From positions 248,001-312,000 of the forward strand of contig NZ_JQLG01000004.1 of assembly GCF_000744115.1 (NCBI RefSeq): a stretch of DNA of 64,000 nt. Direction: 5' to 3'. Of this stretch, positions 1-64,000 are shown piece after piece. Within the stretch, counting starts at the first letter, position 1, and every line of letters starts with the position of its first letter. Under the pieces are notes generated by a model. It ran no database searches, was not told where the DNA came from, and saw only the letters and a list, made by a program, of their open reading frames with translations. Source of the stretch: Carnobacterium alterfunditum DSM 5972. Its GTDB lineage: Bacteria; Bacillota; Bacilli; Lactobacillales; Carnobacteriaceae. Made by a program: the position numbers and the translations under genes.

Positions 1-353
1 TTATTCTAAAAAAAATGACTATAAAGGGTTTAAAGACCTTGTACTTAAGGCTTCTCCTAAAGAGTTATCTCCTTTTATGCAGACTGCCCTTAAAACCCTG
101 CGTAAACACTTGCCTAGGATAAAACATACTTTTATGTATCCCTATTCTAACGGTGCTTTAGAAGGGTCAATCAATAAAATAAAAGTCATCAAACGGGTTG
201 CTTATGGTTATCGGAATTTTCAGAACTTTAGATGTCGTATTTTGATTAGTTTTAAAGCAAAAAAAAGCAGCGTGAGAGAATCTTCTCGCGCTGCTTAAAC
301 AAGACGTTATTTCCAACTAAATTTAGCTCATCCACACCATTTGACGTAGAGCC
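1..353 (+). mobile_element. ISL3-family insertion sequence, right end (left part outside window)
   Basis: Bases 1-353 match the last 353 bases of the complete ISL3 element at 46703-48202 (offset 47849), except for an inverted hairpin at 267-297. The right terminal sequence ends in GTAGAGCC at 353. The next bases, CAAAAAAA (354-361), are the likely 8-bp target duplication, but the left copy lies outside the window. The element sits directly against the T-tract of the rlmD terminator. Confidence 0.93.
2..298 (+). CDS. ISL3 transposase, C-terminal fragment (cut by window edge)
   Basis: This is the last 98 codons of a DDE transposase whose 5' part lies left of the window. It is the same reading frame as residues 342-439 of the full transposase at 46828-48147. 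The protein matches that copy until the last residues, which read SSVRESSRAA here and SSARRFSHAA there. The difference comes from inversion of the palindrome encoding the C-terminus, not from point mutations. An internal ATG at 77 could look like a start, but it is internal to the transposase frame. Whether the complete copy is active cannot be judged from this fragment. Confidence 0.9.
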   Translation, partial: YSKKNDYKGFKDLVLKASPKELSPFMQTALKTLRKHLPRIKHTFMYPYSNGALEGSINKIKVIKRVAYGYRNFQNFRCRILISFKAKKSSVRESSRAA

Positions 354-354
354 C

Positions 355-398
355 AAAAAAAACCCTGAAAACACCGCAATCACGGCATTCTCAAGGGT
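355..398 (-). terminator. Rho-independent terminator of rlmD
   Basis: On the minus strand, arms AACCCTTGAGAA and TTTTCAGGGTT pair with an inner GCCG/CGG helix, followed by a run of eight T. It lies just after the rlmD stop at 407. The ISL3 right end abuts the T-run, so the insertion left the terminator usable. Confidence 0.85.
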
Positions 399-406
399 TC
401 ATAGAT

Positions 407-1783
407 TTAATTTCTAGTCAATAAAGTAACACTTTCCACGTGTGTTGTTTGAGGGAAAAGATCTACTGGTTGAACTTTCTTAACCGTATATCCGCCTTCA
501 GTTAACAATGCTAAGTCACGAGATAACGTAGCTGGGTTACAGCTTACGTAAATCATTTTAGTAGGTTTCATTGCAATAACGGCATCTGTAAATTCTTTTT
601 CAAGTCCTTTACGAGGAGGGTCAACAACTAATAAATCAGCTGTACGGCCTTCTTCAGCCCAGGCAACCATAACTTCTTCAGCAGCGCCTGCTTCAAATGT
701 TACGTTATCAATGTTGTTCAATTCAGCATTTGCTTTAGCGTTTTCGACTGCTGGTTCGATTACTTCGATACCATAAACGTGTTTAGCATTTTTAGCTAAT
801 GTCAACGTGATCGTTCCGATCCCACTGTATGCATCAATAACGGTTTCTTCGCCTGTTAATTCAGCAAAGTCTAAAACAGTTTGATACAATTTTTCAGTTT
901 GAAGCGGATTAACTTGATAGAATGAGCGATGAGAGATTTCAAATGTGTTGCCTAACAATGTGTCTTTAAATTTGTCTTCACCATATAAAACAATTGAGTC
1001 TTCACCTAAAATAACGTTCGTGTGTTTAGGATTGACATTTTGCACAATGCTGACAACTTCTGGAATAGCTTCAAGAATATCTGGAATGATTTTACTTGTT
1101 GGGAATAATTTAGCTGTTCTTGTCACTAAAACAATCATGATTTCCCCAGTGTAATACCCACGGCGAACGATGATGTGACGCAAGTTCCCAATGTTTTCAT
1201 TTTCATTATACGGTTTAACGCCGTAAACACGCATAATATCGCGGACCGCAATGATTGCTTCGTCGATTTTAGGATCTTGAATGTAGAAGTTTTCCATTGG
1301 GATCACTTCATGACTGTTTTTACGGAAAAAGCCAGTCGTTAATTTGTCATCGATTTTACGTACCGGAATTTGAGCTTTGTTACGGTATCCTGATGGATTA
1401 GCCATTCCAATCGTATCGTATACGGGTACATCTGGTAATTTTGCGATACGTTGCAAGCTATTGATAACTTGTTGTTTTTTAAAGTCTAATTGTGCTGGGT
1501 ATCTCATGTGTTGCAAAGGCGTGATGCCTACGCGTGTGTAATTTTCATCTTGGATCACGACACGGTCTTCACTTGAGTTCAAACGGTTCATAACTTTTGC
1601 ATAACCAAAAGATTTCCCAGTTTTGTGGATCTTGACTTCTACTTGTTCGCCTGGTAAGGCATTTTCAATAAAGAGCGAATAGCCTTTGATTCTTGCTACT
1701 CCAAAACCCTCATGTGTTAAATCTTCAATTTTAACGGTGTGTTTTTCATTTTTTTGTACTGGTACTACTTTATCTGCTTTCAT
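407..1783 (-). CDS. rlmD: 23S rRNA (uracil-C5)-methyltransferase, RlmD/RlmCD (YefA) family
   Basis: This SAM-dependent enzyme methylates C5 of uracil in 23S rRNA. Gram-positive RlmCD proteins act on both U747 and U1939. The 458-residue protein has an N-terminal TRAM RNA-binding domain (about residues 12-65) and a C-terminal methyltransferase domain with DAYSGIGT (SAM site), DPPRKG and the catalytic cysteine in VSCNPATLSRD. The cysteines that hold the [4Fe-4S] cluster in E. coli RumA seem to be missing: the usual CGGCxLQH region reads VGITPLQH. It follows dgkB in the conserved gatCAB-dgkB-rlmD order, with 424 bases between them. Start ATG at 1783 has AAGGGAGC upstream. Confidence 0.93.
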   Translation of the reverse strand: MKADKVVPVQKNEKHTVKIEDLTHEGFGVARIKGYSLFIENALPGEQVEVKIHKTGKSFGYAKVMNRLNSSEDRVVIQDENYTRVGITPLQHMRYPAQLDFKKQQVINSLQRIAKLPDVPVYDTIGMANPSGYRNKAQIPVRKIDDKLTTGFFRKNSHEVIPMENFYIQDPKIDEAIIAVRDIMRVYGVKPYNENENIGNLRHIIVRRGYYTGEIMIVLVTRTAKLFPTSKIIPDILEAIPEVVSIVQNVNPKHTNVILGEDSIVLYGEDKFKDTLLGNTFEISHRSFYQVNPLQTEKLYQTVLDFAELTGEETVIDAYSGIGTITLTLAKNAKHVYGIEVIEPAVENAKANAELNNIDNVTFEAGAAEEVMVAWAEEGRTADLLVVDPPRKGLEKEFTDAVIAMKPTKMIYVSCNPATLSRDLALLTEGGYTVKKVQPVDLFPQTTHVESVTLLTRN

Positions 1784-2207
1784 AAAAAAGCTCCCTTCGA
1801 TGACCTTATTTCATGTCTATTGTTTATCCGATTGTGTTTATTCTAGAACGTGTTCCAAAAAGAAGAGGCCATTTCGCTGCACAAATCAAGCTCGCTAGTC
1901 TATGACCAGATTGCGTGATCCCATCAACTCATGCGGTTCTATACTCTTTTTGTCACACTCCCTTTGTCAGTTAGTACGCCAGATATTTGATACTTTCTAT
2001 CATCCACTTAACTGGGAGTGTTCCTGACTCGACCGGCTAAACGGGATGGGATTAAAAATACGTTGTTATCTAATGATTCTAATCTACACTATTCGTGATG
2101 ACCTTTTTGGTTAACTGAAATTATTTCTTCCAATTCTCAAAAATATGAAAATGGAGTACTGACTCGTAATTATACAAGAAAACTTGTCTTAATTCAAAGT
2201 TTTTTCA
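1784..2207. other. Gene-free spacer between dgkB and rlmD, with an imperfect inverted repeat
   Basis: No credible ORF, tRNA or known riboswitch is seen. Arms ACACTCCC (about 1954-1961) and GGGAGTGT (about 2005-2012) can close a long stem-loop. Next to it, CGGCTAAACGGGA (about 2034-2046) resembles the left arm of the dispersed hairpin repeats described at 19 and 40 kb. It may hold decayed repeat or IS sequence, and probably the rlmD promoter near its 1800 end; I cannot identify it further. Confidence 0.4.
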
Positions 2208-3263
2208 TTATTTCTCATAAGCTTCTTTTGTTGAAGAGTGAATTTCGCCATCTCCGTTGATATCGCTGTTAGTCAAGCCTTCAACTTCCTTGATAAAGGC
2301 ATCTTCTAACACTTCAGAGGTTTCATCTTTATGGTCAACAGCTTTTTGAAGATCGTCTGTAGAGGCAATGATTTCAATGTGTTGATGTAAGTTTGTGAAT
2401 ACCACCGGTGCGTTACCGCCATATTCGCCATCCAAGTTGATCATCATTTTTGATTCATTGCCTGGACGCGCGATAATTTTACTTGTTTTCTTATATAAAA
2501 TATTTGGATTGGTAATGTGCCTTCCGCCATTTAAGACTTGTGCCACTAAACGCAACACATCAGGCAAGTTAGATGTTTTCACGATGATCAGTGTGAATTT
2601 GCCATCATCTAATAACGCATCTGGAGCGATTTGTTCGAAACCACCAATTGAATTGGTAAGAGCCACTAAAAACATCGTTGCTTCGCCTTCAAAGGTCCCA
2701 TCATCGTATTCGATGTGCATAGGGATCGGTTTGATCCGCGGCAATATTTCGGCCCCTTTAACAAAGTAAGCTAAATAACCAAAAATCGTTTTCAGTTGTG
2801 ATGGAACATCGTAGGTTAATTCTGTCATCATCCCACCGCCGCCAATATTGATGAAATAAGACAAGTCTTTCCCCATAATGGCTTCTCCAACATCCATAAA
2901 GAACGATTGTTTTTTATGGATGATTTTTGCTGCTTCTACTAAGTTATTTCGCGGAATGTGTAAAGCTCTAGCGTAATCATTCGTTGTTCCAGCAGGGATG
3001 ATAGCCAGTTTTGGTCTTTTTTTCAAACCGGCCATCCCATTTACGACTTCATTGATCGTGCCATCTCCGCCCGCTGCTACAATCAAATCAAAGCCTGCTC
3101 TTGCTGCTCTTTCAGCTTCGTTTTGTGCAGATTTGGGTTCAGGTGTTGTCGCATAAGCACTTGTTTCGTATCCTGCTTCTTCGTAAACTTGAAAGATCTC
3201 GACTAGATGTTTTTTTACTATTTCACGACCCGAAGTAGGATTAAAGATTACTCTTGCTCGCAT
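2208..3263 (-). CDS. dgkB: Diacylglycerol kinase (DgkB-type lipid kinase)
   Basis: DgkB phosphorylates diacylglycerol released by lipoteichoic acid synthesis, returning it to phosphatidic acid at the membrane face. The 351-residue protein has the DAGK catalytic fold: the N-terminal motif IFNPTSGRE, the nucleotide site AAGGDGTINEVVNG (about residues 62-75) and PAGTTNDYARAL (about 92-103). The C-terminal 45 residues are acidic and low in complexity, somewhat beyond the usual ~300-residue family length. It follows gatB by 29 bases and matches B. subtilis yerQ (dgkB) in position after gatB. ATG 3263 has a clear AAAGGAG site upstream. Confidence 0.93.
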   Translation of the reverse strand: MRARVIFNPTSGREIVKKHLVEIFQVYEEAGYETSAYATTPEPKSAQNEAERAARAGFDLIVAAGGDGTINEVVNGMAGLKKRPKLAIIPAGTTNDYARALHIPRNNLVEAAKIIHKKQSFFMDVGEAIMGKDLSYFINIGGGGMMTELTYDVPSQLKTIFGYLAYFVKGAEILPRIKPIPMHIEYDDGTFEGEATMFLVALTNSIGGFEQIAPDALLDDGKFTLIIVKTSNLPDVLRLVAQVLNGGRHITNPNILYKKTSKIIARPGNESKMMINLDGEYGGNAPVVFTNLHQHIEIIASTDDLQKAVDHKDETSEVLEDAFIKEVEGLTNSDINGDGEIHSSTKEAYEK

Positions 3264-3292
3264 AAAACTTCTCCTTTGCTTTCACTCCGATA

Positions 3293-4723
3293 TCAGCGTT
3301 TGCTTAATTCATCATTTAATAGTTTATTTACAACTCCTGGATTAGCTTGTCCCTTTGTCGCTTTCATAATTTGCCCGACTAAGAAGCCAACTGCACGGTC
3401 TTTTCCATTTTTAAAGTCTTCGATCGATTGTGCATTTTTATCTAATATCTCATTGATGATCGGCAATAATTTTGCTGGATCGCTTAGTTGGATCCACCCA
3501 TTTGCTTCAACGACTTCTTGCGCGTCTCCGCCAGTTATGATCAATTCGCGGAATACTTTTTTAGCTATTTTAGAACTGATCGTTCCATCGGCGATCAAAT
3601 TGATCATACCAGCTAAGTTTCCAGTTGTTAATTTGGTTTCATGCAGCTCTAATTTTTCACTGTTCAAGTACGCTGAAACTTCACCCATTAACCAGTTTGA
3701 AGCTTGTTTTGCATCTGCTCCGTTTGCTAAAGTACCTTCAAAGAAATCAGACATTTCTTTTGTCGCTGTTAAGACCATTGCATCGTATTCTGGCAGATCC
3801 AGCTCACTGATGTAGCGAATGCGACGATCTTTTGGCATTTCTGGGATCGTTGCTTTTACACGTTCGACCCATTTTTCATCAATGACGATATTTGGCAGAT
3901 CAGGTTCTGGAAAATAACGGTAATCGCTTGATCCTTCTTTGACACGCATCAAAACAGTATCGCCCGTTGCTTCATCGTAACGTCTTGTTTCTTGTTGAAT
4001 GACTCCGCCAGACAACAGGATCATTTCTTGACGTTTTTCTTCAAAAGCTAGACCACGGCGGACAAAGTTAAAGGAATTCAAGTTTTTCAATTCCGTTTTA
4101 GTCCCAAATTGTTCTTGCCCGATTGGACGGATAGAGATATTGGCATCACAACGCATTGAGCCTTCTTCCATTTTTACATCACTTACGCCTGTGTACTGGA
4201 TGATTTGCTTGATGGCTTCTAAATACGCATACGCTTCTTCTGGCGAGCGCATATCAGCTTCAGATACGATCTCGACTAGTGGTGTTCCTTGACGGTTTAA
4301 ATCGACATATGAATAGCCATCTGTTCCATGGATATTTTTCCCAGCATCTTCTTCTAAATGCAAACGTTCGATGCGGATCTTCTTTTTCTTGCCTTCTACT
4401 TCGATCTCGATCCAGCCATTATAGCCAATTGGTTGGTCAAATTGTGAGATTTGATACGCCTTTGGATTGTCTGGGTAAAAATAGTTTTTTCGATCGAATT
4501 TGGTATCTTCTGCGATCTCACAATTCAAGGCTAAAGCCGCTTTCATGCCAAACTCGATTGCCCCTTTATTGATAACGGGTAGAACACCTGGGTATCCCCA
4601 GTCAATGACATTTGTATTTGTGTTCGGTTCTGCACCAAAATGAGCTGGAGCAGGTGAGAACATTTTTGAGTCGGTTTTTAATTCTACGTGGACTTCTAGT
4701 CCGATTACTGTTTCAAAGTTCAT
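3293..4723 (-). CDS. gatB: Aspartyl/glutamyl-tRNA(Asn/Gln) amidotransferase subunit B
   Basis: GatB is the kinase/tRNA-binding subunit of GatCAB, which converts Glu-tRNA(Gln) (and often Asp-tRNA(Asn)) to the amide form in organisms lacking the matching synthetase. Full length at 476 residues: the N-terminal cradle begins [15 protein letters not shown], with conserved [11 protein letters not shown] near 260-275 and a C-terminal YqeY-like tail with [17 protein letters not shown]. It is the third gene of gatC-gatA-gatB, 15 bases after gatA, with AGGAGG before its ATG. Confidence 0.98.
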
Positions 4724-4738
4724 ATCGATTCTCTCCTC

Positions 4739-6193
4739 CTACACATTTGGTTTTTCTTTATGAAATTCAGTAGCTTGTTCAAAAGCATAAGCTGCTTGAT
4801 AAATCGTTTGTTCGTCGAAATGGTTTCCAATCAATTGCAGACCGACTGGTAGCTCATTTGAAAAACCACATGGGATAGAGATAGCTGGTACACCTGCTAA
4901 ATTAACCGGTACAGTCAAGATATCGCTTAGGTACATTGCGATTGGATCATCGATTTGTTCACCGATGCCAAATGCAGTCGTTGGTGTTGTTGGCCCTAAG
5001 ATCAAATCAAATTCTTTGAATACTTTGTCGAAGTCTAGTCTGATCAATGTTCTTGTTTGGCCAGCTTTTTTAAAGTGAGCATCATAAAAACCTGAACTCA
5101 ACGAGAATGTCCCAAGCATGATCCGGCGTTTCACTTCCATACCAAAGCCTTCTGTACGTGATTTTATGAAAACTTCATCAAGCGTTTTTGCTTCTGTTGA
5201 ACGGTAACCATAACGGACCCCGTCAAAGCGTTGTAAGTTTGAAGAAGCTTCAGATGAAGCAATGATATAGTAAGCCGGCACACCAAATTTTGAGTGTGGC
5301 AAGCTGACTTCCTCAACGATAGCCCCTAATGATTTGAATGTATCGATTGCTTTAAGAACAGCTTCTTTCACGCCTGGTTCTAAGCCTTTCTCATTCAAAT
5401 ATTCTGTTGGGACACCGATTTTCATTCCCTTAACACCTGCTTCAATACCAGCAGTGAAATCTGGAACGTCGCCTTCATAACTCATAGAGTCATTCGCATC
5501 ATGTCCGCTGATAGCATTTAAAACTAAAGCATTATCTTTAACGGTGCGTGTCAATGGTCCAATTTGGTCTAAGCTTGATCCAAAAGCAATCAAACCGAAA
5601 CGCGATACGCGGCCATAAGTCGGTTTCATACCAACGATTCCGTTAAAAGCTGCCGGTTGACGGATCGATCCGCCCGTGTCCGTGCCTAAAGATACTGGGA
5701 TTTGACCGGCTGCCACTGCTGCTGCAGATCCACCTGAAGAACCACCAGGAACTTTATCCAGATTCCATGGGTTGTGTGTTTTATGATAATAAGACGTTTC
5801 AGTACTTCCGCCCATAGCAAATTCATCCATGTTTAGTTTCCCAACAGTGATCATGTTTGCTTCTTTTAATTTTTTCGTAACTGTTGCATCATAAACAGGA
5901 ACAAAGTCTTCTAATATTTTACTAGCCGCTGTTGTACGCGTGCCATTTGTTATGATGTTATCTTTGATCCCAATCGGTATACCTGACAGAATATTCGTTG
6001 GGTCAATACCTGCTGCATCAATTTCACGCGCTTGTTCAAGAGCTTCTGCTTCAGTCAATGTAATAAAAGCGCCAATTTTTTCTTCTGTCTCGTTGATGCG
6101 AGCAAATACGGCTTTTACTACTTCTTGAGCCGTTACTTCTTTTTTGACAAGCAAATCATGCAACTCTTCTATTGTGTAGTTTGTTATATTCAT
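4739..6193 (-). CDS. gatA: Aspartyl/glutamyl-tRNA(Asn/Gln) amidotransferase subunit A
   Basis: GatA is the glutaminase/amidase subunit that releases ammonia from glutamine for GatB. The 484-residue protein carries the amidase signature: catalytic lysine in [10 protein letters not shown] (about residue 78) and the serine pair in [14 protein letters not shown] (about 152-165), with [12 protein letters not shown] after it. It starts almost on top of the gatC stop (ATG at 6193, stop codon from 6195), so translation is probably coupled. Confidence 0.98.
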
Positions 6194-6194
6194 A

Positions 6195-6500
6195 CTATGC
6201 TCCTGCCTCCCCGTTGTCCATTATTGCAGGAACTTTGATAAAGCCATCTTTTTCTGTTTTTACATTTGTAAACAGCAATGCACGATCTGTTCCTGGAACT
6301 GCTTTGTCCTCGCGCATAACGTTGTATGTACGCAAGCCGTGGATCATTACCGGTACATTTTCAGTATCTAATTCTTCTAATTGTTCCACCATGTGGATGA
6401 TCGCATCCATTTGTTCTGTGAAATGAGCAATGCCTTCATCACTAATTTCTAGTTTTGCTAATTTGGCGACGTGTTTTACGTCCTCTTCAGTAATAGCCAT
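6195..6500 (-). CDS. gatC: Aspartyl/glutamyl-tRNA(Asn/Gln) amidotransferase subunit C
   Basis: GatC is the small subunit that wraps the GatA-GatB interface. The protein is 101 residues from ATG 6500, beginning [18 protein letters not shown], as family members do. A GTG at 6512 in the same frame gives a 105-residue form; neither start has a strong ribosome site, so the ATG is chosen by homology. First gene of the gatCAB-dgkB-rlmD group, whose promoter should lie in 6513-6660. Confidence 0.96.
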
Positions 6501-6664
6501 CAGTTTGTTCACTCGCTTTCTTGGATAAATTATCTTAGTTCAAACTCCCTTACTATGATACCATAAACCACTTATATGCAGTATCTTAATTCTATCTTAA
6601 ATTTGCTTTTGCTTGTCTTGAGATTTTTCGCTCATCAAAAAACACTGCTAAATCTGTTAATTCT

Positions 6665-6693
6665 TTCACTTAGTGACCCCTTTTTGATATGAT
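6665..6693 (+). promoter_or_regulatory. Likely sigma-A promoter of the esterase gene
   Basis: TTCACT (6665-6670), a 17-base spacer and TATGAT (6688-6693) lie 18 bases before the chosen GTG start. The -35 box is only a moderate match. Confidence 0.5.
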
Positions 6694-6711
6694 AGTATTG
6701 AGGTGGAAAAA

Positions 6712-7452
6712 GTGAAAATAATCATTCGAAAAAGAACATTAGGAACCATACCGTTACTAGAGGTGGTATCGAGCGAGCAGCGCAATGTTCTGCTGCCATT
6801 GATAATTTATTACCATGGCTGGCAGTCATCGAAAGAACTGAATTTGACTCAGGCTCGTTATCTAGCACAAAAAGGATTTCGGGTATTATTACCTGATGCC
6901 ATGAATCATGGCGAGCGCAAGCAACCTGTTTCAAGAATTCCTGCTTTAACCTTTTGGCAAAGCATTCAAACAAATCTGTTCGAATTTTCGTTTATCATCG
7001 ATCATTTTCAAAAAATCGGGCTCGTTGGTGACGTGATTGGAGTCGGCGGAACGTCTATGGGCGGGATCACGACCTGCGCTTTGATGACCCATCATCCGGA
7101 AATCAAAGCAGCAGCCTGCTTGATGGGTTCACCCAAATTAGTAGCTTATCAAGAACGCCTTGTGCAATATGCCCGCAAATCAAACCGTTACTTACCTCAG
7201 GTGCAGGATGAACTGTTGAATTGGATCCCAAATTATGATTTGTCGCTGCATCCAGAAACATTGGACGGCCGGTCACTATTCATTTGGCATGGGAAACAAG
7301 ACGAAGTTGTCCCTTATCAAGACGTTGCTGATTTTGCAGAAGAACACAAAGAACTGCCGAATATTTTCTTCACCGACGAAAATGAAGGTCATTTGGTAAA
7401 AACAATTACAATGCGACAAGTAACAGCCTTTTTTGTGAACGAAGTGCTGTAA
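6712..7452 (+). CDS. Alpha/beta hydrolase, YitV-like prolyl-oligopeptidase-type esterase
   Basis: A predicted serine esterase of about 246 residues. Visible features are an oxyanion-type YYHGW, a nucleophile elbow GTSMGGI (about residues 108-114), a late aspartate in HGKQDEVVPY and a histidine in NEGHLV, which together form a catalytic triad. The substrate is unknown. The frame also has a GTG at 6703, but GAGGTGG at 6699-6705 is correctly spaced for GTG 6712, so that start is preferred. It is the only plus-strand gene in the first 31 kb and lies divergent from gatC, at the edge of the accessory block. A bidirectional terminator at 7790-7834 separates it from the thioesterase gene. Confidence 0.8.
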   Translation: MKIIIRKRTLGTIPLLEVVSSEQRNVLLPLIIYYHGWQSSKELNLTQARYLAQKGFRVLLPDAMNHGERKQPVSRIPALTFWQSIQTNLFEFSFIIDHFQKIGLVGDVIGVGGTSMGGITTCALMTHHPEIKAAACLMGSPKLVAYQERLVQYARKSNRYLPQVQDELLNWIPNYDLSLHPETLDGRSLFIWHGKQDEVVPYQDVADFAEEHKELPNIFFTDENEGHLVKTITMRQVTAFFVNEVL

Positions 7453-7489
7453 AAAAGGGCTTGACGAAGTCTGATGAAGGAGTAACACT

Positions 7490-7675
7490 CAAAAATGGCG
7501 CCACTCATTCGTCAAACTACCCAGCTCGTAGCAGTTAAGTTCAAAAATGACGCTACTCATTCATGAAACTACCCAGCTCGTAGCAGTTAAGTTCAAAAAC
7601 GACGCTACTCATTCATGAAACTACCCAGCTCGTAGCAGTTCAGGCCAAAAAAGACGCCACTCATTCGTGAAACCA
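7490..7675. repeat. Tandem array, 52-bp unit, about 3.5 copies
   Basis: The motif CCAGCTCGTAGCAGTT recurs with its GTAGC at 7528, 7580 and 7632, exactly 52 bases apart. A fourth partial unit starts near 7661. Each unit carries GTAGC and GCTAC as inverted arms. The array is bordered by GACGAAG..GGAGTA on the left and GACGAAGGAGTA on the right. The units touch each other with no spacers. Confidence 0.85.
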
Positions 7676-7789
7676 CCGTTGACGAAGGAGTAGCTCAAAA
7701 TAATTCTTATTTTTTCGTCAAATCAGGTTTTACCTAAAATTTTTGGTAACTGTTTTAGCTGCTCCACTACCACTAGAAATTGTAAATCA

Positions 7790-7834
7790 AAAAGAAGGAG
7801 CTAGAACAGTTTAACTGTCCCAGCTCCTTCTTTA
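7790..7834. terminator. Bidirectional terminator between the convergent esterase and thioesterase genes
   Basis: Arms AAAGAAGGAGCT and AGCTCCTTCTTT are perfectly complementary, with a second helix ACAGTT/AACTGT inside. A-rich and T-rich flanks allow use from both sides. Confidence 0.85.
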
Positions 7835-7862
7835 TTTTCGAATAAATATATAACTCGCGGAT

Positions 7863-8288
7863 TCATCCTTTGAACATGGCATCTTCTATTTTAACGGGGA
7901 TCCAGGTACCAATTGCTTTAGCAATCAGTTTCCCAGTTTCTTTGTCTGTTACGGAACATTCAACGATGATCAATTGTTTTCCTGGTTTGATCACTTCAGC
8001 TGTGGCGATGACCTCATCTGCAACAGCTGGACGAAGAAAATGCATCGTTAATTCTGAAGTCACGACTTGGTAATTTTCAGGTACCATAGTAACAGCAGCT
8101 GCTCCCCCCGCCGAATCTGCCAATGACGTGATGACTCCTCCATGGAAGTAGCCTAGATGTTGCGTCAACCAATCTTCTTTCTTCAAAGAGAGGACGGCTT
8201 TACCTGATTCTATCTTTTCCAACTTCCCACCAAGTGCGGTTAAAAAGGATTGCTTTTCATTTTTTCGTTCTTCATAAAATTGATTCAT
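7863..8288 (-). CDS. PaaI-type hotdog-fold thioesterase
   Basis: A 141-residue single-domain hotdog protein that likely hydrolyses acyl-CoA thioesters. The family signature is clear: LGYFHGGVITSLADSAGGAAA (about residues 46-66), then TSELTMHFLRPA, typical of YbdB/PaaI-like enzymes. It is the last gene of the thioesterase-ACAD-LysR group, 15 bases after the ACAD-like gene. Given the adjacent beta-oxidation operon it may release CoA from stalled or unusual acyl-CoAs (inference). ATG 8288 follows GGAGGAG. Confidence 0.85.
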   Translation of the reverse strand: MNQFYEERKNEKQSFLTALGGKLEKIESGKAVLSLKKEDWLTQHLGYFHGGVITSLADSAGGAAAVTMVPENYQVVTSELTMHFLRPAVADEVIATAEVIKPGKQLIIVECSVTDKETGKLIAKAIGTWIPVKIEDAMFKG

Positions 8289-8303
8289 AAAAGCACTCCT
8301 CCT

Positions 8304-9434
8304 TTAGTTTTTTATTTTTTTCCATTGTTTACTGATTTTTTTCAAATGAAAATCAGGTGTTTCACCTATATTTTTTACCGACTCGGAAATACTCTTGAAA
8401 TTTCTTAACACATGATCAGGCGCAAGTGTGGCGGACCCAAAAATACCGAGAACACCATCAATGATCTCATGGGACACCTCCATCGCTTTATACTTTAATT
8501 GAGTCACTTGGATCGTCGAAGGCTGAGTCTGAAGGTTGATGGCTGAAAAGTATTGCTCAGTGACCTCTAATTCGATTTTGTATTGAGCAAATTGCTGTTG
8601 GATATATGGTGCATCCATGAAGCGTTGCCCGAAGCGATTTATTTCTAACGCATGATTGAGCCCTTGATCAAAAACACTCCGGGTAATGCCCAATAATTGT
8701 GCGGCTACTAAGAGGTTCCACAAGTCGAGGACTTGTTTGAACACCTCATGATTGTTTTGCAAACTACCCAAAAATTGTTCTTCCCCTACAGCTAAGTTGT
8801 CGATCGTCAGAGTGGCCGTGCGTAGGGAACTTGCACTTTTTTTATTTTCACTATAATGGACTGTGATACCTGGCGTATTTTTTTCTAATAAAAAAAGGCC
8901 AAATTGATTTTTTTCTTGCGATGGGAGTGAGATTTTTGCCAACAAAAGGAAAAGATCAGATTCTTTGGTGCAGGCAACACCTTCTTTTCCTCCGCTGATT
9001 ACCCATCCGTTTTTCGTTTCACGCGCAACCGTTTGCATTTTCCTTAATTCAAAACCCGCTTCTAGTTCTTTGCTTGCAAATGTTGCGAATAGATCTTCCT
9101 CTACTAATTTATCTAGATATTTTTCTTTTTGTTCTTCGGTGGCAGAGAATTTCAAAGCCAAGATCCCAAACAAAATTTTACTTAAAAAATAATAGGATAA
9201 AGAAGGAAAATATTGCGAAAGCGTGTAGATAAATTCGCACAATGCTGGAATATTTTGTTCGGTTATCTTTTTTTCGGCAATTTCTTTGTATAACCCTTTT
9301 TCTTTAAAATAATTTTCCCACTTTTTAAAATCCTCATAAGTATACGGACGGTCGATCGTATTTTTCCGTATTTCCTGCCCCAAGTCTCCTTGAAGAGCTT
9401 GCGTGAATGATTCAATGATATCTATGTTCCTCAC
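8304..9434 (-). CDS. Acyl-CoA dehydrogenase-like protein, divergent, catalytic base not recognised
   Basis: About 376 residues with the acyl-CoA dehydrogenase outline: an N-terminal helical part, a central beta region with TVARETKNGWVISGGKEGVA and AVGEEQFLG, and a C-terminal helical bundle. The usual C-terminal YEGTxxIQ motif with its catalytic glutamate is not visible; the region reads SESVKNIGETPDFHLKK. The protein may be a non-canonical flavoenzyme or inactive. The frame is open to an ATG at 9479 inside the LysR gene. GTG 9434, preceded by AGGA at a short distance and 7 bases after the LysR stop, is a more natural coupled start, but the start is uncertain. Confidence 0.7.
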   Translation of the reverse strand: MRNIDIIESFTQALQGDLGQEIRKNTIDRPYTYEDFKKWENYFKEKGLYKEIAEKKITEQNIPALCEFIYTLSQYFPSLSYYFLSKILFGILALKFSATEEQKEKYLDKLVEEDLFATFASKELEAGFELRKMQTVARETKNGWVISGGKEGVACTKESDLFLLLAKISLPSQEKNQFGLFLLEKNTPGITVHYSENKKSASSLRTATLTIDNLAVGEEQFLGSLQNNHEVFKQVLDLWNLLVAAQLLGITRSVFDQGLNHALEINRFGQRFMDAPYIQQQFAQYKIELEVTEQYFSAINLQTQPSTIQVTQLKYKAMEVSHEIIDGVLGIFGSATLAPDHVLRNFKSISESVKNIGETPDFHLKKISKQWKKIKN

Positions 9435-9441
9435 TCCTGTC

Positions 9442-10353
9442 CTAATCTGGGAATTCTTTGGTAAAAGAATCGTAGACAAACTTTTCGATGCTGTTGTATT
9501 TCTTTTTTACCGGAAAACACAAGACAGTCGTATAGATGATGGGATCATTGAAGTGCTTTTCAACCACTCCTATGTTATCTAAGTAATTGTAATACTTTTT
9601 AAAATTGGCTGAGGGCAGTAACGCAATCAGATTGGTACGCGTTGTAGATTCGACCATGTAGTCCCAAGAATCGGACGTGATCAATACTTTTGTTTGAGAT
9701 TTCATTTTTTTCAGCTTATCCATCACCAATGTATTGGTCGCAAAACCTTTATTGAATGTGGCTACGTATTGGTTGTCTAGCATTTTCCAATTCAATTTTT
9801 CTTCTTTGGTCAATGGATGATTTGGGTGCATGAAAGCTGTTACTTCAGTCAACGCTAATATGTGTTTTTCAAACTTGTCTTTATGCAATTTAGTCGGATC
9901 GTCCAACACAGCTGCATGAATGCGATTCTCGTTCAGCATGTTTACTAGTTCTTCGTTATTTGCTTCGACGATATCGATCTTGATCCCTGGGTTTTTCATC
10001 ATAAAAGTCGGAATAAACTTGGTGAAAAAAAGCCGCAGAATAATCGTCGAGATCCCAACTCTGATCGTTCCTTGTTGGATTTGCGCTTCTTGCTTTAACA
10101 TTTCATGCAGATCTTGATGTTTGTCAACTATTTCTAGCGCCTTCTCGTACAATTTTTCCCCACTTGGTGTCAAACCGGTCAAACGACCATTCTTGCGATG
10201 AAAAAGTTGTAAGTTCTCCTCTTTTTCAAAATTGATGATGAACTGGCTTAGTGCTGATTGGGTCACATGGATATTTTGTGCGGCCAATGTCAGATTTAAA
10301 TTTGCATCGACTATGGCAATAAAATAATTAAGTTGAGCAATGTCTAACTTCAT
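9442..10353 (-). CDS. LysR-family transcriptional regulator
   Basis: A 303-residue LTTR. The N-terminal winged helix-turn-helix (about residues 1-60) contains LTLAAQNIHVTQSALSQFI, and the rest is the periplasmic-binding-like effector domain starting near GTIRVGISTII. It sits between the beta-oxidation operon and the ACAD-like/thioesterase pair, so an acyl-CoA or fatty-acid effector is plausible (inference). Its ATG has an excellent GAGGAGG site. GTACA..TGTAC inverted repeats at 10386-10410 could be an autoregulatory site. The palindrome at 16712-16726 before the operon fits a T-N11-A LTTR site. Confidence 0.9.
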   Translation of the reverse strand: MKLDIAQLNYFIAIVDANLNLTLAAQNIHVTQSALSQFIINFEKEENLQLFHRKNGRLTGLTPSGEKLYEKALEIVDKHQDLHEMLKQEAQIQQGTIRVGISTIILRLFFTKFIPTFMMKNPGIKIDIVEANNEELVNMLNENRIHAAVLDDPTKLHKDKFEKHILALTEVTAFMHPNHPLTKEEKLNWKMLDNQYVATFNKGFATNTLVMDKLKKMKSQTKVLITSDSWDYMVESTTRTNLIALLPSANFKKYYNYLDNIGVVEKHFNDPIIYTTVLCFPVKKKYNSIEKFVYDSFTKEFPD

Positions 10354-10430
10354 GTTTTCCTCCTCACAAAAATTAAGATAAAAGTGAGTACACTAGTCAC
10401 TTGTACAACTCAATTATACACCAAATCAAA

Positions 10431-10468
10431 TACTCCCACATTATTAATTCCTAATTAATGTGGGAGTA
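10431..10468 (-). terminator. Terminator of the beta-oxidation operon
   Basis: ACTCCCACATTA pairs perfectly with TAATGTGGGAGT around a short loop, 30 bases after the thiolase stop. It separates the operon from the LysR gene. The T-tract is weak, so some read-through is possible. Confidence 0.75.
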
Positions 10469-10497
10469 AGGCTTTCAAATTCTTTTCTATACCAGTT

Positions 10498-11685
10498 TTA
10501 TCTTAAATATTCAAAAACGCCTGCTGCTCCCATACCCATTCCGATACACATGGTGACCATACCGTATTTGGTTTCAGGACGCTTCGCCATTTCGCCCAGC
10601 AGTTTAGCTGTCAAGATGGCTCCAGTTGCTCCTAGTGGATGACCTAAAGCAATACCTCCTCCGTTGACATTCACGATGTCACGGTTCATGCCCAGTTCAT
10701 TCATAGAAGCGATAGCTTGCGCCGCAAATGCTTCATTGAATTCGATCAAGTCCATGTCATCTAGTTTCAATCCAGCCAATTTTAATGCCTTAGGAACGGC
10801 ATATACTGGTCCGATACCCATGAATTTAGGATCGACACCGGCAACATTAAAGGAAACGAAACGAGCAATCGGTTTGATTCCCAATTCTTTCACCTTATCA
10901 CCAGACATTAGGATGACAAATCCAGCTCCATCACTAACTTGAGAAGAAGTCCCAGCTGTTACGCTGCCGTCTGCTTTAAAGACGGTACGCAATTTTCCTA
11001 AAACATCTAGCGTTGTGTTCGGACGGATCCCTTCATCTTGATCAAACATTTCTGTCGTAACTTCCACTTTGTCACCTGTCGTTTTCACACGATGGATCTC
11101 TACTGGAATGATTTCGTCTTTAAAACGGCCTTCTGTTTGGGCAATATGTGCTTTTTGGTGACTTTCAACACCAAATTGGTCTTGCTCTTTTCTTGAGACA
11201 TTGTATTTTTCAGCTACATTTTCTGCCGTCATTCCCATTGGAACAGCGATTTTAGGCCCATTTTCTTGTAGGTATGGGCTATTTGACGGTTCGCTTCCAC
11301 CCATTTGAGTAGAACTCATGAACTCGATACCACCTGCTGCCAGTACTTCTGCTTGGCCTGCTATAATAGCGTTGGCGGCAGTAGCAATCGTTTGAAGTCC
11401 TGAAGAACAGAAGCGGTTTACCGTTTGGCCAGCCACTGTTTCAGGAAGTCCGCTTCTAAGAGCGATAGCACGTGCAATATTGTTTCCTTGGAGACCTTCT
11501 GGAGTTGAACACCCTACGATGACATCTTCAATAAGAGTAGGGTCAAAATCGCCTTCAACTCTGTTAATAACACCTTTTAACACTTGAGCAGCGATGTCTT
11601 CGGGTCTATCATAAAAATAGGCTCCGTCTTTCTTTCCTTTCGCTACAGCTGACCTTCCATATGCTACGATGTAAGCTTCTTGCAT
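10498..11685 (-). CDS. fadA: Acetyl-CoA acyltransferase (thiolase), FadA type
   Basis: Catalyses the last step of beta-oxidation: CoA-dependent cleavage of 3-ketoacyl-CoA to acetyl-CoA and a shortened acyl-CoA. About 395 residues with all thiolase signatures: nucleophilic cysteine in VNRFCSSGLQTIA (about residue 90), NVNGGGIALGHPLGATGA with the active histidine, and the second cysteine in MCIGMGMGAAG. The open frame begins further upstream at 11748, but AAAGGA/TTGGA sits before ATG 11685 and the family N-terminus is QEAYIVAYGRSAV. It follows the fadN-like gene by 65 bases, the same pairing as B. subtilis fadN-fadA. Confidence 0.93.
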   Translation of the reverse strand: MQEAYIVAYGRSAVAKGKKDGAYFYDRPEDIAAQVLKGVINRVEGDFDPTLIEDVIVGCSTPEGLQGNNIARAIALRSGLPETVAGQTVNRFCSSGLQTIATAANAIIAGQAEVLAAGGIEFMSSTQMGGSEPSNSPYLQENGPKIAVPMGMTAENVAEKYNVSRKEQDQFGVESHQKAHIAQTEGRFKDEIIPVEIHRVKTTGDKVEVTTEMFDQDEGIRPNTTLDVLGKLRTVFKADGSVTAGTSSQVSDGAGFVILMSGDKVKELGIKPIARFVSFNVAGVDPKFMGIGPVYAVPKALKLAGLKLDDMDLIEFNEAFAAQAIASMNELGMNRDIVNVNGGGIALGHPLGATGAILTAKLLGEMAKRPETKYGMVTMCIGMGMGAAGVFEYLR

Positions 11686-11749
11686 TATATCCAAATCCTT
11701 TCTGCTTACTGTGGAGAAATCCTGATTTGGCTTTCCCCGCAGTATCATA

Positions 11750-14008
11750 TTAATTTCTCAATGGTTTCTTTTTCTCTAACATGTGTACAATGCGTTCATA
11801 TGTTTTTTCATTCTTACTCAATTTGACGAAATTATCTTCTGAAAGTTTTTGCAGCCATTTTTGATTGACTTTGGTGCCCAGAGGAACATTTCCGCCTGCC
11901 AACACATCTGCAATAGCACTGGTAACGACACCATCATATTTAGAAGCAAAGTGTCCATCGACCATTGCATCGACTTGAGCTGCTGCGATTGCTTTGAAGT
12001 TTGTTCCAAGCACTTCGTATTCAACTAAGTTATTTGGAATGTAATTATAGGCAGCTTTCAATCGCAAAGTTTGCAATGCTGCTTCAAATACAAGTTCTTC
12101 ATTTTGAATGATCATGTCTGTTTCTTTCAAGAATCCAATTTGTTGTGCTTCATAAGCACTCATCGTCACGTGACCTGTTGAGACTTGCGTTAAAATATCG
12201 GCCAATTGACGTATCTTATCAGCTCTTGATACATCTTGACGGTACACACGATCAGCCAGTTCAGCTAGACCGCCGCCCCCAGGGATCAATCCAACGCCCG
12301 CTTCTACTAGACCGATATACGTTTCAGCCGCAGCTACTACATAAGGTGAGGCCATCACTAATTCTGCACCGCCACCAAGCGCTCTGCCTTTTGCAGCTGT
12401 CACGATCGGTTTAGAAGCAAACTTCATCCGTCTGACGGCTTCGTGGAACAATTCTGACCCTTTACGTGTTTCTGTGTCGACCAGTTCCTGATCGATAGCC
12501 ATCTTCATGTAGTAAAGATTGGCCCCAACACTGAAGTTTGGTCCATCTGAGTAAAGCAATAATCCTTTATAATCTTCTTTTTCCAGTACATCGACTGCTT
12601 TGACGATATCTGCTTCAAATCCAACAGTGATCGTATTATTTGGCGTTCTCATCGCTAACATCAAGAAGTTGTCTTGAGTTGCAAATAATTCTGAGTCTTC
12701 TTTTTTCCAGACTTGTTTGTGTGCGAAATCTTCTGGTTTAGATGCTGGACTAATGCTCTGGCCTTCTTGATAGAATGGTTCGCTACGTTCCTTGATCCAT
12801 TCAGGCAATTCACCCAATTCTTTTTCCATTCTTGCTTTAACTTTATCTAAGCCCATCATATCCCATAGTTGGAATGGTCCAACAGACCAGTTGTAACCCC
12901 AAACCATAGCTCGATCTATATTGATGTACTCATTTGTTGCTTTAGGTACATTGATAGCTGAGTAATACATTAGATTGCGCAGCGTTTCCCATAAGAAAAT
13001 ACCCACTTCATCTTCAGATTCAAAGATAGTCGTTAAGTTTTTCGTCAAATCACGACTAAATTCTTTTAAAATAGCCAATTCGACGGGTTTAGGTTCAACA
13101 TACGTTTCAGTTTTTACATCAAATACTAAGCGTTTTCTGCCGTCTTTTTTGTAAAATCCCTGCTTTGTTTTGTCTCCCAGATTGCCCAAAGCAACCATTT
13201 TTTCAACCAGTTTCGGCATTTTGAAATACTCGGTTTCTTCTGGATTGGACATCATTGTTTTTGTCACAAAGTAGCCAATATCGATCCCAACCATATCCAG
13301 TAATCTGAATGTCCCTGTCTTCGGCCGTCCAATGATTTTACCGGTAATAGCATCTACTTCAGTGATCGATAAACCAAGTTGTTCTGCACGGTATGCAGTA
13401 TCAGAAGCTGAATACGTTCCGATTCGATTCGCAACGAACCCGCTGACATCATTGGCGTCAACAGCACCTTTGCCTAATACGGTCGAAACAAATGTTTTCA
13501 AATCCTCGGTCACAACTGGATTAGTTGCTTCATGAGGGATGATTTCCACTAGTTTCATGTAGCGTGGCGGATTAAAGAAATGCACGCCTACAAATCTTGC
13601 CTTTGCTTCTTCCGGAAGTGGTTTAGCAATAGCACCGATTGGGATACTAGAAGTATTGGAAGCAAGAATTGCATCTTTCCTCGCAATAGCAGCCACTTTT
13701 AGCCACAAATCATGTTTGATCGCTAATTTTTCGGTGACGGCCTCAATAAAGATATCGGAATCGTCGCCTGCTTTTAAATCGTCTTCAAAGTTGCCGTACG
13801 TCAAATTTTTATTCCAATCGGCATTATACAGCATGCTCTTTTTGGGATGTGTAATTCTGTCGTATGCACCTTTACTCAGTTTATTTTTATCCTCTTTATC
13901 TAAAACGATATCTAATAGTTTTACTTTTAGACCTGCATTGACCAACAAGGCAGCAATTTGAGCTCCCATTGTTCCTGCACCTAATACTGTTGCTTTTTTT
14001 ATATTCAT
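11750..14008 (-). CDS. fadN: 3-hydroxyacyl-CoA dehydrogenase / enoyl-CoA hydratase fusion, FadN type
   Basis: A two-domain beta-oxidation enzyme that hydrates 2-enoyl-CoA and oxidises 3-hydroxyacyl-CoA with NAD. The dehydrogenase comes first: the Rossmann motif VLGAGTMGAQIAALL at residues 7-21, SNTSSIPIG and HFFNPPRYMKLVEII follow. The hydratase domain is C-terminal, with the oxyanion region GRALGGGAELVMA and the acid EAGVGLIPGGGGLAEL. This dehydrogenase-hydratase order and the 752-residue length match B. subtilis FadN, not E. coli FadB. A longer frame starts at 14047, but GGAGG lies ten bases before ATG 14008, which is chosen. Confidence 0.93.
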   Translation of the reverse strand: MNIKKATVLGAGTMGAQIAALLVNAGLKVKLLDIVLDKEDKNKLSKGAYDRITHPKKSMLYNADWNKNLTYGNFEDDLKAGDDSDIFIEAVTEKLAIKHDLWLKVAAIARKDAILASNTSSIPIGAIAKPLPEEAKARFVGVHFFNPPRYMKLVEIIPHEATNPVVTEDLKTFVSTVLGKGAVDANDVSGFVANRIGTYSASDTAYRAEQLGLSITEVDAITGKIIGRPKTGTFRLLDMVGIDIGYFVTKTMMSNPEETEYFKMPKLVEKMVALGNLGDKTKQGFYKKDGRKRLVFDVKTETYVEPKPVELAILKEFSRDLTKNLTTIFESEDEVGIFLWETLRNLMYYSAINVPKATNEYINIDRAMVWGYNWSVGPFQLWDMMGLDKVKARMEKELGELPEWIKERSEPFYQEGQSISPASKPEDFAHKQVWKKEDSELFATQDNFLMLAMRTPNNTITVGFEADIVKAVDVLEKEDYKGLLLYSDGPNFSVGANLYYMKMAIDQELVDTETRKGSELFHEAVRRMKFASKPIVTAAKGRALGGGAELVMASPYVVAAAETYIGLVEAGVGLIPGGGGLAELADRVYRQDVSRADKIRQLADILTQVSTGHVTMSAYEAQQIGFLKETDMIIQNEELVFEAALQTLRLKAAYNYIPNNLVEYEVLGTNFKAIAAAQVDAMVDGHFASKYDGVVTSAIADVLAGGNVPLGTKVNQKWLQKLSEDNFVKLSKNEKTYERIVHMLEKKKPLRN

Positions 14009-14046
14009 TTCTATACCTCCAAAAACTAAAGTTAATGACATTGGCA

Positions 14047-15342
14047 TTATTTTTTGATGTAGCCTGCCTTGATTGCTTGTTCTCTCAATTCTTCTCTGAA
14101 AGCTGGATCTGCGATTGAAATCATTTCTTCTACACGGTCTTCGATGCTTCTGTTAAACATATCAGCTATTCCATGCTCAGTCACAAGGTACTGAACGTCA
14201 GCCCGTGGAACCGTTATTGGAGTTGCTTTAGGGAAGGAGAACACAATATTAGAAGTCACTTCACCTGTTTTTTCATTTTTGTTTGTAGAAGATAAGCAGA
14301 TGAAACTTTGACCGCCTTTAGCTTTAGTTGCTCCGCGTACAAAGTCATTGGCTCCTCCAACAGAACTGATAAATCGTGTACCTGCTCCTTCTGAAACCAC
14401 TTGTCCAGTCAAATCAGCCATCAAACAGCCATTAACGGAAACAAAGTTATCAATTTGAGCGATTCTCGATGGATCATTTACAAGGTGCAACGGTTCGATA
14501 CTGATCTGACCATTCTGACCACTGAAGTCGTATAATTTACGTGTTCCCATTGCGAAACCGCCTCGTATCGGTCCAGAGATCACACCTTTTTCAGTCAAGT
14601 ACACCATCGATTCTGTGATCATTTCGGTATGCACAGCTAAGTCTTTTTTACTATCTAGTCCATAACTGACAGCATTTGCCAAGCCTCCGAAACCGATTTG
14701 GATAGTAGATCCGTCTCTTACATGAGGAACGATCCACTCAGCAATTTTTTTATCGATATTGCTGGAGGGTATCTCTGGAACTTCAAGCAGTTGCTCATCC
14801 TGTTCAACAATAATATCCACATCATCGATATGAATTTTATTGTGAGTCCCATTAACCTCTGGCACATTTTTATTGACTTGAACAATGACTTTTCCGGCTA
14901 CTCTGCTACCGACCTCTCCGATAGTGACACCCATAGGTCCGAAGTTGAAGTATCCATCTGCATCCATTTCAGAAACAGTCGAAACAAACGTCGTCGGTTT
15001 TACTCGTTGTTCAATCATCAGTTTCAAATTAGAAAAGTTGACGGGATCGATTGAAAATGTCCCGTATGAAACCAATTGACGTTCCAGTGGTCCCATGAAG
15101 AAAGAATGATATCTGATCCTCTCTGCAACTTCTGGATTAGTGAAGAAATCAAACGGGTGGATAACAAATGCTGAAAATAATTTGACATTTTCATACTCTT
15201 CATACCGTTTAGTTATAGCAGTAATCAATGAGATCGGCATAGCAGCAACTGGGTTAGACAAAATCACTTCATTACTTTGAATTTGCGAAGCAGCTTCAGT
15301 CAAGCTTTTTAATTTAGATTGATATTGATCTTTAAAAGTCAT
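14047..15342 (-). CDS. Acetyl-CoA hydrolase/transferase-family CoA-transferase
   Basis: A 431-residue enzyme of the 4-hydroxybutyrate/acetate CoA-transferase family, which moves CoA between acyl-CoA and a free acid, typically acetate. Family features are the glycine-rich IQIGFGGLANAVSYGL, the following VHTEMITESMV, and GGANDFVRGA near the C-terminus. Within this operon it could activate short-chain fatty acids with acetyl-CoA, or release the end product as a free acid. Either role is inference. It lies 36 bases after the acyl-CoA dehydrogenase gene and just before the fadN-like gene. Confidence 0.85.
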   Translation of the reverse strand: MTFKDQYQSKLKSLTEAASQIQSNEVILSNPVAAMPISLITAITKRYEEYENVKLFSAFVIHPFDFFTNPEVAERIRYHSFFMGPLERQLVSYGTFSIDPVNFSNLKLMIEQRVKPTTFVSTVSEMDADGYFNFGPMGVTIGEVGSRVAGKVIVQVNKNVPEVNGTHNKIHIDDVDIIVEQDEQLLEVPEIPSSNIDKKIAEWIVPHVRDGSTIQIGFGGLANAVSYGLDSKKDLAVHTEMITESMVYLTEKGVISGPIRGGFAMGTRKLYDFSGQNGQISIEPLHLVNDPSRIAQIDNFVSVNGCLMADLTGQVVSEGAGTRFISSVGGANDFVRGATKAKGGQSFICLSSTNKNEKTGEVTSNIVFSFPKATPITVPRADVQYLVTEHGIADMFNRSIEDRVEEMISIADPAFREELREQAIKAGYIKK

Positions 15343-15378
15343 CCTTTACACCTTCCAATCTATTTTATGTTGTTTCGA

Positions 15379-16638
15379 TCAAACGAAAGCAGATATACCA
15401 GTCAATTTACGTCCGATGATCAACGCGTTCATTTCATGAGTACCTTCATAAGAATAAATAGCTTCTGCATCGCAAAAGAATCGTGCAACATTTCTTTCAA
15501 GCGTGATCCCATTTCCACCACATACTTCACGTCCAAGTGCAGCTGTTTCTCTTAAGCGTAAAGAGTTGTTCATCTTAGCAAGAGAAGCATTGATCTCACT
15601 GAATTCGCCTCTTTCTTGTAATTCAGCTAAACGAGCACTTAAAGCTAAAGCATTGACCGCATTTGCTTGCATTCTTGCTAATTTTTCTTGAACCAGTTGG
15701 AAACTTGCAATCGGTTTGCCAAATTGAACTCGATTTGTTGTATACTCAAGAGCTGCCTCTAAAGAGCCTGCCATCATTCCTGCCCCAGCATAAGCTACTC
15801 CAGCACGTGTTGCGTACAATACTTTCGCGACATCCTTAAATCCGTTGATATTTTGTAGACGATTGCTTTCAGATACTTCGACATTGTCCAAATGAATGTT
15901 TCCATTTTGAACGATTCTTAAAGCGATTTTGTCATCGATATCATCTACACTTAAGCCTTTTTGTCCTTTTTCTACGATGAAACATTTTACTTTGTTATCT
16001 TCCAAATCTCTCGCATATACTGGAATCAAATCAGCTGAACTAGCTCCACCGATCCAACGTTTTTCACCATTTATGATCCATTTGTCTCCTTCACGACGTG
16101 CAGTAGTTGATAATCCTGCAGCTGTATCGGATCCATGTTCTGGTTCAGTTAAGGCAAAACACGTTTGCAATTCAAAATTTTGCAATTTTGGCAGCCATCT
16201 CATTTGTTGTTCTGGGCTGCCACCTAATAAGAAGGAGAAGTAACCAAGTCCTGCATGTACTCCAAAGAATGTTGCGATCGAAGCATCGAACTTGTACAAA
16301 TCATATGCCAAGAATAAGAAGTAAGTATTTCGCCACGTAAACTGGTTCGGTTGATTTTCAAACAATGCAGGATCACTTATTAATCCTGTTTTTGCTACAT
16401 GTTTGAATTCTTCAAACGGAAATTCTCCTCTTTTCCAGTAATCATTGATGACTGGTTTCAGATGTTTGTTTACTGCTTTACGTACACGTTGCAATACAAC
16501 AATTTCTCCATCTGTTAGATTTTCTGAAAATTTCAAGATATCTTCTGGATACATTTCCTTCAATACTTGTTCTCTATTTTCCAATGTTGATCCTTGTTTT
16601 TTATCTTCCATGCTTAATACTTGCTCTCTATTTTCCAT
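15379..16638 (-). CDS. Acyl-CoA dehydrogenase (FAD), glutaryl-CoA-dehydrogenase-like branch
   Basis: Performs the first oxidation of beta-oxidation, acyl-CoA to 2-enoyl-CoA with FAD. About 419 residues, with CFALTEPEHGSDTA and KWIINGEKRWIGG (FAD/substrate site) and a C-terminal YSYEGTHEMNALIIGR that holds the expected catalytic glutamate. The sequence resembles the glutaryl-CoA or short-chain branch more than classical FadE. An upstream GTG overlaps the ribosome site AAGGAG, so ATG 16638 is the start. The N-terminus carries a duplicated ENREQVL about 20 residues apart. First gene of the operon. No etfAB genes for its electron acceptor are in this window. Confidence 0.9.
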   Translation of the reverse strand: MENREQVLSMEDKKQGSTLENREQVLKEMYPEDILKFSENLTDGEIVVLQRVRKAVNKHLKPVINDYWKRGEFPFEEFKHVAKTGLISDPALFENQPNQFTWRNTYFLFLAYDLYKFDASIATFFGVHAGLGYFSFLLGGSPEQQMRWLPKLQNFELQTCFALTEPEHGSDTAAGLSTTARREGDKWIINGEKRWIGGASSADLIPVYARDLEDNKVKCFIVEKGQKGLSVDDIDDKIALRIVQNGNIHLDNVEVSESNRLQNINGFKDVAKVLYATRAGVAYAGAGMMAGSLEAALEYTTNRVQFGKPIASFQLVQEKLARMQANAVNALALSARLAELQERGEFSEINASLAKMNNSLRLRETAALGREVCGGNGITLERNVARFFCDAEAIYSYEGTHEMNALIIGRKLTGISAFV

Positions 16639-16663
16639 CCCTGACACTCCTTATTTTTTATTG

Positions 16664-16677
16664 TATAAGCGCTTACA
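16664..16677. promoter_or_regulatory. CcpA catabolite-response element (cre) of the beta-oxidation operon
   Basis: TATAAGCGCTTACA differs by one base from the perfect cre palindrome TGTAAGCGCTTACA. It lies just downstream of a minus-strand -10 box TATAAT (16683-16688) and before the acyl-CoA dehydrogenase start, a typical place for CcpA roadblock or repression. Confidence 0.85.
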
Positions 16678-16711
16678 TTCTTATTATAGAAGTCATCCCA
16701 CCATTTTTCTA

Positions 16712-16726
16712 ATTACAATTTGTAAT
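16712..16726. promoter_or_regulatory. Perfect palindrome at the -35 region, probable regulator operator
   Basis: ATTACAATTTGTAAT has 7-base arms around one central base and fits the LysR T-N11-A pattern (TTACAATTTGTAA). The next bases, ACTAAACATTAC, add a further half-site, giving ATTAC/GTAAT/ATTAC in a row. It covers the region upstream of the TATAAT box of the operon. The best candidate regulator is the LysR protein at 9442-10353. Confidence 0.6.
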
Positions 16727-16841
16727 ACTAAACATTACCTTTTTTAATGCATCATTGAAAAGGCACTCCTATCAAGTCTTTGAGCCATCAACTCAAGAGA
16801 ATTTGATCAAAACATCTGTTAAAAAATGAACAAAATTTTGC

Positions 16842-16902
16842 AAAAAAAGAAGCATCCAAAGATTCTGGATCATCCTTTAACGATTGGATGATCCTCTTCT
16901 TT
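16842..16902 (-). terminator. Terminator after the acyl-CoA ligase gene
   Basis: On the minus strand, outer arms AAAGAAG and CTTCTTT enclose an inner helix GGATCATCC/GGATGATCC, and the outer arm runs into a T-rich tract. Confidence 0.7.
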
Positions 16903-16922
16903 GACGCTTAAGATTTTTTTGT

Positions 16923-18434
16923 TTAGTGGTTTATTTCTACAAACGATAGTTCATTCAAAAGTCGACTGATCTCTCTCTTGTCGATTTTACCCACCGAATT
17001 AACTGGAAATGCGTCCAAAAACAGGTACTGCTTAGGTGTTTTATACCCAGCTAAGTTGTTGTATGCATGCTGCTCTAACGCTGTTATATTTGATCTGTCG
17101 CCATCATAGATAAGGGCCGCCCCTACAGATTGCCCATATCTTGGGTGTTCGTAACCAACTACTACAGCGTTTTTCACACAAGGATCGTCATTCAAAACTT
17201 TTTCTACTTCAGATGGGAAAACATTTTCTCCACCAGTGATGATCATTTCTTTTTTTCGGTCAACGATATAGAAAAGTCCGTTTTCATCCTTTTTAGCCAA
17301 GTCGCCTGTCCTGACATACGCACCCAAGAAGGCTTTTTTTGTTTCTTCTGGATTGTTCCAATATCCATCAAACGTATGCTGTCCAGCTATCAGCAACTCG
17401 CCTACTTGCCCCTGTTCAACTTCCTTATCATTCTCGTCCACTATTTTTGCCTCAACAAAGAAGCTTGGATAGCCGATACTGAATGGATGCTGCAAAGCGA
17501 TATCACCCGTTAGTTTAAAATTATTGGGACCTGCTTCTGTCAGCCCGTATGAATTGATCAGTGGAATGTTTTCTTTCACAAAATAATTTACCACCTCTTT
17601 GAGAGGCGGAGATCCTCCCGCGACGAATGTATGCACACTCTCTAAGTTGTTTTTGCTGAATTTTTCCGTGCTGATCAACCCATAATACATAGTCGGCACC
17701 ATGAAAAGCATCGTAGGTTTATATTGTTTGATCAGCTCATTCGTATGAGCTCCATCAAAAAAGCGATCGATGATGACTTTTCCGCCAATCAGCAATAATG
17801 GGATAATGATACCGGAAAGACCTGCTATATGAAACATCGGAGCACTGGCAATCGTGACATCATCATGTGTAATATTCCAACTCATGATCGTATTCATAGA
17901 ATTGTTGACCATACCATTATGGGTAATGATAGCCCCTTTTGGATCGCCAGTCGTTCCAGTAGTATAAATCAGCATGACCGGTGTATCCAACTCTAAGGAT
18001 TCGGATTGAAATTCCACATGATTCGGACTTTCACATATCTCATTGTACGCTTCACTATCGACATCCAGTGACAGCAATGAAGCATCTACAAAGGATAGAC
18101 GTTCGCTGATTTGACTGGAATGCAAAATAAGTTTGGGTTCTGCATCTTCTATGACTCTTTTGATTTCAATTGGTTTCAGTCGCCAATTCAACGGAATAAA
18201 AATGGCTCCTAACTTTATACTTGCAAGCAAAACATCAAAGTAACTAAGATCATTTGGCGCATAAAGTGCGACTCTATCCCCTTTCACCACACCTTGTTGT
18301 TTAAGATAATGGGCTAAGTTCTCAGCACGGGCATTGATCTCTTTGTAAGTCCACTCTATTTTTTTTAACGGATCTACCAAGCCTACTCTTTCAGGTGTCA
18401 ATAACGAACGTACTTTTATCCAATCTAATTTCAC
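16923..18434 (-). CDS. Fatty-acyl/long-chain acyl-CoA synthetase (AMP-forming)
   Basis: Activates free fatty acids to acyl-CoA through an acyl-adenylate. About 503 residues of the ANL superfamily: P-loop-like YTTGTTGDPKGAII (about residues 165-178), SYGLTEAGP, the hinge YVRTGDLAKKDENGLFYIVDR, and the C-terminal lysine in NSVGKIDKREI. The frame opens with an ATG at 18455, but GGAGGG is correctly spaced for GTG 18434. The gene has its own promoter and cre site and lies upstream of the beta-oxidation operon in the same direction. Substrate chain length cannot be told from sequence. Confidence 0.9.
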   Translation of the reverse strand: MKLDWIKVRSLLTPERVGLVDPLKKIEWTYKEINARAENLAHYLKQQGVVKGDRVALYAPNDLSYFDVLLASIKLGAIFIPLNWRLKPIEIKRVIEDAEPKLILHSSQISERLSFVDASLLSLDVDSEAYNEICESPNHVEFQSESLELDTPVMLIYTTGTTGDPKGAIITHNGMVNNSMNTIMSWNITHDDVTIASAPMFHIAGLSGIIIPLLLIGGKVIIDRFFDGAHTNELIKQYKPTMLFMVPTMYYGLISTEKFSKNNLESVHTFVAGGSPPLKEVVNYFVKENIPLINSYGLTEAGPNNFKLTGDIALQHPFSIGYPSFFVEAKIVDENDKEVEQGQVGELLIAGQHTFDGYWNNPEETKKAFLGAYVRTGDLAKKDENGLFYIVDRKKEMIITGGENVFPSEVEKVLNDDPCVKNAVVVGYEHPRYGQSVGAALIYDGDRSNITALEQHAYNNLAGYKTPKQYLFLDAFPVNSVGKIDKREISRLLNELSFVEINH

Positions 18435-18464
18435 TTTTATCCCTCCACAAAACATCCAATTTTG

Positions 18465-18478
18465 TGTAAGCGCTTATA
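18465..18478. promoter_or_regulatory. CcpA cre site of the acyl-CoA ligase gene
   Basis: TGTAAGCGCTTATA matches the cre palindrome TGTAAGCGCTTACA except for one base. It lies between the -10 box and the GTG start. Confidence 0.85.
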
Positions 18479-18487
18479 TACATATTT

Positions 18488-18517
18488 ATCATAACAGTAT
18501 TTTTTTTATTTGTCTAA
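18488..18517 (-). promoter_or_regulatory. Probable sigma-A promoter of the acyl-CoA ligase gene
   Basis: On the minus strand TTAGAC (18512-18517), an 18-base spacer and TATGAT (18488-18493). The cre site follows about 10 bases downstream, at the expected transcript start. Confidence 0.55.
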
Positions 18518-18547
18518 CAGTATTTATTTTTTCATCACTATCTTAAG

Positions 18548-18745
18548 ATTTCTAAAGGAATAGGGTTGCTTGTAGCTTGAAATGAAGCACTGTGGGCAAA
18601 TAATGCCCAAGTGTATCATGTTTGTAAGCTGCTAAAGCAGCAACAACCATGACAACTTTCTTTTAGGCTTCAAGTGGTTCCACGGTTCCACAAGCAAACC
18701 CGTTGTTCCGGAAGAAATTTCATTTTGAACAGCAACACTATTTAG
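18548..18745 (+). mobile_element. MITE copy A with ISL3-like right end (left end lost)
   Basis: Shares with copy B (32338-32598) the left motif TTTCTAAAGGAATAGGGTTG and the right motif CAAGCAAACCC..CC.GAAGAAATTT, which pair as a long stem. The interior differs and holds its own hairpins (TGGGCA/TGCCCA and GCTGC/GCAGC). The right end CAACACTATTT matches copy C. No left terminal repeat or target duplication is seen, so the copy is old or truncated; its exact ends are approximate. Confidence 0.65.
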
Positions 18746-18812
18746 CGAGCAGTCTAACCTTTTCAATCAATTTTAACTAGGCCATGTTTTAAAACGATCT
18801 TGTTAAGATCAA

Positions 18813-18925
18813 GTAGCAGGAACTAGGGCTAGTTTGAGTAACTGAGAATCTGATTTGCATTTGAGTAGCAGGAACTAGGGCTAGTTTGAGTAACTGAGAA
18901 CCTGATTTGCATTCGAGTAACTCAA
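18813..18925. repeat. Tandem repeat, 52-bp unit, two copies
   Basis: GTAGCAGGAACTAGGGCTAG starts at 18813 and again at 18865, and each copy runs to GATTTGCATTYGAGTA. A third partial unit ends near 18925. The 52-base period is the same as in the array at 7490-7675, although the sequence differs. Confidence 0.85.
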
Positions 18926-19073
18926 AATAGTGGACTATTTTATTTTGCTTCTTGACTCATTAGGTCGTTCTTGTTGTTCGATTCTGATTTTAATCACCTC
19001 ATATCTTTCTCAATTAGCCCAAAAATCAGAAGAGTCATTAATTTTAAAACACATCCTAATTATTCCATTATAC

Positions 19074-19110
19074 AAAAAAAAGGCATTAGGACAATTGCCC
19101 CAATACCTTT
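19074..19110 (-). terminator. Probable terminator downstream of camS
   Basis: On the minus strand AAAGGTATTGGGG pairs imperfectly with CCTAATGCCTTT and is followed by a run of T. It lies about 310 bases after the camS stop, beyond the hairpin repeats. Confidence 0.6.
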
Positions 19111-19150
19111 GTTAAACAAACTTTTATTTCAAATTCATTCTGGCTTATCT

Positions 19151-19424
19151 TGTCGAGGATAAACGAGACACTCCGCATCCTTTAGTTGAGCTGCGTGTCT
19201 CATCCTCTCGAGAAAAAGATAAAACTTCTTCGCGGGCACAAGGCCCTCTACGAATTTTTCCTGTTTTCTTGTCGAGGATAAACGAGACACTCCGCATCCT
19301 TTTTTTAGTTGAGCTTCACTTCCCAGACACTGGGCTATTATTAAGATTTGACGCAATGCGCGGTATGCTCTTGCTTTCAATTCTTAATAATCGCTGTGTG
19401 TCTAAACGGGAAGTTCAGCATCCT
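19151..19424. repeat. Array of conserved-loop hairpin repeats, about 120-bp period
   Basis: Three cores at about 19151, 19270 and 19396 contain the motif TCCGCATCCT, followed in the first two by TTAGTTGAGCT (one with a longer T-run); the third is cut off by the camS end. The first is a clean hairpin: GAGGAT-AAAC-GAGACAC (19155-19171), loop, GTGTCTC-ATCCTC (19195-19207), leaving AAAC as a bulge. Between the second and third cores lies another hairpin with arms 19337-19351 and 19377-19391 around the loop CGCAATGCGCGGTATGCTC. Related copies lie at 39923-40105 with different but still complementary arms. A short ORF through these repeats (19135-19380, minus) is not considered a gene. Confidence 0.7.
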
Positions 19425-20532
19425 AATCAAATATGTGTGTGTAGAATTTTGTTTCTCCTGCTTCGCGGGCTAGGAAGGCTTCAGTTCCGTTTATTGAGTC
19501 TATCGTGATCTCAATTGGAACATTTGGCACTAGAAATGATGCAGCTTTTTCAGCAACGTGTTGCGTAAAAGCAATTATTTCACTTTCACCATAAAATTGC
19601 GTGCTGACTGATATTTTCATATTCACGATTTGATCATCTGTGTAGAGTGCTTCTGCGGTTACGCCGCTTAAATTTGGAAAGAATTTCTCGATCTCAGCCT
19701 TGAAATTTTGAAAACTGGATAGTTCATTGCTTTCTTCTCCACTCGTTGGAAAAATAACTTTCTTCTGATTGATTGATTTCCAATTTTGGAAACTAGTTGA
19801 ACCTTTTTCACTGACCGCTTCTGAAATATAGGTACCACCAGCCAAGTTATCTTCTGTCGACTGCTCGAAGATACCAATTACGATTGGGATGTCTCCAACA
19901 CCTTCAGTTTCACGTAACTGTTGCACGATCTTATCAGCCATTTTTTTACCTTCTGCTAATAATTCTTCTTGTGAGATTTTTGTTTCATATTTTGATCCAT
20001 ATTCTTTTTTTGTGTAATAATCTACACTATTCATTGCTAAACCGATCGATATCCCACCTAGTTCAAATCCATCACCCTTTTGGACCATATAATCTTGCTC
20101 CAATAATGAATCTAAATAAATCGGATTCCGCTCATCTGGTTCAAGCTTTCCGTTGTCTTCTGGATTTAAACCTGTTGGATTTTCCTCACTTACACGGCCT
20201 AACCATTTACTTGTTGTTGCATTATCAACATATTGGCCTTCTTGAAAGAAATAAGAATCCGTTGAAAAGTGTCCTTGCGATAGATCCATTAAACCTGTCT
20301 CGAAAGCCTTCAAATTAACGTTTGAGTTCAATCCTAAGGTTATCCCTCTATTCAAACTTGTTTGATAAGCACCATCGGTAATGATCGCACTATAATAATC
20401 ATTTGATAATTGGCTTGTAGTTTCAGTTTCTTTGTTAACTGTTTCGGTTTTTTTTGTATCCGGATTTCCTGTTTGACAAGCACTTAGCAGAAATACACAA
20501 GCAATCATCAAGGGAATTATGTTTTTGTTCAT
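19423..20532 (-). CDS. camS: CamS family lipoprotein (sex pheromone cAM373 precursor family)
   Basis: A 369-residue predicted lipoprotein with a type II signal peptide whose lipobox LLSAC places the lipid on cysteine 19. The family is widespread in Firmicutes; its cellular role is poorly known. In Enterococcus faecalis the signal peptide of CamS is processed to the pheromone cAM373. The matching segment here ends ACVFLLSA before the cysteine. It follows ligA by five bases in a pcrA-ligA-camS order (B. subtilis yerH). The 3' end merges with a hairpin repeat that provides sequence just past the stop codon. Confidence 0.92.
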   Translation of the reverse strand: MNKNIIPLMIACVFLLSACQTGNPDTKKTETVNKETETTSQLSNDYYSAIITDGAYQTSLNRGITLGLNSNVNLKAFETGLMDLSQGHFSTDSYFFQEGQYVDNATTSKWLGRVSEENPTGLNPEDNGKLEPDERNPIYLDSLLEQDYMVQKGDGFELGGISIGLAMNSVDYYTKKEYGSKYETKISQEELLAEGKKMADKIVQQLRETEGVGDIPIVIGIFEQSTEDNLAGGTYISEAVSEKGSTSFQNWKSINQKKVIFPTSGEESNELSSFQNFKAEIEKFFPNLSGVTAEALYTDDQIVNMKISVSTQFYGESEIIAFTQHVAEKAASFLVPNVPIEITIDSINGTEAFLAREAGETKFYTHIFD

Positions 20533-20537
20533 TGTAC

Positions 20538-22580
<2,043 letters not shown>

Positions 22581-22630
22581 TTAGATTTTATAGGAAAACT
22601 ACTAGTTACTATTTTAATAAAATTGCGAAC

Positions 22631-22770
22631 GGGACAAACTACCCCTTTATTGCCTGTTCTTTGTCTCATATCCCCGCGATTGGGACAAACTAGCCCTTTA
22701 TTGCCAGTTCTTTGTCCAATATCCCCGCGATTGGGACAAACTACCCTTTATTGCCTGTTCTTTGTCCAAG
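22631..22770. repeat. Tandem array, 51-bp unit, about 2.8 copies, between pcrA and ligA
   Basis: GGGACAAACTA recurs at 22631, 22682 and 22733, each followed by CCCTTTATTGCC.GTTCTTTGTC. Units are contiguous and almost identical. The array lies inside what is otherwise a tight operon. Confidence 0.85.
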
Positions 22771-22773
22771 AAG

Positions 22774-22805
22774 TGTCGAGCCTAAGCGTCGTTTTCCGCA
22801 TCCTG
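22774..22805. repeat. Half copy of the hairpin repeat overlapping the pcrA 3' end
   Basis: GAGCCTAAGCGTCGTTT followed by TCCGCATCCTG matches the left-arm-plus-loop layout of the 19-kb and 40-kb repeats. It encodes the last residues and the stop codon of pcrA (QDAENDA). Confidence 0.6.
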
Positions 22806-25028
22806 TTTTTTAATTGGGGCAAATGCTGCTAATAGGCGTTTGATGCCTTGTTCTTTAAAGGCTACATCGAGTTGGAGGTCGTTTGCTGTACCGGTAACCT
22901 TGACCACTGTACCAACACCCCATTTTTTATGAATGGCTTTGTCGCCAACTTCCCAACCTAATTTATCCGCACCGCTTGATATCTTGTCTACTACTGGTGC
23001 TTTATAAGCTTGACTAGTTGCTCGAGTTGCTTGATTGCGCTGCATAGAGCTAGTTGCTGAACGGCTAAATGGCGTATTCATTGTTTGTTGATTGCCTGAT
23101 TCTATGACCTCATCGTCGATCTCATTTATAAAACGTGAAGCCGAATTGCTTTGAGTACGGCCATATAAAACGCGTGAGTAAGCATTTGTGATGTACAATT
23201 TTTTCTCAGCTCGCGTGATCCCAACATATGCTAGACGGCGTTCTTCTTCTAGTTGATCTTCTTCCATCATCGCACGGGACAACGGGAAGATCCCTTCTTC
23301 TAATCCAATCAGGAAAACGATTGGGAATTCTAGTCCTTTAGCTGCGTGAAGCGTCATTAAAGTTACTTCACTTTGAGGTTCTTCTTCTAGATTATCTAAA
23401 TCCGAGACCAATGCCAAATCAGTTAAGAACGTCAAGAGTGTTTTATCTTCAGTATTTTCTTTTTCAAATTGTTGTGTCACGGTCAAAAATTCTTGAATAT
23501 TTTCTAAGCGCGTTTCAGATTCAAGTGTCCGTTCTAATTCTAGAGCTTTTTGATAACCGCTGCGTTTCAACACTTCTTCGACTAACTCTGTTACGGGAAG
23601 ATATTCTTGCATTTGGCGTAAGTCTTTCATCATGAAGCCAAAAGCTTCGAGTTCACTCGCAGCTTTACCGGAAATCGGTGTAATAGAGACATTTAAGGCT
23701 GTTTCTAAAAGAGACCATTCATATTGGTTGGATGACGTTCTCAGTTTTTCAATCGTCCCAGGACCAATTCCTCGTTTAGGTACATTGACTACTCGTTCAA
23801 AACTCATATTGTCATCAGGATTGGCAATTAAACGCAGATACGCTAGCACATCTCTGATTTCTTTACGGTCATAGAACTTATGTCCGCCAACCATTTTATA
23901 AGGAATATTTGATTTCAACAGACTTTCCTCAATGATCCGCGATTGAGCATTAGTCCGGTAAAGAACTGCAAAATCACCATAATTATAGTTCTTTTCTTTC
24001 ATTTCTTCTTGGATCTTAGAGATGACATAACGCGATTCATCGCCTTCAGACTGCCCACGATAATACGTGATTTTTTCGCCATCCTGATTATCCGTCCAAA
24101 GCTTTTTAACTTTTCGTTTAGTGTTATTGCCAATTACATCATTCGCTGCTTGTAAAATCAGTTTAGTGGAACGGTAATTTTGTTCTAGCAAAACGGTGGT
24201 CGTATCTGGATAATCTTTTTCAAAATTCAAGATATTTTCCATGTTTGCCCCGCGCCAACCGTAGATGCTTTGGTCAGCATCTCCAACAACACACAAGTTT
24301 TTAAACCGTTCAGCCAGCATGTTGACTAAGGTATATTGTGCTTCATTCGTATCTTGGTATTCATCCACGTGAATGTAATGGAATTTATTTTGGTAATAAT
24401 CTAATATTTCAGGATTTTCTTTGAACAAGCGAATAGCCAACATGATCAAATCATCAAAATCGACTGCTTGGTTGCGGCGCAATTCCTTTTGGTAATCATC
24501 GTAACAATCGGCAACGATTTTTTCAAAAAAACTTCCTGCTCTTTTACGGTAATCAACTGGTGTATCCAATTCGTTTTTTGCGTTGCTGATTTCACCTAAG
24601 ATAGCTCTAGGATTGTATTTTTTAGGATCGATATTTCGTTCTTTTAAAATTCGTTTCATCAAGGTTTGTTGTTCACTAGGATCGCTGATGGTAAATGCCC
24701 GTGTGTAGCCGATACGGTCGATGTCACGACGTAAAATACGGACACACATTGAGTGAAAAGTAGAGACCCAGACATCATTTCCGCCTTCTTTTAACAGACG
24801 AACGACCCGTTCTTTCATTTCTTTAGCCGCTTTATTCGTAAATGTGATGGCTAAAATATTCCATGGGTTAACATTTTTTTCTTCGATCAAATAGGCAATA
24901 CGGTGTGTTAAAACGCGTGTCTTACCACTTCCCGCACCCGCCATGATTAAAAGCGGCCCTTGTGTGCAGACAACTGCCTCTTGTTGTTTTGGATTCATTC
25001 CATTTAATAAATCATCTCGTAATACCAA
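22782..25028 (-). CDS. pcrA: ATP-dependent DNA helicase PcrA (UvrD/Rep family)
   Basis: A 3'-5' superfamily 1 helicase needed for repair and for removing proteins from DNA. The 748-residue protein has all SF1 motifs: Walker [15 protein letters not shown] (about residues 32-45), [27 protein letters not shown] (Walker B region), [25 protein letters not shown] and [13 protein letters not shown]. The C-terminal tail has a Tudor-like domain ([15 protein letters not shown]). First gene of the pcrA-ligA-camS group; no pcrB gene is seen upstream. The last residues are encoded by a hairpin-repeat half copy. Confidence 0.98.
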
Positions 25029-25201
25029 ATTTTACATCCTCTCTCTTATAGCACCCTATATTTTTACTCTAAAAATAGGATGTGGACTTCACTAGTCTAG
25101 CAAAACTTCTTTAAATTTTGCATAATTTCTCAATGATAATATTACCACAAATAAAGCCTCTTCGAGCAGTAAATGAACAGTTTTAAATGAAGTTTGGCAA
25201 A

Positions 25202-25239
25202 AAGAAAAAAAGATCCTCAAAAAAAGAATCTTTTTTCTT
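25202..25239 (-). terminator. Terminator of the GntR gene
   Basis: On the minus strand AAGAAAAAAGAT pairs with ATCTTTTTTTCTT around a T-rich loop, about 25 bases after the GntR stop codon. Confidence 0.7.
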
Positions 25240-25265
25240 GATATCCTATTCAGGTCACCGTTATT

Positions 25266-25916
25266 TTAAATGCCTTGGATCGCGATCAGACTAAGCTGAT
25301 TGATTAAAATACGCACTTCTTTTCTGGCTAAGGCGTAATCATTGCTTTTCAAAAAAAGGACTATTTGGTTAAAATGCTTTATTTTCGTTGCTTGACTAAG
25401 TTTCAGATACTCTTTGATTTCTTCATTTGTTTGTTCTCTTATACTCCTAAATGTATCCAAAAATAAAGATGTCGTGTAGCTATTTTTTGTGTAACGAAAA
25501 AGGCCTTTCAAGTAGTCGAATTCAATGGTTAAAAAAGCTTCTATCTCTTTTGGATCTGTCATCTGGTTGATTTGATCGATCGTATCTTCTAAACGATCCG
25601 TATTAAATTGAATTTCTCTGATCTGTAAAAAATGCAAATGATCGATCATGACTAACTCCATAAACTCTAACTGTTCCTGAAATCCTTGTAGTGAGATCTG
25701 TTTTTCTTGAATTCTTATGCCCTTATTTGGTTCAATTACTATATACCCTTCTTCTTCTAATCGCAAAAAAGCTTGTCGAATCGGTGTTCGGCTGATACCT
25801 AGTTTCTCAGATAAACCAATTTCTGTAATATGTGTTTGTGGCAACCATTGTTTAGTTGAAATTTGATTTATACTGTATTGGTAAACTTTATCTTCTAATT
25901 TTTTTGGTTTAGACAA
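25266..25916 (-). CDS. GntR-family transcriptional regulator
   Basis: 216 residues: an N-terminal winged helix of GntR type (about residues 7-72, with LSEKLGISRTPIRQAFLRLEEEG) followed by an all-helical ligand-binding part of FadR/FCD-like length. The metal-binding histidines of classical FCD domains are not obvious. It follows the EamA exporter in the same direction, 263 bases away, and could regulate it, but no operator is evident. It could also act on the catabolic genes of the accessory block; nothing in the sequence decides this. Confidence 0.85.
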   Translation of the reverse strand: MSKPKKLEDKVYQYSINQISTKQWLPQTHITEIGLSEKLGISRTPIRQAFLRLEEEGYIVIEPNKGIRIQEKQISLQGFQEQLEFMELVMIDHLHFLQIREIQFNTDRLEDTIDQINQMTDPKEIEAFLTIEFDYLKGLFRYTKNSYTTSLFLDTFRSIREQTNEEIKEYLKLSQATKIKHFNQIVLFLKSNDYALARKEVRILINQLSLIAIQGI

Positions 25917-26179
25917 TCACACTCACCTGCCTAATTAATTATTTTCTGTCTATACCAAAAGAACAAAACAAGTTTATTATAGTTAACATACATATGTTGA
26001 TTATAGTTTTTATTTTACTTTACTTCAAGTCTAATGATTTGACTTCGGGTTGAATCGAGTTTGTGATTTTCAGTACCAATAGATCATTTAGAACACCTAA
26101 ATAATTTTTTTTGCGGTATCAATGGGATCTACCTGACCTTACTAACCTATTTTATTGCTTTTATACCAGATTCGTCTTC

Positions 26180-27079
26180 TCATTTTGTTTTCTCTCTTAT
26201 AGCTAAAGATTCTTTTCTTGGCCATTTTAGCCCTCCAATAAATGTTGAACTTAAAATCAATAAACCGCCAAACATTTGCATGCTGCTCATTCCTTCACCT
26301 AAGAAAAGGGCAGACATTACTACTGCAGCAACTGGATCAATGTAACTCAAGAGGACGACTGTTTGACTTTTTAATTTTTGCATTGCTGAGAAATACAATA
26401 CATAAGCTAAACCGGTATGAATGATCCCTAAAATGATCAGATAAGGAATCGACGTAACAGCAATCGCCACTAAATCGAATCCTTGAGTAAAGAAGACATA
26501 AGGAGCCAACGTTACAGAGGCTACCATCAGCTGGATCATCGTACTCTCTAGACTGGTTAAATTTTTTACAAATTTATTTAACATCATCACACTTGCATAC
26601 AAGACAGCTGCGCCTAAGCCATATAAGATCCCTACCAAATGGGTATAATTTCCGCTTATTTGTGTTCCTGTGCCAACAATCAAAAACATCCCCAGCATAG
26701 CAACTAGGATACTGATCGCTTTATTTGGCATCAGCTTTTCATTTAATAAAAAAGGTGAAACGATCATGACGATTACGGGAGCAAAATAATAGCTTAATGT
26801 AGCATTTGCAATGGTTGTATAATGATAAGCCTCAAACAATAAAATCCAATTCAAGCCGATTGCTGCTCCAGAAAATAGCAGCACTCCTGCATTACTTTTT
26901 AAGGCTGTCCGTGAGATCTTTTTTTTCTTTAGCAGTAAAAAAAGCAATAGAAATAAACTCCCTAAAACGCCACGATAAAGTGCAATTTCACTTGAAGTCA
27001 ACGCAATATTTTTTACCATCAGGCCAATTGACCCAAACAACAGCATAGCTGTTACAACTTTCATCTTTTCTATTCCCAT
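26180..27079 (-). CDS. EamA/DMT-family transporter
   Basis: A membrane protein of about 299 residues with roughly ten hydrophobic helices arranged as two EamA repeats (about residues 1-130 and 140-285), as in RhaT/YdcZ-type drug and metabolite exporters. The substrate is unknown. The open frame starts at 27118, but AGGAGG lies seven bases before ATG 27079, which gives the usual short N-terminus (GIEKMKVVTAMLLFGSIG). Confidence 0.85.
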   Translation of the reverse strand: MGIEKMKVVTAMLLFGSIGLMVKNIALTSSEIALYRGVLGSLFLLLFLLLKKKKISRTALKSNAGVLLFSGAAIGLNWILLFEAYHYTTIANATLSYYFAPVIVMIVSPFLLNEKLMPNKAISILVAMLGMFLIVGTGTQISGNYTHLVGILYGLGAAVLYASVMMLNKFVKNLTSLESTMIQLMVASVTLAPYVFFTQGFDLVAIAVTSIPYLIILGIIHTGLAYVLYFSAMQKLKSQTVVLLSYIDPVAAVVMSALFLGEGMSSMQMFGGLLILSSTFIGGLKWPRKESLAIREKTK

Positions 27080-27196
27080 CTTTTCCCTCCTGATCTTCTT
27101 ATGTATGGTGTGACACATTTAAAATTTTCCAGTTACTAGAATCAGAAAAAAGGTACTGGTTCTTTTTACCGCTGATTGCCCCAAAAATTGTGTTGA

Positions 27197-27232
27197 AAAA
27201 AGCATAGGAAAATAAAGATTCCTATGCTTTTG
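27197..27232 (-). terminator. Terminator of purK-purB
   Basis: On the minus strand AAAAGCATAGGAA and TTCCTATGCTTTT pair perfectly and run into T residues, about 60 bases after the purB stop. Confidence 0.9.
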
Positions 27233-27292
27233 CTATTATTCTTACTTAATCGGCTATTTGAAATTAGAGTATATTAATTTTGGTACGAAACC

Positions 27293-28591
27293 TTAGTCCC
27301 CTAGGCCAACTCTTTGAAAAATTTCGTCTACGTTTCTCAAGTGGTAGTGATAATCAAATGCATCGTCTAAATCTTTTGATGTCAAAATAGACATGACCTC
27401 TTCGTCTTCTTCCAACAACGGACGGAACAATACTTGTTCATCCCAGGCAACCGCTGTTTTTGGTTGAATCAGATCATAAGCAGCTTCACGGCTCATTCCT
27501 TTATCGATGAGTTTAAGCAATACACGTTGGCTATAAATCAATCCAAATGTTGCATCCATATTGCGTTTCATGTTTTCAGGGAAAACTGTCAGATTTTTAA
27601 CGATCGTTCCAAAACGATTTAGCATATAATCCAATAAAATAGTTGAATCGGGTAAAATGATTCGTTCTGCGGATGAATGCGAAATATCTCGTTCATGCCA
27701 TAGTCCAACGTTCTCGTAAGCCGTCACCATGTGGCCTCTGATAACACGAGCTAAGCCTGTTACGTTTTCAGAACCGATAGGATTGCGTTTATGCGGCATA
27801 GCTGATGATCCTTTTTGCCCTTTTGCAAAAAACTCTTCAACTTCACGTGTCTCAGATTTTTGCAGCCCACGAATCTCTGTAGCGAATTTTTCGATACTCG
27901 TTGCGATCAATGACATTGTGGCAACATATTCAGCATGTAGATCACGAGGAAGGACTTGCGTTGAAATTTCTTGCGCTCTTGTTCCTAAATGTTCACAAAC
28001 ATATTTTTCAACAAAAGTTGGTACATTCGCAAATGTTCCGACTGCTCCACTGATTTTCCCAGCTTCGACGCCTTTTGCTGCATGTTCAAAACGTTCGATG
28101 TTGCGTTTCATCTCAGAGTACCAAAGAGCTAATTTCAACCCAAAAGTTGTCGGTTCAGCATGTACTCCATGAGTCCGACCCATCATTACAGTGTACTTAT
28201 GTTCTTTAGCTTTTTCACCAATTATCGCTAAAAAGGTTTGTAGATCTTGACGCAACACATCATTCACTTGTTTTAATTGGTAGCCATAAGCTGTATCCAC
28301 AACGTCTGTACTTGTTAATCCATAATGGACCCACTTGCGTTCTTCCCCTAATGATTCAGAAACTGCGCGAGTGAACGCTACGACATCATGTCTTGTTTCT
28401 TTTTCTATTTCTAAAATACGTTCGACTTCAAACGACGCATTTGCACGGATTTTTTCCACATCTTCTTTAGGTATTTCACCTAATTCAACCCAAGCTTCGA
28501 CAGCCAATATTTCAACCTCTAACCAAGTGTTGTAACGATTTTTATCAGACCAAATGGCCGCCATTTCAGGTCTTGTATAACGTTCTATCAT
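27293..28591 (-). CDS. purB: Adenylosuccinate lyase
   Basis: Cleaves SAICAR to AICAR and adenylosuccinate to AMP in purine synthesis. The 432-residue protein has the fumarase/ASL superfamily signature [15 protein letters not shown] (about residues 262-276), the N-terminal [15 protein letters not shown] and the catalytic histidine regions TRHDVVAF and [10 protein letters not shown]. It follows purK by 15 bases and ends at a clear terminator. The start ATG 28591 agrees with the family N-terminus. Confidence 0.98.
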
Positions 28592-28606
28592 AGCTGTATA
28601 AACCCC

Positions 28607-29737
28607 TTATTTCCAGATTCCTGTATCTGCGATTGTAGCTAGTGTTTTTTCAATATCTTTAGTTAATACTGTAATATGACCAATTCTCTGGCCTTTTGTT
28701 GCCTTCTCTTTGCCATAGTAATGAAAGTTCCAATTTGGCTTTAACTGAATTTGAACTTTTATTGCTTCATCTTGTTCAGCCAACATTGTTGCCATGACAG
28801 CTGGAGAAAGCAATTCGATTTCAGGCAGAGGCCAACCACAGATTGCACGAATATGGGCATCATATTGTGACAAAGAACAGGCTTCAATACTATAATTCCC
28901 TGTATGATGAGGTCTTGGAATAATTTCATTCACATAAAGTGTCCCACTAGAAGTAATGAACATTCCAATTCCTAAGATTCCTATCACTTCAAGATTCTCA
29001 GCCACAGTCCGGGCAATCCGTTCAATTTCTTCTTCTACATAGTGGTCGATACGTGCAGGAACAATACTTTCAAGTGAGATCGCATTGCGATGAATATTTT
29101 CTGCAACTGGAAAAACGACTATTTGATTTGCTTGATTTCGTGCAACCGTTACAGACAGTTCGCGTTCAAATGGGATCCAAGCTTCCAATACACACGTTCC
29201 TCTTTTTAATAAAAAAGCCGCTTTAAAAATATCTTCTTCACTTTGAAGAACACATCGATCTTTTCCGTTGTGCCGTTCACTAATTGTTTTCAAAACACAA
29301 GGAAATCCAATTTCGTTGATTGCCCATTTTATATCTTCAACGGTAACAATAGTGACATAAGGAGCTAAATTGATGTTACTAGCTTCTAAATACGCTTTTT
29401 CTAATAATCGATCTTGGATGATAGAAAGTAAATCAGCCCCTTGTGGAACAGGAACCGTTTTTTTCATTCTTATGATTGCATCTGCATCAATGTTGTCGTA
29501 TTCGTACGTTACCACATCACATTTCATAGCAAAATCCATCAATGCTTCTTGATCGTCATATTGAGCAATTATTTGCCAATCTGCAATTTGAGCTGCTGGA
29601 CAGTCTTTTTCAGGATCCATTACGCCTATATGATAGCCCATCTTTTTGGCAGATAAAGCCATCATTCGTGCGATTTCTCCGCCGCCAATGATTCCAATCA
29701 ATTTTCCTGGACTAATTAGATTAGACAAACTTATCAC
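28607..29737 (-). CDS. purK: N5-carboxyaminoimidazole ribonucleotide synthetase
   Basis: The ATP-grasp enzyme that carboxylates AIR to N5-CAIR, the partner of PurE. 376 residues: the pre-ATP-grasp motif IGIIGGGEIARMMALSAKKMGY at the N-terminus, a central ATP-grasp domain, and VNEIIPRPHHTGNYSIEAC near 270-290 with metal ligands. Unusually, purE is not next to it: the upstream gene is a UPF0316 membrane protein and only purB follows. purE must lie elsewhere in the genome if the pathway is complete. Confidence 0.96.
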   Translation of the reverse strand: MISLSNLISPGKLIGIIGGGEIARMMALSAKKMGYHIGVMDPEKDCPAAQIADWQIIAQYDDQEALMDFAMKCDVVTYEYDNIDADAIIRMKKTVPVPQGADLLSIIQDRLLEKAYLEASNINLAPYVTIVTVEDIKWAINEIGFPCVLKTISERHNGKDRCVLQSEEDIFKAAFLLKRGTCVLEAWIPFERELSVTVARNQANQIVVFPVAENIHRNAISLESIVPARIDHYVEEEIERIARTVAENLEVIGILGIGMFITSSGTLYVNEIIPRPHHTGNYSIEACSLSQYDAHIRAICGWPLPEIELLSPAVMATMLAEQDEAIKVQIQLKPNWNFHYYGKEKATKGQRIGHITVLTKDIEKTLATIADTGIWK

Positions 29738-29860
29738 TACCTTCTAAAACGATTTGTATTATTGCTCATCTGTTCATTCTAATTTTAGCAGTTATCTTGT
29801 CATCTGTCATTGACAATATTCAAATTTTAGTCCTAAATTGATTATAAAAAATAACAGTTG

Positions 29861-30418
29861 TTATCTTTGTTCTTCTGCTTCGATTTCTTTACGGCGTTTT
29901 TTTAATTTTCTTGTCCAAAAACCGCCATTAATGTATTTAGGCTCATAAGAGATGATAAAACTTTTAGGTTCAATTTGACTAATTTGTTTGTATAGTTTGC
30001 GTTCTGTTTTTCTAGGTGTCAAGATTTCTAAGACCATCCGATCTCCCTCTCGGCCGAATGCCAAACTCGTTGTCACTCCGTATCCTAAATCACGCAAATC
30101 TTCGGGCATTTTAGTTTCTATATCTGGAACAATAGCTGTGACCATGATGTATCCAAGTGCCAAAAATTCTTCGATTTTTATCCCCAGAGCGATTCCAAAT
30201 CCATATCCTAAGGCATAAACAGCAAGATTGATGTAATTATCTAAACTATCTAGAACCAATCCTAAACCGACAACATAGATCGTTACCTCAACCATCGAAA
30301 CGAGCGACGCAGCTAAGCGATAACTCTTCATGGTCAACATAAAACGGATCGTATTCAAAGAAATATAAGCGACATTGATGACGAAAATTAATAGTAAAAA
30401 AGGTAAATCGACTTCCAC
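29861..30418 (-). CDS. UPF0316 (DUF2179/DUF5698) membrane protein, YebE-like
   Basis: A 185-residue protein with three or four hydrophobic helices (about residues 4-90) and a C-terminal cytoplasmic alpha/beta domain containing RDLGYGVTTSLAFGREGDR and EILTPRKTERKLYKQI, as in the UPF0316 family. The function is unknown. It starts with GTG at 30418, with AGGGGAGAG upstream. It lies between xpt and purK, and a link to purine metabolism is only positional. Confidence 0.8.
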   Translation of the reverse strand: MEVDLPFLLLIFVINVAYISLNTIRFMLTMKSYRLAASLVSMVEVTIYVVGLGLVLDSLDNYINLAVYALGYGFGIALGIKIEEFLALGYIMVTAIVPDIETKMPEDLRDLGYGVTTSLAFGREGDRMVLEILTPRKTERKLYKQISQIEPKSFIISYEPKYINGGFWTRKLKKRRKEIEAEEQR

Positions 30419-30524
30419 TTTTCTCTCCCCTAACTGATAAGTAAATTTTTATACTCTACTTAACATTATCAAAATTTATTTAAATAGCAAGTAAAATAGC
30501 TAATAGATCTGCCACTGTAACAAA

Positions 30525-30567
30525 TAAGCGGATCAAAAAGTAATTGTTCTACTTTTAGATCCGCTTA
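30525..30567 (-). terminator. Terminator of xpt
   Basis: TAAGCGGATC and GATCCGCTTA are perfect arms around a 23-base loop containing a further AAAAGTA/TACTTTT pairing. It lies 11 bases after the xpt stop. Confidence 0.8.
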
Positions 30568-30578
30568 GCATGAGTCAT

Positions 30579-31181
<603 letters not shown>

Positions 31182-31275
31182 CTATAACTCATTTAAGTAC
31201 CGGATAAATAACTTTTTCATTCCTAATTGATTTATAAGCAGCAAAAAAACTTGAAAATGGTTATCCAACCACATC

Positions 31276-31304
31276 AATATACGTTTTTTCACTTAAAAAG
31301 TCAA
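31276..31304 (-). promoter_or_regulatory. Sigma-A promoter of xpt
   Basis: On the minus strand TTGACT (31299-31304), a 17-base spacer and TATATT (31276-31281). The leader is about 95 bases long before the xpt ATG. Confidence 0.75.
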
Positions 31305-31347
31305 TATTTTTAACATGCTTGTCGTTATCACACTGATAAACACCATA

Positions 31348-31360
31348 AAACACGAACTAT
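31348..31360 (+). promoter_or_regulatory. Possible PurBox (PurR site) upstream of xpt
   Basis: AAACACGAACTAT matches 11 of 13 positions of the Gram-positive PurBox AWWWCCGAACWWT. It lies about 80-85 bases upstream of the expected transcript start, close to the -76 position known for activating PurBoxes in Lactococcus. No second box is clear. Confidence 0.4.
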
Positions 31361-31419
31361 ACTACTAAAAAGTAATATATAAGTCGCTTTTTTAACCTTA
31401 TTTTAAAAAAACAGGGTCC

Positions 31420-31495
31420 AGAAATTTTAGTTTATTGTATTGATCCTATTTATTAAACCATTAGAAACCATCTCCTAAAATAAACTAGAAATTCT
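31420..31495. repeat. Long imperfect inverted repeat upstream of the acidic membrane protein gene
   Basis: AGAAATTTTAGTTTATT (31420-31436) and AATAAACTAGAAATTCT (31479-31495) are complementary at 15 of 17 positions with a 42-base loop. It ends about 50 bases before the start codon at 31547. It could be a regulatory stem or a small decayed element; no terminal duplication is seen. Confidence 0.5.
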
Positions 31496-31546
31496 ATAAA
31501 GAATGTTATATTATTAAGCTAAAGTCTTCATAGAGAGGAGTTTAGC

Positions 31547-32263
31547 ATGCGCAACAGAAGTTTACTAGGACTCATTAAGCACTATTGGTATCTGGGTATA
31601 TTATTTGTCATTCTTATTGTGGTGCTTGTTATTGGTACACAACAAGAAAAACCATGGTCAACTGATTTTGATGCAACTGAAACAAAATCATCTGTTATAA
31701 AAGATAAGTCTGCCAGCGTTGAATCAGAGGCTAGTTCTGCTGAATCAGAAGATAGCGATGATGCTTCCCGAATAGATTCAGAATTATTTTTCTTAAGCGA
31801 TGACCAAAAAGAAAGTGAAGAATCAGAGCTTGATGAACCAGAAAACGAGGAAACGGAAGATTTAGCTGAAATCAAGTCCGAAGAAATACTCGATGATGAC
31901 GACCCTATCAATGATTATGATAGTAATCAAACGAATAGAACCAGCAGCTACACACCTACCTATTCTAATGATAACTATAGCCAACCTAAAAGTTCAACTT
32001 CATCCACACAAAAAAATCCGACTACATCAACGCCTTCTAAGCAACCTGCTAAAACACCAGCAGCTGAGCCAGAAGAACTAAAAGAATCGATATCGGTTGT
32101 GGAATCGGAACCAAAACCAATCGAGATACCAACAGTTGAAGTCGAAGTTGAGGAATCAGCCAAACCAGAAAAAACGGAGGAATCTGCTGCTCCAGAACTC
32201 ATCGAATCAGAAAAAAACATAGTGGAGGATTCTTCAATTGATACTCCCTCTATCGAAGAATAG
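31547..32263 (+). CDS. Membrane-anchored, acidic, serine/glutamate-rich protein of unknown function
   Basis: 238 residues. A short basic N-terminus (MRNRSLLGLIKHYW) precedes one transmembrane helix (about residues 15-33). The rest is low-complexity and outside the membrane, rich in S, E, D, T and P, with repeated ESE/EESE stretches (about 50-115), a Thr/Ser/Pro-rich middle (128-165) and an acidic tail. There is no catalytic motif. It could be a wall-spanning spacer or a secretion/division accessory protein; I do not recognise a family. The ribosome site GAGAGGAG and a terminator at 32299-32336 show that it is an independent transcription unit. Confidence 0.75.
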   Translation: MRNRSLLGLIKHYWYLGILFVILIVVLVIGTQQEKPWSTDFDATETKSSVIKDKSASVESEASSAESEDSDDASRIDSELFFLSDDQKESEESELDEPENEETEDLAEIKSEEILDDDDPINDYDSNQTNRTSSYTPTYSNDNYSQPKSSTSSTQKNPTTSTPSKQPAKTPAAEPEELKESISVVESEPKPIEIPTVEVEVEESAKPEKTEESAAPELIESEKNIVEDSSIDTPSIEE

Positions 32264-32298
32264 AAACTAGTCGATTATTTAAACATTAGTGTCAATAC

Positions 32299-32336
32299 AA
32301 AAAAAGTGCATTGTCATTGGACAGCGCACTTTTTTT
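32299..32336 (+). terminator. Terminator of the acidic membrane protein gene
   Basis: AGTGC..TGTC pairs with GACA..GCACT around ATTG, preceded by A residues and followed by T7. MITE copy B is inserted exactly in the T-tract and duplicates it. Confidence 0.85.
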
Positions 32337-32337
32337 G

Positions 32338-32598
32338 GGTTCTATAATTTTTAGTGTTGCTAGATTTAATCTAATTGCATTACTTACCCAAATTTCTGAA
32401 GGAATAGGGTTGCTTGTAGCCATGTATAAGATTCAATGAGAATTACAAAACGTTGGCGCTTCAGCGATTAGGTTTTGTTTGAAGCTTGAAAGTCTGTAAG
32501 ACTACAGGCTTACAGACGGTCCAATGGCTCCACAAGCAAACCCGTCCATTCCAGAAGAAATTTCTTTTTGAAATATCCACACCATTTGACATAGAACT
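32338..32598 (+). mobile_element. MITE copy B: 261-bp element with ISL3-like terminal repeats and 8-bp target duplication
   Basis: The left end GGTTCTATAATTTTTAGTGT aligns with the ISL3 left end GGCTGTATAATTTTTGGTGT. The reverse complement of the right end, AGTTCTATGTCAAATGGTGT, aligns with the ISL3 right end GGCTCTACGTCAAATGGTGT. TTTTTTTG flanks it on both sides (32330-32337 and 32599-32606), the 8-bp duplication typical of ISL3. It has no ORF. The interior forms a long hairpin, GGGTTGCTTGTAGCCAT pairing with ATGGCTCCACAAGCAAACCC, with inner stem-loops such as GTCTGTAAG/CTTACAGAC. Confidence 0.85.
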
Positions 32599-32642
32599 TT
32601 TTTTTGTACTAATGTTTAATCTTTTATTGTTTCAGTATCTTC

Positions 32643-33962
32643 TTAGTTTTCCTCCGTATTTAAACGTTCGACATAGAGACTGACTAGACGTGAACCTTCT
32701 ACTTTGTTGGACTTAAGTAAGTAGTTTTCATACTCTATACTAACATTCTCATCTGGTCGAGGTATATTTCCATGTTGTGTAATGAAATAACCGGCGATTG
32801 AATCTACATCACTGGACTCAATGTTAGTTCCAAAAAATTCATTGAATTTTGATAATTGAGTTGAACCATCTACTAAATAAATACTTTCAGATACTTTTTC
32901 GATCATGTTAGATGTTTCATCATATTCATCATCAATATCCCCTACTATTTCTTCAAGCAGATCTTCTAATGTTACAATTCCGACTACTCCGCCATATTCG
33001 TCATTTAGTACGGCTAATTGATTGCGCGTGCGTCTTAACTCAAACAGCAAGTCATCCACATGGATCGTTTCAGGAACAAACAATGGTTGATTTAAGATAT
33101 CTTTTAAATCGATATCATCCAGTTTTGTTGTACGAGAAGCTTTCAACAAATTTTTAACATGGATGATCCCAATAATACTATCTTTATCCTCAATATAAAC
33201 TGGCACACGAGAATAGGGAATATCTAGTAATTGAGGAATATTCACTTCACTTCCATCTTTATAATCGATCATGAAGGTATCGGTACGCGGAACCATGATT
33301 TCTCTAGCCATTTTAGTATCCATTGATAAGATACCTTTTAACATAGTAAATTCATCTGGATCGATTGCTCCAGCTAGTTGACTATTTTCTAGATAAACAC
33401 GAAATTCATCACGTGTCATTTTTTCTTTTTCTTCCGTAAAATCTATTGGCGTCATTCTCTTTAAAATATCGGTCGAAAATGAGAGCAATTTCACAAATGG
33501 TTTAGCTATTTTTTGTACAATAAGAATGACACCAGAAGTCGCGCGAGCAACCTCTTCAGCTTTTTGCAAAGCGACTTGTTTTGGATATAATTCCCCAAAC
33601 ACAAGGGTTATATAAGATAGTACGATCGTCACAACAAATGTTGCTATCTGCGTTCCCCCAGGAATATTTGATAAATAGGGTTCTAGGCGAATGGCAAAAC
33701 TGGTTGCTGCTGATGCACTTGCAAAGAAACCTGCTAAGGTGATAGCTACTTGAATTGTAGCTAAGAAGTTATCTGAATTACTTAGCAGCTTCAAGATATT
33801 TAACGACTTCTTATCGCCTTTAGCTGCTCTTTCTCTTATTTTCCCTTGATTTAGTGATACAAATGCCATTTCTGCTGATGCGAAAAATGCATTAACAGCT
33901 GTCAATATAACGATAATTAATATCTGTCCTATCATCGACTGACTATCGGGGTCTGAGTTCAT
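32643..33962 (-). CDS. CNNM/CorC-family membrane protein with CBS pair (hemolysin C-like)
   Basis: 439 residues: a DUF21/CNNM membrane domain with four helices (about residues 10-190), a CBS pair (about 215-335, with MVPRTDTFMIDYKDG and DEYGGVVGIVTLEDLLEEIVGDIDDE) and a C-terminal CorC/HlyC domain (about 350-430). Relatives are linked to magnesium and cobalt efflux or homeostasis; the name hemolysin is historical. It is a single gene, converging with the acidic protein gene across the MITE. Confidence 0.9.
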   Translation of the reverse strand: MNSDPDSQSMIGQILIIVILTAVNAFFASAEMAFVSLNQGKIRERAAKGDKKSLNILKLLSNSDNFLATIQVAITLAGFFASASAATSFAIRLEPYLSNIPGGTQIATFVVTIVLSYITLVFGELYPKQVALQKAEEVARATSGVILIVQKIAKPFVKLLSFSTDILKRMTPIDFTEEKEKMTRDEFRVYLENSQLAGAIDPDEFTMLKGILSMDTKMAREIMVPRTDTFMIDYKDGSEVNIPQLLDIPYSRVPVYIEDKDSIIGIIHVKNLLKASRTTKLDDIDLKDILNQPLFVPETIHVDDLLFELRRTRNQLAVLNDEYGGVVGIVTLEDLLEEIVGDIDDEYDETSNMIEKVSESIYLVDGSTQLSKFNEFFGTNIESSDVDSIAGYFITQHGNIPRPDENVSIEYENYLLKSNKVEGSRLVSLYVERLNTEEN

Positions 33963-34063
33963 TTATCATTGTCTCCTTTAAATTTTTCTAATTTTTTACA
34001 AAGTAGCAATACTATACCACTTTTTGAGCCTATTTTCAACTACTCATCTTTACTGTGTTCTCG

Positions 34064-36115
34064 CTATTGTTGTTGGAATGTATCCATTTTTTCAAGCATT
34101 GGCAACATAGTATCGATTACTGAACCACTTGATTTCCCTTCGATCATAGCCAACATCAAATATTCGCTGTTTTCAGCATCAAAAGCTAACAAGAAACCGT
34201 TTGTTTCAGCGTCTTCGCCTTCTGTTTCGGCTTCTGTTGTTTCAGCTGTACCCGTTTTAGCTGCTATTTTTTGGTCAATAACAGCTAATTTGTGAGAAGA
34301 ACCGTATTCTTTTTCTACAGCCTGAACTAAGTCCTCTTTGATTATTGCTGCTGATTCTGGTGTGACGGCTTGTTTGGATTCTGCTGTTTCTTGATCCGCA
34401 GTCAATTTAGGGTAAACAAGTTTGCCTCCATTTGCAAATGGTGTATAGGATACCGCTTGTTGAATGGGATTAAGTAACAATTCACCTTGCCCAAATGCGG
34501 TATCTGCCAAGTGCCCTTCTGAATCTAATGTGCCGCTGTTTGATATTTGAGCTGGGTTCATCGCAATTGGCAATTTCAAGTCCTCACCAAATATATATTT
34601 GCTTAAACCTGTTTCATAAACTTCTTGTCCCATTTCTAATGCTTCTCGTGCAAAATAAATATTATCTGAATACGCAAATGCATCTGCTAGATTCACACTA
34701 GGAACATCTTTCACCCGGGTAACTTTATAATCTCCCCAAGAGGCATCTTTTTGCCAAGATAACCCGTCAATTTCCTGCGTTTCTGCTGGAATGATCGTTC
34801 CCGCATCTAGACCTATGCCCGCTGTAATAACTTTAAACGTTGACCCTGGTGCATATCCAGAAGCATATCGCGCTAAAAATGGGCTCATAGGATCGTCAAC
34901 GTATGCTTGGTAATCTTCAGAACTGATGCCGCTTGACATTAAGTTTGCATCATAAGAAGGCGTACTGACTAATGCTAACAAGCTTCCGTCCGTTGGATCC
35001 ATGAAAACGGCTGAACCGCTCTCTCCCGTTAATTCATCATAAGCAGCTTGCTGTATCTCAGCATCAATGGTCAAAGTAATATCCTCACCATTCTCAACTT
35101 CAGATTCTTGTAATACCATTTTTAGTTCGCTGTCACTTGTTTGGATCTCGATGCGCCCGCCTTTTTGACCTCTTAACCTTTCGTCATAAGTTGCTTCCAA
35201 ACCAGACTTGCCAATAAGGTCTCCGGCACTCAATGTTGGATTTTTCTCAATGTCATCTGCTGAAGCATCTCCAACGTATCCAATCAAATGGGCAGCTGCT
35301 TCATTTAAAGGATATGTACGAGCCGTTGTTTCTTGATAAAGTACTCCAGTAGCTTGTGGTAATTCTGCATCTTGAGCCAATATTTTAAACGGTACAAAGC
35401 TTTCTGGCGTTACCCAGCCTTGCTCTAACAAATTTTCTAATTCTTCTACTGCAACGTCATACGTATCAGCAATTTTTTCTAAATTGGTTGTCTTTTGGTC
35501 CCCTTCACCTAATGCTGAAGGCTGCAGACCTGCTTGCATAGAGGTCCCAATAGTTGCTAATGGCGAGCCGTCTTTATCTAAAATCTCGCCTCGTTCACCT
35601 GCCGTTTTTATGATTGAGATTTTATCCGTTGGTTCCATATCTGGAAAAATAAGTTGTGTATCCCAATCGACTTGATATTCGCTATCTACCTTAGACAACG
35701 TTGTTTCGTATGACTTTTTGTCTAATTCACCTAATGCTGTTTCCATGTTTACCGAATAGGAGATCCTATATTCATCCGTTTCCTCATTTTGTGTAAGCGA
35801 AAAATCAGACACTTTCAGCTCCGCAGCTCCTATACCGCCATATACTATTACGTAGCGCTCTGCCATCGATTCTCTTGTGTAATCGATAGCAGCCAATGAT
35901 TCTTCAGAAACGATTTGGCTCATAGCAGTATAATCTTGTTTTTCTACTGCTGCGATAAACGTATCTGCCGTTTTTTGAGCGGCTTTTTCATCTCTGGCTG
36001 CCGACCAAGCATTATATCCGATAACTCCTCCAACAATCAATGCAATCGCCGCTATACTGGTACTGATTATTGCCCATAAGGGAAACTTTTTTCCTTTTGT
36101 GTTGCTGTTTCGCAT
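34064..36115 (-). CDS. Penicillin-binding protein, class B, MecA_N/PBP3 type
   Basis: A transpeptidase that cross-links peptidoglycan. 683 residues: one N-terminal transmembrane helix (about 14-35), a MecA-like N-terminal domain (about 38-150), a PBP dimerisation domain and a C-terminal transpeptidase with all three motifs: SxxK in APGSTFKVITAG (about residue 415), SDN in FAYSDNIYFARE and KTG in AAKTGTAETTE. Length and layout match PbpC/PBP3 of low-GC Gram-positives and relatives of the low-affinity PBP2a. Whether beta-lactam affinity is low cannot be told from sequence. Confidence 0.93.
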   Translation of the reverse strand: MRNSNTKGKKFPLWAIISTSIAAIALIVGGVIGYNAWSAARDEKAAQKTADTFIAAVEKQDYTAMSQIVSEESLAAIDYTRESMAERYVIVYGGIGAAELKVSDFSLTQNEETDEYRISYSVNMETALGELDKKSYETTLSKVDSEYQVDWDTQLIFPDMEPTDKISIIKTAGERGEILDKDGSPLATIGTSMQAGLQPSALGEGDQKTTNLEKIADTYDVAVEELENLLEQGWVTPESFVPFKILAQDAELPQATGVLYQETTARTYPLNEAAAHLIGYVGDASADDIEKNPTLSAGDLIGKSGLEATYDERLRGQKGGRIEIQTSDSELKMVLQESEVENGEDITLTIDAEIQQAAYDELTGESGSAVFMDPTDGSLLALVSTPSYDANLMSSGISSEDYQAYVDDPMSPFLARYASGYAPGSTFKVITAGIGLDAGTIIPAETQEIDGLSWQKDASWGDYKVTRVKDVPSVNLADAFAYSDNIYFAREALEMGQEVYETGLSKYIFGEDLKLPIAMNPAQISNSGTLDSEGHLADTAFGQGELLLNPIQQAVSYTPFANGGKLVYPKLTADQETAESKQAVTPESAAIIKEDLVQAVEKEYGSSHKLAVIDQKIAAKTGTAETTEAETEGEDAETNGFLLAFDAENSEYLMLAMIEGKSSGSVIDTMLPMLEKMDTFQQQ

Positions 36116-36131
36116 CTCACTACACCTGCTT

Positions 36132-36851
36132 TTAGTTTTTATTTTCTTCTTCTAACGCCTTTTGTTCATCATAAAAAGTTTCTTCTTCTTGACGGTATCT
36201 TTTCATTAGATCACTAAATAATTTTCCATTACTAGGTGGTGTGTACGTAATGGCATTCGCACCGGCAGCGATGGTTGCTTTAATGCTCTCTTCTGTTGGA
36301 CCGCCTGTTGCAATAATCGGTACTTTTGGAAATTTCTTGCGTATTTCACGCACGATATGAGCCGTTTTAGCTGCTCCGCTGACATTCAATATGTCAACAC
36401 CAGCATCTAATTTTTCTTGGATATCTGTAAATTCTGATACTACCGTTGATATAATAGGAATATCAATTAGTTTATCTATTGCACGATAAGTCTCTTTTGG
36501 TGTAGGTGCGTTTAATACGACACCCATACAGCCGTGTGCTTCGGCAAATAAAGCAATATTAGCCGAACGGTGTCCATTTGTAATACCTCCGCCTACTCCA
36601 GCTAGGACAGGCATATTTGCTACATTTGTGATCCCTTGGATGATAGCTGGATGCGGTGAGAAAGGATAAACGGCAATGACCGCATCTGCATCATTGTTCA
36701 TAATAATGGCGATGTCCGTTGTGAAAATAAGCGAACGAAATCGCTTTCCGTTTATGATGATGCCACTTGCTGTGTCAATTATTTCTGGAACTGCTACATA
36801 ATGCTTTCTCAAATCAGTCGTTATACTTGGAGAATCTTTTTTAGCTACCAT
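36132..36851 (-). CDS. TIM-barrel protein, putative phosphate-binding hydrolase-like
   Basis: A 239-residue predicted beta/alpha barrel. The pattern resembles phosphate-binding barrels such as IGPS or ThiG: repeated strands ending in ADAVIAVYPFSP, MPVLAGVGGGITNG (about 81-94), GVVLNAPTPKE, VDILNVSGAAKTA and VPIIATGGPTEESIKA, where the last GG would hold a phosphate. The substrate is unknown. It lies 16 bases upstream of the PBP gene in the same direction and is probably co-transcribed with it. The ribosome site AAGGAGTGGGG is strong. The C-terminal 30 residues are charged and helical. Confidence 0.7.
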   Translation of the reverse strand: MVAKKDSPSITTDLRKHYVAVPEIIDTASGIIINGKRFRSLIFTTDIAIIMNNDADAVIAVYPFSPHPAIIQGITNVANMPVLAGVGGGITNGHRSANIALFAEAHGCMGVVLNAPTPKETYRAIDKLIDIPIISTVVSEFTDIQEKLDAGVDILNVSGAAKTAHIVREIRKKFPKVPIIATGGPTEESIKATIAAGANAITYTPPSNGKLFSDLMKRYRQEEETFYDEQKALEEENKN

Positions 36852-37059
36852 TTCCCCACTCCTTTTTAGTTGTCTTTATACCGTTTATTTTAACGAATAT
36901 CTGATCTAATTGCTATCATTCTGCAATAAATAAAGCGATTACTTATTGTCATTAATAAGAAGTTGAAATAAAAATTCCAACTTCTTACTGGACATTCTGA
37001 CTGTCTATTCTAAAAGATATCCCAAAAAGAGAGCTCAAAGGCATAATACACTTAGATGC

Positions 37060-37710
37060 TTAGTCTTGATCATATTGATTTAAGTCGTATTGTTCGATTA
37101 AGCGAATCAGTTTATTAGGATAATCAGGATCGGTGGCATAGCCGCTTTTTTGTAATGCGTAAGCCGCTTCTTTGTAGTCCTTTGATGCTAAGACTTTAGC
37201 ATATTGATCTGTATTCCAGGTCGTTCCTTTAGTGAATAATTTTGAATGATCTTCCATCGATTCTTGCCAAGTAGTGTATTTTCTGAATTCTGCATTAACT
37301 TCGATCCATTCTCCGTCAACAAATTCTCTAGTAGTCATCGTAACAGTTGGGTCAGCACTATCCCCTTTGATTCCATAAAAATTATTATTTTTTACAGAGA
37401 GTTCACTAGTACCCCAATCTGATTCAAGTATGGCTTGAGCGATGCTGATACTCGGTAAAACACCGTATTCTTCTTGCAACACTTTGGCGTAACCAACAAT
37501 TTGGACGATAAAATGATGCTGGTCTTCTTCTTCTTGCTTGTCTTGATATACTTTTATTTCAGGTGTCTCTTGTGCTAAAAAATAAAGGGTCCCAAGAAAA
37601 ATGAATACAAAAATAAAGAGTGTTACCAAGAAATAGCTAGGCTTTATTTTTTCATTTCCCTTACGCTTCACCTTTTTATAGGTACTTTTTTTTTGCTTTT
37701 TAAGTGGCAT
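37060..37710 (-). CDS. Membrane-anchored N-acetylglucosaminidase (FlgJ/LytD-type, glucosaminidase domain)
   Basis: A peptidoglycan hydrolase of 216 residues. A lysine-rich N-terminus and one transmembrane helix (about residues 27-46) are followed by a PF01832-type domain (about 70-205) with the catalytic glutamate in AQAILESDWGTSELSVKNNNFYGIKG and late motifs KYTTWQESMEDHS and KSGYATDPDYPNKLIRLI. There are no LysM or SH3 repeats. It lies 44 bases downstream of the carboxypeptidase gene and was probably transcribed with it. Confidence 0.88.
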   Translation of the reverse strand: MPLKKQKKSTYKKVKRKGNEKIKPSYFLVTLFIFVFIFLGTLYFLAQETPEIKVYQDKQEEEDQHHFIVQIVGYAKVLQEEYGVLPSISIAQAILESDWGTSELSVKNNNFYGIKGDSADPTVTMTTREFVDGEWIEVNAEFRKYTTWQESMEDHSKLFTKGTTWNTDQYAKVLASKDYKEAAYALQKSGYATDPDYPNKLIRLIEQYDLNQYDQD

Positions 37711-37754
37711 AACTTTCTTCCTTTCAATGAAAAAACAAATTACCTTAAACGAGT

Positions 37755-38558
37755 TTACTTACCAGCTTCTTCTAATAAAGCAACGTACTCTTCTAAAGCT
37801 AACTCATGTTTCTTCATATAACTTGCATTTTCTTTTCCAACGTAACGAAAATGCCATGATTCATATTCGATGCCAGTTTCATCTTTTTTACCTTCAGGGA
37901 ACCGCAAGACAAATCCGTACTCAGCTGCATGCTCAACTAACCATTGTTGTGATGCTTGAGTATCAAATTCAGCAACAAGCCCTTTGCCTGTATTCACCCA
38001 TTCTGTATCCATCACATCAATGGCAAGTCCGGTATGGTGTTCACTTCCTCCAGGAATAGCAATATAATCTTCCGTTAATTTAACGGCTTCTTCTTGAGAA
38101 AGGCCTTCATCTAAATATTGTTGGATCTTATTGTTGTAATTTGTGGTTTGCAACTCAACTGAACGATAAGTTGAAACGGCTAGTATCTCATGACCCGCTT
38201 CTTTTCCAGCATCAGCCATAGCGACATAGTCTTCAATGATCCTTTCATCAACCAAATAACCATTCGGTAATTCACTTAAGGGTATTTCTACCGATTCATC
38301 TATTTTTGTCCAATTATTAACGAGTATTAAATTCCAATCATCTGATGAAACAGCTGGTAAAGTATCCAGCATTGCCTGATGTTCAGCTTCTTTTGCTCGT
38401 TTTTGTTCTTCTTCTGGTGTTAATTTTTCAATAGAAGAACTGGTTTCAGAAGCTTGATTAGAAGCTTGATTAGATTCAGAACCGGATTCTTGATTAAATT
38501 GTTCGCACCCTCCTAAGATACCAGTTGTTATCAGTAGCAAGGCTAATTTTTTTTTCAT
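37755..38558 (-). CDS. D-Ala-D-Ala (D,D)-carboxypeptidase lipoprotein, VanY/DdcY family
   Basis: 267 residues: a lipoprotein signal peptide with lipobox ILGGC (cysteine 18), a Ser/Asn-rich linker (about 22-45) and a peptidase M15B domain. The zinc ligands and catalytic residues are visible in GSEHHTGLAIDVMDTE (HxxxxxxD) and YESWHFRYV (glutamate and third histidine). Such enzymes trim pentapeptide stems to tetrapeptides. Nothing links it to glycopeptide resistance: there is no vanH/A/X or two-component system nearby. Confidence 0.9.
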   Translation of the reverse strand: MKKKLALLLITTGILGGCEQFNQESGSESNQASNQASETSSSIEKLTPEEEQKRAKEAEHQAMLDTLPAVSSDDWNLILVNNWTKIDESVEIPLSELPNGYLVDERIIEDYVAMADAGKEAGHEILAVSTYRSVELQTTNYNNKIQQYLDEGLSQEEAVKLTEDYIAIPGGSEHHTGLAIDVMDTEWVNTGKGLVAEFDTQASQQWLVEHAAEYGFVLRFPEGKKDETGIEYESWHFRYVGKENASYMKKHELALEEYVALLEEAGK

Positions 38559-38599
38559 TATTTTAAAGACTCCATTCTAATTTTTTATTTCATCTAAAA

Positions 38600-38745
38600 G
38601 GATCATCCAATAAATAGTGTTGGTATATTGAAATGAGATTTCTGCTAGAATAAGATCCATTGCGTCGCTAAAAGCAACCTCTATTCCTTCATAAATTTTG
38701 GGTGATTGATTTACGTTGTCCACCAACACTAAAGATTATAGATCC
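38600..38745 (-). mobile_element. MITE copy C: short, decayed, in reverse orientation
   Basis: Read on the minus strand, it begins GGATCTATAATCTTTAGTGT, continues to TGAAGGAATAGAGGTTGC and ends AGAAAT..CCAACACTATTT, the same order of blocks as copy B, but it is only 146 bases long with most of the interior lost. It lies between the divergent VanY-like and PTS-like genes and so forms part of their promoter region. The flanking bases show no target duplication. Confidence 0.7.
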
Positions 38746-38850
38746 CTTATAAGCATCTTTATGCTTAAGATAGTGTACTTTTGAGTTCACTCCTTTATAA
38801 TAACATTAATATAGAATAAGGTTAACAGGAAATCTTTTGGAGGTTTACTC

Positions 38851-39864
38851 ATGAAAAAAGAAACGTTCACAGATCAACTTTACAAAGCATCCCAGGGTAT
38901 TGCTGCAGCAGTTGTAGTAACTTTAGGTATTGGACTGTTGATTCAAAGTATTGGAGAACTATTAGGTCTTACAACACTTGTCACTATTGGTGCTGTTACG
39001 AAAACATTATTGATTCCTGGATTGGGGATTGGGATCAGTTATTATTTGAAAACAGATATTTTAACTATGTTAAGTGCCTCGGCAGCAGGAGTGATCGGCG
39101 GCCGCGCATACATTTTTGCAAATGGTGTGCTGTCTTTAAAAAGCGGTGAACCTGTTGGAGCGCTAGTGGCTATTGCCATAGCGATCGTCGTCGGCACCTT
39201 TTTGTTCAATAAAACACGGTTCAACATGATTTTAGTACCTTTTGTCAGCGTATTGATCAGCGGATCAGTAGGCTACGCTTTGTCCTCACCCATAGCCTAC
39301 ATACTAAACTCGGTCTCATCATTGATCACTTCTTCTGTAGCTGGTTTTCCTCTTTTATCATCAATGGTTTTAGGATTAGTTTTCGGTATGCTGATTTTAT
39401 CACCGGCTTCATCAGCCGCTGTTGCTCTAGCTTTACAATTAGACGGTGCTGCCGGAGCAGCTGCTCTAATTGGATGCAGCGTTCAGTTTACGGTTTTTGC
39501 CTTTCTCAGTCTGAAGGATAATGATGCTGGAACATTCTTAGGTCAATTGATCATTACTCCAAAACTGCAAACTGGCAATATTATTAAACATCCTAAAGTG
39601 GCTTTATTTCCATTGCTTTTGGGAACGATCTTAGCTCCTGTCGGGGTTCTAGTTTTTAATTTAGAAGCCTCCGCTGAAATTGCAGGCATGGGTTTATGTG
39701 CTTTAGTTTCTGTTTTCGGGATCGCCTCTTCTCAAGGGATGGCTGCTACCTTTTCATACCTTTTTGTGGTGATTTTCTTACCAGGTTTATTGAGTATCGT
39801 ATTCAAGCCTTTCTTGCTTAAATCAAATCTGCTAAAACCCAACGAATTAAAAATTACTATCTAA
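38851..39864 (+). CDS. PTS EIIC-like membrane protein (PF13303 family)
   Basis: 337 residues with about nine hydrophobic segments and many glycine/alanine-rich helices; the pattern (TDQLYKASQGIAAAVVVTLGIG at the N-terminus, ILSPASSAAVALALQLDGAAGAAALIGC near 190-220) fits the PTS_EIIC_2 family. No EIIA or EIIB gene is adjacent, so it may be an orphan permease or act with other PTS proteins. The substrate is unknown. ATG 38851 follows TTGGAGG; it ends at a strong terminator. MITE copy C lies about 100 bases upstream. Confidence 0.8.
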   Translation: MKKETFTDQLYKASQGIAAAVVVTLGIGLLIQSIGELLGLTTLVTIGAVTKTLLIPGLGIGISYYLKTDILTMLSASAAGVIGGRAYIFANGVLSLKSGEPVGALVAIAIAIVVGTFLFNKTRFNMILVPFVSVLISGSVGYALSSPIAYILNSVSSLITSSVAGFPLLSSMVLGLVFGMLILSPASSAAVALALQLDGAAGAAALIGCSVQFTVFAFLSLKDNDAGTFLGQLIITPKLQTGNIIKHPKVALFPLLLGTILAPVGVLVFNLEASAEIAGMGLCALVSVFGIASSQGMAATFSYLFVVIFLPGLLSIVFKPFLLKSNLLKPNELKITI

Positions 39865-39867
39865 ACG

Positions 39868-39909
39868 AAAAAAGAGTTACCAGGGATAGATCCTGGCAAC
39901 TCTTTTTTT
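39868..39909 (+). terminator. Terminator of the PTS EIIC-like gene
   Basis: AAAAAAGAGTTACCAGG and CCTGGCAACTCTTTTTTT pair with one mismatch around a 7-base loop. Confidence 0.93.
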
Positions 39910-39922
39910 GATCTACTATCGT

Positions 39923-40105
39923 TGCGTGTCTAAACGGGAAGTTCCACATCCTTTTTTAGTTGAGCTGCACTTCTCAGATACTGGGCTATTTTAAAAATTG
40001 ACGCAATGCGCGGGATGCTCTTGCTTTCAATTTATGAAAATCGCTGCGTGTCTAAACGGGAAGTTTCGCATCCTTTTTTAGTTGAGCTGCGTTCGACAGG
40101 CTCTC
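39923..40105. repeat. Two conserved-loop hairpin repeats, 122-bp period
   Basis: The first hairpin has arms GTGTCT-AAAC-GGGAAGT (39926-39942) and ACTTCTC-AGATAC (39969-39981) around the loop TCCACATCCTTTTTTAGTTG. The arms differ from those at 19155-19207 but stay complementary, and AAAC is again unpaired. A middle hairpin (arms near 39987-40000 and 40026-40039) surrounds CGCAATGCGCGGGATGCTC. The second copy has the same left arm but the right arm GTTCGACAGGCTC, which matches a different left arm. Confidence 0.7.
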
Positions 40106-40145
40106 GGAAAAAACAGAATCTCTTCAAGGATGGAACATCCTGAAA

Positions 40146-41622
40146 TGGACCCTGTGTCAAGGACATTTTAAAAAAGAGACCTCATGAAACACTCAATAAA
40201 AGCTGCTCCCTGTAATGAACAGGGGGCAGTTTTTTCAGATTCCATTGTCCACGTTCATTGTTGTAATAGTCCATATAATCAGTCACAATTGCTCGAAGTT
40301 CTTCCAAATTCCCACAATCTTTATACTCTATTTCATCTTTCAAATGTCCAAAGAACGACTCTTGTGGAGCGTTATCCCAACAGTTCCCTCTTCTGGACAT
40401 GGATTGCCCTAACTGATTATCAGCCAATTTCTTATGGAATTTAGGGCTGGTGTAATGGACTCCCTGATCTGAATGGATAAAGGCATCTTTATGTAGCGTT
40501 GTGCTATGGGCACTCATTAATAAATCAACCGTTGTTAATGAAAGATCAAGTTTTAAACTGTCAGACACATAGTGAGCTAGAATTTCTTTCGTTGTTCCAT
40601 CTTTTACAGTTGATAAATAACCTATAAACCCGCCGGTTCCAGGTAAATAAGTGATATCTGTTAATAAAACTTTATGGGCTATTCCTTGATCAAACTGACG
40701 TTTCAACTTGTTCTCAACAGTGCTGTGTTCTTTGGTGGCTTTTGCCATTCTTTTATAGGGGTTTGCTTTACGAATAGGACAGAAGATATTAAATTTCCTC
40801 ATCAGGCGCTGTACTTTTTTACGATTGACGGTAATGCCCAGAACGTTTAGGAAGTACATTACGATACTTCGAGAACCTTTCTCGTAACCACGGTAGTTAT
40901 AAGCTTCTTCAATTTGAGTTCTCCAGACTTGATCTTCCTCATCACGTGCATTTCTACTGTCTAAACTTTTAACATAATTGTAGTAACCTGAACGAGAAAC
41001 ACCCAACGCTTTACAGGCATCTATGAGGGTTCCTGTATAGGAACCCTTGGTTTTCATTTCATGGATCCTTGAAAAGATTCTGCTAATCTTTTCGCTGTTT
41101 TCTGGCCTCCTTTCGCTCCATTCTGATTTTTTTAACAAGTCATTTTCTTGTCCTAATAATAGGATTTTGGCCTGTAACTTTTCAATTTGTTGTTCAAGTG
41201 TTAATGGTGTTTTTCGAGGTCTGCCTGAACAATCTTGTCGTGTATCTTTCAATGCCAAAACACCATTATCACGGTATCTTTTTCGCCATTTACCAGCGAA
41301 TGATCTTATCCTACTTTTACCAATCATTTCCGGATCAAATCCAGCTTCAATAAATAGTTGCTTAGCCGTTTTTGAACCCAATGATTCTGAAACAAAGTAG
41401 CGTTTAAACTCATCGGAATAAGTAATACTTTTCTCCGATACATTTTTAACGTATGGGTTTGCTTTTAAAATTTGAATTTGTTCTGGTGTAAATGTTAATT
41501 TTGACATTTATCCGCTCCTTTCTGCACGAAGTGCAAGTATTAACCTATTCTTCTTTATATCAGTATACAAAAATAGACCCTATAGAGAGCACCTTTTTTT
41601 GGTGTCCATTCTATAGGGTCCA
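40146..41622 (-). mobile_element. IS3-family (IS150-like) insertion sequence
   Basis: Terminal inverted repeats TGGACCCTGTGTCAAGGACA (left, 40146) and TGGACCCTATAGAATGGACA (right end at 41622, read on the minus strand) bound about 1477 bp with one transposase gene. No clear 3-5 bp target duplication is seen. It lies between hairpin repeats. Confidence 0.9.
40182..41507 (-). CDS. IS3-family transposase, single fused ORF
   Basis: 441 residues. The N-terminal half carries helix-turn-helix segments (TYSDEFKRYFVSESLGSKTA; GKWRKRYRDNGVLALKD), a leucine-zipper-like stretch (EQQIEKLQAKILLLGQENDLLKK) and then a HTH_21 segment. The C-terminal rve domain has the DDE triad: LTDITYLPG, IHSDQGVHYTS and the glutamate in NAPQESFFGHLKDE. 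Most IS3 members make this protein by a -1 frameshift between orfA and orfB; here it is one uninterrupted frame. ATG 41507 follows AAAGGAG. It looks intact. Confidence 0.93.
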   Translation of the reverse strand: MSKLTFTPEQIQILKANPYVKNVSEKSITYSDEFKRYFVSESLGSKTAKQLFIEAGFDPEMIGKSRIRSFAGKWRKRYRDNGVLALKDTRQDCSGRPRKTPLTLEQQIEKLQAKILLLGQENDLLKKSEWSERRPENSEKISRIFSRIHEMKTKGSYTGTLIDACKALGVSRSGYYNYVKSLDSRNARDEEDQVWRTQIEEAYNYRGYEKGSRSIVMYFLNVLGITVNRKKVQRLMRKFNIFCPIRKANPYKRMAKATKEHSTVENKLKRQFDQGIAHKVLLTDITYLPGTGGFIGYLSTVKDGTTKEILAHYVSDSLKLDLSLTTVDLLMSAHSTTLHKDAFIHSDQGVHYTSPKFHKKLADNQLGQSMSRRGNCWDNAPQESFFGHLKDEIEYKDCGNLEELRAIVTDYMDYYNNERGQWNLKKLPPVHYREQLLLSVS

Positions 41623-41653
41623 TTTTATCCTCTGCGAGTTTCTTTTTTTTCTA

Positions 41654-42199
41654 TCAAGTCTTAACGTCGAACTCCGCATCCTGAATATTTTTGTTGAACC
41701 ATTCCAATAAATTGGGTTTGTCGGTTTTTATTTGTTGCTGGATAATTCCAGGTAAACGCAATTCAATGATGTCCTTGTAGCTCCAAAAATCATACCCGTT
41801 CTTAATGATAAGGATCGTTGTATTCTGTTTGCGGTGATGCTCCATTATTTGCTCTTCGGTTTCTTTTTTAAATTCTAGCTCGGCTGTACCGCTGTTCACC
41901 CATTTTTGTGCTACATGAAATTTGATAGCTAGATATTCATTAACGGGATTGGCTTTAACTTCTGGAAAAAAGGTAGCGTTTCGGCAAACTTTTTGTACTA
42001 GCATCCATTCGTATTCGGTAAACAACCGAGAAATCTTTTCCATATTTTCAGGTTTCAGTCCTTGGTTGCCTTTTTTCCATCGATCCCAACTTTGTGGTGT
42101 GATACCTAATTGTGAGGTGTAAAAAGCTTTTTCGCTAATATACTGCTCCTTTATAGCTCTTAAAACAATTTCTACTAATGCGTCATGCATGTCCATCAT
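41654..42199 (-). CDS. Helix-turn-helix domain protein of unknown function
   Basis: 181 residues. The N-terminal third looks like a HTH DNA-binding region (YTSQLGITPQSWDRWKKGNQGLKPENMEKISRLF). The remainder (about 70-181) is mixed alpha/beta with no motif I recognise. It is probably a small regulator. The start is ATGATG after GGAAGGGG. Its last residues (QDAEFDVKT) are encoded by a half copy of the hairpin repeat, as also happens in pcrA, so the native C-terminus may have been replaced. Confidence 0.65.
   Translation of the reverse strand: MMDMHDALVEIVLRAIKEQYISEKAFYTSQLGITPQSWDRWKKGNQGLKPENMEKISRLFTEYEWMLVQKVCRNATFFPEVKANPVNEYLAIKFHVAQKWVNSGTAELEFKKETEEQIMEHHRKQNTTILIIKNGYDFWSYKDIIELRLPGIIQQQIKTDKPNLLEWFNKNIQDAEFDVKT
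41656..41683. repeat. Half copy of the hairpin repeat at the 3' end of the HTH gene
   Basis: AAGTCTTAACGTCGAAC followed by TCCGCATCCTG has the same arm-plus-core layout as the other copies. Its inner arm GTCGAAC is complementary to the GTTCGAC of the right arm at 40091-40097, on the other side of the IS3 element. Confidence 0.6.
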
Positions 42200-42869
42200 T
42201 CCCCTTCCAATTGATAAATACTATTCAATAAGTGCTACCTTTATTTTACACCTATTACGTTAACTTTCAAATTGTATGCCCTTACTTTTATCCGTTTTTT
42301 TGAAACATAAAGCTTTTGTTGCCTTCCTCTTTCCATCTAGTGTTTTTCAATGGTAGAATATATTTGATAACGGATAACTAAATTTTGGGAGGCTTTCTAT
42401 GAAAAAGTTAAATTGGGGAATTTTAGGTTTAGGTCAAATTGCAAATGAATTTGCAGAAACGTTTAATGTCGAAAATGCAGTCCTCTATGCTGCGGGTTCA
42501 CGAAACGATGAAAAAGCAGCTGCATTTGCTGAAAAATACGGAATTGAAAAATCCTATGGTTCGTACGATGCATTACTAGCAGACCCATCTATTGATGTAG
42601 TTTATATTGCTACACCGCATAGCCATCACGCTGAGTTGATTTTAAAAAGTTTAGAATATGGCAAACACGTGTTGTCGGAAAAAGCTATTACGATGAATAA
42701 TAACCAATTATCTCAAGCAATGAAATTAGCTGAAGAAAAAAAGCTCGTTTTAGCTGAAGCAATGGTCATTTACCATATGCCGCTTTATCATAAGTTGAAA
42801 GAAATCGCCCAAGAAGGTTCTCTCGGCAAACTAAAAATGATCCAAGTCTCTTTTGGAAGTTTAAAAGAA

Positions 42870-44227
42870 TGTAAATTTCAAGTTTAAGTTAGCCACTTGT
42901 TAAAGAATTATTTCATGTGAAAATTAAAGAGCTTAATTCATTTTGTAAGGCTTGGTGCTACACTGAGATATCACAAGTTTATCGACGAACTGTCTACGGT
43001 CATCTTCCCAGCTTTCAAGTTATGCCGAAAAAGGCTTTTAAGCTGTTTGTCGTTCTAGGCGAAGTGCGTTCACAAAGCAGTCATGTGGGGTCCTATAATC
43101 TAATATTTTTCTGGGATAATCATTCATCCATTGTTGAATTCGCAGGCATTGTGTCTCAGTGAATTGGCTGATAGGCTTCCCTTTAGGAATGAATCGACGA
43201 ATAAATTTATGTTGATTCTCACTCGTTCCTCGTTCAAAAGAAGCATAAGGGTGGCTGAAATAAACATCTAAAGTGTCTTTCAAAGCCTCATCTAGTCCCG
43301 CGAATTCAGAACCATTATCTGAGGTAATCGTTTTGAAAAAAGTTGGAAAGTCCTCTCTGGATCGTGCTTGAAGAGTACGAATCGCTTGATTTACAGATTC
43401 TTGATCTTTACCATTTATTTTCATAATAACTTCAAGGCGTGTTTGGCGTTCAACCAAAGTGAGTAATACGGCATCTGTCTTTATTTTGTTGCCAATCACA
43501 GTATCGATTTCCCAGTGACCAAAGGTTTTACGATTATCAATTTCTTTTGGACGGTTGTCAATTGATTGTCCAAGTATACGCTTATTTGGACGCTTCTTCA
43601 GAGATAATACCTTCGGTTTCCGAGACAGCTTTTCTAGAAGGTCGAGGTTTTTCGTTCTCATAATCTCTCTATCTATCCAGTAATAAAGTGTCGTGGTACA
43701 AGGGATAATTGTGGGATCAAACAGCTCATGCTTTAAAGCAAAGCCAACCACTACATCAGGTGACCATTTATCAGTCAACATTTTATCATCGGCCCACTCT
43801 ATAAAGGCATCTGTATCCGCCCATTTTGGTCGACGGCCACAGTTTAAACGATGCTTGTCATAAACAGCCTGACCGGTACCAGCATCATAAATTCTAATAA
43901 AATAATCATAAATCTTACTCTTTTGCTTTTGACGTTTAAGTTGAGTAATTGTTCCACGCTTTATCTCATTATTGATTGTTTGAGGTACTCGATTCAGGAC
44001 AATAGCAATAGGACGATTCGAATAATCTTCCTGTTTCAAAATAGCAATTTGAGATCGTTCTGAATAAGATAAGTGTTTCCCCTTACGTGCTGGTGTGTTA
44101 TCGTTAGAGTGCGTCATGTGAATTCATCCTGTCTATTGAGAGTTAGTGGTAACTTCAATATAACATGAAATTCACATGGCGTTTTTATATTTTAGCCTTA
44201 GTGGCTAACTTCATTATATAATCCAGC
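42870..44227 (-). mobile_element. IS30-family insertion sequence (about 1.36 kb)
   Basis: Inserted in the oxidoreductase gene. The inner inverted repeat AAGTTAGCCACT occurs near both ends (about 42886 and 44213). AAGTTTAAAAGAA flanks the element on both sides (42857-42869 and 44228-44240), giving a 13-base direct repeat. That is longer than the 2-3 bases usual for IS30. Confidence 0.85.
43038..44117 (-). CDS. IS30-family transposase
   Basis: 359 residues: an N-terminal HTH (HLSYSERSQIAILKQEDYS; VPQTINNEIKRGT) and a DDE domain with FGHWEIDTVIG, TITSDNGSEFAGLDE and ERGTSENQHKFIRRFIPKGK. Full length with all three catalytic acids, so probably active. ATG 44117 is preceded by a weak GACAGG(A)T. 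Confidence 0.93.
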   Translation of the reverse strand: MTHSNDNTPARKGKHLSYSERSQIAILKQEDYSNRPIAIVLNRVPQTINNEIKRGTITQLKRQKQKSKIYDYFIRIYDAGTGQAVYDKHRLNCGRRPKWADTDAFIEWADDKMLTDKWSPDVVVGFALKHELFDPTIIPCTTTLYYWIDREIMRTKNLDLLEKLSRKPKVLSLKKRPNKRILGQSIDNRPKEIDNRKTFGHWEIDTVIGNKIKTDAVLLTLVERQTRLEVIMKINGKDQESVNQAIRTLQARSREDFPTFFKTITSDNGSEFAGLDEALKDTLDVYFSHPYASFERGTSENQHKFIRRFIPKGKPISQFTETQCLRIQQWMNDYPRKILDYRTPHDCFVNALRLERQTA

Positions 44228-44796
44228 AAGTTTAAAAGAAGAAGATTCAACTAATCGTTTCTTTAACAAGAGTCTTGCTGGTGGGGCATTACTAGATATC
44301 GGCATTTATGCTCTATCTTTTACTCGTTATTTCTTGACCAGCCAACCGCATGAGATCCATACGACCATGAATTTTTACGAAACCGGTGTGGATGAGCAAT
44401 CAGGGATCATACTGAAAAATGATCACGATGAGCTAGCTACTATTTCGCTTACTTTTAGAGCTAAGATGCCCAAATTAGGAATCGTGGCCTTTGAAAATGG
44501 TTTTTTCACGGTCAATGATTTCCCGCGTGCAGAAAAAGCTACCTTAACACACCCGGATGGATCAGTTGAAACAATTGAAGCTGGTGATACGAAACAAGCT
44601 ATGAATTACGAAATAGCTGATATCACAAACTTGATTTTATCGAATCGTCCAGATCCTTCACTTGCTCTTACCCATGACGTAATGGAAATTATGGACACGC
44701 TAAGAACTAAATGGGATCTTCATTACGATTCTGAATAATACTTTATTTTAATCTTGATAAAAAAGCTACAGCTGCTGAAACAAAACTTGCTAATAA

Positions 44797-44839
44797 CTAA
44801 AAAAACGTTAATTGCAAAATGCAATTAACGTTTTTTAGT
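44797..44839. terminator. Terminator after the oxidoreductase pseudogene
   Basis: AAAAAACGTTAATTGC and GCAATTAACGTTTTTT are perfect arms around AAAAT. The rest of the spacer to 45077 shows no gene. Confidence 0.9.
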
Positions 44840-45077
44840 TATTTCAACTAGTTAAGTAAATTCTTTAGGCTAAATCACTTTTTTTCTATATTTTTTGAAG
44901 CTATTAGCCCTAAAAGCCAAACCTATATCAATTTTTCGTTTTGCAAAAATCCTGAATCCTTCAAGTGATAAAAGCTTGTTCGATTCTATTTCTTTTAATT
45001 TTTTATAGTGCCAATTATAATAGATAACTTGTTTGATTCGTGGTATATTTTTAGCTAGATTTTATCCTAGCCCTTTT

Positions 45078-46187
45078 TTAATTAGAGACTGGATCAACAA
45101 CTTGTGAATAAGAACAAACTTTATTTCTGCCGCTTTTTTTCGCTGCATAAAGGGCTTGATCAGCATGGTCATAAAGCTGATTTATTTCTATTGTCGTATC
45201 ATTATAGGTTGTAATACCTATGGAAATTGTAACATGAATGGATGTGGTCCCATTCTTGATAACAAAAAAAGAATTTTCCACTATTTTTCTTAGTGCATCT
45301 GCTTTTTCATATGCTTCTTCATGGCTACAGTCTTTGAGCAATACTGAAAATTCTTCTCCACCATTTCTAGATATAATATCGTTAGGACCTTGACTCATTT
45401 TTAAAATTGCTGCTAATTTTTTTAGTACCACATCACCTTCTAAATGGCCATAAGTATCGTTCACTTGTTTAAAATGATCAACATCTACGATCATAATAGA
45501 AATACTCTCATTTTCTTTTTCCAGTCTACTTTTTGCTTTATTAAACGCCAATTCAAAACTACGAACATTATTTAAGCCTGTCAATGGATCCGTAAAGGCA
45601 TACTTGTTATTTCTTTTGAATATAATCTCAGTTTCATTCAAGTAGTCCATCATATAAACAGCGATGACTCCTCCTAAAATACAAATGATCCAGTAGGTTA
45701 CTATTAAAAATAAATTAAAACTCTTACCTAGTGTAAAGATAACGTTCAATACTGTATAAACAATATTGCTAAAAGTAAGCATAACTACAATGGAAACCCA
45801 CCGATTTTCAATTCTTTTAAAACAATAATAAAAAATCACCCATGAAACAAGCACAAAAATAACATTAACAAATGAATAAATGCTCACACCCATCATAAAC
45901 CTAACAAAAATAATTAGAGCAGCAGTTAGTAGGCTTGATAACCAATTTTCATAAAGAACAACCAACATAAAAGGGATAATTCGAAGATCAATCATAGAAT
46001 TTGTGCCAGTTTTAATACTAAAGCGCATTAAAACAGCAGCCAGAAGTCCTCCAAATAAGCCCTTTATAATAGCTGTACTTACAGTTTGCATTGCGAAAGA
46101 ACTCTTTTTCACGAGTTCTTTATACACAAATAGTGACGTAATCATCACACATAGATTCAGAAAAAAACCATCATAAAACGATAACAT
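45078..46187 (-). CDS. Membrane GGDEF protein, predicted diguanylate cyclase with 5TMR-LYT-like sensor
   Basis: 369 residues. About six transmembrane helices (residues 5-190) resemble the 5TM-LytS/YhcK-type sensor domain. A C-terminal GGDEF domain (about 205-362) starts at YAFTDPLTGLNNVRSFE, has the metal-binding aspartate in IVDVDHFKQVNDTYGH and an intact active site SRNGGEEFSVLL. The inhibitory RxxD site is absent: the bases upstream encode GPND. It should make cyclic di-GMP, which may be read by the GGDEF-HD-GYP protein and polysaccharide operon 7 kb away (inference). A strong terminator-like hairpin lies upstream at 46387-46437. Confidence 0.88.
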   Translation of the reverse strand: MLSFYDGFFLNLCVMITSLFVYKELVKKSSFAMQTVSTAIIKGLFGGLLAAVLMRFSIKTGTNSMIDLRIIPFMLVVLYENWLSSLLTAALIIFVRFMMGVSIYSFVNVIFVLVSWVIFYYCFKRIENRWVSIVVMLTFSNIVYTVLNVIFTLGKSFNLFLIVTYWIICILGGVIAVYMMDYLNETEIIFKRNNKYAFTDPLTGLNNVRSFELAFNKAKSRLEKENESISIMIVDVDHFKQVNDTYGHLEGDVVLKKLAAILKMSQGPNDIISRNGGEEFSVLLKDCSHEEAYEKADALRKIVENSFFVIKNGTTSIHVTISIGITTYNDTTIEINQLYDHADQALYAAKKSGRNKVCSYSQVVDPVSN

Positions 46188-46386
46188 ATTGCTTCTCTTC
46201 TTTCCGTTCTTTTATTTTCTTTTTGCAAATAAGAATTTATATGTGACATAATTATACTACAGTTATTTAACTATAGTGATTAATTCGATAAAATGTAAAA
46301 AAATATACCTATTTGCTTGAACACCTTAATTGTTTAAATAACTAATTTAATAAAAGTTATCCTATTAATTTTTCAGATAACTTTAA

Positions 46387-46437
46387 ACAACAAAAAAATG
46401 AGTCTGTTCATCAGTTTTCTGATAAACAGACCCTTTT
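46387..46437. terminator. Bidirectional terminator-like hairpin
   Basis: GTCTGTT-ATCAG pairs with CTGAT-AACAGAC around TTTT, with A-rich and T-rich flanks. No gene ends next to it on the left, so its owner is unclear; it may terminate transcription entering from the GGDEF gene's upstream side. Confidence 0.7.
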
Positions 46438-46536
46438 TCTTATTCTCAACTAGTTATACCCCAGCCGCTCTCTTTCCTAGCCAAATAGTTACGCTAAAGC
46501 GTACTTTAAAAGAATATCAAGCGTTTTTTAGTTTCA

Positions 46537-46644
46537 GTTCTTCGTGAAACAGCTTTATACGAAGAACTTGACTGGCTATTTGTTATCACTCTAACGTGAA
46601 ACGACTCTTCACGAATAAGTGACACATCAAACTGGTCGTCACTT
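46537..46644. other. Cluster of three short hairpins upstream of the ISL3 element
   Basis: Three hairpins in 110 bases: GTTCTTCGT/ACGAAGAAC (46537-46567), CGTGAA/TTCACG (46595-46613) and AAGTGAC/GTCACTT (46617-46644). No ORF or known RNA family is recognised. Together with the terminator before them, this accounts for the gene-free stretch 46188-46702. Confidence 0.4.
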
Positions 46645-46702
46645 ATACGTCAAAGTGGGTTTCATAAGGAAGTGAAGCAAAAAAAACTCACTTCCCTTTT
46701 TA

Positions 46703-48202
46703 GGCTGTATAATTTTTGGTGTGGATGAAGAAATTCATTCGCACCTATTTTTTTATAAAAAAATAGAAACAAATGAATTTTCCAGTTAGAATAAAGTCAC
46801 GACAACCCACTAGAAAGGAAAATTCATATGTCTCATAATAATTGTATCCGAACTGCACTTGATTTAAAAGATAAAAATATCTTTTTTGATGAAAAATTTT
46901 GCGAGGAGAAACGAATCAAAGGGTTCAGATCAAAAGTTTTCTATGCCACTTTAACGTACAAACCCACTCACTGTGAGTGTTGTGGGATGAAGAACCACGC
47001 CTACTCTATTGTAAAGAATGGGTATTTAACCTCTAGGGTTAAATGGGTCAGTTCGACTCATTATGCAACGTCTATTCGATTAAAGAAGCAGCGGTTTCTT
47101 TGTAGAGCATGCGGTGTTACCTTTGTTGCACGTTCTCCTGAAATTGAAGAAGGTTGCTTCATCGCTAAACGGGTCAAACAGTCTATCGCGGTTGAATTAG
47201 CCGACACTATTTCTATAAAAGACCTGTCTAAACGGCATTTTGTTTCTCCTACCACTGTAGACAGAGTCTTGAAACAACTCAATCAGTCTGTTAAAAATAC
47301 CTTCAAATCCTTGCCGCAACACCTCTCTTTCGATGAATTTCAATCCGTTAAAAACGTCGAAGGAAAAATGAGCTTTATTTATTCGAATGCAGACACACAT
47401 GAACCAATCGATATCTTGCCAACTCGGCTGCTACTAGCTTTACGCCGTCACTTTCTTCGCTATCCCTATAAGACGAGGATGAACGTAAAAACGATTGTCG
47501 TAGACATGAACGCGGCCTACTTTACATTAGTTAAAGATCTCTTTCCTAATGCTAAAGTGATCATTGACCGTTTCCATATCGTTCAGTTGATATCACGCTC
47601 GTTGAATCAAACCAGAGTTCAAACAATGAAACAATTCCATACCTCTAATTCAGAAGATTTAAAGAATTACAGAAAATTTAAAAGGTACTGGCAACTCCTG
47701 TTAAAGGATTCAGACGACTTAAATTTTAAGGATTACCGCTATCAACGACTCTTTAAAAAACCTTTACCGAATACAGAAATCATCGACTACCTACTTACGC
47801 TCGACGAGACTCTTAAAGCGACGTATGATTTGTATCAAAATCTTCTTTATTATTCTAAAAAAAATGACTATAAAGGGTTTAAAGACCTTGTACTTAAGGC
47901 TTCTCCTAAAGAGTTATCTCCTTTTATGCAGACTGCCCTTAAAACCCTGCGTAAACACTTGCCTAGGATAAAACATACTTTTATGTATCCCTATTCTAAC
48001 GGTGCTTTAGAAGGGTCAATCAATAAAATAAAAGTCATCAAACGGGTTGCTTATGGTTATCGGAATTTTCAGAACTTTAGATGTCGTATTTTGATTAGTT
48101 TTAAAGCAAAAAAAAGCAGCGCGAGAAGATTCTCTCACGCTGCTTAAACAAGACGTTATTTCCAACTAAATTTAGCTCATCCACACCATTTGACGTAGAG
48201 CC
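46703..48202 (+). mobile_element. Complete ISL3-family insertion sequence, 1500 bp, with 8-bp target duplication
   Basis: The left end GGCTGTATAATTTTTGGTGTG and right end (read inward) GGCTCTACGTCAAATGGTGT are imperfect inverted repeats. CCTTTTTA is duplicated at 46695-46702 and 48203-48210. Removing the IS and one duplicate restores a perfect hairpin whose arms are AAAAAACTCACTTCC and GGAAGTGAGTTTTTT, so the element entered the loop of a terminator-like hairpin. Confidence 0.95.
46828..48147 (+). CDS. ISL3-family transposase
   Basis: 439 residues: an N-terminal zinc-binding region with CECCGMKNHAY and FLCRACG, then a helix-turn-helix (LSKRHFVSPTTVDRVLKQLN) and the DDE_Tnp_ISL3 domain with SFDEFQSVKN, VVDMNAAYFTLVKDLFPNAKVIIDRFHI and SNGALEGSINKIKVIKR. 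Strong ribosome site AAAGGAAA before ATG. The final codons lie inside a palindrome (48116-48146) that also resembles a terminator; the same palindrome is inverted in the copy at the left window edge. Confidence 0.95.
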   Translation: MSHNNCIRTALDLKDKNIFFDEKFCEEKRIKGFRSKVFYATLTYKPTHCECCGMKNHAYSIVKNGYLTSRVKWVSSTHYATSIRLKKQRFLCRACGVTFVARSPEIEEGCFIAKRVKQSIAVELADTISIKDLSKRHFVSPTTVDRVLKQLNQSVKNTFKSLPQHLSFDEFQSVKNVEGKMSFIYSNADTHEPIDILPTRLLLALRRHFLRYPYKTRMNVKTIVVDMNAAYFTLVKDLFPNAKVIIDRFHIVQLISRSLNQTRVQTMKQFHTSNSEDLKNYRKFKRYWQLLLKDSDDLNFKDYRYQRLFKKPLPNTEIIDYLLTLDETLKATYDLYQNLLYYSKKNDYKGFKDLVLKASPKELSPFMQTALKTLRKHLPRIKHTFMYPYSNGALEGSINKIKVIKRVAYGYRNFQNFRCRILISFKAKKSSARRFSHAA

Positions 48203-48260
48203 CCTTTTTATCCATAAGGAAGTGAGTTTTTTTCGATAACCTTTTTGATTTTTTTATTTA

Positions 48261-49238
48261 TTACTCAAACAATCCTTTTATAGCAGCCCAAATTTGACTA
48301 AAGAAGTTGCCGATTTTATCTAATAAACCACTATCTTCAGCTTGCTGTAAGGCATCACCAAATTTGTCTTGAACGGTATTAGACAAGTTACTTAGTTGTT
48401 CTTTTACTTGGTCAGAATCGATTGCACTCGTTTGTTGGTATTTTTCAAATAAGGCCATCAAACGATCGATTTGTTCTTGTGTAACGGCATCTTGTAAATT
48501 ATTTTTTTCTAACGCTTCATTAATGATTCGTTGTACATCTTCTTTTGTAGCCAATTCACCTTGCTGCTCTTTTAAATCAGCTAAGCTTTGTTTTATATCA
48601 ATGATCGCTTGGTCAAATTTAGCTGTATCAAATGCTTCATCTTCAACGTTTTCTTGTGCGATTTCATTTGTTGTTTCTAATTCATCTTGTGCTACTGCCA
48701 TACGTTCTTGGTCTAATTCTTCTCCGTTAACATCGAAAGCTTTATAAATCCCAGTTAAAGCACTCTCTCCGGTAACCTTTCTGACACTTGCTACTTCGAT
48801 TTTTACGTCATTGACCCCTGCAGTAATAGCTGCATTTGCATATTGGTCTTGTGTTATTTGACTGATATTTTCTGGAGTAACGATTTCTACATCGACACCA
48901 TCGCCAACATCTTGTTTTTGTACCAATACGGATGAGATCATACTAGCTGTATTTCCTGAACCTTCACCTAAATAATCCACCAAATCTTGCCCTGAAACAC
49001 TATCGATAGCTACATTTTCAGGATCATTAATTTCCAATAATGCCTCTGTTTCAGTTATTTGACTTTCAGATAATCCACCACCGTAGATAAAAGTAGGTTT
49101 CCCCCATTTTTCATCGACAACGGTTGTATCGATTCCATCAGTTGTCGCACCCGCAGATTGCGGCAAGACAACTAGCGTCGCTCCTAACAAACTCATTGCA
49201 GTTAAAGCCGTTAAACTCATTTTTTTTAATTGATTCAT
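48261..49238 (-). CDS. DUF1002 family secreted protein
   Basis: About 325 residues with a Sec signal peptide (LTALTAMSLLGATLVVLPQ, likely cut after SAGA). The central region, YGGGLSESQITETEALL to AGVNDVKIEVASVRKVTGESALTGIYKAF, matches the DUF1002 family. The C-terminal half is helical and charged. The function is unknown. The frame opens at 49253, but GGAGG is correctly placed for ATG 49238. It is not part of the polysaccharide operon, from which a terminator and 560 bases separate it. Confidence 0.82.
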   Translation of the reverse strand: MNQLKKMSLTALTAMSLLGATLVVLPQSAGATTDGIDTTVVDEKWGKPTFIYGGGLSESQITETEALLEINDPENVAIDSVSGQDLVDYLGEGSGNTASMISSVLVQKQDVGDGVDVEIVTPENISQITQDQYANAAITAGVNDVKIEVASVRKVTGESALTGIYKAFDVNGEELDQERMAVAQDELETTNEIAQENVEDEAFDTAKFDQAIIDIKQSLADLKEQQGELATKEDVQRIINEALEKNNLQDAVTQEQIDRLMALFEKYQQTSAIDSDQVKEQLSNLSNTVQDKFGDALQQAEDSGLLDKIGNFFSQIWAAIKGLFE

Positions 49239-49346
49239 TTTCAAGTCCTCCATTACACGTTTTTTCCACCTATTTTACTCGTTCTTATTACCAGTATACC
49301 CAATTCTTATTAAGAAATAACTAAGCTTTTTAATAAATATTTATAT

Positions 49347-49384
49347 AAAAAAATGATTTAGGATAAATTCATCCTAAATCATTT
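49347..49384. terminator. Terminator-type hairpin after the polysaccharide operon
   Basis: AAATGATTTAGGAT and ATCCTAAATCATTT are perfect arms around AAATTC, followed on the minus strand by a T-rich stretch. It lies about 415 bases after the glycosyltransferase stop. Confidence 0.75.
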
Positions 49385-49800
49385 ACCATAAATTATGTGC
49401 TAGCATTACCGCTCCAAAGCAACCTTATGAAGTACACTAAATGGTTTAAATTAATAATTGCTATTCAAAAAATTGTCGGGTTGTATGCTCAACAAGATTA
49501 CTATGTATCTTTAGAATAACAAACATTTCTAACGTTGTCCAAACAAACTTTAATGTTTTCTTAACAAACCCTGAAAAGTTGTATGGATAATCTTTAGAAA
49601 AGACCTATTCTTAAGAAAAATTATTGATAAATAGCTCTTTGATAGCATCTCAACACCTATTTTGATTTTAATTTGCTTAATTATTTTTTGAAACTTTTTA
49701 TAATTTATTTAAAGTAAACGATATCAATCACTTGATTTCACATCAAATGAAAACTAATTCTAATTATTTTTTCAGAATCAACATGGCCGTCGGTTTCATT
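49385..49800. other. Gene-free AT-rich spacer after the glycosyltransferase
   Basis: No credible coding frame on either strand. TTGTCCAAACAAAC and scattered A/T-rich tracts are present, but I see no promoter, repeat or RNA that I can defend. It would form a long 3' untranslated region if the hairpin at 49347-49384 is the operon terminator. Confidence 0.4.
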
Positions 49801-51210
49801 TTATATTTCATTGTTTTTCGGTTTTGGATCGAAATTTTTCCGTTCAATTGTTCCCCATTGTTTACTACCTTTACGATAATTAAAAAATGCTTTCACTCTC
49901 CACCATACTGTTAATGGACGGTAATAGAACTGCTCTAAAATACTAACCATGAATAGCAATAAGATATCTTTCAAATTGCTGTAACGTTTATAAGAAATTT
50001 CTTCGAACAGAATAGCCGAAAAAGAAAATAAAATCCCCATCAAACAGGTTAACAAAAAGATAATACCAACATAAGAAGAGAGGATGTCTAAATAAATAGC
50101 TACTCCCATTACAATATATCCTATCATTTCAATCACTGGTCCTAATAACTCTACTAAAAAGAAGTAGGGCATTGAAGCTAGACCAACAGACCCATATTTA
50201 GGATTGAGCATCATTTTTTGATGTCTGTTTAAAGAATCAAATAATCCTCTATGCCACCTTACCCGTTGCCCTTTCAAATCTTTATAGCTGTCAGGTGCTT
50301 GTGTCCAGCAAACGGCATCTGAAGCAAAATCAATGCGGTAAGGTTCACCATTTTGACGGAACTTTTCATGTAATCTTAGAACAAGTTCCATATCTTCCCC
50401 AATCGTACGCTCAAATCCGCCAACTTCTAATACAGCGGATTTTTTAAATAGGCCAAATGCTCCTGAAATAATCATCAGTGCATTGAATCGTTGCCAGCCG
50501 ACACGACTCGTTAAGAAAGCTCGAAAATATTCAATAACTTGAAACCGTTCAATCATTTTCTTAGGAACTTTGGTTTGAACAATTTCCCCATTTTTTATAG
50601 TACTGCCATTTGCGATTCGAACCATCCCGCCTACTGCAATCGTTTCTTCATATTTAAGAAATGGTGAAACAATCCGTAATAAAGCGTCTTTTTCAATGAT
50701 ACAATCAGCATCGATCGCACAAAAAAAAGGATAAACGGAGACATTTATGCCGGCGTTCAATGCATCTGCTTTACCGCCATTTTCTTTATCTAATAAAATC
50801 AGATCTGAATTTTCATGAGATTTATATGCTTGTTTGATAAGGTTTGTTTCGATTTTTATATCACTATCTAGTTCTACAGGATATAAATCAAAAAATTGAA
50901 TCAGTTTAACCATTGTCTCATCTGTTGATCCATCGTTAACGACGATCACTTCAAATTCTGGGTAATCTAACTGCAAAAAAGAACGGACACTTTCCACAAT
51001 TGTTTGTTCTTCATTATAAGCCGGTACAATAATAGAAATTGGTTTAGTGTAATGACTGACACTTGTAATATTTGTTTGAATGATTTCAATAAATTCCCTT
51101 AGTCGTTTCCAAGAAACTAGGATAAGGATAAGATACAAGACTGTGACCGTGATAGCATACACTAAAATAAACATACTAAAGTAGTAAATGAAATTTTCTA
51201 TCAGCATCAT
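49801..51210 (-). CDS. Processive family-2 glycosyltransferase (PgaC/BcsA-like, no PilZ domain)
   Basis: A polysaccharide synthase of 469 residues. Transmembrane helices flank the catalytic domain (one or two at 5-32; three or four at about 320-420). Catalytic motifs are complete: IIVPAYNEEQT, IDADCIIEKD (DxD), IGEDMELVLR (the ED of TED) and GQRVRWHRG (QxxRW), the signature of processive GT2 enzymes such as cellulose or poly-N-acetylglucosamine synthases. No PilZ domain is present, so any cyclic-di-GMP control must work through partners. Its ATG overlaps the HEAT gene stop by four bases. Confidence 0.9.
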   Translation of the reverse strand: MMLIENFIYYFSMFILVYAITVTVLYLILILVSWKRLREFIEIIQTNITSVSHYTKPISIIVPAYNEEQTIVESVRSFLQLDYPEFEVIVVNDGSTDETMVKLIQFFDLYPVELDSDIKIETNLIKQAYKSHENSDLILLDKENGGKADALNAGINVSVYPFFCAIDADCIIEKDALLRIVSPFLKYEETIAVGGMVRIANGSTIKNGEIVQTKVPKKMIERFQVIEYFRAFLTSRVGWQRFNALMIISGAFGLFKKSAVLEVGGFERTIGEDMELVLRLHEKFRQNGEPYRIDFASDAVCWTQAPDSYKDLKGQRVRWHRGLFDSLNRHQKMMLNPKYGSVGLASMPYFFLVELLGPVIEMIGYIVMGVAIYLDILSSYVGIIFLLTCLMGILFSFSAILFEEISYKRYSNLKDILLLFMVSILEQFYYRPLTVWWRVKAFFNYRKGSKQWGTIERKNFDPKPKNNEI

Positions 51211-52247
51211 TCAGTCCCACTTCCTTTCATTTTTAATTGTGTAAATTGATCAGCAGTTTCAAACTTCTCATATTTCTGATCAAGCATGACATTATCTGGA
51301 TAACGTTTTTTTAAATTGTTTATGGCATTATGGCGTACCCACCAATTTTCATCCTTTAGCATGTCCATTAGTAATCCTTGTTCACTAGGTGCGTTTAACA
51401 ACGGAAGATCTTTTGCTAGTACTGCCCGCACTTGCCAATCGATTTCTTTTTTATATAGTTCTTGAAAAAAAGAAAAGTAAAAGTCATTTTCACTTGTAGC
51501 CAGTGCACGAATAGTAGCTATCCGAACTTCTCTTGATTCTTCTAAGTAAGGTAAAAGCTGGTTTACCAATAAAGGGTCCTCTTTTTTTAAACGGTTTCTT
51601 AAAACTAATAATAAGATGATTTTATTTTTATCTAGTGTAGCTTCACGTAAAAAATGAAGGATTTTTTCAACATCCATATGGAGATGATTCAACATATCAA
51701 TAATACGATCACTCATAATAGATGACTCTAACAAAGCTTCGATATAAATTGGTAATTCCTTTTCTGATAAAGGCAAGGATGAAATAGCATAAAAAGAATT
51801 GTACTTGATTTCGAAATTTTTACTTGTTGTTCCTTTGATTAATAGAGGAAATGCTTTATGGAAGCGTAGTTGACTAAAAAATTGAATATGCTGTAAAGTT
51901 AGCTTTTTCGAAGCATCTGCAATCAATTCATCATAAAAACCTAGCTGCCCTATTACCCACAGACTATTTTCAACTGTCTCAGGCTTCTGGGCATATTTCA
52001 TAAGTGTATCAAAGACAACTTTTCGTTCTTTTTTAGTTTTAAAAAAATTTAATCTTTCGACAAGCTGACTCGGATCATTGATTTTTTCTTCCATGATCGG
52101 TTGGATCAGTTTGCATGCCCTTTGATAACTTTTTTCACTTAATCGATACTTCTGATTAATGATGACTGTAAAAATAACAATGCCTAAATTCGTAATAAAT
52201 AAACTGATAACTCCTAACAAAGCAACATCAAGTAATAAATAGTTCAT
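51207..52247 (-). CDS. Membrane-anchored HEAT-repeat protein
   Basis: About 346 residues. An N-terminal transmembrane helix (about residues 5-27, VALLGVISLFITNLGIVIFTVI) is followed by helical HEAT-like repeats; the clearest are EESREVRIATIRALATSEN, DWQVRAVLAKDLPLLN and ENWWVRHNAINNLKKRYPD. It is likely a cytoplasmic scaffold for the adjacent synthase. A frame opens at 52280, but GGAGAG fits ATG 52247. Translationally coupled to the glycosyltransferase (ATGA overlap), which suggests equal amounts and a physical partnership (inference). Confidence 0.8.
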   Translation of the reverse strand: MNYLLLDVALLGVISLFITNLGIVIFTVIINQKYRLSEKSYQRACKLIQPIMEEKINDPSQLVERLNFFKTKKERKVVFDTLMKYAQKPETVENSLWVIGQLGFYDELIADASKKLTLQHIQFFSQLRFHKAFPLLIKGTTSKNFEIKYNSFYAISSLPLSEKELPIYIEALLESSIMSDRIIDMLNHLHMDVEKILHFLREATLDKNKIILLLVLRNRLKKEDPLLVNQLLPYLEESREVRIATIRALATSENDFYFSFFQELYKKEIDWQVRAVLAKDLPLLNAPSEQGLLMDMLKDENWWVRHNAINNLKKRYPDNVMLDQKYEKFETADQFTQLKMKGSGTE

Positions 52248-52293
52248 TGTATCTCTCCTGTCTTCTGAGGTTTGGTACAACTGTCATAAGAAC

Positions 52294-54114
52294 TTATTCC
52301 TTTAAAATTTCTTCTATACTTTCTAAAAAAAACCTGACAACTTCAGGATCAAATTGTGTCCCTGAATTTTTTTTGATTTCAACAATAGCTTCTTCTTGAG
52401 TCATAGCTTTACGATATGGTCGATCTTGTGTCATCGCATCATAAGCATCCACCACTGAAATAATACGAGATAATAAAGGGATATCGTGTCTCGTTAATCC
52501 ATCTGGGTATCCCTTCCCATCTGAGCGCTCATGATGGTGCAAGATAGGCAGTGCAATATCAGCTAAACCTTCGATAGACTTAATGATTTGATAGCCAATA
52601 AACGAATGTTTTTTCATTTCGGCCATTTCTCCATCCGTCAATTTGCCTGGTTTATTTAAAATGGCATCATCGATCCCAATCTTACCTACATCATGCAGCT
52701 CTGCCAATAAAGCTAACTCATCCATTTGACAAGGTGACAATTTCATCTTTTTTCCAACACTTTTTGACAAAGTCACCAGTCTTTCTGCATGTTCTTCAGT
52801 AAACTTACTTCGTACTAATAAAGTTGTTTTGATAGAAGTTAAAAGAATATTACGCATACTATCGCGGTTGAGCATCTTTTGCTTATCCATATAATCTTGA
52901 GCCTTGTTGATCATTTTTTGGATATCATAATCCATCGTGCACTTTGTTTCAGACCCTAATGCAAGATTGATTGCTGCTTGGTCTTTACTAATTTGGTCAT
53001 TGTACTCCCTGATCGCATCCTGAATTTTTTCAATGTGCCAAGAGACTTGTGAGCTGTCAGTATTAGGCAATAAAATACTGAATTCGTCTTCTCCGTAACG
53101 AGCAATATATCCATTTTTGGGAATACTTTCTCTTAAAATAGTTGTTATTGCTTTTAAGAGCTGATCTCCTTCGTAATGTCCATAGTGCTGATTGATTCTT
53201 CTTAATCCATTAACATCTCCCATAATGATTGACAGTGGTAAGTTCTTTTCATTGTCACAAGCAACTTTTAATTTCTCAAATTTGATGTGATTGAACGAAC
53301 CTGTTAAAGGATCATGGAACATCAAATGATTGATTTCTGCTTGTTCTGCTTTTCTTTTTGTCATATCAGCAAAAGTTAATATTCCTCCAAGTAAGGTTCC
53401 GTTACTCGTTTTTGGTTTAACAAAATATTCCACTGGATAGAGGGTTCCATCCATTCGTATGAAATAAATCTCATTTGATTGACACGGCTGTTTTCCAATC
53501 AATTTATTGAGGATGTCCTGCTTAACGGTCGTTTCTTCTGTTGACAACGAATCCTTAATTAAATGATTAAAAATTGGTTGTCCTACCATTTCTGACTCTT
53601 CTTTTATCCCCAATAATTTCATACAATTGAGGTTCAAAAAAGTACATCTCCCATTCAAATCGATCCCGCAAATTGCTTCTTCTGTTGAATCTAATATCAA
53701 ACTCAATTGATTTTCGGTTTGTTTTAAATCTTCTTGTGCAATATTTTTTTGTAATAGTTCAGTTGTTGATTCTGTATAGGATATAGCCGTATATTCCTTC
53801 TCAAACGAAAAAATTTGGATTCGGTAAAACTGTTTTTTTAATTCAAAATAGTAGTCTGTTTTATCATTTTTTTTTGCTTTTTCACTTGCTTTTAAAAACT
53901 GTATTGTTTTTAAATTTATTGATTCGGAAATTTCTGTTACTTTCTTTCCGAGCAATGCATCTTTGTTCATTCCTATCAAACATTCGTAAGCAGGATTTAA
54001 ATCTTTATAGATCCCATCTATAACCTTGTTATTGTTATCCTTAACCAGTTCAAAGCAAACAAAGGGATTTAGACTTGCCTGAATTATTTCTGCATAAAAA
54101 GATGGCTCCATCAT
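52294..54114 (-). CDS. PAS-PAS-GGDEF(degenerate)-HD-GYP cyclic-di-GMP signalling protein
   Basis: 606 residues, soluble. Two PAS domains (about 1-120 and 125-245) precede a GGDEF domain (about 255-400) and an HD-GYP domain (about 420-600). The HD-GYP motifs are complete: LHDVGKIGIDDAILNKPGKLT, MKKHSFIGYQI, and HHHERSDGKGYPDGL, so cyclic-di-GMP hydrolysis is likely. The GGDEF site reads YGEDEF (second glycine replaced by glutamate) and the RxxD inhibitory site is missing, so synthesis is doubtful; it may only bind GTP. The frame opens at 54195; AGGAGGG fits ATG 54114. It lies in the synthase operon as a likely local regulator. Confidence 0.88.
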   Translation of the reverse strand: MMEPSFYAEIIQASLNPFVCFELVKDNNNKVIDGIYKDLNPAYECLIGMNKDALLGKKVTEISESINLKTIQFLKASEKAKKNDKTDYYFELKKQFYRIQIFSFEKEYTAISYTESTTELLQKNIAQEDLKQTENQLSLILDSTEEAICGIDLNGRCTFLNLNCMKLLGIKEESEMVGQPIFNHLIKDSLSTEETTVKQDILNKLIGKQPCQSNEIYFIRMDGTLYPVEYFVKPKTSNGTLLGGILTFADMTKRKAEQAEINHLMFHDPLTGSFNHIKFEKLKVACDNEKNLPLSIIMGDVNGLRRINQHYGHYEGDQLLKAITTILRESIPKNGYIARYGEDEFSILLPNTDSSQVSWHIEKIQDAIREYNDQISKDQAAINLALGSETKCTMDYDIQKMINKAQDYMDKQKMLNRDSMRNILLTSIKTTLLVRSKFTEEHAERLVTLSKSVGKKMKLSPCQMDELALLAELHDVGKIGIDDAILNKPGKLTDGEMAEMKKHSFIGYQIIKSIEGLADIALPILHHHERSDGKGYPDGLTRHDIPLLSRIISVVDAYDAMTQDRPYRKAMTQEEAIVEIKKNSGTQFDPEVVRFFLESIEEILKE

Positions 54115-54184
54115 TCTTCCCTCCTTATACTTCACTCGCCTCTTTTGTGAAGTTTCGTAAAATATCTCCTTGTTCTTTAATGCT

Positions 54185-56332
54185 TTATTTATCATATTCT
54201 AAAAAAGCTTCTTTTAATAAGTAATAGGATGGTTTCAATCGTTCGTGGTATGTGGGCAATTCCCACGGTTCCCATAAATAAGGTTCTAACATTATTTTAT
54301 TGGGCTCAGTGGATCCCTTTTTCACTAAAGCTGCCCCTAGATAAATATTTTCTACACTAACTGCTTCAATACCTTTATTTTGATACAGATCTCCTATAAT
54401 TTGTTTCGTTGAAGGATCCATGACATTCAATAACTGCCATGGCAAAGCAATTTCAACAATACCATCTTTCACTGCAAAATCAGTCAATGAATTGTACTCT
54501 TCATGTTCCGGATTCCCATTTCCTAATACTAAAGCTCCTGTTTCATACTTTGAAAAAGGGATAACTTCATTTGTTTGAGGCAACGTTAATTCAGCTGACA
54601 AAGCATGATTCATTGGGTTAAACAACCCTGAATTTTTTTTCGTGTAAGCTGGTTGCTTCTCGATTGCTTCTAATTTTTCTGCATATTGGTAATAATAAGA
54701 GTCGTAATAAGCATCTACCATAATGGAGGATCCCGTCGCTCCGTTTATTTTTACTAGAAAATCAGTTGGTCGAGAAAAAATTAATGAACCATCAGCTGTT
54801 TGACTATTTCCTTGCTCATCTTTTACATCAATAGCAATAACTAATTGATCTTTTTCAAAATCAAAATCTTTCGCTTCTAATTTCACATAAAGGTATTTTT
54901 CATCTGATTTTACTGAAAGAGTATTTTCTTCATTTTTTGACAACTGGTCTTTTTCACTCCACTCAGAATCATTTCCATCAACGTAGACTACGCTTTTTTC
55001 TTTCCCAGGATCAAAAGCCAGCAACCCGAAATGTTGCTCATTGGTTTGAGGATTAGACCAGTATGGTCGACGGTCAGACAAATCAAAATCTAGTGTGTTC
55101 CAAGTTCGTTTAAACCATTCATCTTGCCACGTAAACACGAGTCCTCCTAAATAACCTTCGTCGTGTATATCCTGCATCATATCGATCAACATTTCGCCTT
55201 GTTCGGTCTCCTCAATGCCTCCTTGGTTAAACCCTGAATACAAACTTTCATGAGCTTTCCCTCTAGAAGCCGGTATTCCAAATTCAGCTACCATAACTGG
55301 CACAGTATGTTCTTTGATCAGATCTCTTAAATAAGCTTTATAAGTATTGATACTGCCGTCTTCATTTTTCACTTCAGCATACTCAGGCTGATGATTTAGA
55401 AATTCTGGATAATAAGGATAGACGTGATAAGAAGCAAATAATCCAGTTTCTAATTGATCTGTGCCTTTTATATGTTCTGTGTTTACGACTGCCATATCCT
55501 CAGTCCCATCCGGTTCATTTGGATGATCTAGCATATCTGTCGTTAGCCAGTTGGTATAGCTCAGTGGACGCATAGTTTGATACTCTTGAACTTCATAGGA
55601 TAAAGTAGCATCCCCTACTTCCGCTAAGAATACCTCAAACGGCGAAGCTCCATCTGTATACAAGTAGTCCCCTTCAAATGCAGTCATTTCTGGGTTCGCT
55701 TCATTTGTTTGATTGACAAAATAAGGATCCCATTCGACACCTAATATCCAGCCTATAACGTACTTAGAAATATCTTTTGTGTATTTCCCATCCGCGAAGC
55801 CGGCTTTTTCGGGTAAGTTTGCTTGACCGTGTAACACATCTACTAAATTTGTAGCATCTTTTATGAAGTCTTTTTTTATTTTTTCATCTTCAGCATAGGC
55901 ATCGCTCAATTCAGCAATTCCCTCTTCATTCAAATATACACCGTGCATTAAGTATAGCGGATCGTCATTTTGCAAGTTAAATTCATACAGAGCATCATAA
56001 AAATCCGGTTTTAAAATAGTATATACCCGAATAACATCTGCATTCATCTCTTTGATTTGTTTAAACCAACGCAAATATTCATCTTTTGTAATAGCTAGTT
56101 CGCCTGGAAAAGTTCCTGGCTTTGCAGCTCCCATATTCACACCAGCTAAAAATGTAGTGGTCCATTCACCATCTTTATAAATATAGAATTCTTTTCCTTC
56201 AACTTTTGCTACGTAAGAAAGATCGTTTTCAGATTGGTAAACTGTTTCTTCAGTTTGATCCATAAAAAAAAGGCCTCCTCCGATAACTAATAAACTAAGT
56301 GCTATTCCAATGATCATCCCTTTTTTTCCCAT
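54185..56332 (-). CDS. Membrane-anchored glycoside hydrolase-like protein (clan GH-A fold) with C-terminal carbohydrate-binding-like domain
   Basis: About 715 residues: an N-terminal transmembrane anchor (about 8-26), a TIM-barrel region (about 55-440) starting FLAGVNMGAAKPGTFPGE, and a C-terminal beta-rich domain (about 465-715) resembling CBM9/DOMON modules (VYVDGNDSEWSE). Two glutamates sit as in clan GH-A: acid/base in GVEWDPYF and nucleophile in VMVAEFGIPASRG. The polysaccharide target is unknown. First gene of the operon; GGAGTGGGG precedes ATG 56332. As the only exported enzyme of the cluster, it would act on the polymer after export (inference). Confidence 0.8.
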   Translation of the reverse strand: MGKKGMIIGIALSLLVIGGGLFFMDQTEETVYQSENDLSYVAKVEGKEFYIYKDGEWTTTFLAGVNMGAAKPGTFPGELAITKDEYLRWFKQIKEMNADVIRVYTILKPDFYDALYEFNLQNDDPLYLMHGVYLNEEGIAELSDAYAEDEKIKKDFIKDATNLVDVLHGQANLPEKAGFADGKYTKDISKYVIGWILGVEWDPYFVNQTNEANPEMTAFEGDYLYTDGASPFEVFLAEVGDATLSYEVQEYQTMRPLSYTNWLTTDMLDHPNEPDGTEDMAVVNTEHIKGTDQLETGLFASYHVYPYYPEFLNHQPEYAEVKNEDGSINTYKAYLRDLIKEHTVPVMVAEFGIPASRGKAHESLYSGFNQGGIEETEQGEMLIDMMQDIHDEGYLGGLVFTWQDEWFKRTWNTLDFDLSDRRPYWSNPQTNEQHFGLLAFDPGKEKSVVYVDGNDSEWSEKDQLSKNEENTLSVKSDEKYLYVKLEAKDFDFEKDQLVIAIDVKDEQGNSQTADGSLIFSRPTDFLVKINGATGSSIMVDAYYDSYYYQYAEKLEAIEKQPAYTKKNSGLFNPMNHALSAELTLPQTNEVIPFSKYETGALVLGNGNPEHEEYNSLTDFAVKDGIVEIALPWQLLNVMDPSTKQIIGDLYQNKGIEAVSVENIYLGAALVKKGSTEPNKIMLEPYLWEPWELPTYHERLKPSYYLLKEAFLEYDK

Positions 56333-56540
56333 TTCCCCACTCCTTTTAGTCAATGTACTAGCTACCTCAACAATGAACTTTTATTTTCAATAAATCGGTT
56401 CCAATTATCTTTCTATGTATTAAAAATCCGACTATATTAATTACTATAACCGAACGCCGTCTTTAAGGATAGCGGATTTTAATTTTTTTTTGATCTTGGC
56501 TCTGAATCATTGTTTTATTCTTGTTCTAACAACAATAAAT

Positions 56541-56590
56541 CAGCCTGCAGCAAAGAAAATCAGTGCTGATTTTCTTTGCTGCAGGCTGCT
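56541..56590 (-). terminator. Strong terminator of the liv operon
   Basis: AGCCTGCAGCAAAGAAAATCAG pairs perfectly with its complement around a 2-base loop, one of the longest stems in the window, 16 bases after the CBS-ACT gene stop. Confidence 0.88.
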
Positions 56591-56605
56591 TTTCTCTAGA
56601 TTTTT

Positions 56606-57259
56606 TTATCTTTTTCCTGCTTTATAGATTGCTGAACTAACAGTATAACCACTTGTCGTTAAAATCTCTTTTATCGTCTTTGTATCTGGACTATCCATTT
56701 GAATGATCACTTCCGTAAAATCATCTTTTCGGTAGACCGCGATTTGATTAATACTAATCTGAGCTTCGGCTAAAATATTAGTGATATCTTCAAGGATCCC
56801 TGGCTGGTCTTCTGGAATATCAATCACAATACGGCTCCCTTTATTGTTATATCCCATAATATCGATAAAGGCGCTAAAAATATCCTTATCGGTGATGATT
56901 CCTACAATTTTATTTTGGTCTTCTACTACAGGCAAAACCCCTACTTTTTGGTCGCGCATCCGAGACGCAGCTTCTTCTAGCAGGTCATCTGCCTGGATCG
57001 TAACGACTTTTTTATGCATGATATCGCCAACTTTAGTTTTGGTCAACAAATAATTCATTTCATGGATACTCAAACTTGTCGCGGTGGAAGGAGAATTTTC
57101 TTGGATGATCTCTTGTGTAACTAATCCGACCATTCGCCCATCTTTTACTACTGGCAAACGATGAAAATCATTTTCTTTCATGATATCTAGTGCTTCTAAA
57201 ATTTTTGTATCCTCTGAAACGGTCACAACATTTGTCGTCATATAACTTTTTACATCCAT
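56606..57259 (-). CDS. CBS-ACT domain protein (AcuB-like)
   Basis: 217 residues: two CBS motifs (about 5-60 and 75-130, with MTTNVVTVSEDTKILEALDIM and DIMHKKVVTIQADDLLEEAASRM) followed by an ACT domain (about 138-210, IDIPEDQPGILEDITNILAEAQISINQIAVY). ACT domains commonly bind amino acids and CBS pairs bind adenylates. As the last gene of the branched-chain amino-acid transport operon, three bases after livF, it may sense branched-chain amino acids or energy state (inference). Relatives are annotated as AcuB; no acetoin genes are nearby. Confidence 0.87.
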   Translation of the reverse strand: MDVKSYMTTNVVTVSEDTKILEALDIMKENDFHRLPVVKDGRMVGLVTQEIIQENSPSTATSLSIHEMNYLLTKTKVGDIMHKKVVTIQADDLLEEAASRMRDQKVGVLPVVEDQNKIVGIITDKDIFSAFIDIMGYNNKGSRIVIDIPEDQPGILEDITNILAEAQISINQIAVYRKDDFTEVIIQMDSPDTKTIKEILTTSGYTVSSAIYKAGKR

Positions 57260-57262
57260 CTC

Positions 57263-57967
57263 TTAACCTCCCAAATAAGCTTTTTGAACTTCGTCACTTG
57301 CCAGCAATTCTTTGCCTGTACCGGTTTGAACGACTTTTCCGGTTTCCAGAACATACCCCCGATGGGCCACTTCTAGAGCTACTTTTGCATTTTGTTCAAT
57401 CAATAATACGGTCGTTCCTTGTTTATTGATCATTTGAATGATGTTAAAAATTTCTTTGATAAATAGCGGTGCTAATCCCATTGAAGGTTCATCTAACAAC
57501 AGTAGTTTCGGTCTGGACATCAGCGCTCGTCCCATAGCGACCATTTGTTGTTCCCCACCAGATAGGGTTGCTGTATCTTGTTTTTTCCGTTCTCCCAAAA
57601 CCGGAAAACGGTCAAAAACCATCTTCAAATCTTTTTGGATATCATTTTTATCTTTTCTAAGAAACGCTCCCATTTCTAAATTCTCCATAACGGTCATTCC
57701 TTTAAAGACATGCCGTCCTTCTGGAACTTGAGAAATACCCAACTGAACGATTTTTCGTGTCGATTCTTTTTGTATCGGTTGACCTTTGAAAATGATTTCG
57801 CCAGATTTTGGACGATGCAAACCAGAAATGGCCTTTAAAACGGTTGACTTCCCCGCCCCATTAGCACCAATCAGTGAAACGATCTCCCCTTCATTAACTT
57901 CAAAGTTGATTTCTTTAGTAGCTTGGATAACGCCGTAATAAACGGATAGATCTTTTACTTTTAACAT
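57263..57967 (-). CDS. livF: Branched-chain amino acid ABC transporter, ATP-binding protein LivF
   Basis: 234 residues. Walker A GANGAGKSTVLKA (about residues 34-46), ABC signature LSGGEQQMVAMGRALM, Walker B LLLLDEPSMGLAP with EPSMGLAPL typical of LivF. It is one of two ATPases in the livJHMGF cassette and lies two bases after livG. Confidence 0.95.
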   Translation of the reverse strand: MLKVKDLSVYYGVIQATKEINFEVNEGEIVSLIGANGAGKSTVLKAISGLHRPKSGEIIFKGQPIQKESTRKIVQLGISQVPEGRHVFKGMTVMENLEMGAFLRKDKNDIQKDLKMVFDRFPVLGERKKQDTATLSGGEQQMVAMGRALMSRPKLLLLDEPSMGLAPLFIKEIFNIIQMINKQGTTVLLIEQNAKVALEVAHRGYVLETGKVVQTGTGKELLASDEVQKAYLGG

Positions 57968-57969
57968 CT

Positions 57970-58743
57970 CTATTCACCACCTAAATATGCTTTGATGACC
58001 GCTTCGTTGTTCTTGATTTCCATAGGTGTTCCGTGAGCGATCATTCTGCCGTATTCTAATACGTAAATGCGTTCACATACATCCATGACTAAGGACATAT
58101 CGTGTTCAATCAATAAAATTGTGATTTTAAATTCTTTTTGGATCTGGCGGATCAAAGAAGTCAAATTAGCTGTTTCTTGCGGATTCATTCCTGCTGCTGG
58201 CTCATCTAAAAATAATATTTTAGGTTTTGTGGCCAATGCGCGAACGATTTCTAGGCGTCTTTGTTCTCCGTAGGGTAAATTTTTTGCTAACTCTTTTACT
58301 TTGCTTTCTAAGTTGAACAGCGCTAACAGTTTGAGCGCTTCATGACGCATTTTTTCTTCTGATGCGTAATATGCTGGCGTCCTAAAAATACTGGCCACGG
58401 TACCGACTTTATTTTTTTCATGCATGCCAATCAAAACATTTTCTAATACGGTTAAATCTTTAAACAATCGAATATTTTGAAAAGTTCTTCCTAAACCCAT
58501 AGCTGTAATATTATATGTTTTTTGTTTGATCAAAGAGGTTTTTTTACCCTCTACTTCTAGATCGATACTCCCTTCAGAAGGCTCATAAACACCTGTTAAC
58601 AGATTGAATAACGTCGTTTTTCCTGCACCGTTTGGGCCGATCAATCCGACTAATTCATTGTCTTCCAATTGCATATTTACCATGGAGACAGCTGAAAGTC
58701 CACCAAAGTTTTTTGTCAGCTGTTTAACTTCTAATAAACTCAT
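57970..58743 (-). CDS. livG: Branched-chain amino acid ABC transporter, ATP-binding protein LivG
   Basis: 257 residues. Walker A GPNGAGKTTLFNLL, the LivG-type MGLGRTFQNIRLF insert, signature LPYGEQRRLEIVRALA, and Walker B ILFLDEPAAGMNPQET. Its start overlaps the livM stop by four bases. Confidence 0.96.
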   Translation of the reverse strand: MSLLEVKQLTKNFGGLSAVSMVNMQLEDNELVGLIGPNGAGKTTLFNLLTGVYEPSEGSIDLEVEGKKTSLIKQKTYNITAMGLGRTFQNIRLFKDLTVLENVLIGMHEKNKVGTVASIFRTPAYYASEEKMRHEALKLLALFNLESKVKELAKNLPYGEQRRLEIVRALATKPKILFLDEPAAGMNPQETANLTSLIRQIQKEFKITILLIEHDMSLVMDVCERIYVLEYGRMIAHGTPMEIKNNEAVIKAYLGGE

Positions 58744-59714
58744 TCTGCTCCCCCCTCTTTCATCGAAGCTTTTTTATTTTTGCGGTCTAATAAGCCAGAA
58801 ATAGTAAATTCTTTTGTTCCCAATAAGCCAGAAGGTTTGAACACCATGATCGCGACCAGCGCAATTGAATAGATGATCATTCTCAACTGTCCAAAAGGCT
58901 GCAAATAAATATTTAAAATACCTAATACGATCGCTGCAACGACACTCCCAGTCATGCTTCCTAATCCACCAAAAACCACAATGATCAAAATATCAACAGA
59001 TTTCATAAAAGTAAAATCGGCTGGACGGATAACACTGAAATAAGAGGCGTGCAATCCACCTGCAGTCGCTGCAGAAGCTGCTCCTAAAACAAACGCGATG
59101 ATTTTATATTTTGTCGTATTGATCCCCATCGACTCTGCTGCAATCTCATCTTCACGAATGGAGATCGTTGCTCGTCCTGGACTGCTTTTGATATAATTCA
59201 TCGTAATGATCAAAGAAATCACGATAAAGGCAAACGTGATTTGCCAATTAGCAATAAAAGGGATCCCGCTTAAGCCAGCAGCTCCGTTTGTAATACTGTT
59301 CATGTTCAAAATCACGATCCGAATGATCTCAGCTACCCCTAAAGTAGCAATTGCTAAATAATCCCCTTTTAATCGTAAAGTAGGAATCCCTACTAACAAA
59401 GCCACCAGACTGGCGATGGCGATCCCTAAAAGCATTCCACCAAGCAGACCCGCCATAGTAGGATATTTGATGCTGATAATGCCGGTACAATAGGCACCAA
59501 TAGCCATGAATCCTGCGTGACCTAAGGAAAATTGGCCTGAAAATCCAATGATCAAGTTTAATCCAGTTGCTAAGATCACATTGATCAGAATGGTCATCAA
59601 CGTTATTTCATAGAAAGCATTGATTATGCCTGTCATTGTGCCTATTTGAATGATCGCATAAACGGCTGCAATAAAAATGAGCCAACCGAGATTTTTCTTA
59701 TTGAATTGTTTCAT
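58740..59714 (-). CDS. livM: Branched-chain amino acid ABC transporter, permease LivM
   Basis: 324 residues, about nine hydrophobic helices, with GFSGQFSLGHAGFMAIGAY and LRLKGDYLAIATLGVAEIIR, the LivM signature. A frame opens with GTG at 59723, but TAGGTG is correctly placed for ATG 59714. Co-transcribed with livH and livG. Confidence 0.95.
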   Translation of the reverse strand: MKQFNKKNLGWLIFIAAVYAIIQIGTMTGIINAFYEITLMTILINVILATGLNLIIGFSGQFSLGHAGFMAIGAYCTGIISIKYPTMAGLLGGMLLGIAIASLVALLVGIPTLRLKGDYLAIATLGVAEIIRIVILNMNSITNGAAGLSGIPFIANWQITFAFIVISLIITMNYIKSSPGRATISIREDEIAAESMGINTTKYKIIAFVLGAASAATAGGLHASYFSVIRPADFTFMKSVDILIIVVFGGLGSMTGSVVAAIVLGILNIYLQPFGQLRMIIYSIALVAIMVFKPSGLLGTKEFTISGLLDRKNKKASMKEGGAE

Positions 59715-59723
59715 TCTTATCAC

Positions 59724-60602
59724 CTACACTTTCTCTTTTACATTTTTACCAAGCAAGCCTGATGGTTTAAAGATAAGAATAATGATCAAAATCAAGTAAA
59801 CGACCGCATCTTTGATCATTGATCCGCCATATCCACTGACCAATGTTTCAATGATTCCGATTGTAAACCCACCAAACATAGCTCCTGGGATGATCCCAAT
59901 TCCGCCTAATACAGCCGCAATGAAGGCTTTCAATCCCGGGGCGTATCCCATCATAGGTTCAATCGAGTTGTAATACAATCCGACTAAAACTCCTGCTGCG
60001 CCTGCTAATGAGGAGCCAAGTGCAAAGGTAAATGAAATCACGTTATCGACATTGATCCCCATCAAGCGAGCGGCGTCTGCATCTGTACTAACAGCTCGCA
60101 TAGCTTTTCCCATTTTCGTTTTTTGAACAATAAGTTGTAAAGCTAACATCAAAATAATCGTTGTGCCAAAAATCAAAATTTGAGTTTGACTGACTTGTAA
60201 TCCAGCAAATTCATAAATGTTATTCTCAATCACTTGTGGAAAGGCTCTCGTTTCTGAACCTACCAAGTAGATCATGCCATTTTGCAATAAATAAGACATT
60301 CCGATAGCTGTGATCAAAGCGGCAACACGAGTAGCATTGCGCAGTGGCTTGTAAGCAATTCGTTCAATAGCAACTCCCAAAACAGCACAGAAAACCATGG
60401 ATAGGATCATTGCCGGCAAGAAGCTTAGCTTAAGAGAGTTGATAGCTGTGTAACCAACAAATGCCCCCACCATATAAATATCGCCATGAGCAAAGTTAAT
60501 CAATTTAATAATGCCATATACCATGGTATATCCTAATGCTATCAAGGCATAGATACTTCCTAAAGAGAGTCCGTTGATCAGTTGTTGTAAAAATGCTTCC
60601 AT
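59724..60602 (-). CDS. livH: Branched-chain amino acid ABC transporter, permease LivH
   Basis: 292 residues, about eight hydrophobic helices, with QQLINGLSLGSIYALIALGYTMVYGIIKLINFAHGD at the N-terminus and RAVSTDADAARLMGINVD in the cytoplasmic loop. The frame is open to 60734, but the extra 44 residues are atypical and AAAGAGGTG precedes ATG 60602. An attenuator-like hairpin lies between livJ and livH. Confidence 0.95.
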   Translation of the reverse strand: MEAFLQQLINGLSLGSIYALIALGYTMVYGIIKLINFAHGDIYMVGAFVGYTAINSLKLSFLPAMILSMVFCAVLGVAIERIAYKPLRNATRVAALITAIGMSYLLQNGMIYLVGSETRAFPQVIENNIYEFAGLQVSQTQILIFGTTIILMLALQLIVQKTKMGKAMRAVSTDADAARLMGINVDNVISFTFALGSSLAGAAGVLVGLYYNSIEPMMGYAPGLKAFIAAVLGGIGIIPGAMFGGFTIGIIETLVSGYGGSMIKDAVVYLILIIILIFKPSGLLGKNVKEKV

Positions 60603-60632
60603 AGTATGGCACCTCTTTCCATTTTTAAAATA

Positions 60633-60674
60633 TGAAAGGGTGCTAAGCAAAAACCCGCTTTGCACCCTTTCGTT
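60633..60674 (-). terminator. Intergenic hairpin between livJ and livH (attenuator or processing stem)
   Basis: On the minus strand CGAAAGGGTGC pairs with GCACCCTTTCA around an 18-base loop, with no T-tract. Such hairpins often keep the binding-protein mRNA more abundant than the permease part. Confidence 0.7.
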
Positions 60675-60684
60675 TGATTTTTCA

Positions 60685-61830
60685 TTAAGGAGTAACTTCT
60701 GTATTACCGGCCTCAACACCATCTTGCAATTCAATAACTAAAGTTGATTTTACGGGATTATGATTTTCATCAAATGAGAATGTCCCTGTTACGCCATCAA
60801 ATTCAGTGATTTCTTCAAGTGCTGCTGTTATCGCTTCTGGTGTTGCTTCACCAGCTTCTTCGATTGCTTGAGCTACAAGGTAAGCTGTATCATATGCAAG
60901 AGCTGCAAACATATCTGGTTCCACATCATATTCGGCTTTATAAGCTGCAATAAATTCTTGCACTTGGGCATCCTCACTATTTGGTGAGTAATGAGCTGAG
61001 TAATAAACATCATCCACATTATCTACTCCAGCCAATTCAAGTAATGCTTGGTTTCCAAAACCATCAGCACCCAATATAGGTTGGGTGATCCCCATTTCAC
61101 GCGCTTGTTTGATGATCAATCCTGCTTGGTTGTAGTAGCCTGGCAAGAAAATAAAATCAAAATCAAGATCTTTTATACGAGTTAAGATAGCGCTGAAATC
61201 AGTATCATCAGCAGTGAAGTTCTCCTCTGCTATGATCTCTCCCTCAAACGTTCCTTCAAATGCATCTGTTAAGCCTAGTGCGTAATCACTTGAACTATCG
61301 CCAATTATCACGGCTTTTTCAGCACCTAATTCATTAGCAGCAAATTCGGCTAATGCGATTCCTTGAAACGAATCTTGGAATGATGTGCGGAAAATATTTG
61401 GTTGAACCTTGCCACTTTCATCAAGTGTCAAACTATCATCTGTGCCAGAAGGAGTAACTAATGTAACGCCTGCTCTTGTAACAGCTGGCGTAGAAGCTTT
61501 GACCGCTCCTGTTGTTGCTGGTCCTACAATAACGGGTACTTCATCTTGAGTCGCTAATTTCGTTGCGATACTAGCCGCTTCAGTATTGTCTGATTTTGTA
61601 TCGTATTCGATTAAATCAATTTTTTTGTCCAGAATTCCGCCATCCTCATTGATTTCTTTAAAGGCTAAATTCACTGCATTTGCTTCAGCCGTTCCGTATG
61701 CTGAGACTTCTCCAGTTTTTTCAAACATCGATCCTATTTTGATTTCATCTTCATTACTCCCGTTTCCAGTGCCACATGCCGTAGCTGCTAACGATAGAGC
61801 TGCTATTCCCATTACCAATCTTTTTTTCAT
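60685..61830 (-). CDS. livJ: Branched-chain amino acid ABC transporter, substrate-binding lipoprotein LivJ/LivK
   Basis: About 381 residues: a lipoprotein signal with lipobox LAATAC (cysteine 19 from ATG 61830), then a type I periplasmic-binding fold with IGSMFEKTGEVSAYG, VGPATTGAVKASTPAVT, FQGIALAEFAA and YNQAGLIIKQAREMG. A longer frame starts at 61845, but its first codons form the GGGGG ribosome site of ATG 61830. First gene of livJHMGF-CBS/ACT. Confidence 0.95.
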   Translation of the reverse strand: MKKRLVMGIAALSLAATACGTGNGSNEDEIKIGSMFEKTGEVSAYGTAEANAVNLAFKEINEDGGILDKKIDLIEYDTKSDNTEAASIATKLATQDEVPVIVGPATTGAVKASTPAVTRAGVTLVTPSGTDDSLTLDESGKVQPNIFRTSFQDSFQGIALAEFAANELGAEKAVIIGDSSSDYALGLTDAFEGTFEGEIIAEENFTADDTDFSAILTRIKDLDFDFIFLPGYYNQAGLIIKQAREMGITQPILGADGFGNQALLELAGVDNVDDVYYSAHYSPNSEDAQVQEFIAAYKAEYDVEPDMFAALAYDTAYLVAQAIEEAGEATPEAITAALEEITEFDGVTGTFSFDENHNPVKSTLVIELQDGVEAGNTEVTP

Positions 61831-61928
61831 TTTCTTTTCCCCCATTTTACGCTCTTGCGTTAGTTGATCACTCTAATACGGATCAGTCAATTATTAAAAT
61901 AGCCTGATAAAATGATTTGTTAAGGATT

Positions 61929-61957
61929 AGTATAGAATATTCTGAATATTTAATCAA
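61929..61957 (-). promoter_or_regulatory. liv operon promoter with CodY box in the spacer
   Basis: On the minus strand TTGATT (61952-61957), a 17-base spacer and TATACT (61929-61934). The spacer contains AATATTCAGAATATT (61936-61950), which matches the CodY box AATTTTCWGAAAATT at 13 of 15 positions. Confidence 0.85.
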
Positions 61958-62007
61958 TAGTAATTTACCTTATTTTTAAAAATAAAAATCTCATTGTTTA
62001 GAGGAAA

Positions 62008-62039
62008 CAAAAAAAGTGAGGAAAATCCCCACTTTTTTC
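62008..62039 (-). terminator. Terminator of the ArAE-family gene
   Basis: AAAAAGTGGGGA pairs with TCCTCACTTTTTT around TTT on the minus strand, immediately after the stop codon. Confidence 0.9.
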
Positions 62040-62042
62040 TCG

Positions 62043-63017
62043 CTATATTGTTGTTTCACCCATTTCTTGCTGTTCATAGAAATCTTTTTTTATTTGAATG
62101 AACCGCGAAAAATCATTTAAAAGCACAAATAATGCCGCACGATTTTCAAACTCACTTCGTGTTTTAGGCAGATCGCTATTTCTGAAGTCAGTTAACATGG
62201 ACTCAAGATCTTTCATCAAGTCTATTGCGGGGTTGCTTTCGTGCAATTGATTTGCCGTTTGCTGAAATAGTCGTGCTAATGTATTATTTTGCTTTGTTGG
62301 CAATGAACATACACTTATATCGATCGACATTTCTGCCAGTATTTTTGCCTGCTGTTGCCGCATATCAATATATTGAATCATATAATCATCATTTTGGCTT
62401 AGTAATTGATTATTAAATTCTAAATAAGCCATCTTTTCTGCGGTTTTCAAGTTTACAGAAAGCTCTTTTATAAAAATTTCTACTTGATCATTTGGATAAC
62501 CTGTTTCCAATACAACAGCAAAGTTCATTAGAACGTGTTTCATTTTTTCTTCAATCTCATCTCTTAGTTGCATTAATTGATTCTCTTTTGAAGGCATATA
62601 TAAATTAAATAAAATAGCCATTCCTACACCTATCACCATCAATGACATTTCATTTGCAAGCCAAGTGATTGAAGTACTTTGTTCTAATAATAAATGAGAA
62701 ACAAGCACAGAACATGGTGCTATTCCCACCTCTAAATTTAATTTATACGCTAAAGGAATATAGATCAGAAGATAAATTCCAAATACGATCGTATTAAATC
62801 CAACTAGTTGAAACAGGATCGTTGCCACACCCAAAGCTAAAATCGTTGACCCTACTCGTTGTAAAGCGATTATAACGGATGACTTTTTGGTATCTAGTAC
62901 ACTTAGGATAGCCACAACTCCTGCTGATACACTGTATTCCAATTGAAATGCTTGGGCTATCAAGATTGCAATGGTTGTTGCTAAAGCTATTTTTATTGCT
63001 CGTAAAGAAACGGTCAT
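62043..63017 (-). CDS. ArAE-family (FUSC-like) membrane protein
   Basis: About 324 residues. Four to five hydrophobic helices (about 3-145) with LRAIKIALATTIAILIAQAF at the N-terminus and GIAPCSVLVSHLLLE, typical of the aromatic acid exporter family, then a soluble helical C-terminal domain. The frame extends to a TTG at 63035, but ATG 63017 gives the usual family start; neither has a good ribosome site. The region just upstream belongs to the TnpB element, so its promoter may have been replaced or altered. Confidence 0.82.
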   Translation of the reverse strand: MTVSLRAIKIALATTIAILIAQAFQLEYSVSAGVVAILSVLDTKKSSVIIALQRVGSTILALGVATILFQLVGFNTIVFGIYLLIYIPLAYKLNLEVGIAPCSVLVSHLLLEQSTSITWLANEMSLMVIGVGMAILFNLYMPSKENQLMQLRDEIEEKMKHVLMNFAVVLETGYPNDQVEIFIKELSVNLKTAEKMAYLEFNNQLLSQNDDYMIQYIDMRQQQAKILAEMSIDISVCSLPTKQNNTLARLFQQTANQLHESNPAIDLMKDLESMLTDFRNSDLPKTRSEFENRAALFVLLNDFSRFIQIKKDFYEQQEMGETTI

Positions 63018-63036
63018 TCTTACACTGCTACTCAAA

Positions 63037-63207
63037 ATATGGAAAAACGTCCATATCGAGATTTTTCTGGTACTCGCGTAACCAAAATTACTGCGTCACC
63101 GTGTCCCAGCTCGCCGCGTTCTCGCTACTATGGTTTATGTAACACTCAACAGTCTTAAATTCCCGAATAAGCCTTCGGTACATGCTATGAGTTGCGTATG
63201 TGTTATA
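63037..63207 (-). ncRNA. Candidate omega RNA / right-end region of the TnpB element
   Basis: Directly downstream of tnpB on the same strand lie short hairpins: CCGAA/TTCGG (about 63165-63180), a TGGT/ACCA stem near 63074-63091 and ATATGGA/TCCATAT (63037-63058). In IS200/IS605 elements the omega RNA is transcribed from the 3' end of tnpB into the right end. The exact RNA and element ends are not defined here. Confidence 0.45.
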
Positions 63208-63999
63208 TTATGCAATTACCTCATAGATCGATGCGTCTCTCAAATTATAAGCGGCATTCAAGTCACGGTCGGCAGAATACCCACAAGGACAGAGAAAGAC
63301 TCGATCGTTCAATTTCAAATCTTTCTTGATGGCCTTACAGGTATGGCACGTTTTAGAACTTGGATACCAACGACTAACCAAACGAAGTTCAATCTGGTGT
63401 TGCGTTGCTTTCGTTTGCAACTTGGTTCTAAATGTGTAAAAACCTTGCTTGCTGATGGCTTTTGAGAGGTGTCGATTCTTCATCATTCCCCGTATATTCA
63501 AGTCTTCGATCGTGATATAAGCTGGTTTGGTTCTTACCAGTGACGCCACGATTTTGTTTTGATAATCTTGTCTTATATCCGCTAGGGTTTGATGAAGTTT
63601 TTGTACTTTCAGCAGTTGTTTACAGACGTTTTTTCGAGTAGACTCTCCTTTTTTCAGTTGTTTTTGGGTGATACGTGTTTTTTCTGCTTCGTATTTCCTC
63701 GATAGCACACGTTGTTCACGCTTAAGTTTCCGCTCAAGTTTTTTGATCCGTACTGATTTATTGTTGTTCTTATAAATCATACCGTCTGAAAAGACAGCAA
63801 AGTCTTTTAAGCCTAGATCAACCCCAATCCCAGCAGACGGTGTTTGTTTTAGTGACGCTGTTGAGATGGATTGTTCAACTAAAACCGAAACATAATAGCG
63901 ATCCGCTTGTTTACTGATTGTACCGCTTTTAATCATGTGTTGGTCATCGTGCGTTGGAATATACCCTTTTTCTTTGAGTTTCACCCAACCTAACGTCGG
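63208..63999 (-). CDS. tnpB: IS200/IS605-family RNA-guided nuclease TnpB (5' end outside window)
   Basis: The frame is open through the right window edge (codons before ATG-like GTG 63984 read PTLGW), so this is a C-terminal part of about 264 codons. The RuvC-like acids are present: GVDLGLKDFAVF, TIEDLNIRGMMKN and the late aspartate in RDLNAAYNLRD. The four-cysteine zinc finger TCHTCKAIKKD..CPCG precedes the last motif. Nothing in this part suggests inactivation. No TnpA is visible; if present it lies beyond the edge. Confidence 0.9.
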   Translation of the reverse strand, partial: PTLGWVKLKEKGYIPTHDDQHMIKSGTISKQADRYYVSVLVEQSISTASLKQTPSAGIGVDLGLKDFAVFSDGMIYKNNNKSVRIKKLERKLKREQRVLSRKYEAEKTRITQKQLKKGESTRKNVCKQLLKVQKLHQTLADIRQDYQNKIVASLVRTKPAYITIEDLNIRGMMKNRHLSKAISKQGFYTFRTKLQTKATQHQIELRLVSRWYPSSKTCHTCKAIKKDLKLNDRVFLCPCGYSADRDLNAAYNLRDASIYEVIA

Positions 64000-64000
64000 T

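Follow-up and report, generated by a model that had tools for sequence, protein, structure and literature searches.

A HEAT-repeat protein as a probable subunit of a family 2 glycosyltransferase in a predicted Carnobacterium polysaccharide operon with an exchangeable regulator

Described systems and the layout of the locus

To our knowledge, known c-di-GMP-controlled polymer synthases rely on a PilZ domain, a degenerate GGDEF domain or a PgaD partner. In PgaC-PgaD of E. coli, a family 2 glycosyltransferase (GT2) and a membrane partner that make PNAG are activated by c-di-GMP without PilZ (PMC8461298); PgaD is a small membrane protein without a known fold, and no HEAT protein. The Listeria pssA-E operon is likewise a Firmicute GT2 operon with a GGDEF-family protein of degenerate GGDEF site and it encodes PssD, which resembles BcsB, and PssE, a receptor with an I-site (PMC4125290). 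The gts operon of Lactobacillus acidophilus is a Lactobacillales GT2 operon tied to c-di-GMP; its GtsA partner has no recognised domain, PdeB, with a degenerate EAL domain, acts as receptor (PMC6123363), and neither a glycosidase nor an HD-GYP protein figures among the components. In Caulobacter CC3396 (PdeA) a phosphodiesterase domain is paired with a GEDEF domain, which binds GTP and thereby stimulates the phosphodiesterase (PMC4823724).

We compared with these systems an operon from a 64,000-nucleotide stretch of the Carnobacterium alterfunditum DSM 5972 genome (contig NZ_JQLG01000004.1, positions 248,001 to 312,000; hereafter the window). Four open reading frames on the minus strand, at 49801-56332, are transcribed in the order glycosidase, PAS-GGDEF-HD-GYP protein, HEAT protein and GT2 (Table 1). 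Starts placed by ribosome-binding sites (56332, 54114, 52247 and 51210) give spacings of 70, 46 and -4 bases, the last being an ATGA overlap, which reproduces exactly the tightly spaced, co-directional arrangement of the preliminary description. The unit is bounded upstream and downstream by terminator-like hairpins.

Table 1. Features of the operon and its surroundings, in window coordinates
Feature	Positions	Strand	Basis or remark
Glycosidase, first operon gene; predicted membrane-anchored, extracellular, clan GH-A-like	54185..56332	-	RBS AAGGAG before ATG 56332; N-terminal helix 8-37; fold
Cytoplasmic PAS-PAS-GGDEF(GEDEF)-HD-GYP protein; predicted to hydrolyse cyclic dinucleotides	52294..54114	-	Pfam, motifs, RBS AAGGAGG
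HEAT-repeat protein, membrane-anchored, cytoplasmic; predicted synthase subunit	51207..52247	-	Pfam, AF2, GT2 adjacency, HEAT-like part in GT2 chains elsewhere
GT2 polysaccharide synthase, processive-type, without PilZ	49801..51210	-	Glycos_transf_2, invariant catalytic residues, nearest NCBIfam PgaC_IcaA
Strong 20-pair hairpin, bidirectional terminator-like	56541..56588		Hairpin scan; separates upstream operon from glycosidase gene
Terminator-like hairpin 3' of GT2	49351..49384	-	Hairpin scan; 417 bases past GT2, ahead of DUF1002 gene
Conserved non-coding stretch	~49384-49700		Upstream of DUF1002 gene
Exported DUF1002 protein	48261-49253	-	Comes after GT2 in 3/3 operon-bearing species of the host genus
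ISL3-family transposase	46828-48147	+	Between GGDEF and DUF1002 genes; nearest relative in Jeotgalibaca (54%)
Five-TM GGDEF protein, intact GGEEF	45078-46187	-	~3.6 kb downstream of GT2; GGEEF paralogues elsewhere in genome (L156, L157)
RAGATH-18 RNA	63088-63153	-	Score over gathering threshold

The operon shares with PgaC-PgaD a GT2 with a membrane partner, and among curated GT2 families that of PgaC comes nearest; PilZ-independent control by c-di-GMP, known there, is in our case a proposal. However, PNAG systems have a PgaB/IcaB deacetylase along with PgaD/IcaD, and neither is found here. Unlike Listeria pss, it lacks a BcsB-like gene and an I-site RxxD, and has an HD-GYP and a HEAT protein. 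An EAL receptor of the PdeB type beside the GT2, as in gts, is likewise missing, the host genome being without EAL. Closer at hand, two sister species of the same genus (G009 and G010) encode a 736-aa BcsA-like GT2 with PilZ, behind which lie genes for an EAL protein and a diguanylate cyclase; this operon also combines a synthase with cyclase and phosphodiesterase genes, but PilZ is part of the synthase, EAL takes the place of HD-GYP, and both a HEAT protein and a member of this glycosidase family are lacking. The tandem of GEDEF and phosphodiesterase domains recalls CC3396, although the latter domain is EAL there and HD-GYP here. On these comparisons (for Pel and ydaJ-N, by gene content only), the initial view, which recognised no known Pel, Pss, Bcs, Pga or ydaJ-N operon in the gene set, holds.

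Several candidate additions to the unit were rejected. No riboswitch reached the Rfam gathering score anywhere in the window, and low-threshold scans of 56200-56700 and 49200-49850 for a c-di-GMP riboswitch gave chance-like matches only. The region 3' of the GT2 holds only frames of at most 40 aa and aligns as non-coding, which discounts a hidden small PgaD-like gene there. The GGDEF gene at 45078-46187 is unlinked to the operon in the sister species and was discarded as a member.

The four proteins

The GT2 matches Pfam Glycos_transf_2 with 89 bits (cut-off 23), and D93, the DxD at 167/169, ED at 272/273 and QRxRW at 315-319 are invariant across 16 relatives, whereas Pfam found no PilZ domain, so that its earlier portrayal as a synthase with complete DxD, ED and QxxRW motifs and without PilZ is borne out. 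Its nearest NCBIfam family, PgaC_IcaA (TIGR03937), scores 140 bits, far under the cut-off of 422, and the cellulose synthase model BcsA (TIGR03030) scores 45 bits against a cut-off of 699; nor does the GT2 have the C-terminal PilZ of BcsA, a domain absent from both protein and genome. By the criteria tested, it is thus no PNAG, cellulose or Pss synthase.

The HEAT protein is recognised both by profile, with HEAT_2 and HEAT above cut-off (HEAT_2 39.4 bits, cut-off 27.7), and by fold: its AF2 model (pLDDT 91) has one long N-terminal membrane helix followed by an alpha-solenoid, the closest PDB folds being alphaRep, importin and PP2A. Searches with this protein alone recovered 28 genomes, namely three of the six sampled species of the host genus including the host, five more among 295 of the order and 20 more among 399 of the class, and the GT2 gene adjoins the HEAT gene in all 28. 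Outside the host genus, identity to the host protein is only 13-27% for HEAT, 38-59% for the GT2 and 37-58% for the glycosidase. In Heliophilum fasciatum (L053, 1378 aa, HEAT_2 46.9 bits, HEAT-like part N-terminal) and in an uncultured Clostridia genome (L102, 1009 aa, HEAT_2 41.5 bits), HEAT-like and GT2 parts lie in a single open frame; a third protein (L059, 945 aa) has this layout by architecture only, its HEAT score not being significant. Since a HEAT-like N-terminal part thus shares a polypeptide with GT2 in H. fasciatum and two MAGs, the HEAT protein is very probably a synthase subunit, and these single-chain cases are the strongest evidence for that role. Together with the adjacency, they uphold the earlier pairing of HEAT with GT2. 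Each of the three fused genes overlaps an upstream gene encoding GGDEF and REC domains; in two of them (L102:3791-5797 and L059:16087-18066) the overlapping product is an ODP (diiron oxygen-sensor-like)-GGDEF-REC protein with a degenerate GGDEF site. Neither HEAT nor GT2 shows a c-di-GMP-binding motif of a known kind, and the D and R residues conserved in HEAT occupy usual positions of the repeat. Spread of the operon by plasmids was discarded, as HEAT has no match in plasmids.

The glycosidase has no sequence match in Pfam, NCBIfam or PDB. Its AF2 model (pLDDT 91) is a confident clan GH-A-like barrel, which clan GH-A folds (GH157, GH2 and others) match at low TM-score; the best Foldseek hit, a GH157 beta-1,3-glucanase (laminarinase), is a likeness of fold only (TM 0.34/0.46, 11% identity, no sequence match). 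Two glutamates, E207 and E357 in the numbering of the 722-residue frame, are invariant in 44 sequences and would be the catalytic pair, so that both the barrel and the two glutamates of clan GH-A are present. Of the initial label "exported glycosidase", the second word is correct at the level of fold because the model is such a barrel, and an extracellular location is predicted; given the membrane helix at the N-terminus, anchoring outside is more likely than release. Three relatives (L071, L067 and L081) have, between glycosidase and HEAT, a separate 373-aa domain of no Pfam family, similar to what forms the N-terminal half in the long (~1070 aa) glycosidases of L033 and L044.

The regulator matches HD_5 (120 bits, cut-off 27), GGDEF (89.8 bits) and PAS (48.5 bits), with one strong PAS match and PAS_9 covering two stretches. 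The motifs HDVGK and HHERSDGKGYP supply the HD dyad, the GYP loop and the metal ligands, and the GGDEF site reads RYGEDEF without RxxD, in line with the initial motif reading of a complete HD-GYP domain and a YGEDEF site lacking an inhibitory RxxD. The GG[D/E]EF of active diguanylate cyclases is replaced by GEDEF in this protein and in L030 and L031. It is thus a predicted cyclic-dinucleotide phosphodiesterase, and the only c-di-GMP phosphodiesterase detected in the host genome, where domain searches found no EAL or PilZ, and three further GGDEF proteins, each with an intact GGEEF. GGDEF genes are present in all six sampled species of the genus, HD-GYP only in the three operon-bearing ones, EAL only in the other three, and PilZ only in G009 and G010, both among the three sisters without the operon.

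A core with an exchangeable regulator

When named genomes were scanned with a profile of the glycosidase and the best 80 loci were used, the conserved unit proved to be a glycosidase-HEAT-GT2 core whose regulator can be exchanged, not a four-gene set. Among the matches listed, the core occurs in Clostridium, Acetobacterium, Paenibacillus, Desulfosporosinus, Heliophilum, Bacillaceae, Ruminococcus MAGs and others, ordered glycosidase-HEAT-GT2 or HEAT-GT2-glycosidase; the four-gene order with HD-GYP is restricted among them to three species of the host genus, against the preliminary description of all four genes as the unit. A gene with REC, GGDEF, HD-GYP or kinase domains lies in the same run at 46 of the 69 complete cores listed and is absent from 23, compared with 50 of 1029 background genes (by custom-built domain models), counts that are not independent because the loci are related. 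The signalling gene is therefore no fixed part of the unit, the 23 cores being cases that had been named beforehand as contradicting it, whereas the proposed tie to c-di-GMP signalling gains from the recurrence of c-di-GMP and phosphorelay genes here in many lineages.

The slot holds REC proteins, (Hpt-)REC-GGDEF-REC proteins with a hybrid kinase, ODP-GGDEF-REC proteins, HD-GYP proteins or the GEDEF-HD-GYP protein of the host. By Pfam of representatives, Bacillaceae have Hpt-REC-GGDEF-REC, REC and a hybrid kinase; another genus of the host order has REC, a hybrid kinase and Hpt-REC-GGDEF-REC; Clostridia have REC, REC-GGDEF-REC, GGDEF-REC and ODP-GGDEF-REC; Ruminococcus has HD-GYP; large Paenibacillus-like genomes have X-REC with UDP-glucose dehydrogenase; and Pontibacillus has LacI. 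The regulator sits between glycosidase and HEAT, as in the host, at L050, L052, L055, L057, L064 and L079. REC is the commonest domain, with 71 in slot genes, and often stands alone directly 5' of HEAT (L052, L055, L061, L065, L079, L115). The GGDEF site is degenerate at L053, L059, L064 and L102; Bacillaceae loci have an intact GGEEF, some with RxxD (L106, L121).

A GT2 tree of 70 rows requires 17 switches of regulator label and no fewer than two recruitments of HD-GYP, those in the host genus and in Ruminococcus being separate. The slot is without a regulator in the operons closest to that of the host on this tree (L035, Acetobacterium, Anaerocolumna), so that the host HD-GYP is a recent local addition. 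All 13 genomes with regulator-less cores that were tested hold 5-53 GGDEF genes.

Proposed working and alternatives

BcsZ, CcsZ and PelA trim or release the chain in other systems. We consider it somewhat probable that the locus is a cyclic-dinucleotide-switched surface-polysaccharide operon with HEAT and GT2 as a gated complex that HD-GYP turns off. The GT2 would polymerise, and probably extrude, a chain from a nucleotide sugar, with HEAT as its obligate membrane-anchored cytoplasmic subunit, and the extracellular glycosidase may trim or free the chain in the manner of those three enzymes. The three predicted diguanylate cyclases would supply c-di-GMP and the PAS-GEDEF-HD-GYP protein remove it, its degenerate GEDEF probably binding GTP and stimulating HD-GYP by analogy with CC3396. 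At low c-di-GMP the HEAT-GT2 complex would be inactive by analogy with PgaC-PgaD, which is its nearest working model. The gene set, the motifs, the HEAT-GT2 linkage, the HEAT-like fusions, the repeated regulator swaps and the lack of detected EAL or PilZ come from sequence; we infer polymer synthesis, the hydrolase substrate, the direction of control and the place of c-di-GMP binding, and the HD-GYP-controlled gate is itself drawn by analogy. In its favour we count the unbroken adjacency of HEAT and GT2 and their single-chain cases, the repeated gain of signalling genes by the core, the match between operon and HD-GYP within the genus, the GGDEF genes in all tested genomes with regulator-less cores, and the precedents of CC3396 and PgaC-PgaD. 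Against it we count the one third of cores with no regulator beside them, the vacant slot of the operons closest to that of the host, the lack of a recognised c-di-GMP-binding motif in HEAT and GT2, the degenerate GGDEF at several loci and the REC-only lineages, which point to a phosphorelay and not to c-di-GMP.

The last of these favour a reading in which HEAT is a docking platform and not a c-di-GMP receptor: a REC, GGDEF-REC or HD-GYP protein would bind it and gate the GT2, with nucleotide turnover secondary, as in a trigger phosphodiesterase. HEAT solenoids are classic scaffolds for protein binding, and the folds closest to the model, the prevalence of lone REC proteins directly 5' of HEAT and the frequently degenerate GGDEF domains fit this; yet nucleotide turnover seems to have been kept, since the GGEEF of Bacillaceae, in places with RxxD, and the host HD-GYP are intact, and we hold docking alone to be rather doubtful. 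It is unlikely that HD-GYP is a global phosphodiesterase merely co-transcribed with a synthase free of direct c-di-GMP control. As the sole phosphodiesterase detected, it must handle all c-di-GMP traffic in the genome, and cores without a regulator exist, but regulators of the same signalling type joined the core repeatedly and independently, and HD-GYP tracks the operon within the genus.

Cleavage of another cyclic dinucleotide, such as 3'3'-cGAMP, in a system not based on c-di-GMP, is quite improbable: among solved structures the HD-GYP domain comes closest to 5z7c, a 3'3'-cGAMP-specific phosphodiesterase 3, but 4mcw (Persephonella HD-GYP), which we take to be a c-di-GMP enzyme, is almost as close, and identity is too low to assign a substrate. 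Still harder to credit is a known EPS system (PNAG, cellulose, Pss or gts) in another guise. PgaC_IcaA is indeed the family nearest to the GT2, but every curated cut-off is missed widely, the operon lacks BcsB, PilZ, PgaD, a deacetylase and EAL, and in the open-access literature searched, judged by titles, abstracts and text passages, no HEAT-GT2 polysaccharide operon was found described.

Returning to the gated HEAT-GT2 complex, we raise as a tentative extension, one we would not yet bet on, that HEAT subunits might form a new class of control module for Bacillota polysaccharide synthases: an alpha-solenoid anchored in the membrane, and in some lineages fused to GT2, would read c-di-GMP or a phosphorelay partner, gate the synthase and so act as PilZ or PgaD do elsewhere, while evolution freely swaps the regulator upstream of it. 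The initial suggestion that HEAT takes the place of the PilZ receptor may hold in that case. The operon belongs to a widespread Bacillota synthase family with a probable HEAT subunit, in which the PilZ-BcsA sister species set against the HEAT operon, the HEAT-like fusions and the regulator swaps form a natural experiment, and c-di-GMP sensing by PilZ-less Gram-positive synthases becomes directly testable. A potentially new polymer and a new family of glycosidases also become open to characterisation. In some large Paenibacillus-like genomes (L036, L040, L042, L041) UDP-glucose dehydrogenase and sometimes GlmS are encoded beside the core, a hint that the polymer of those relatives may contain uronic acid or hexosamine.
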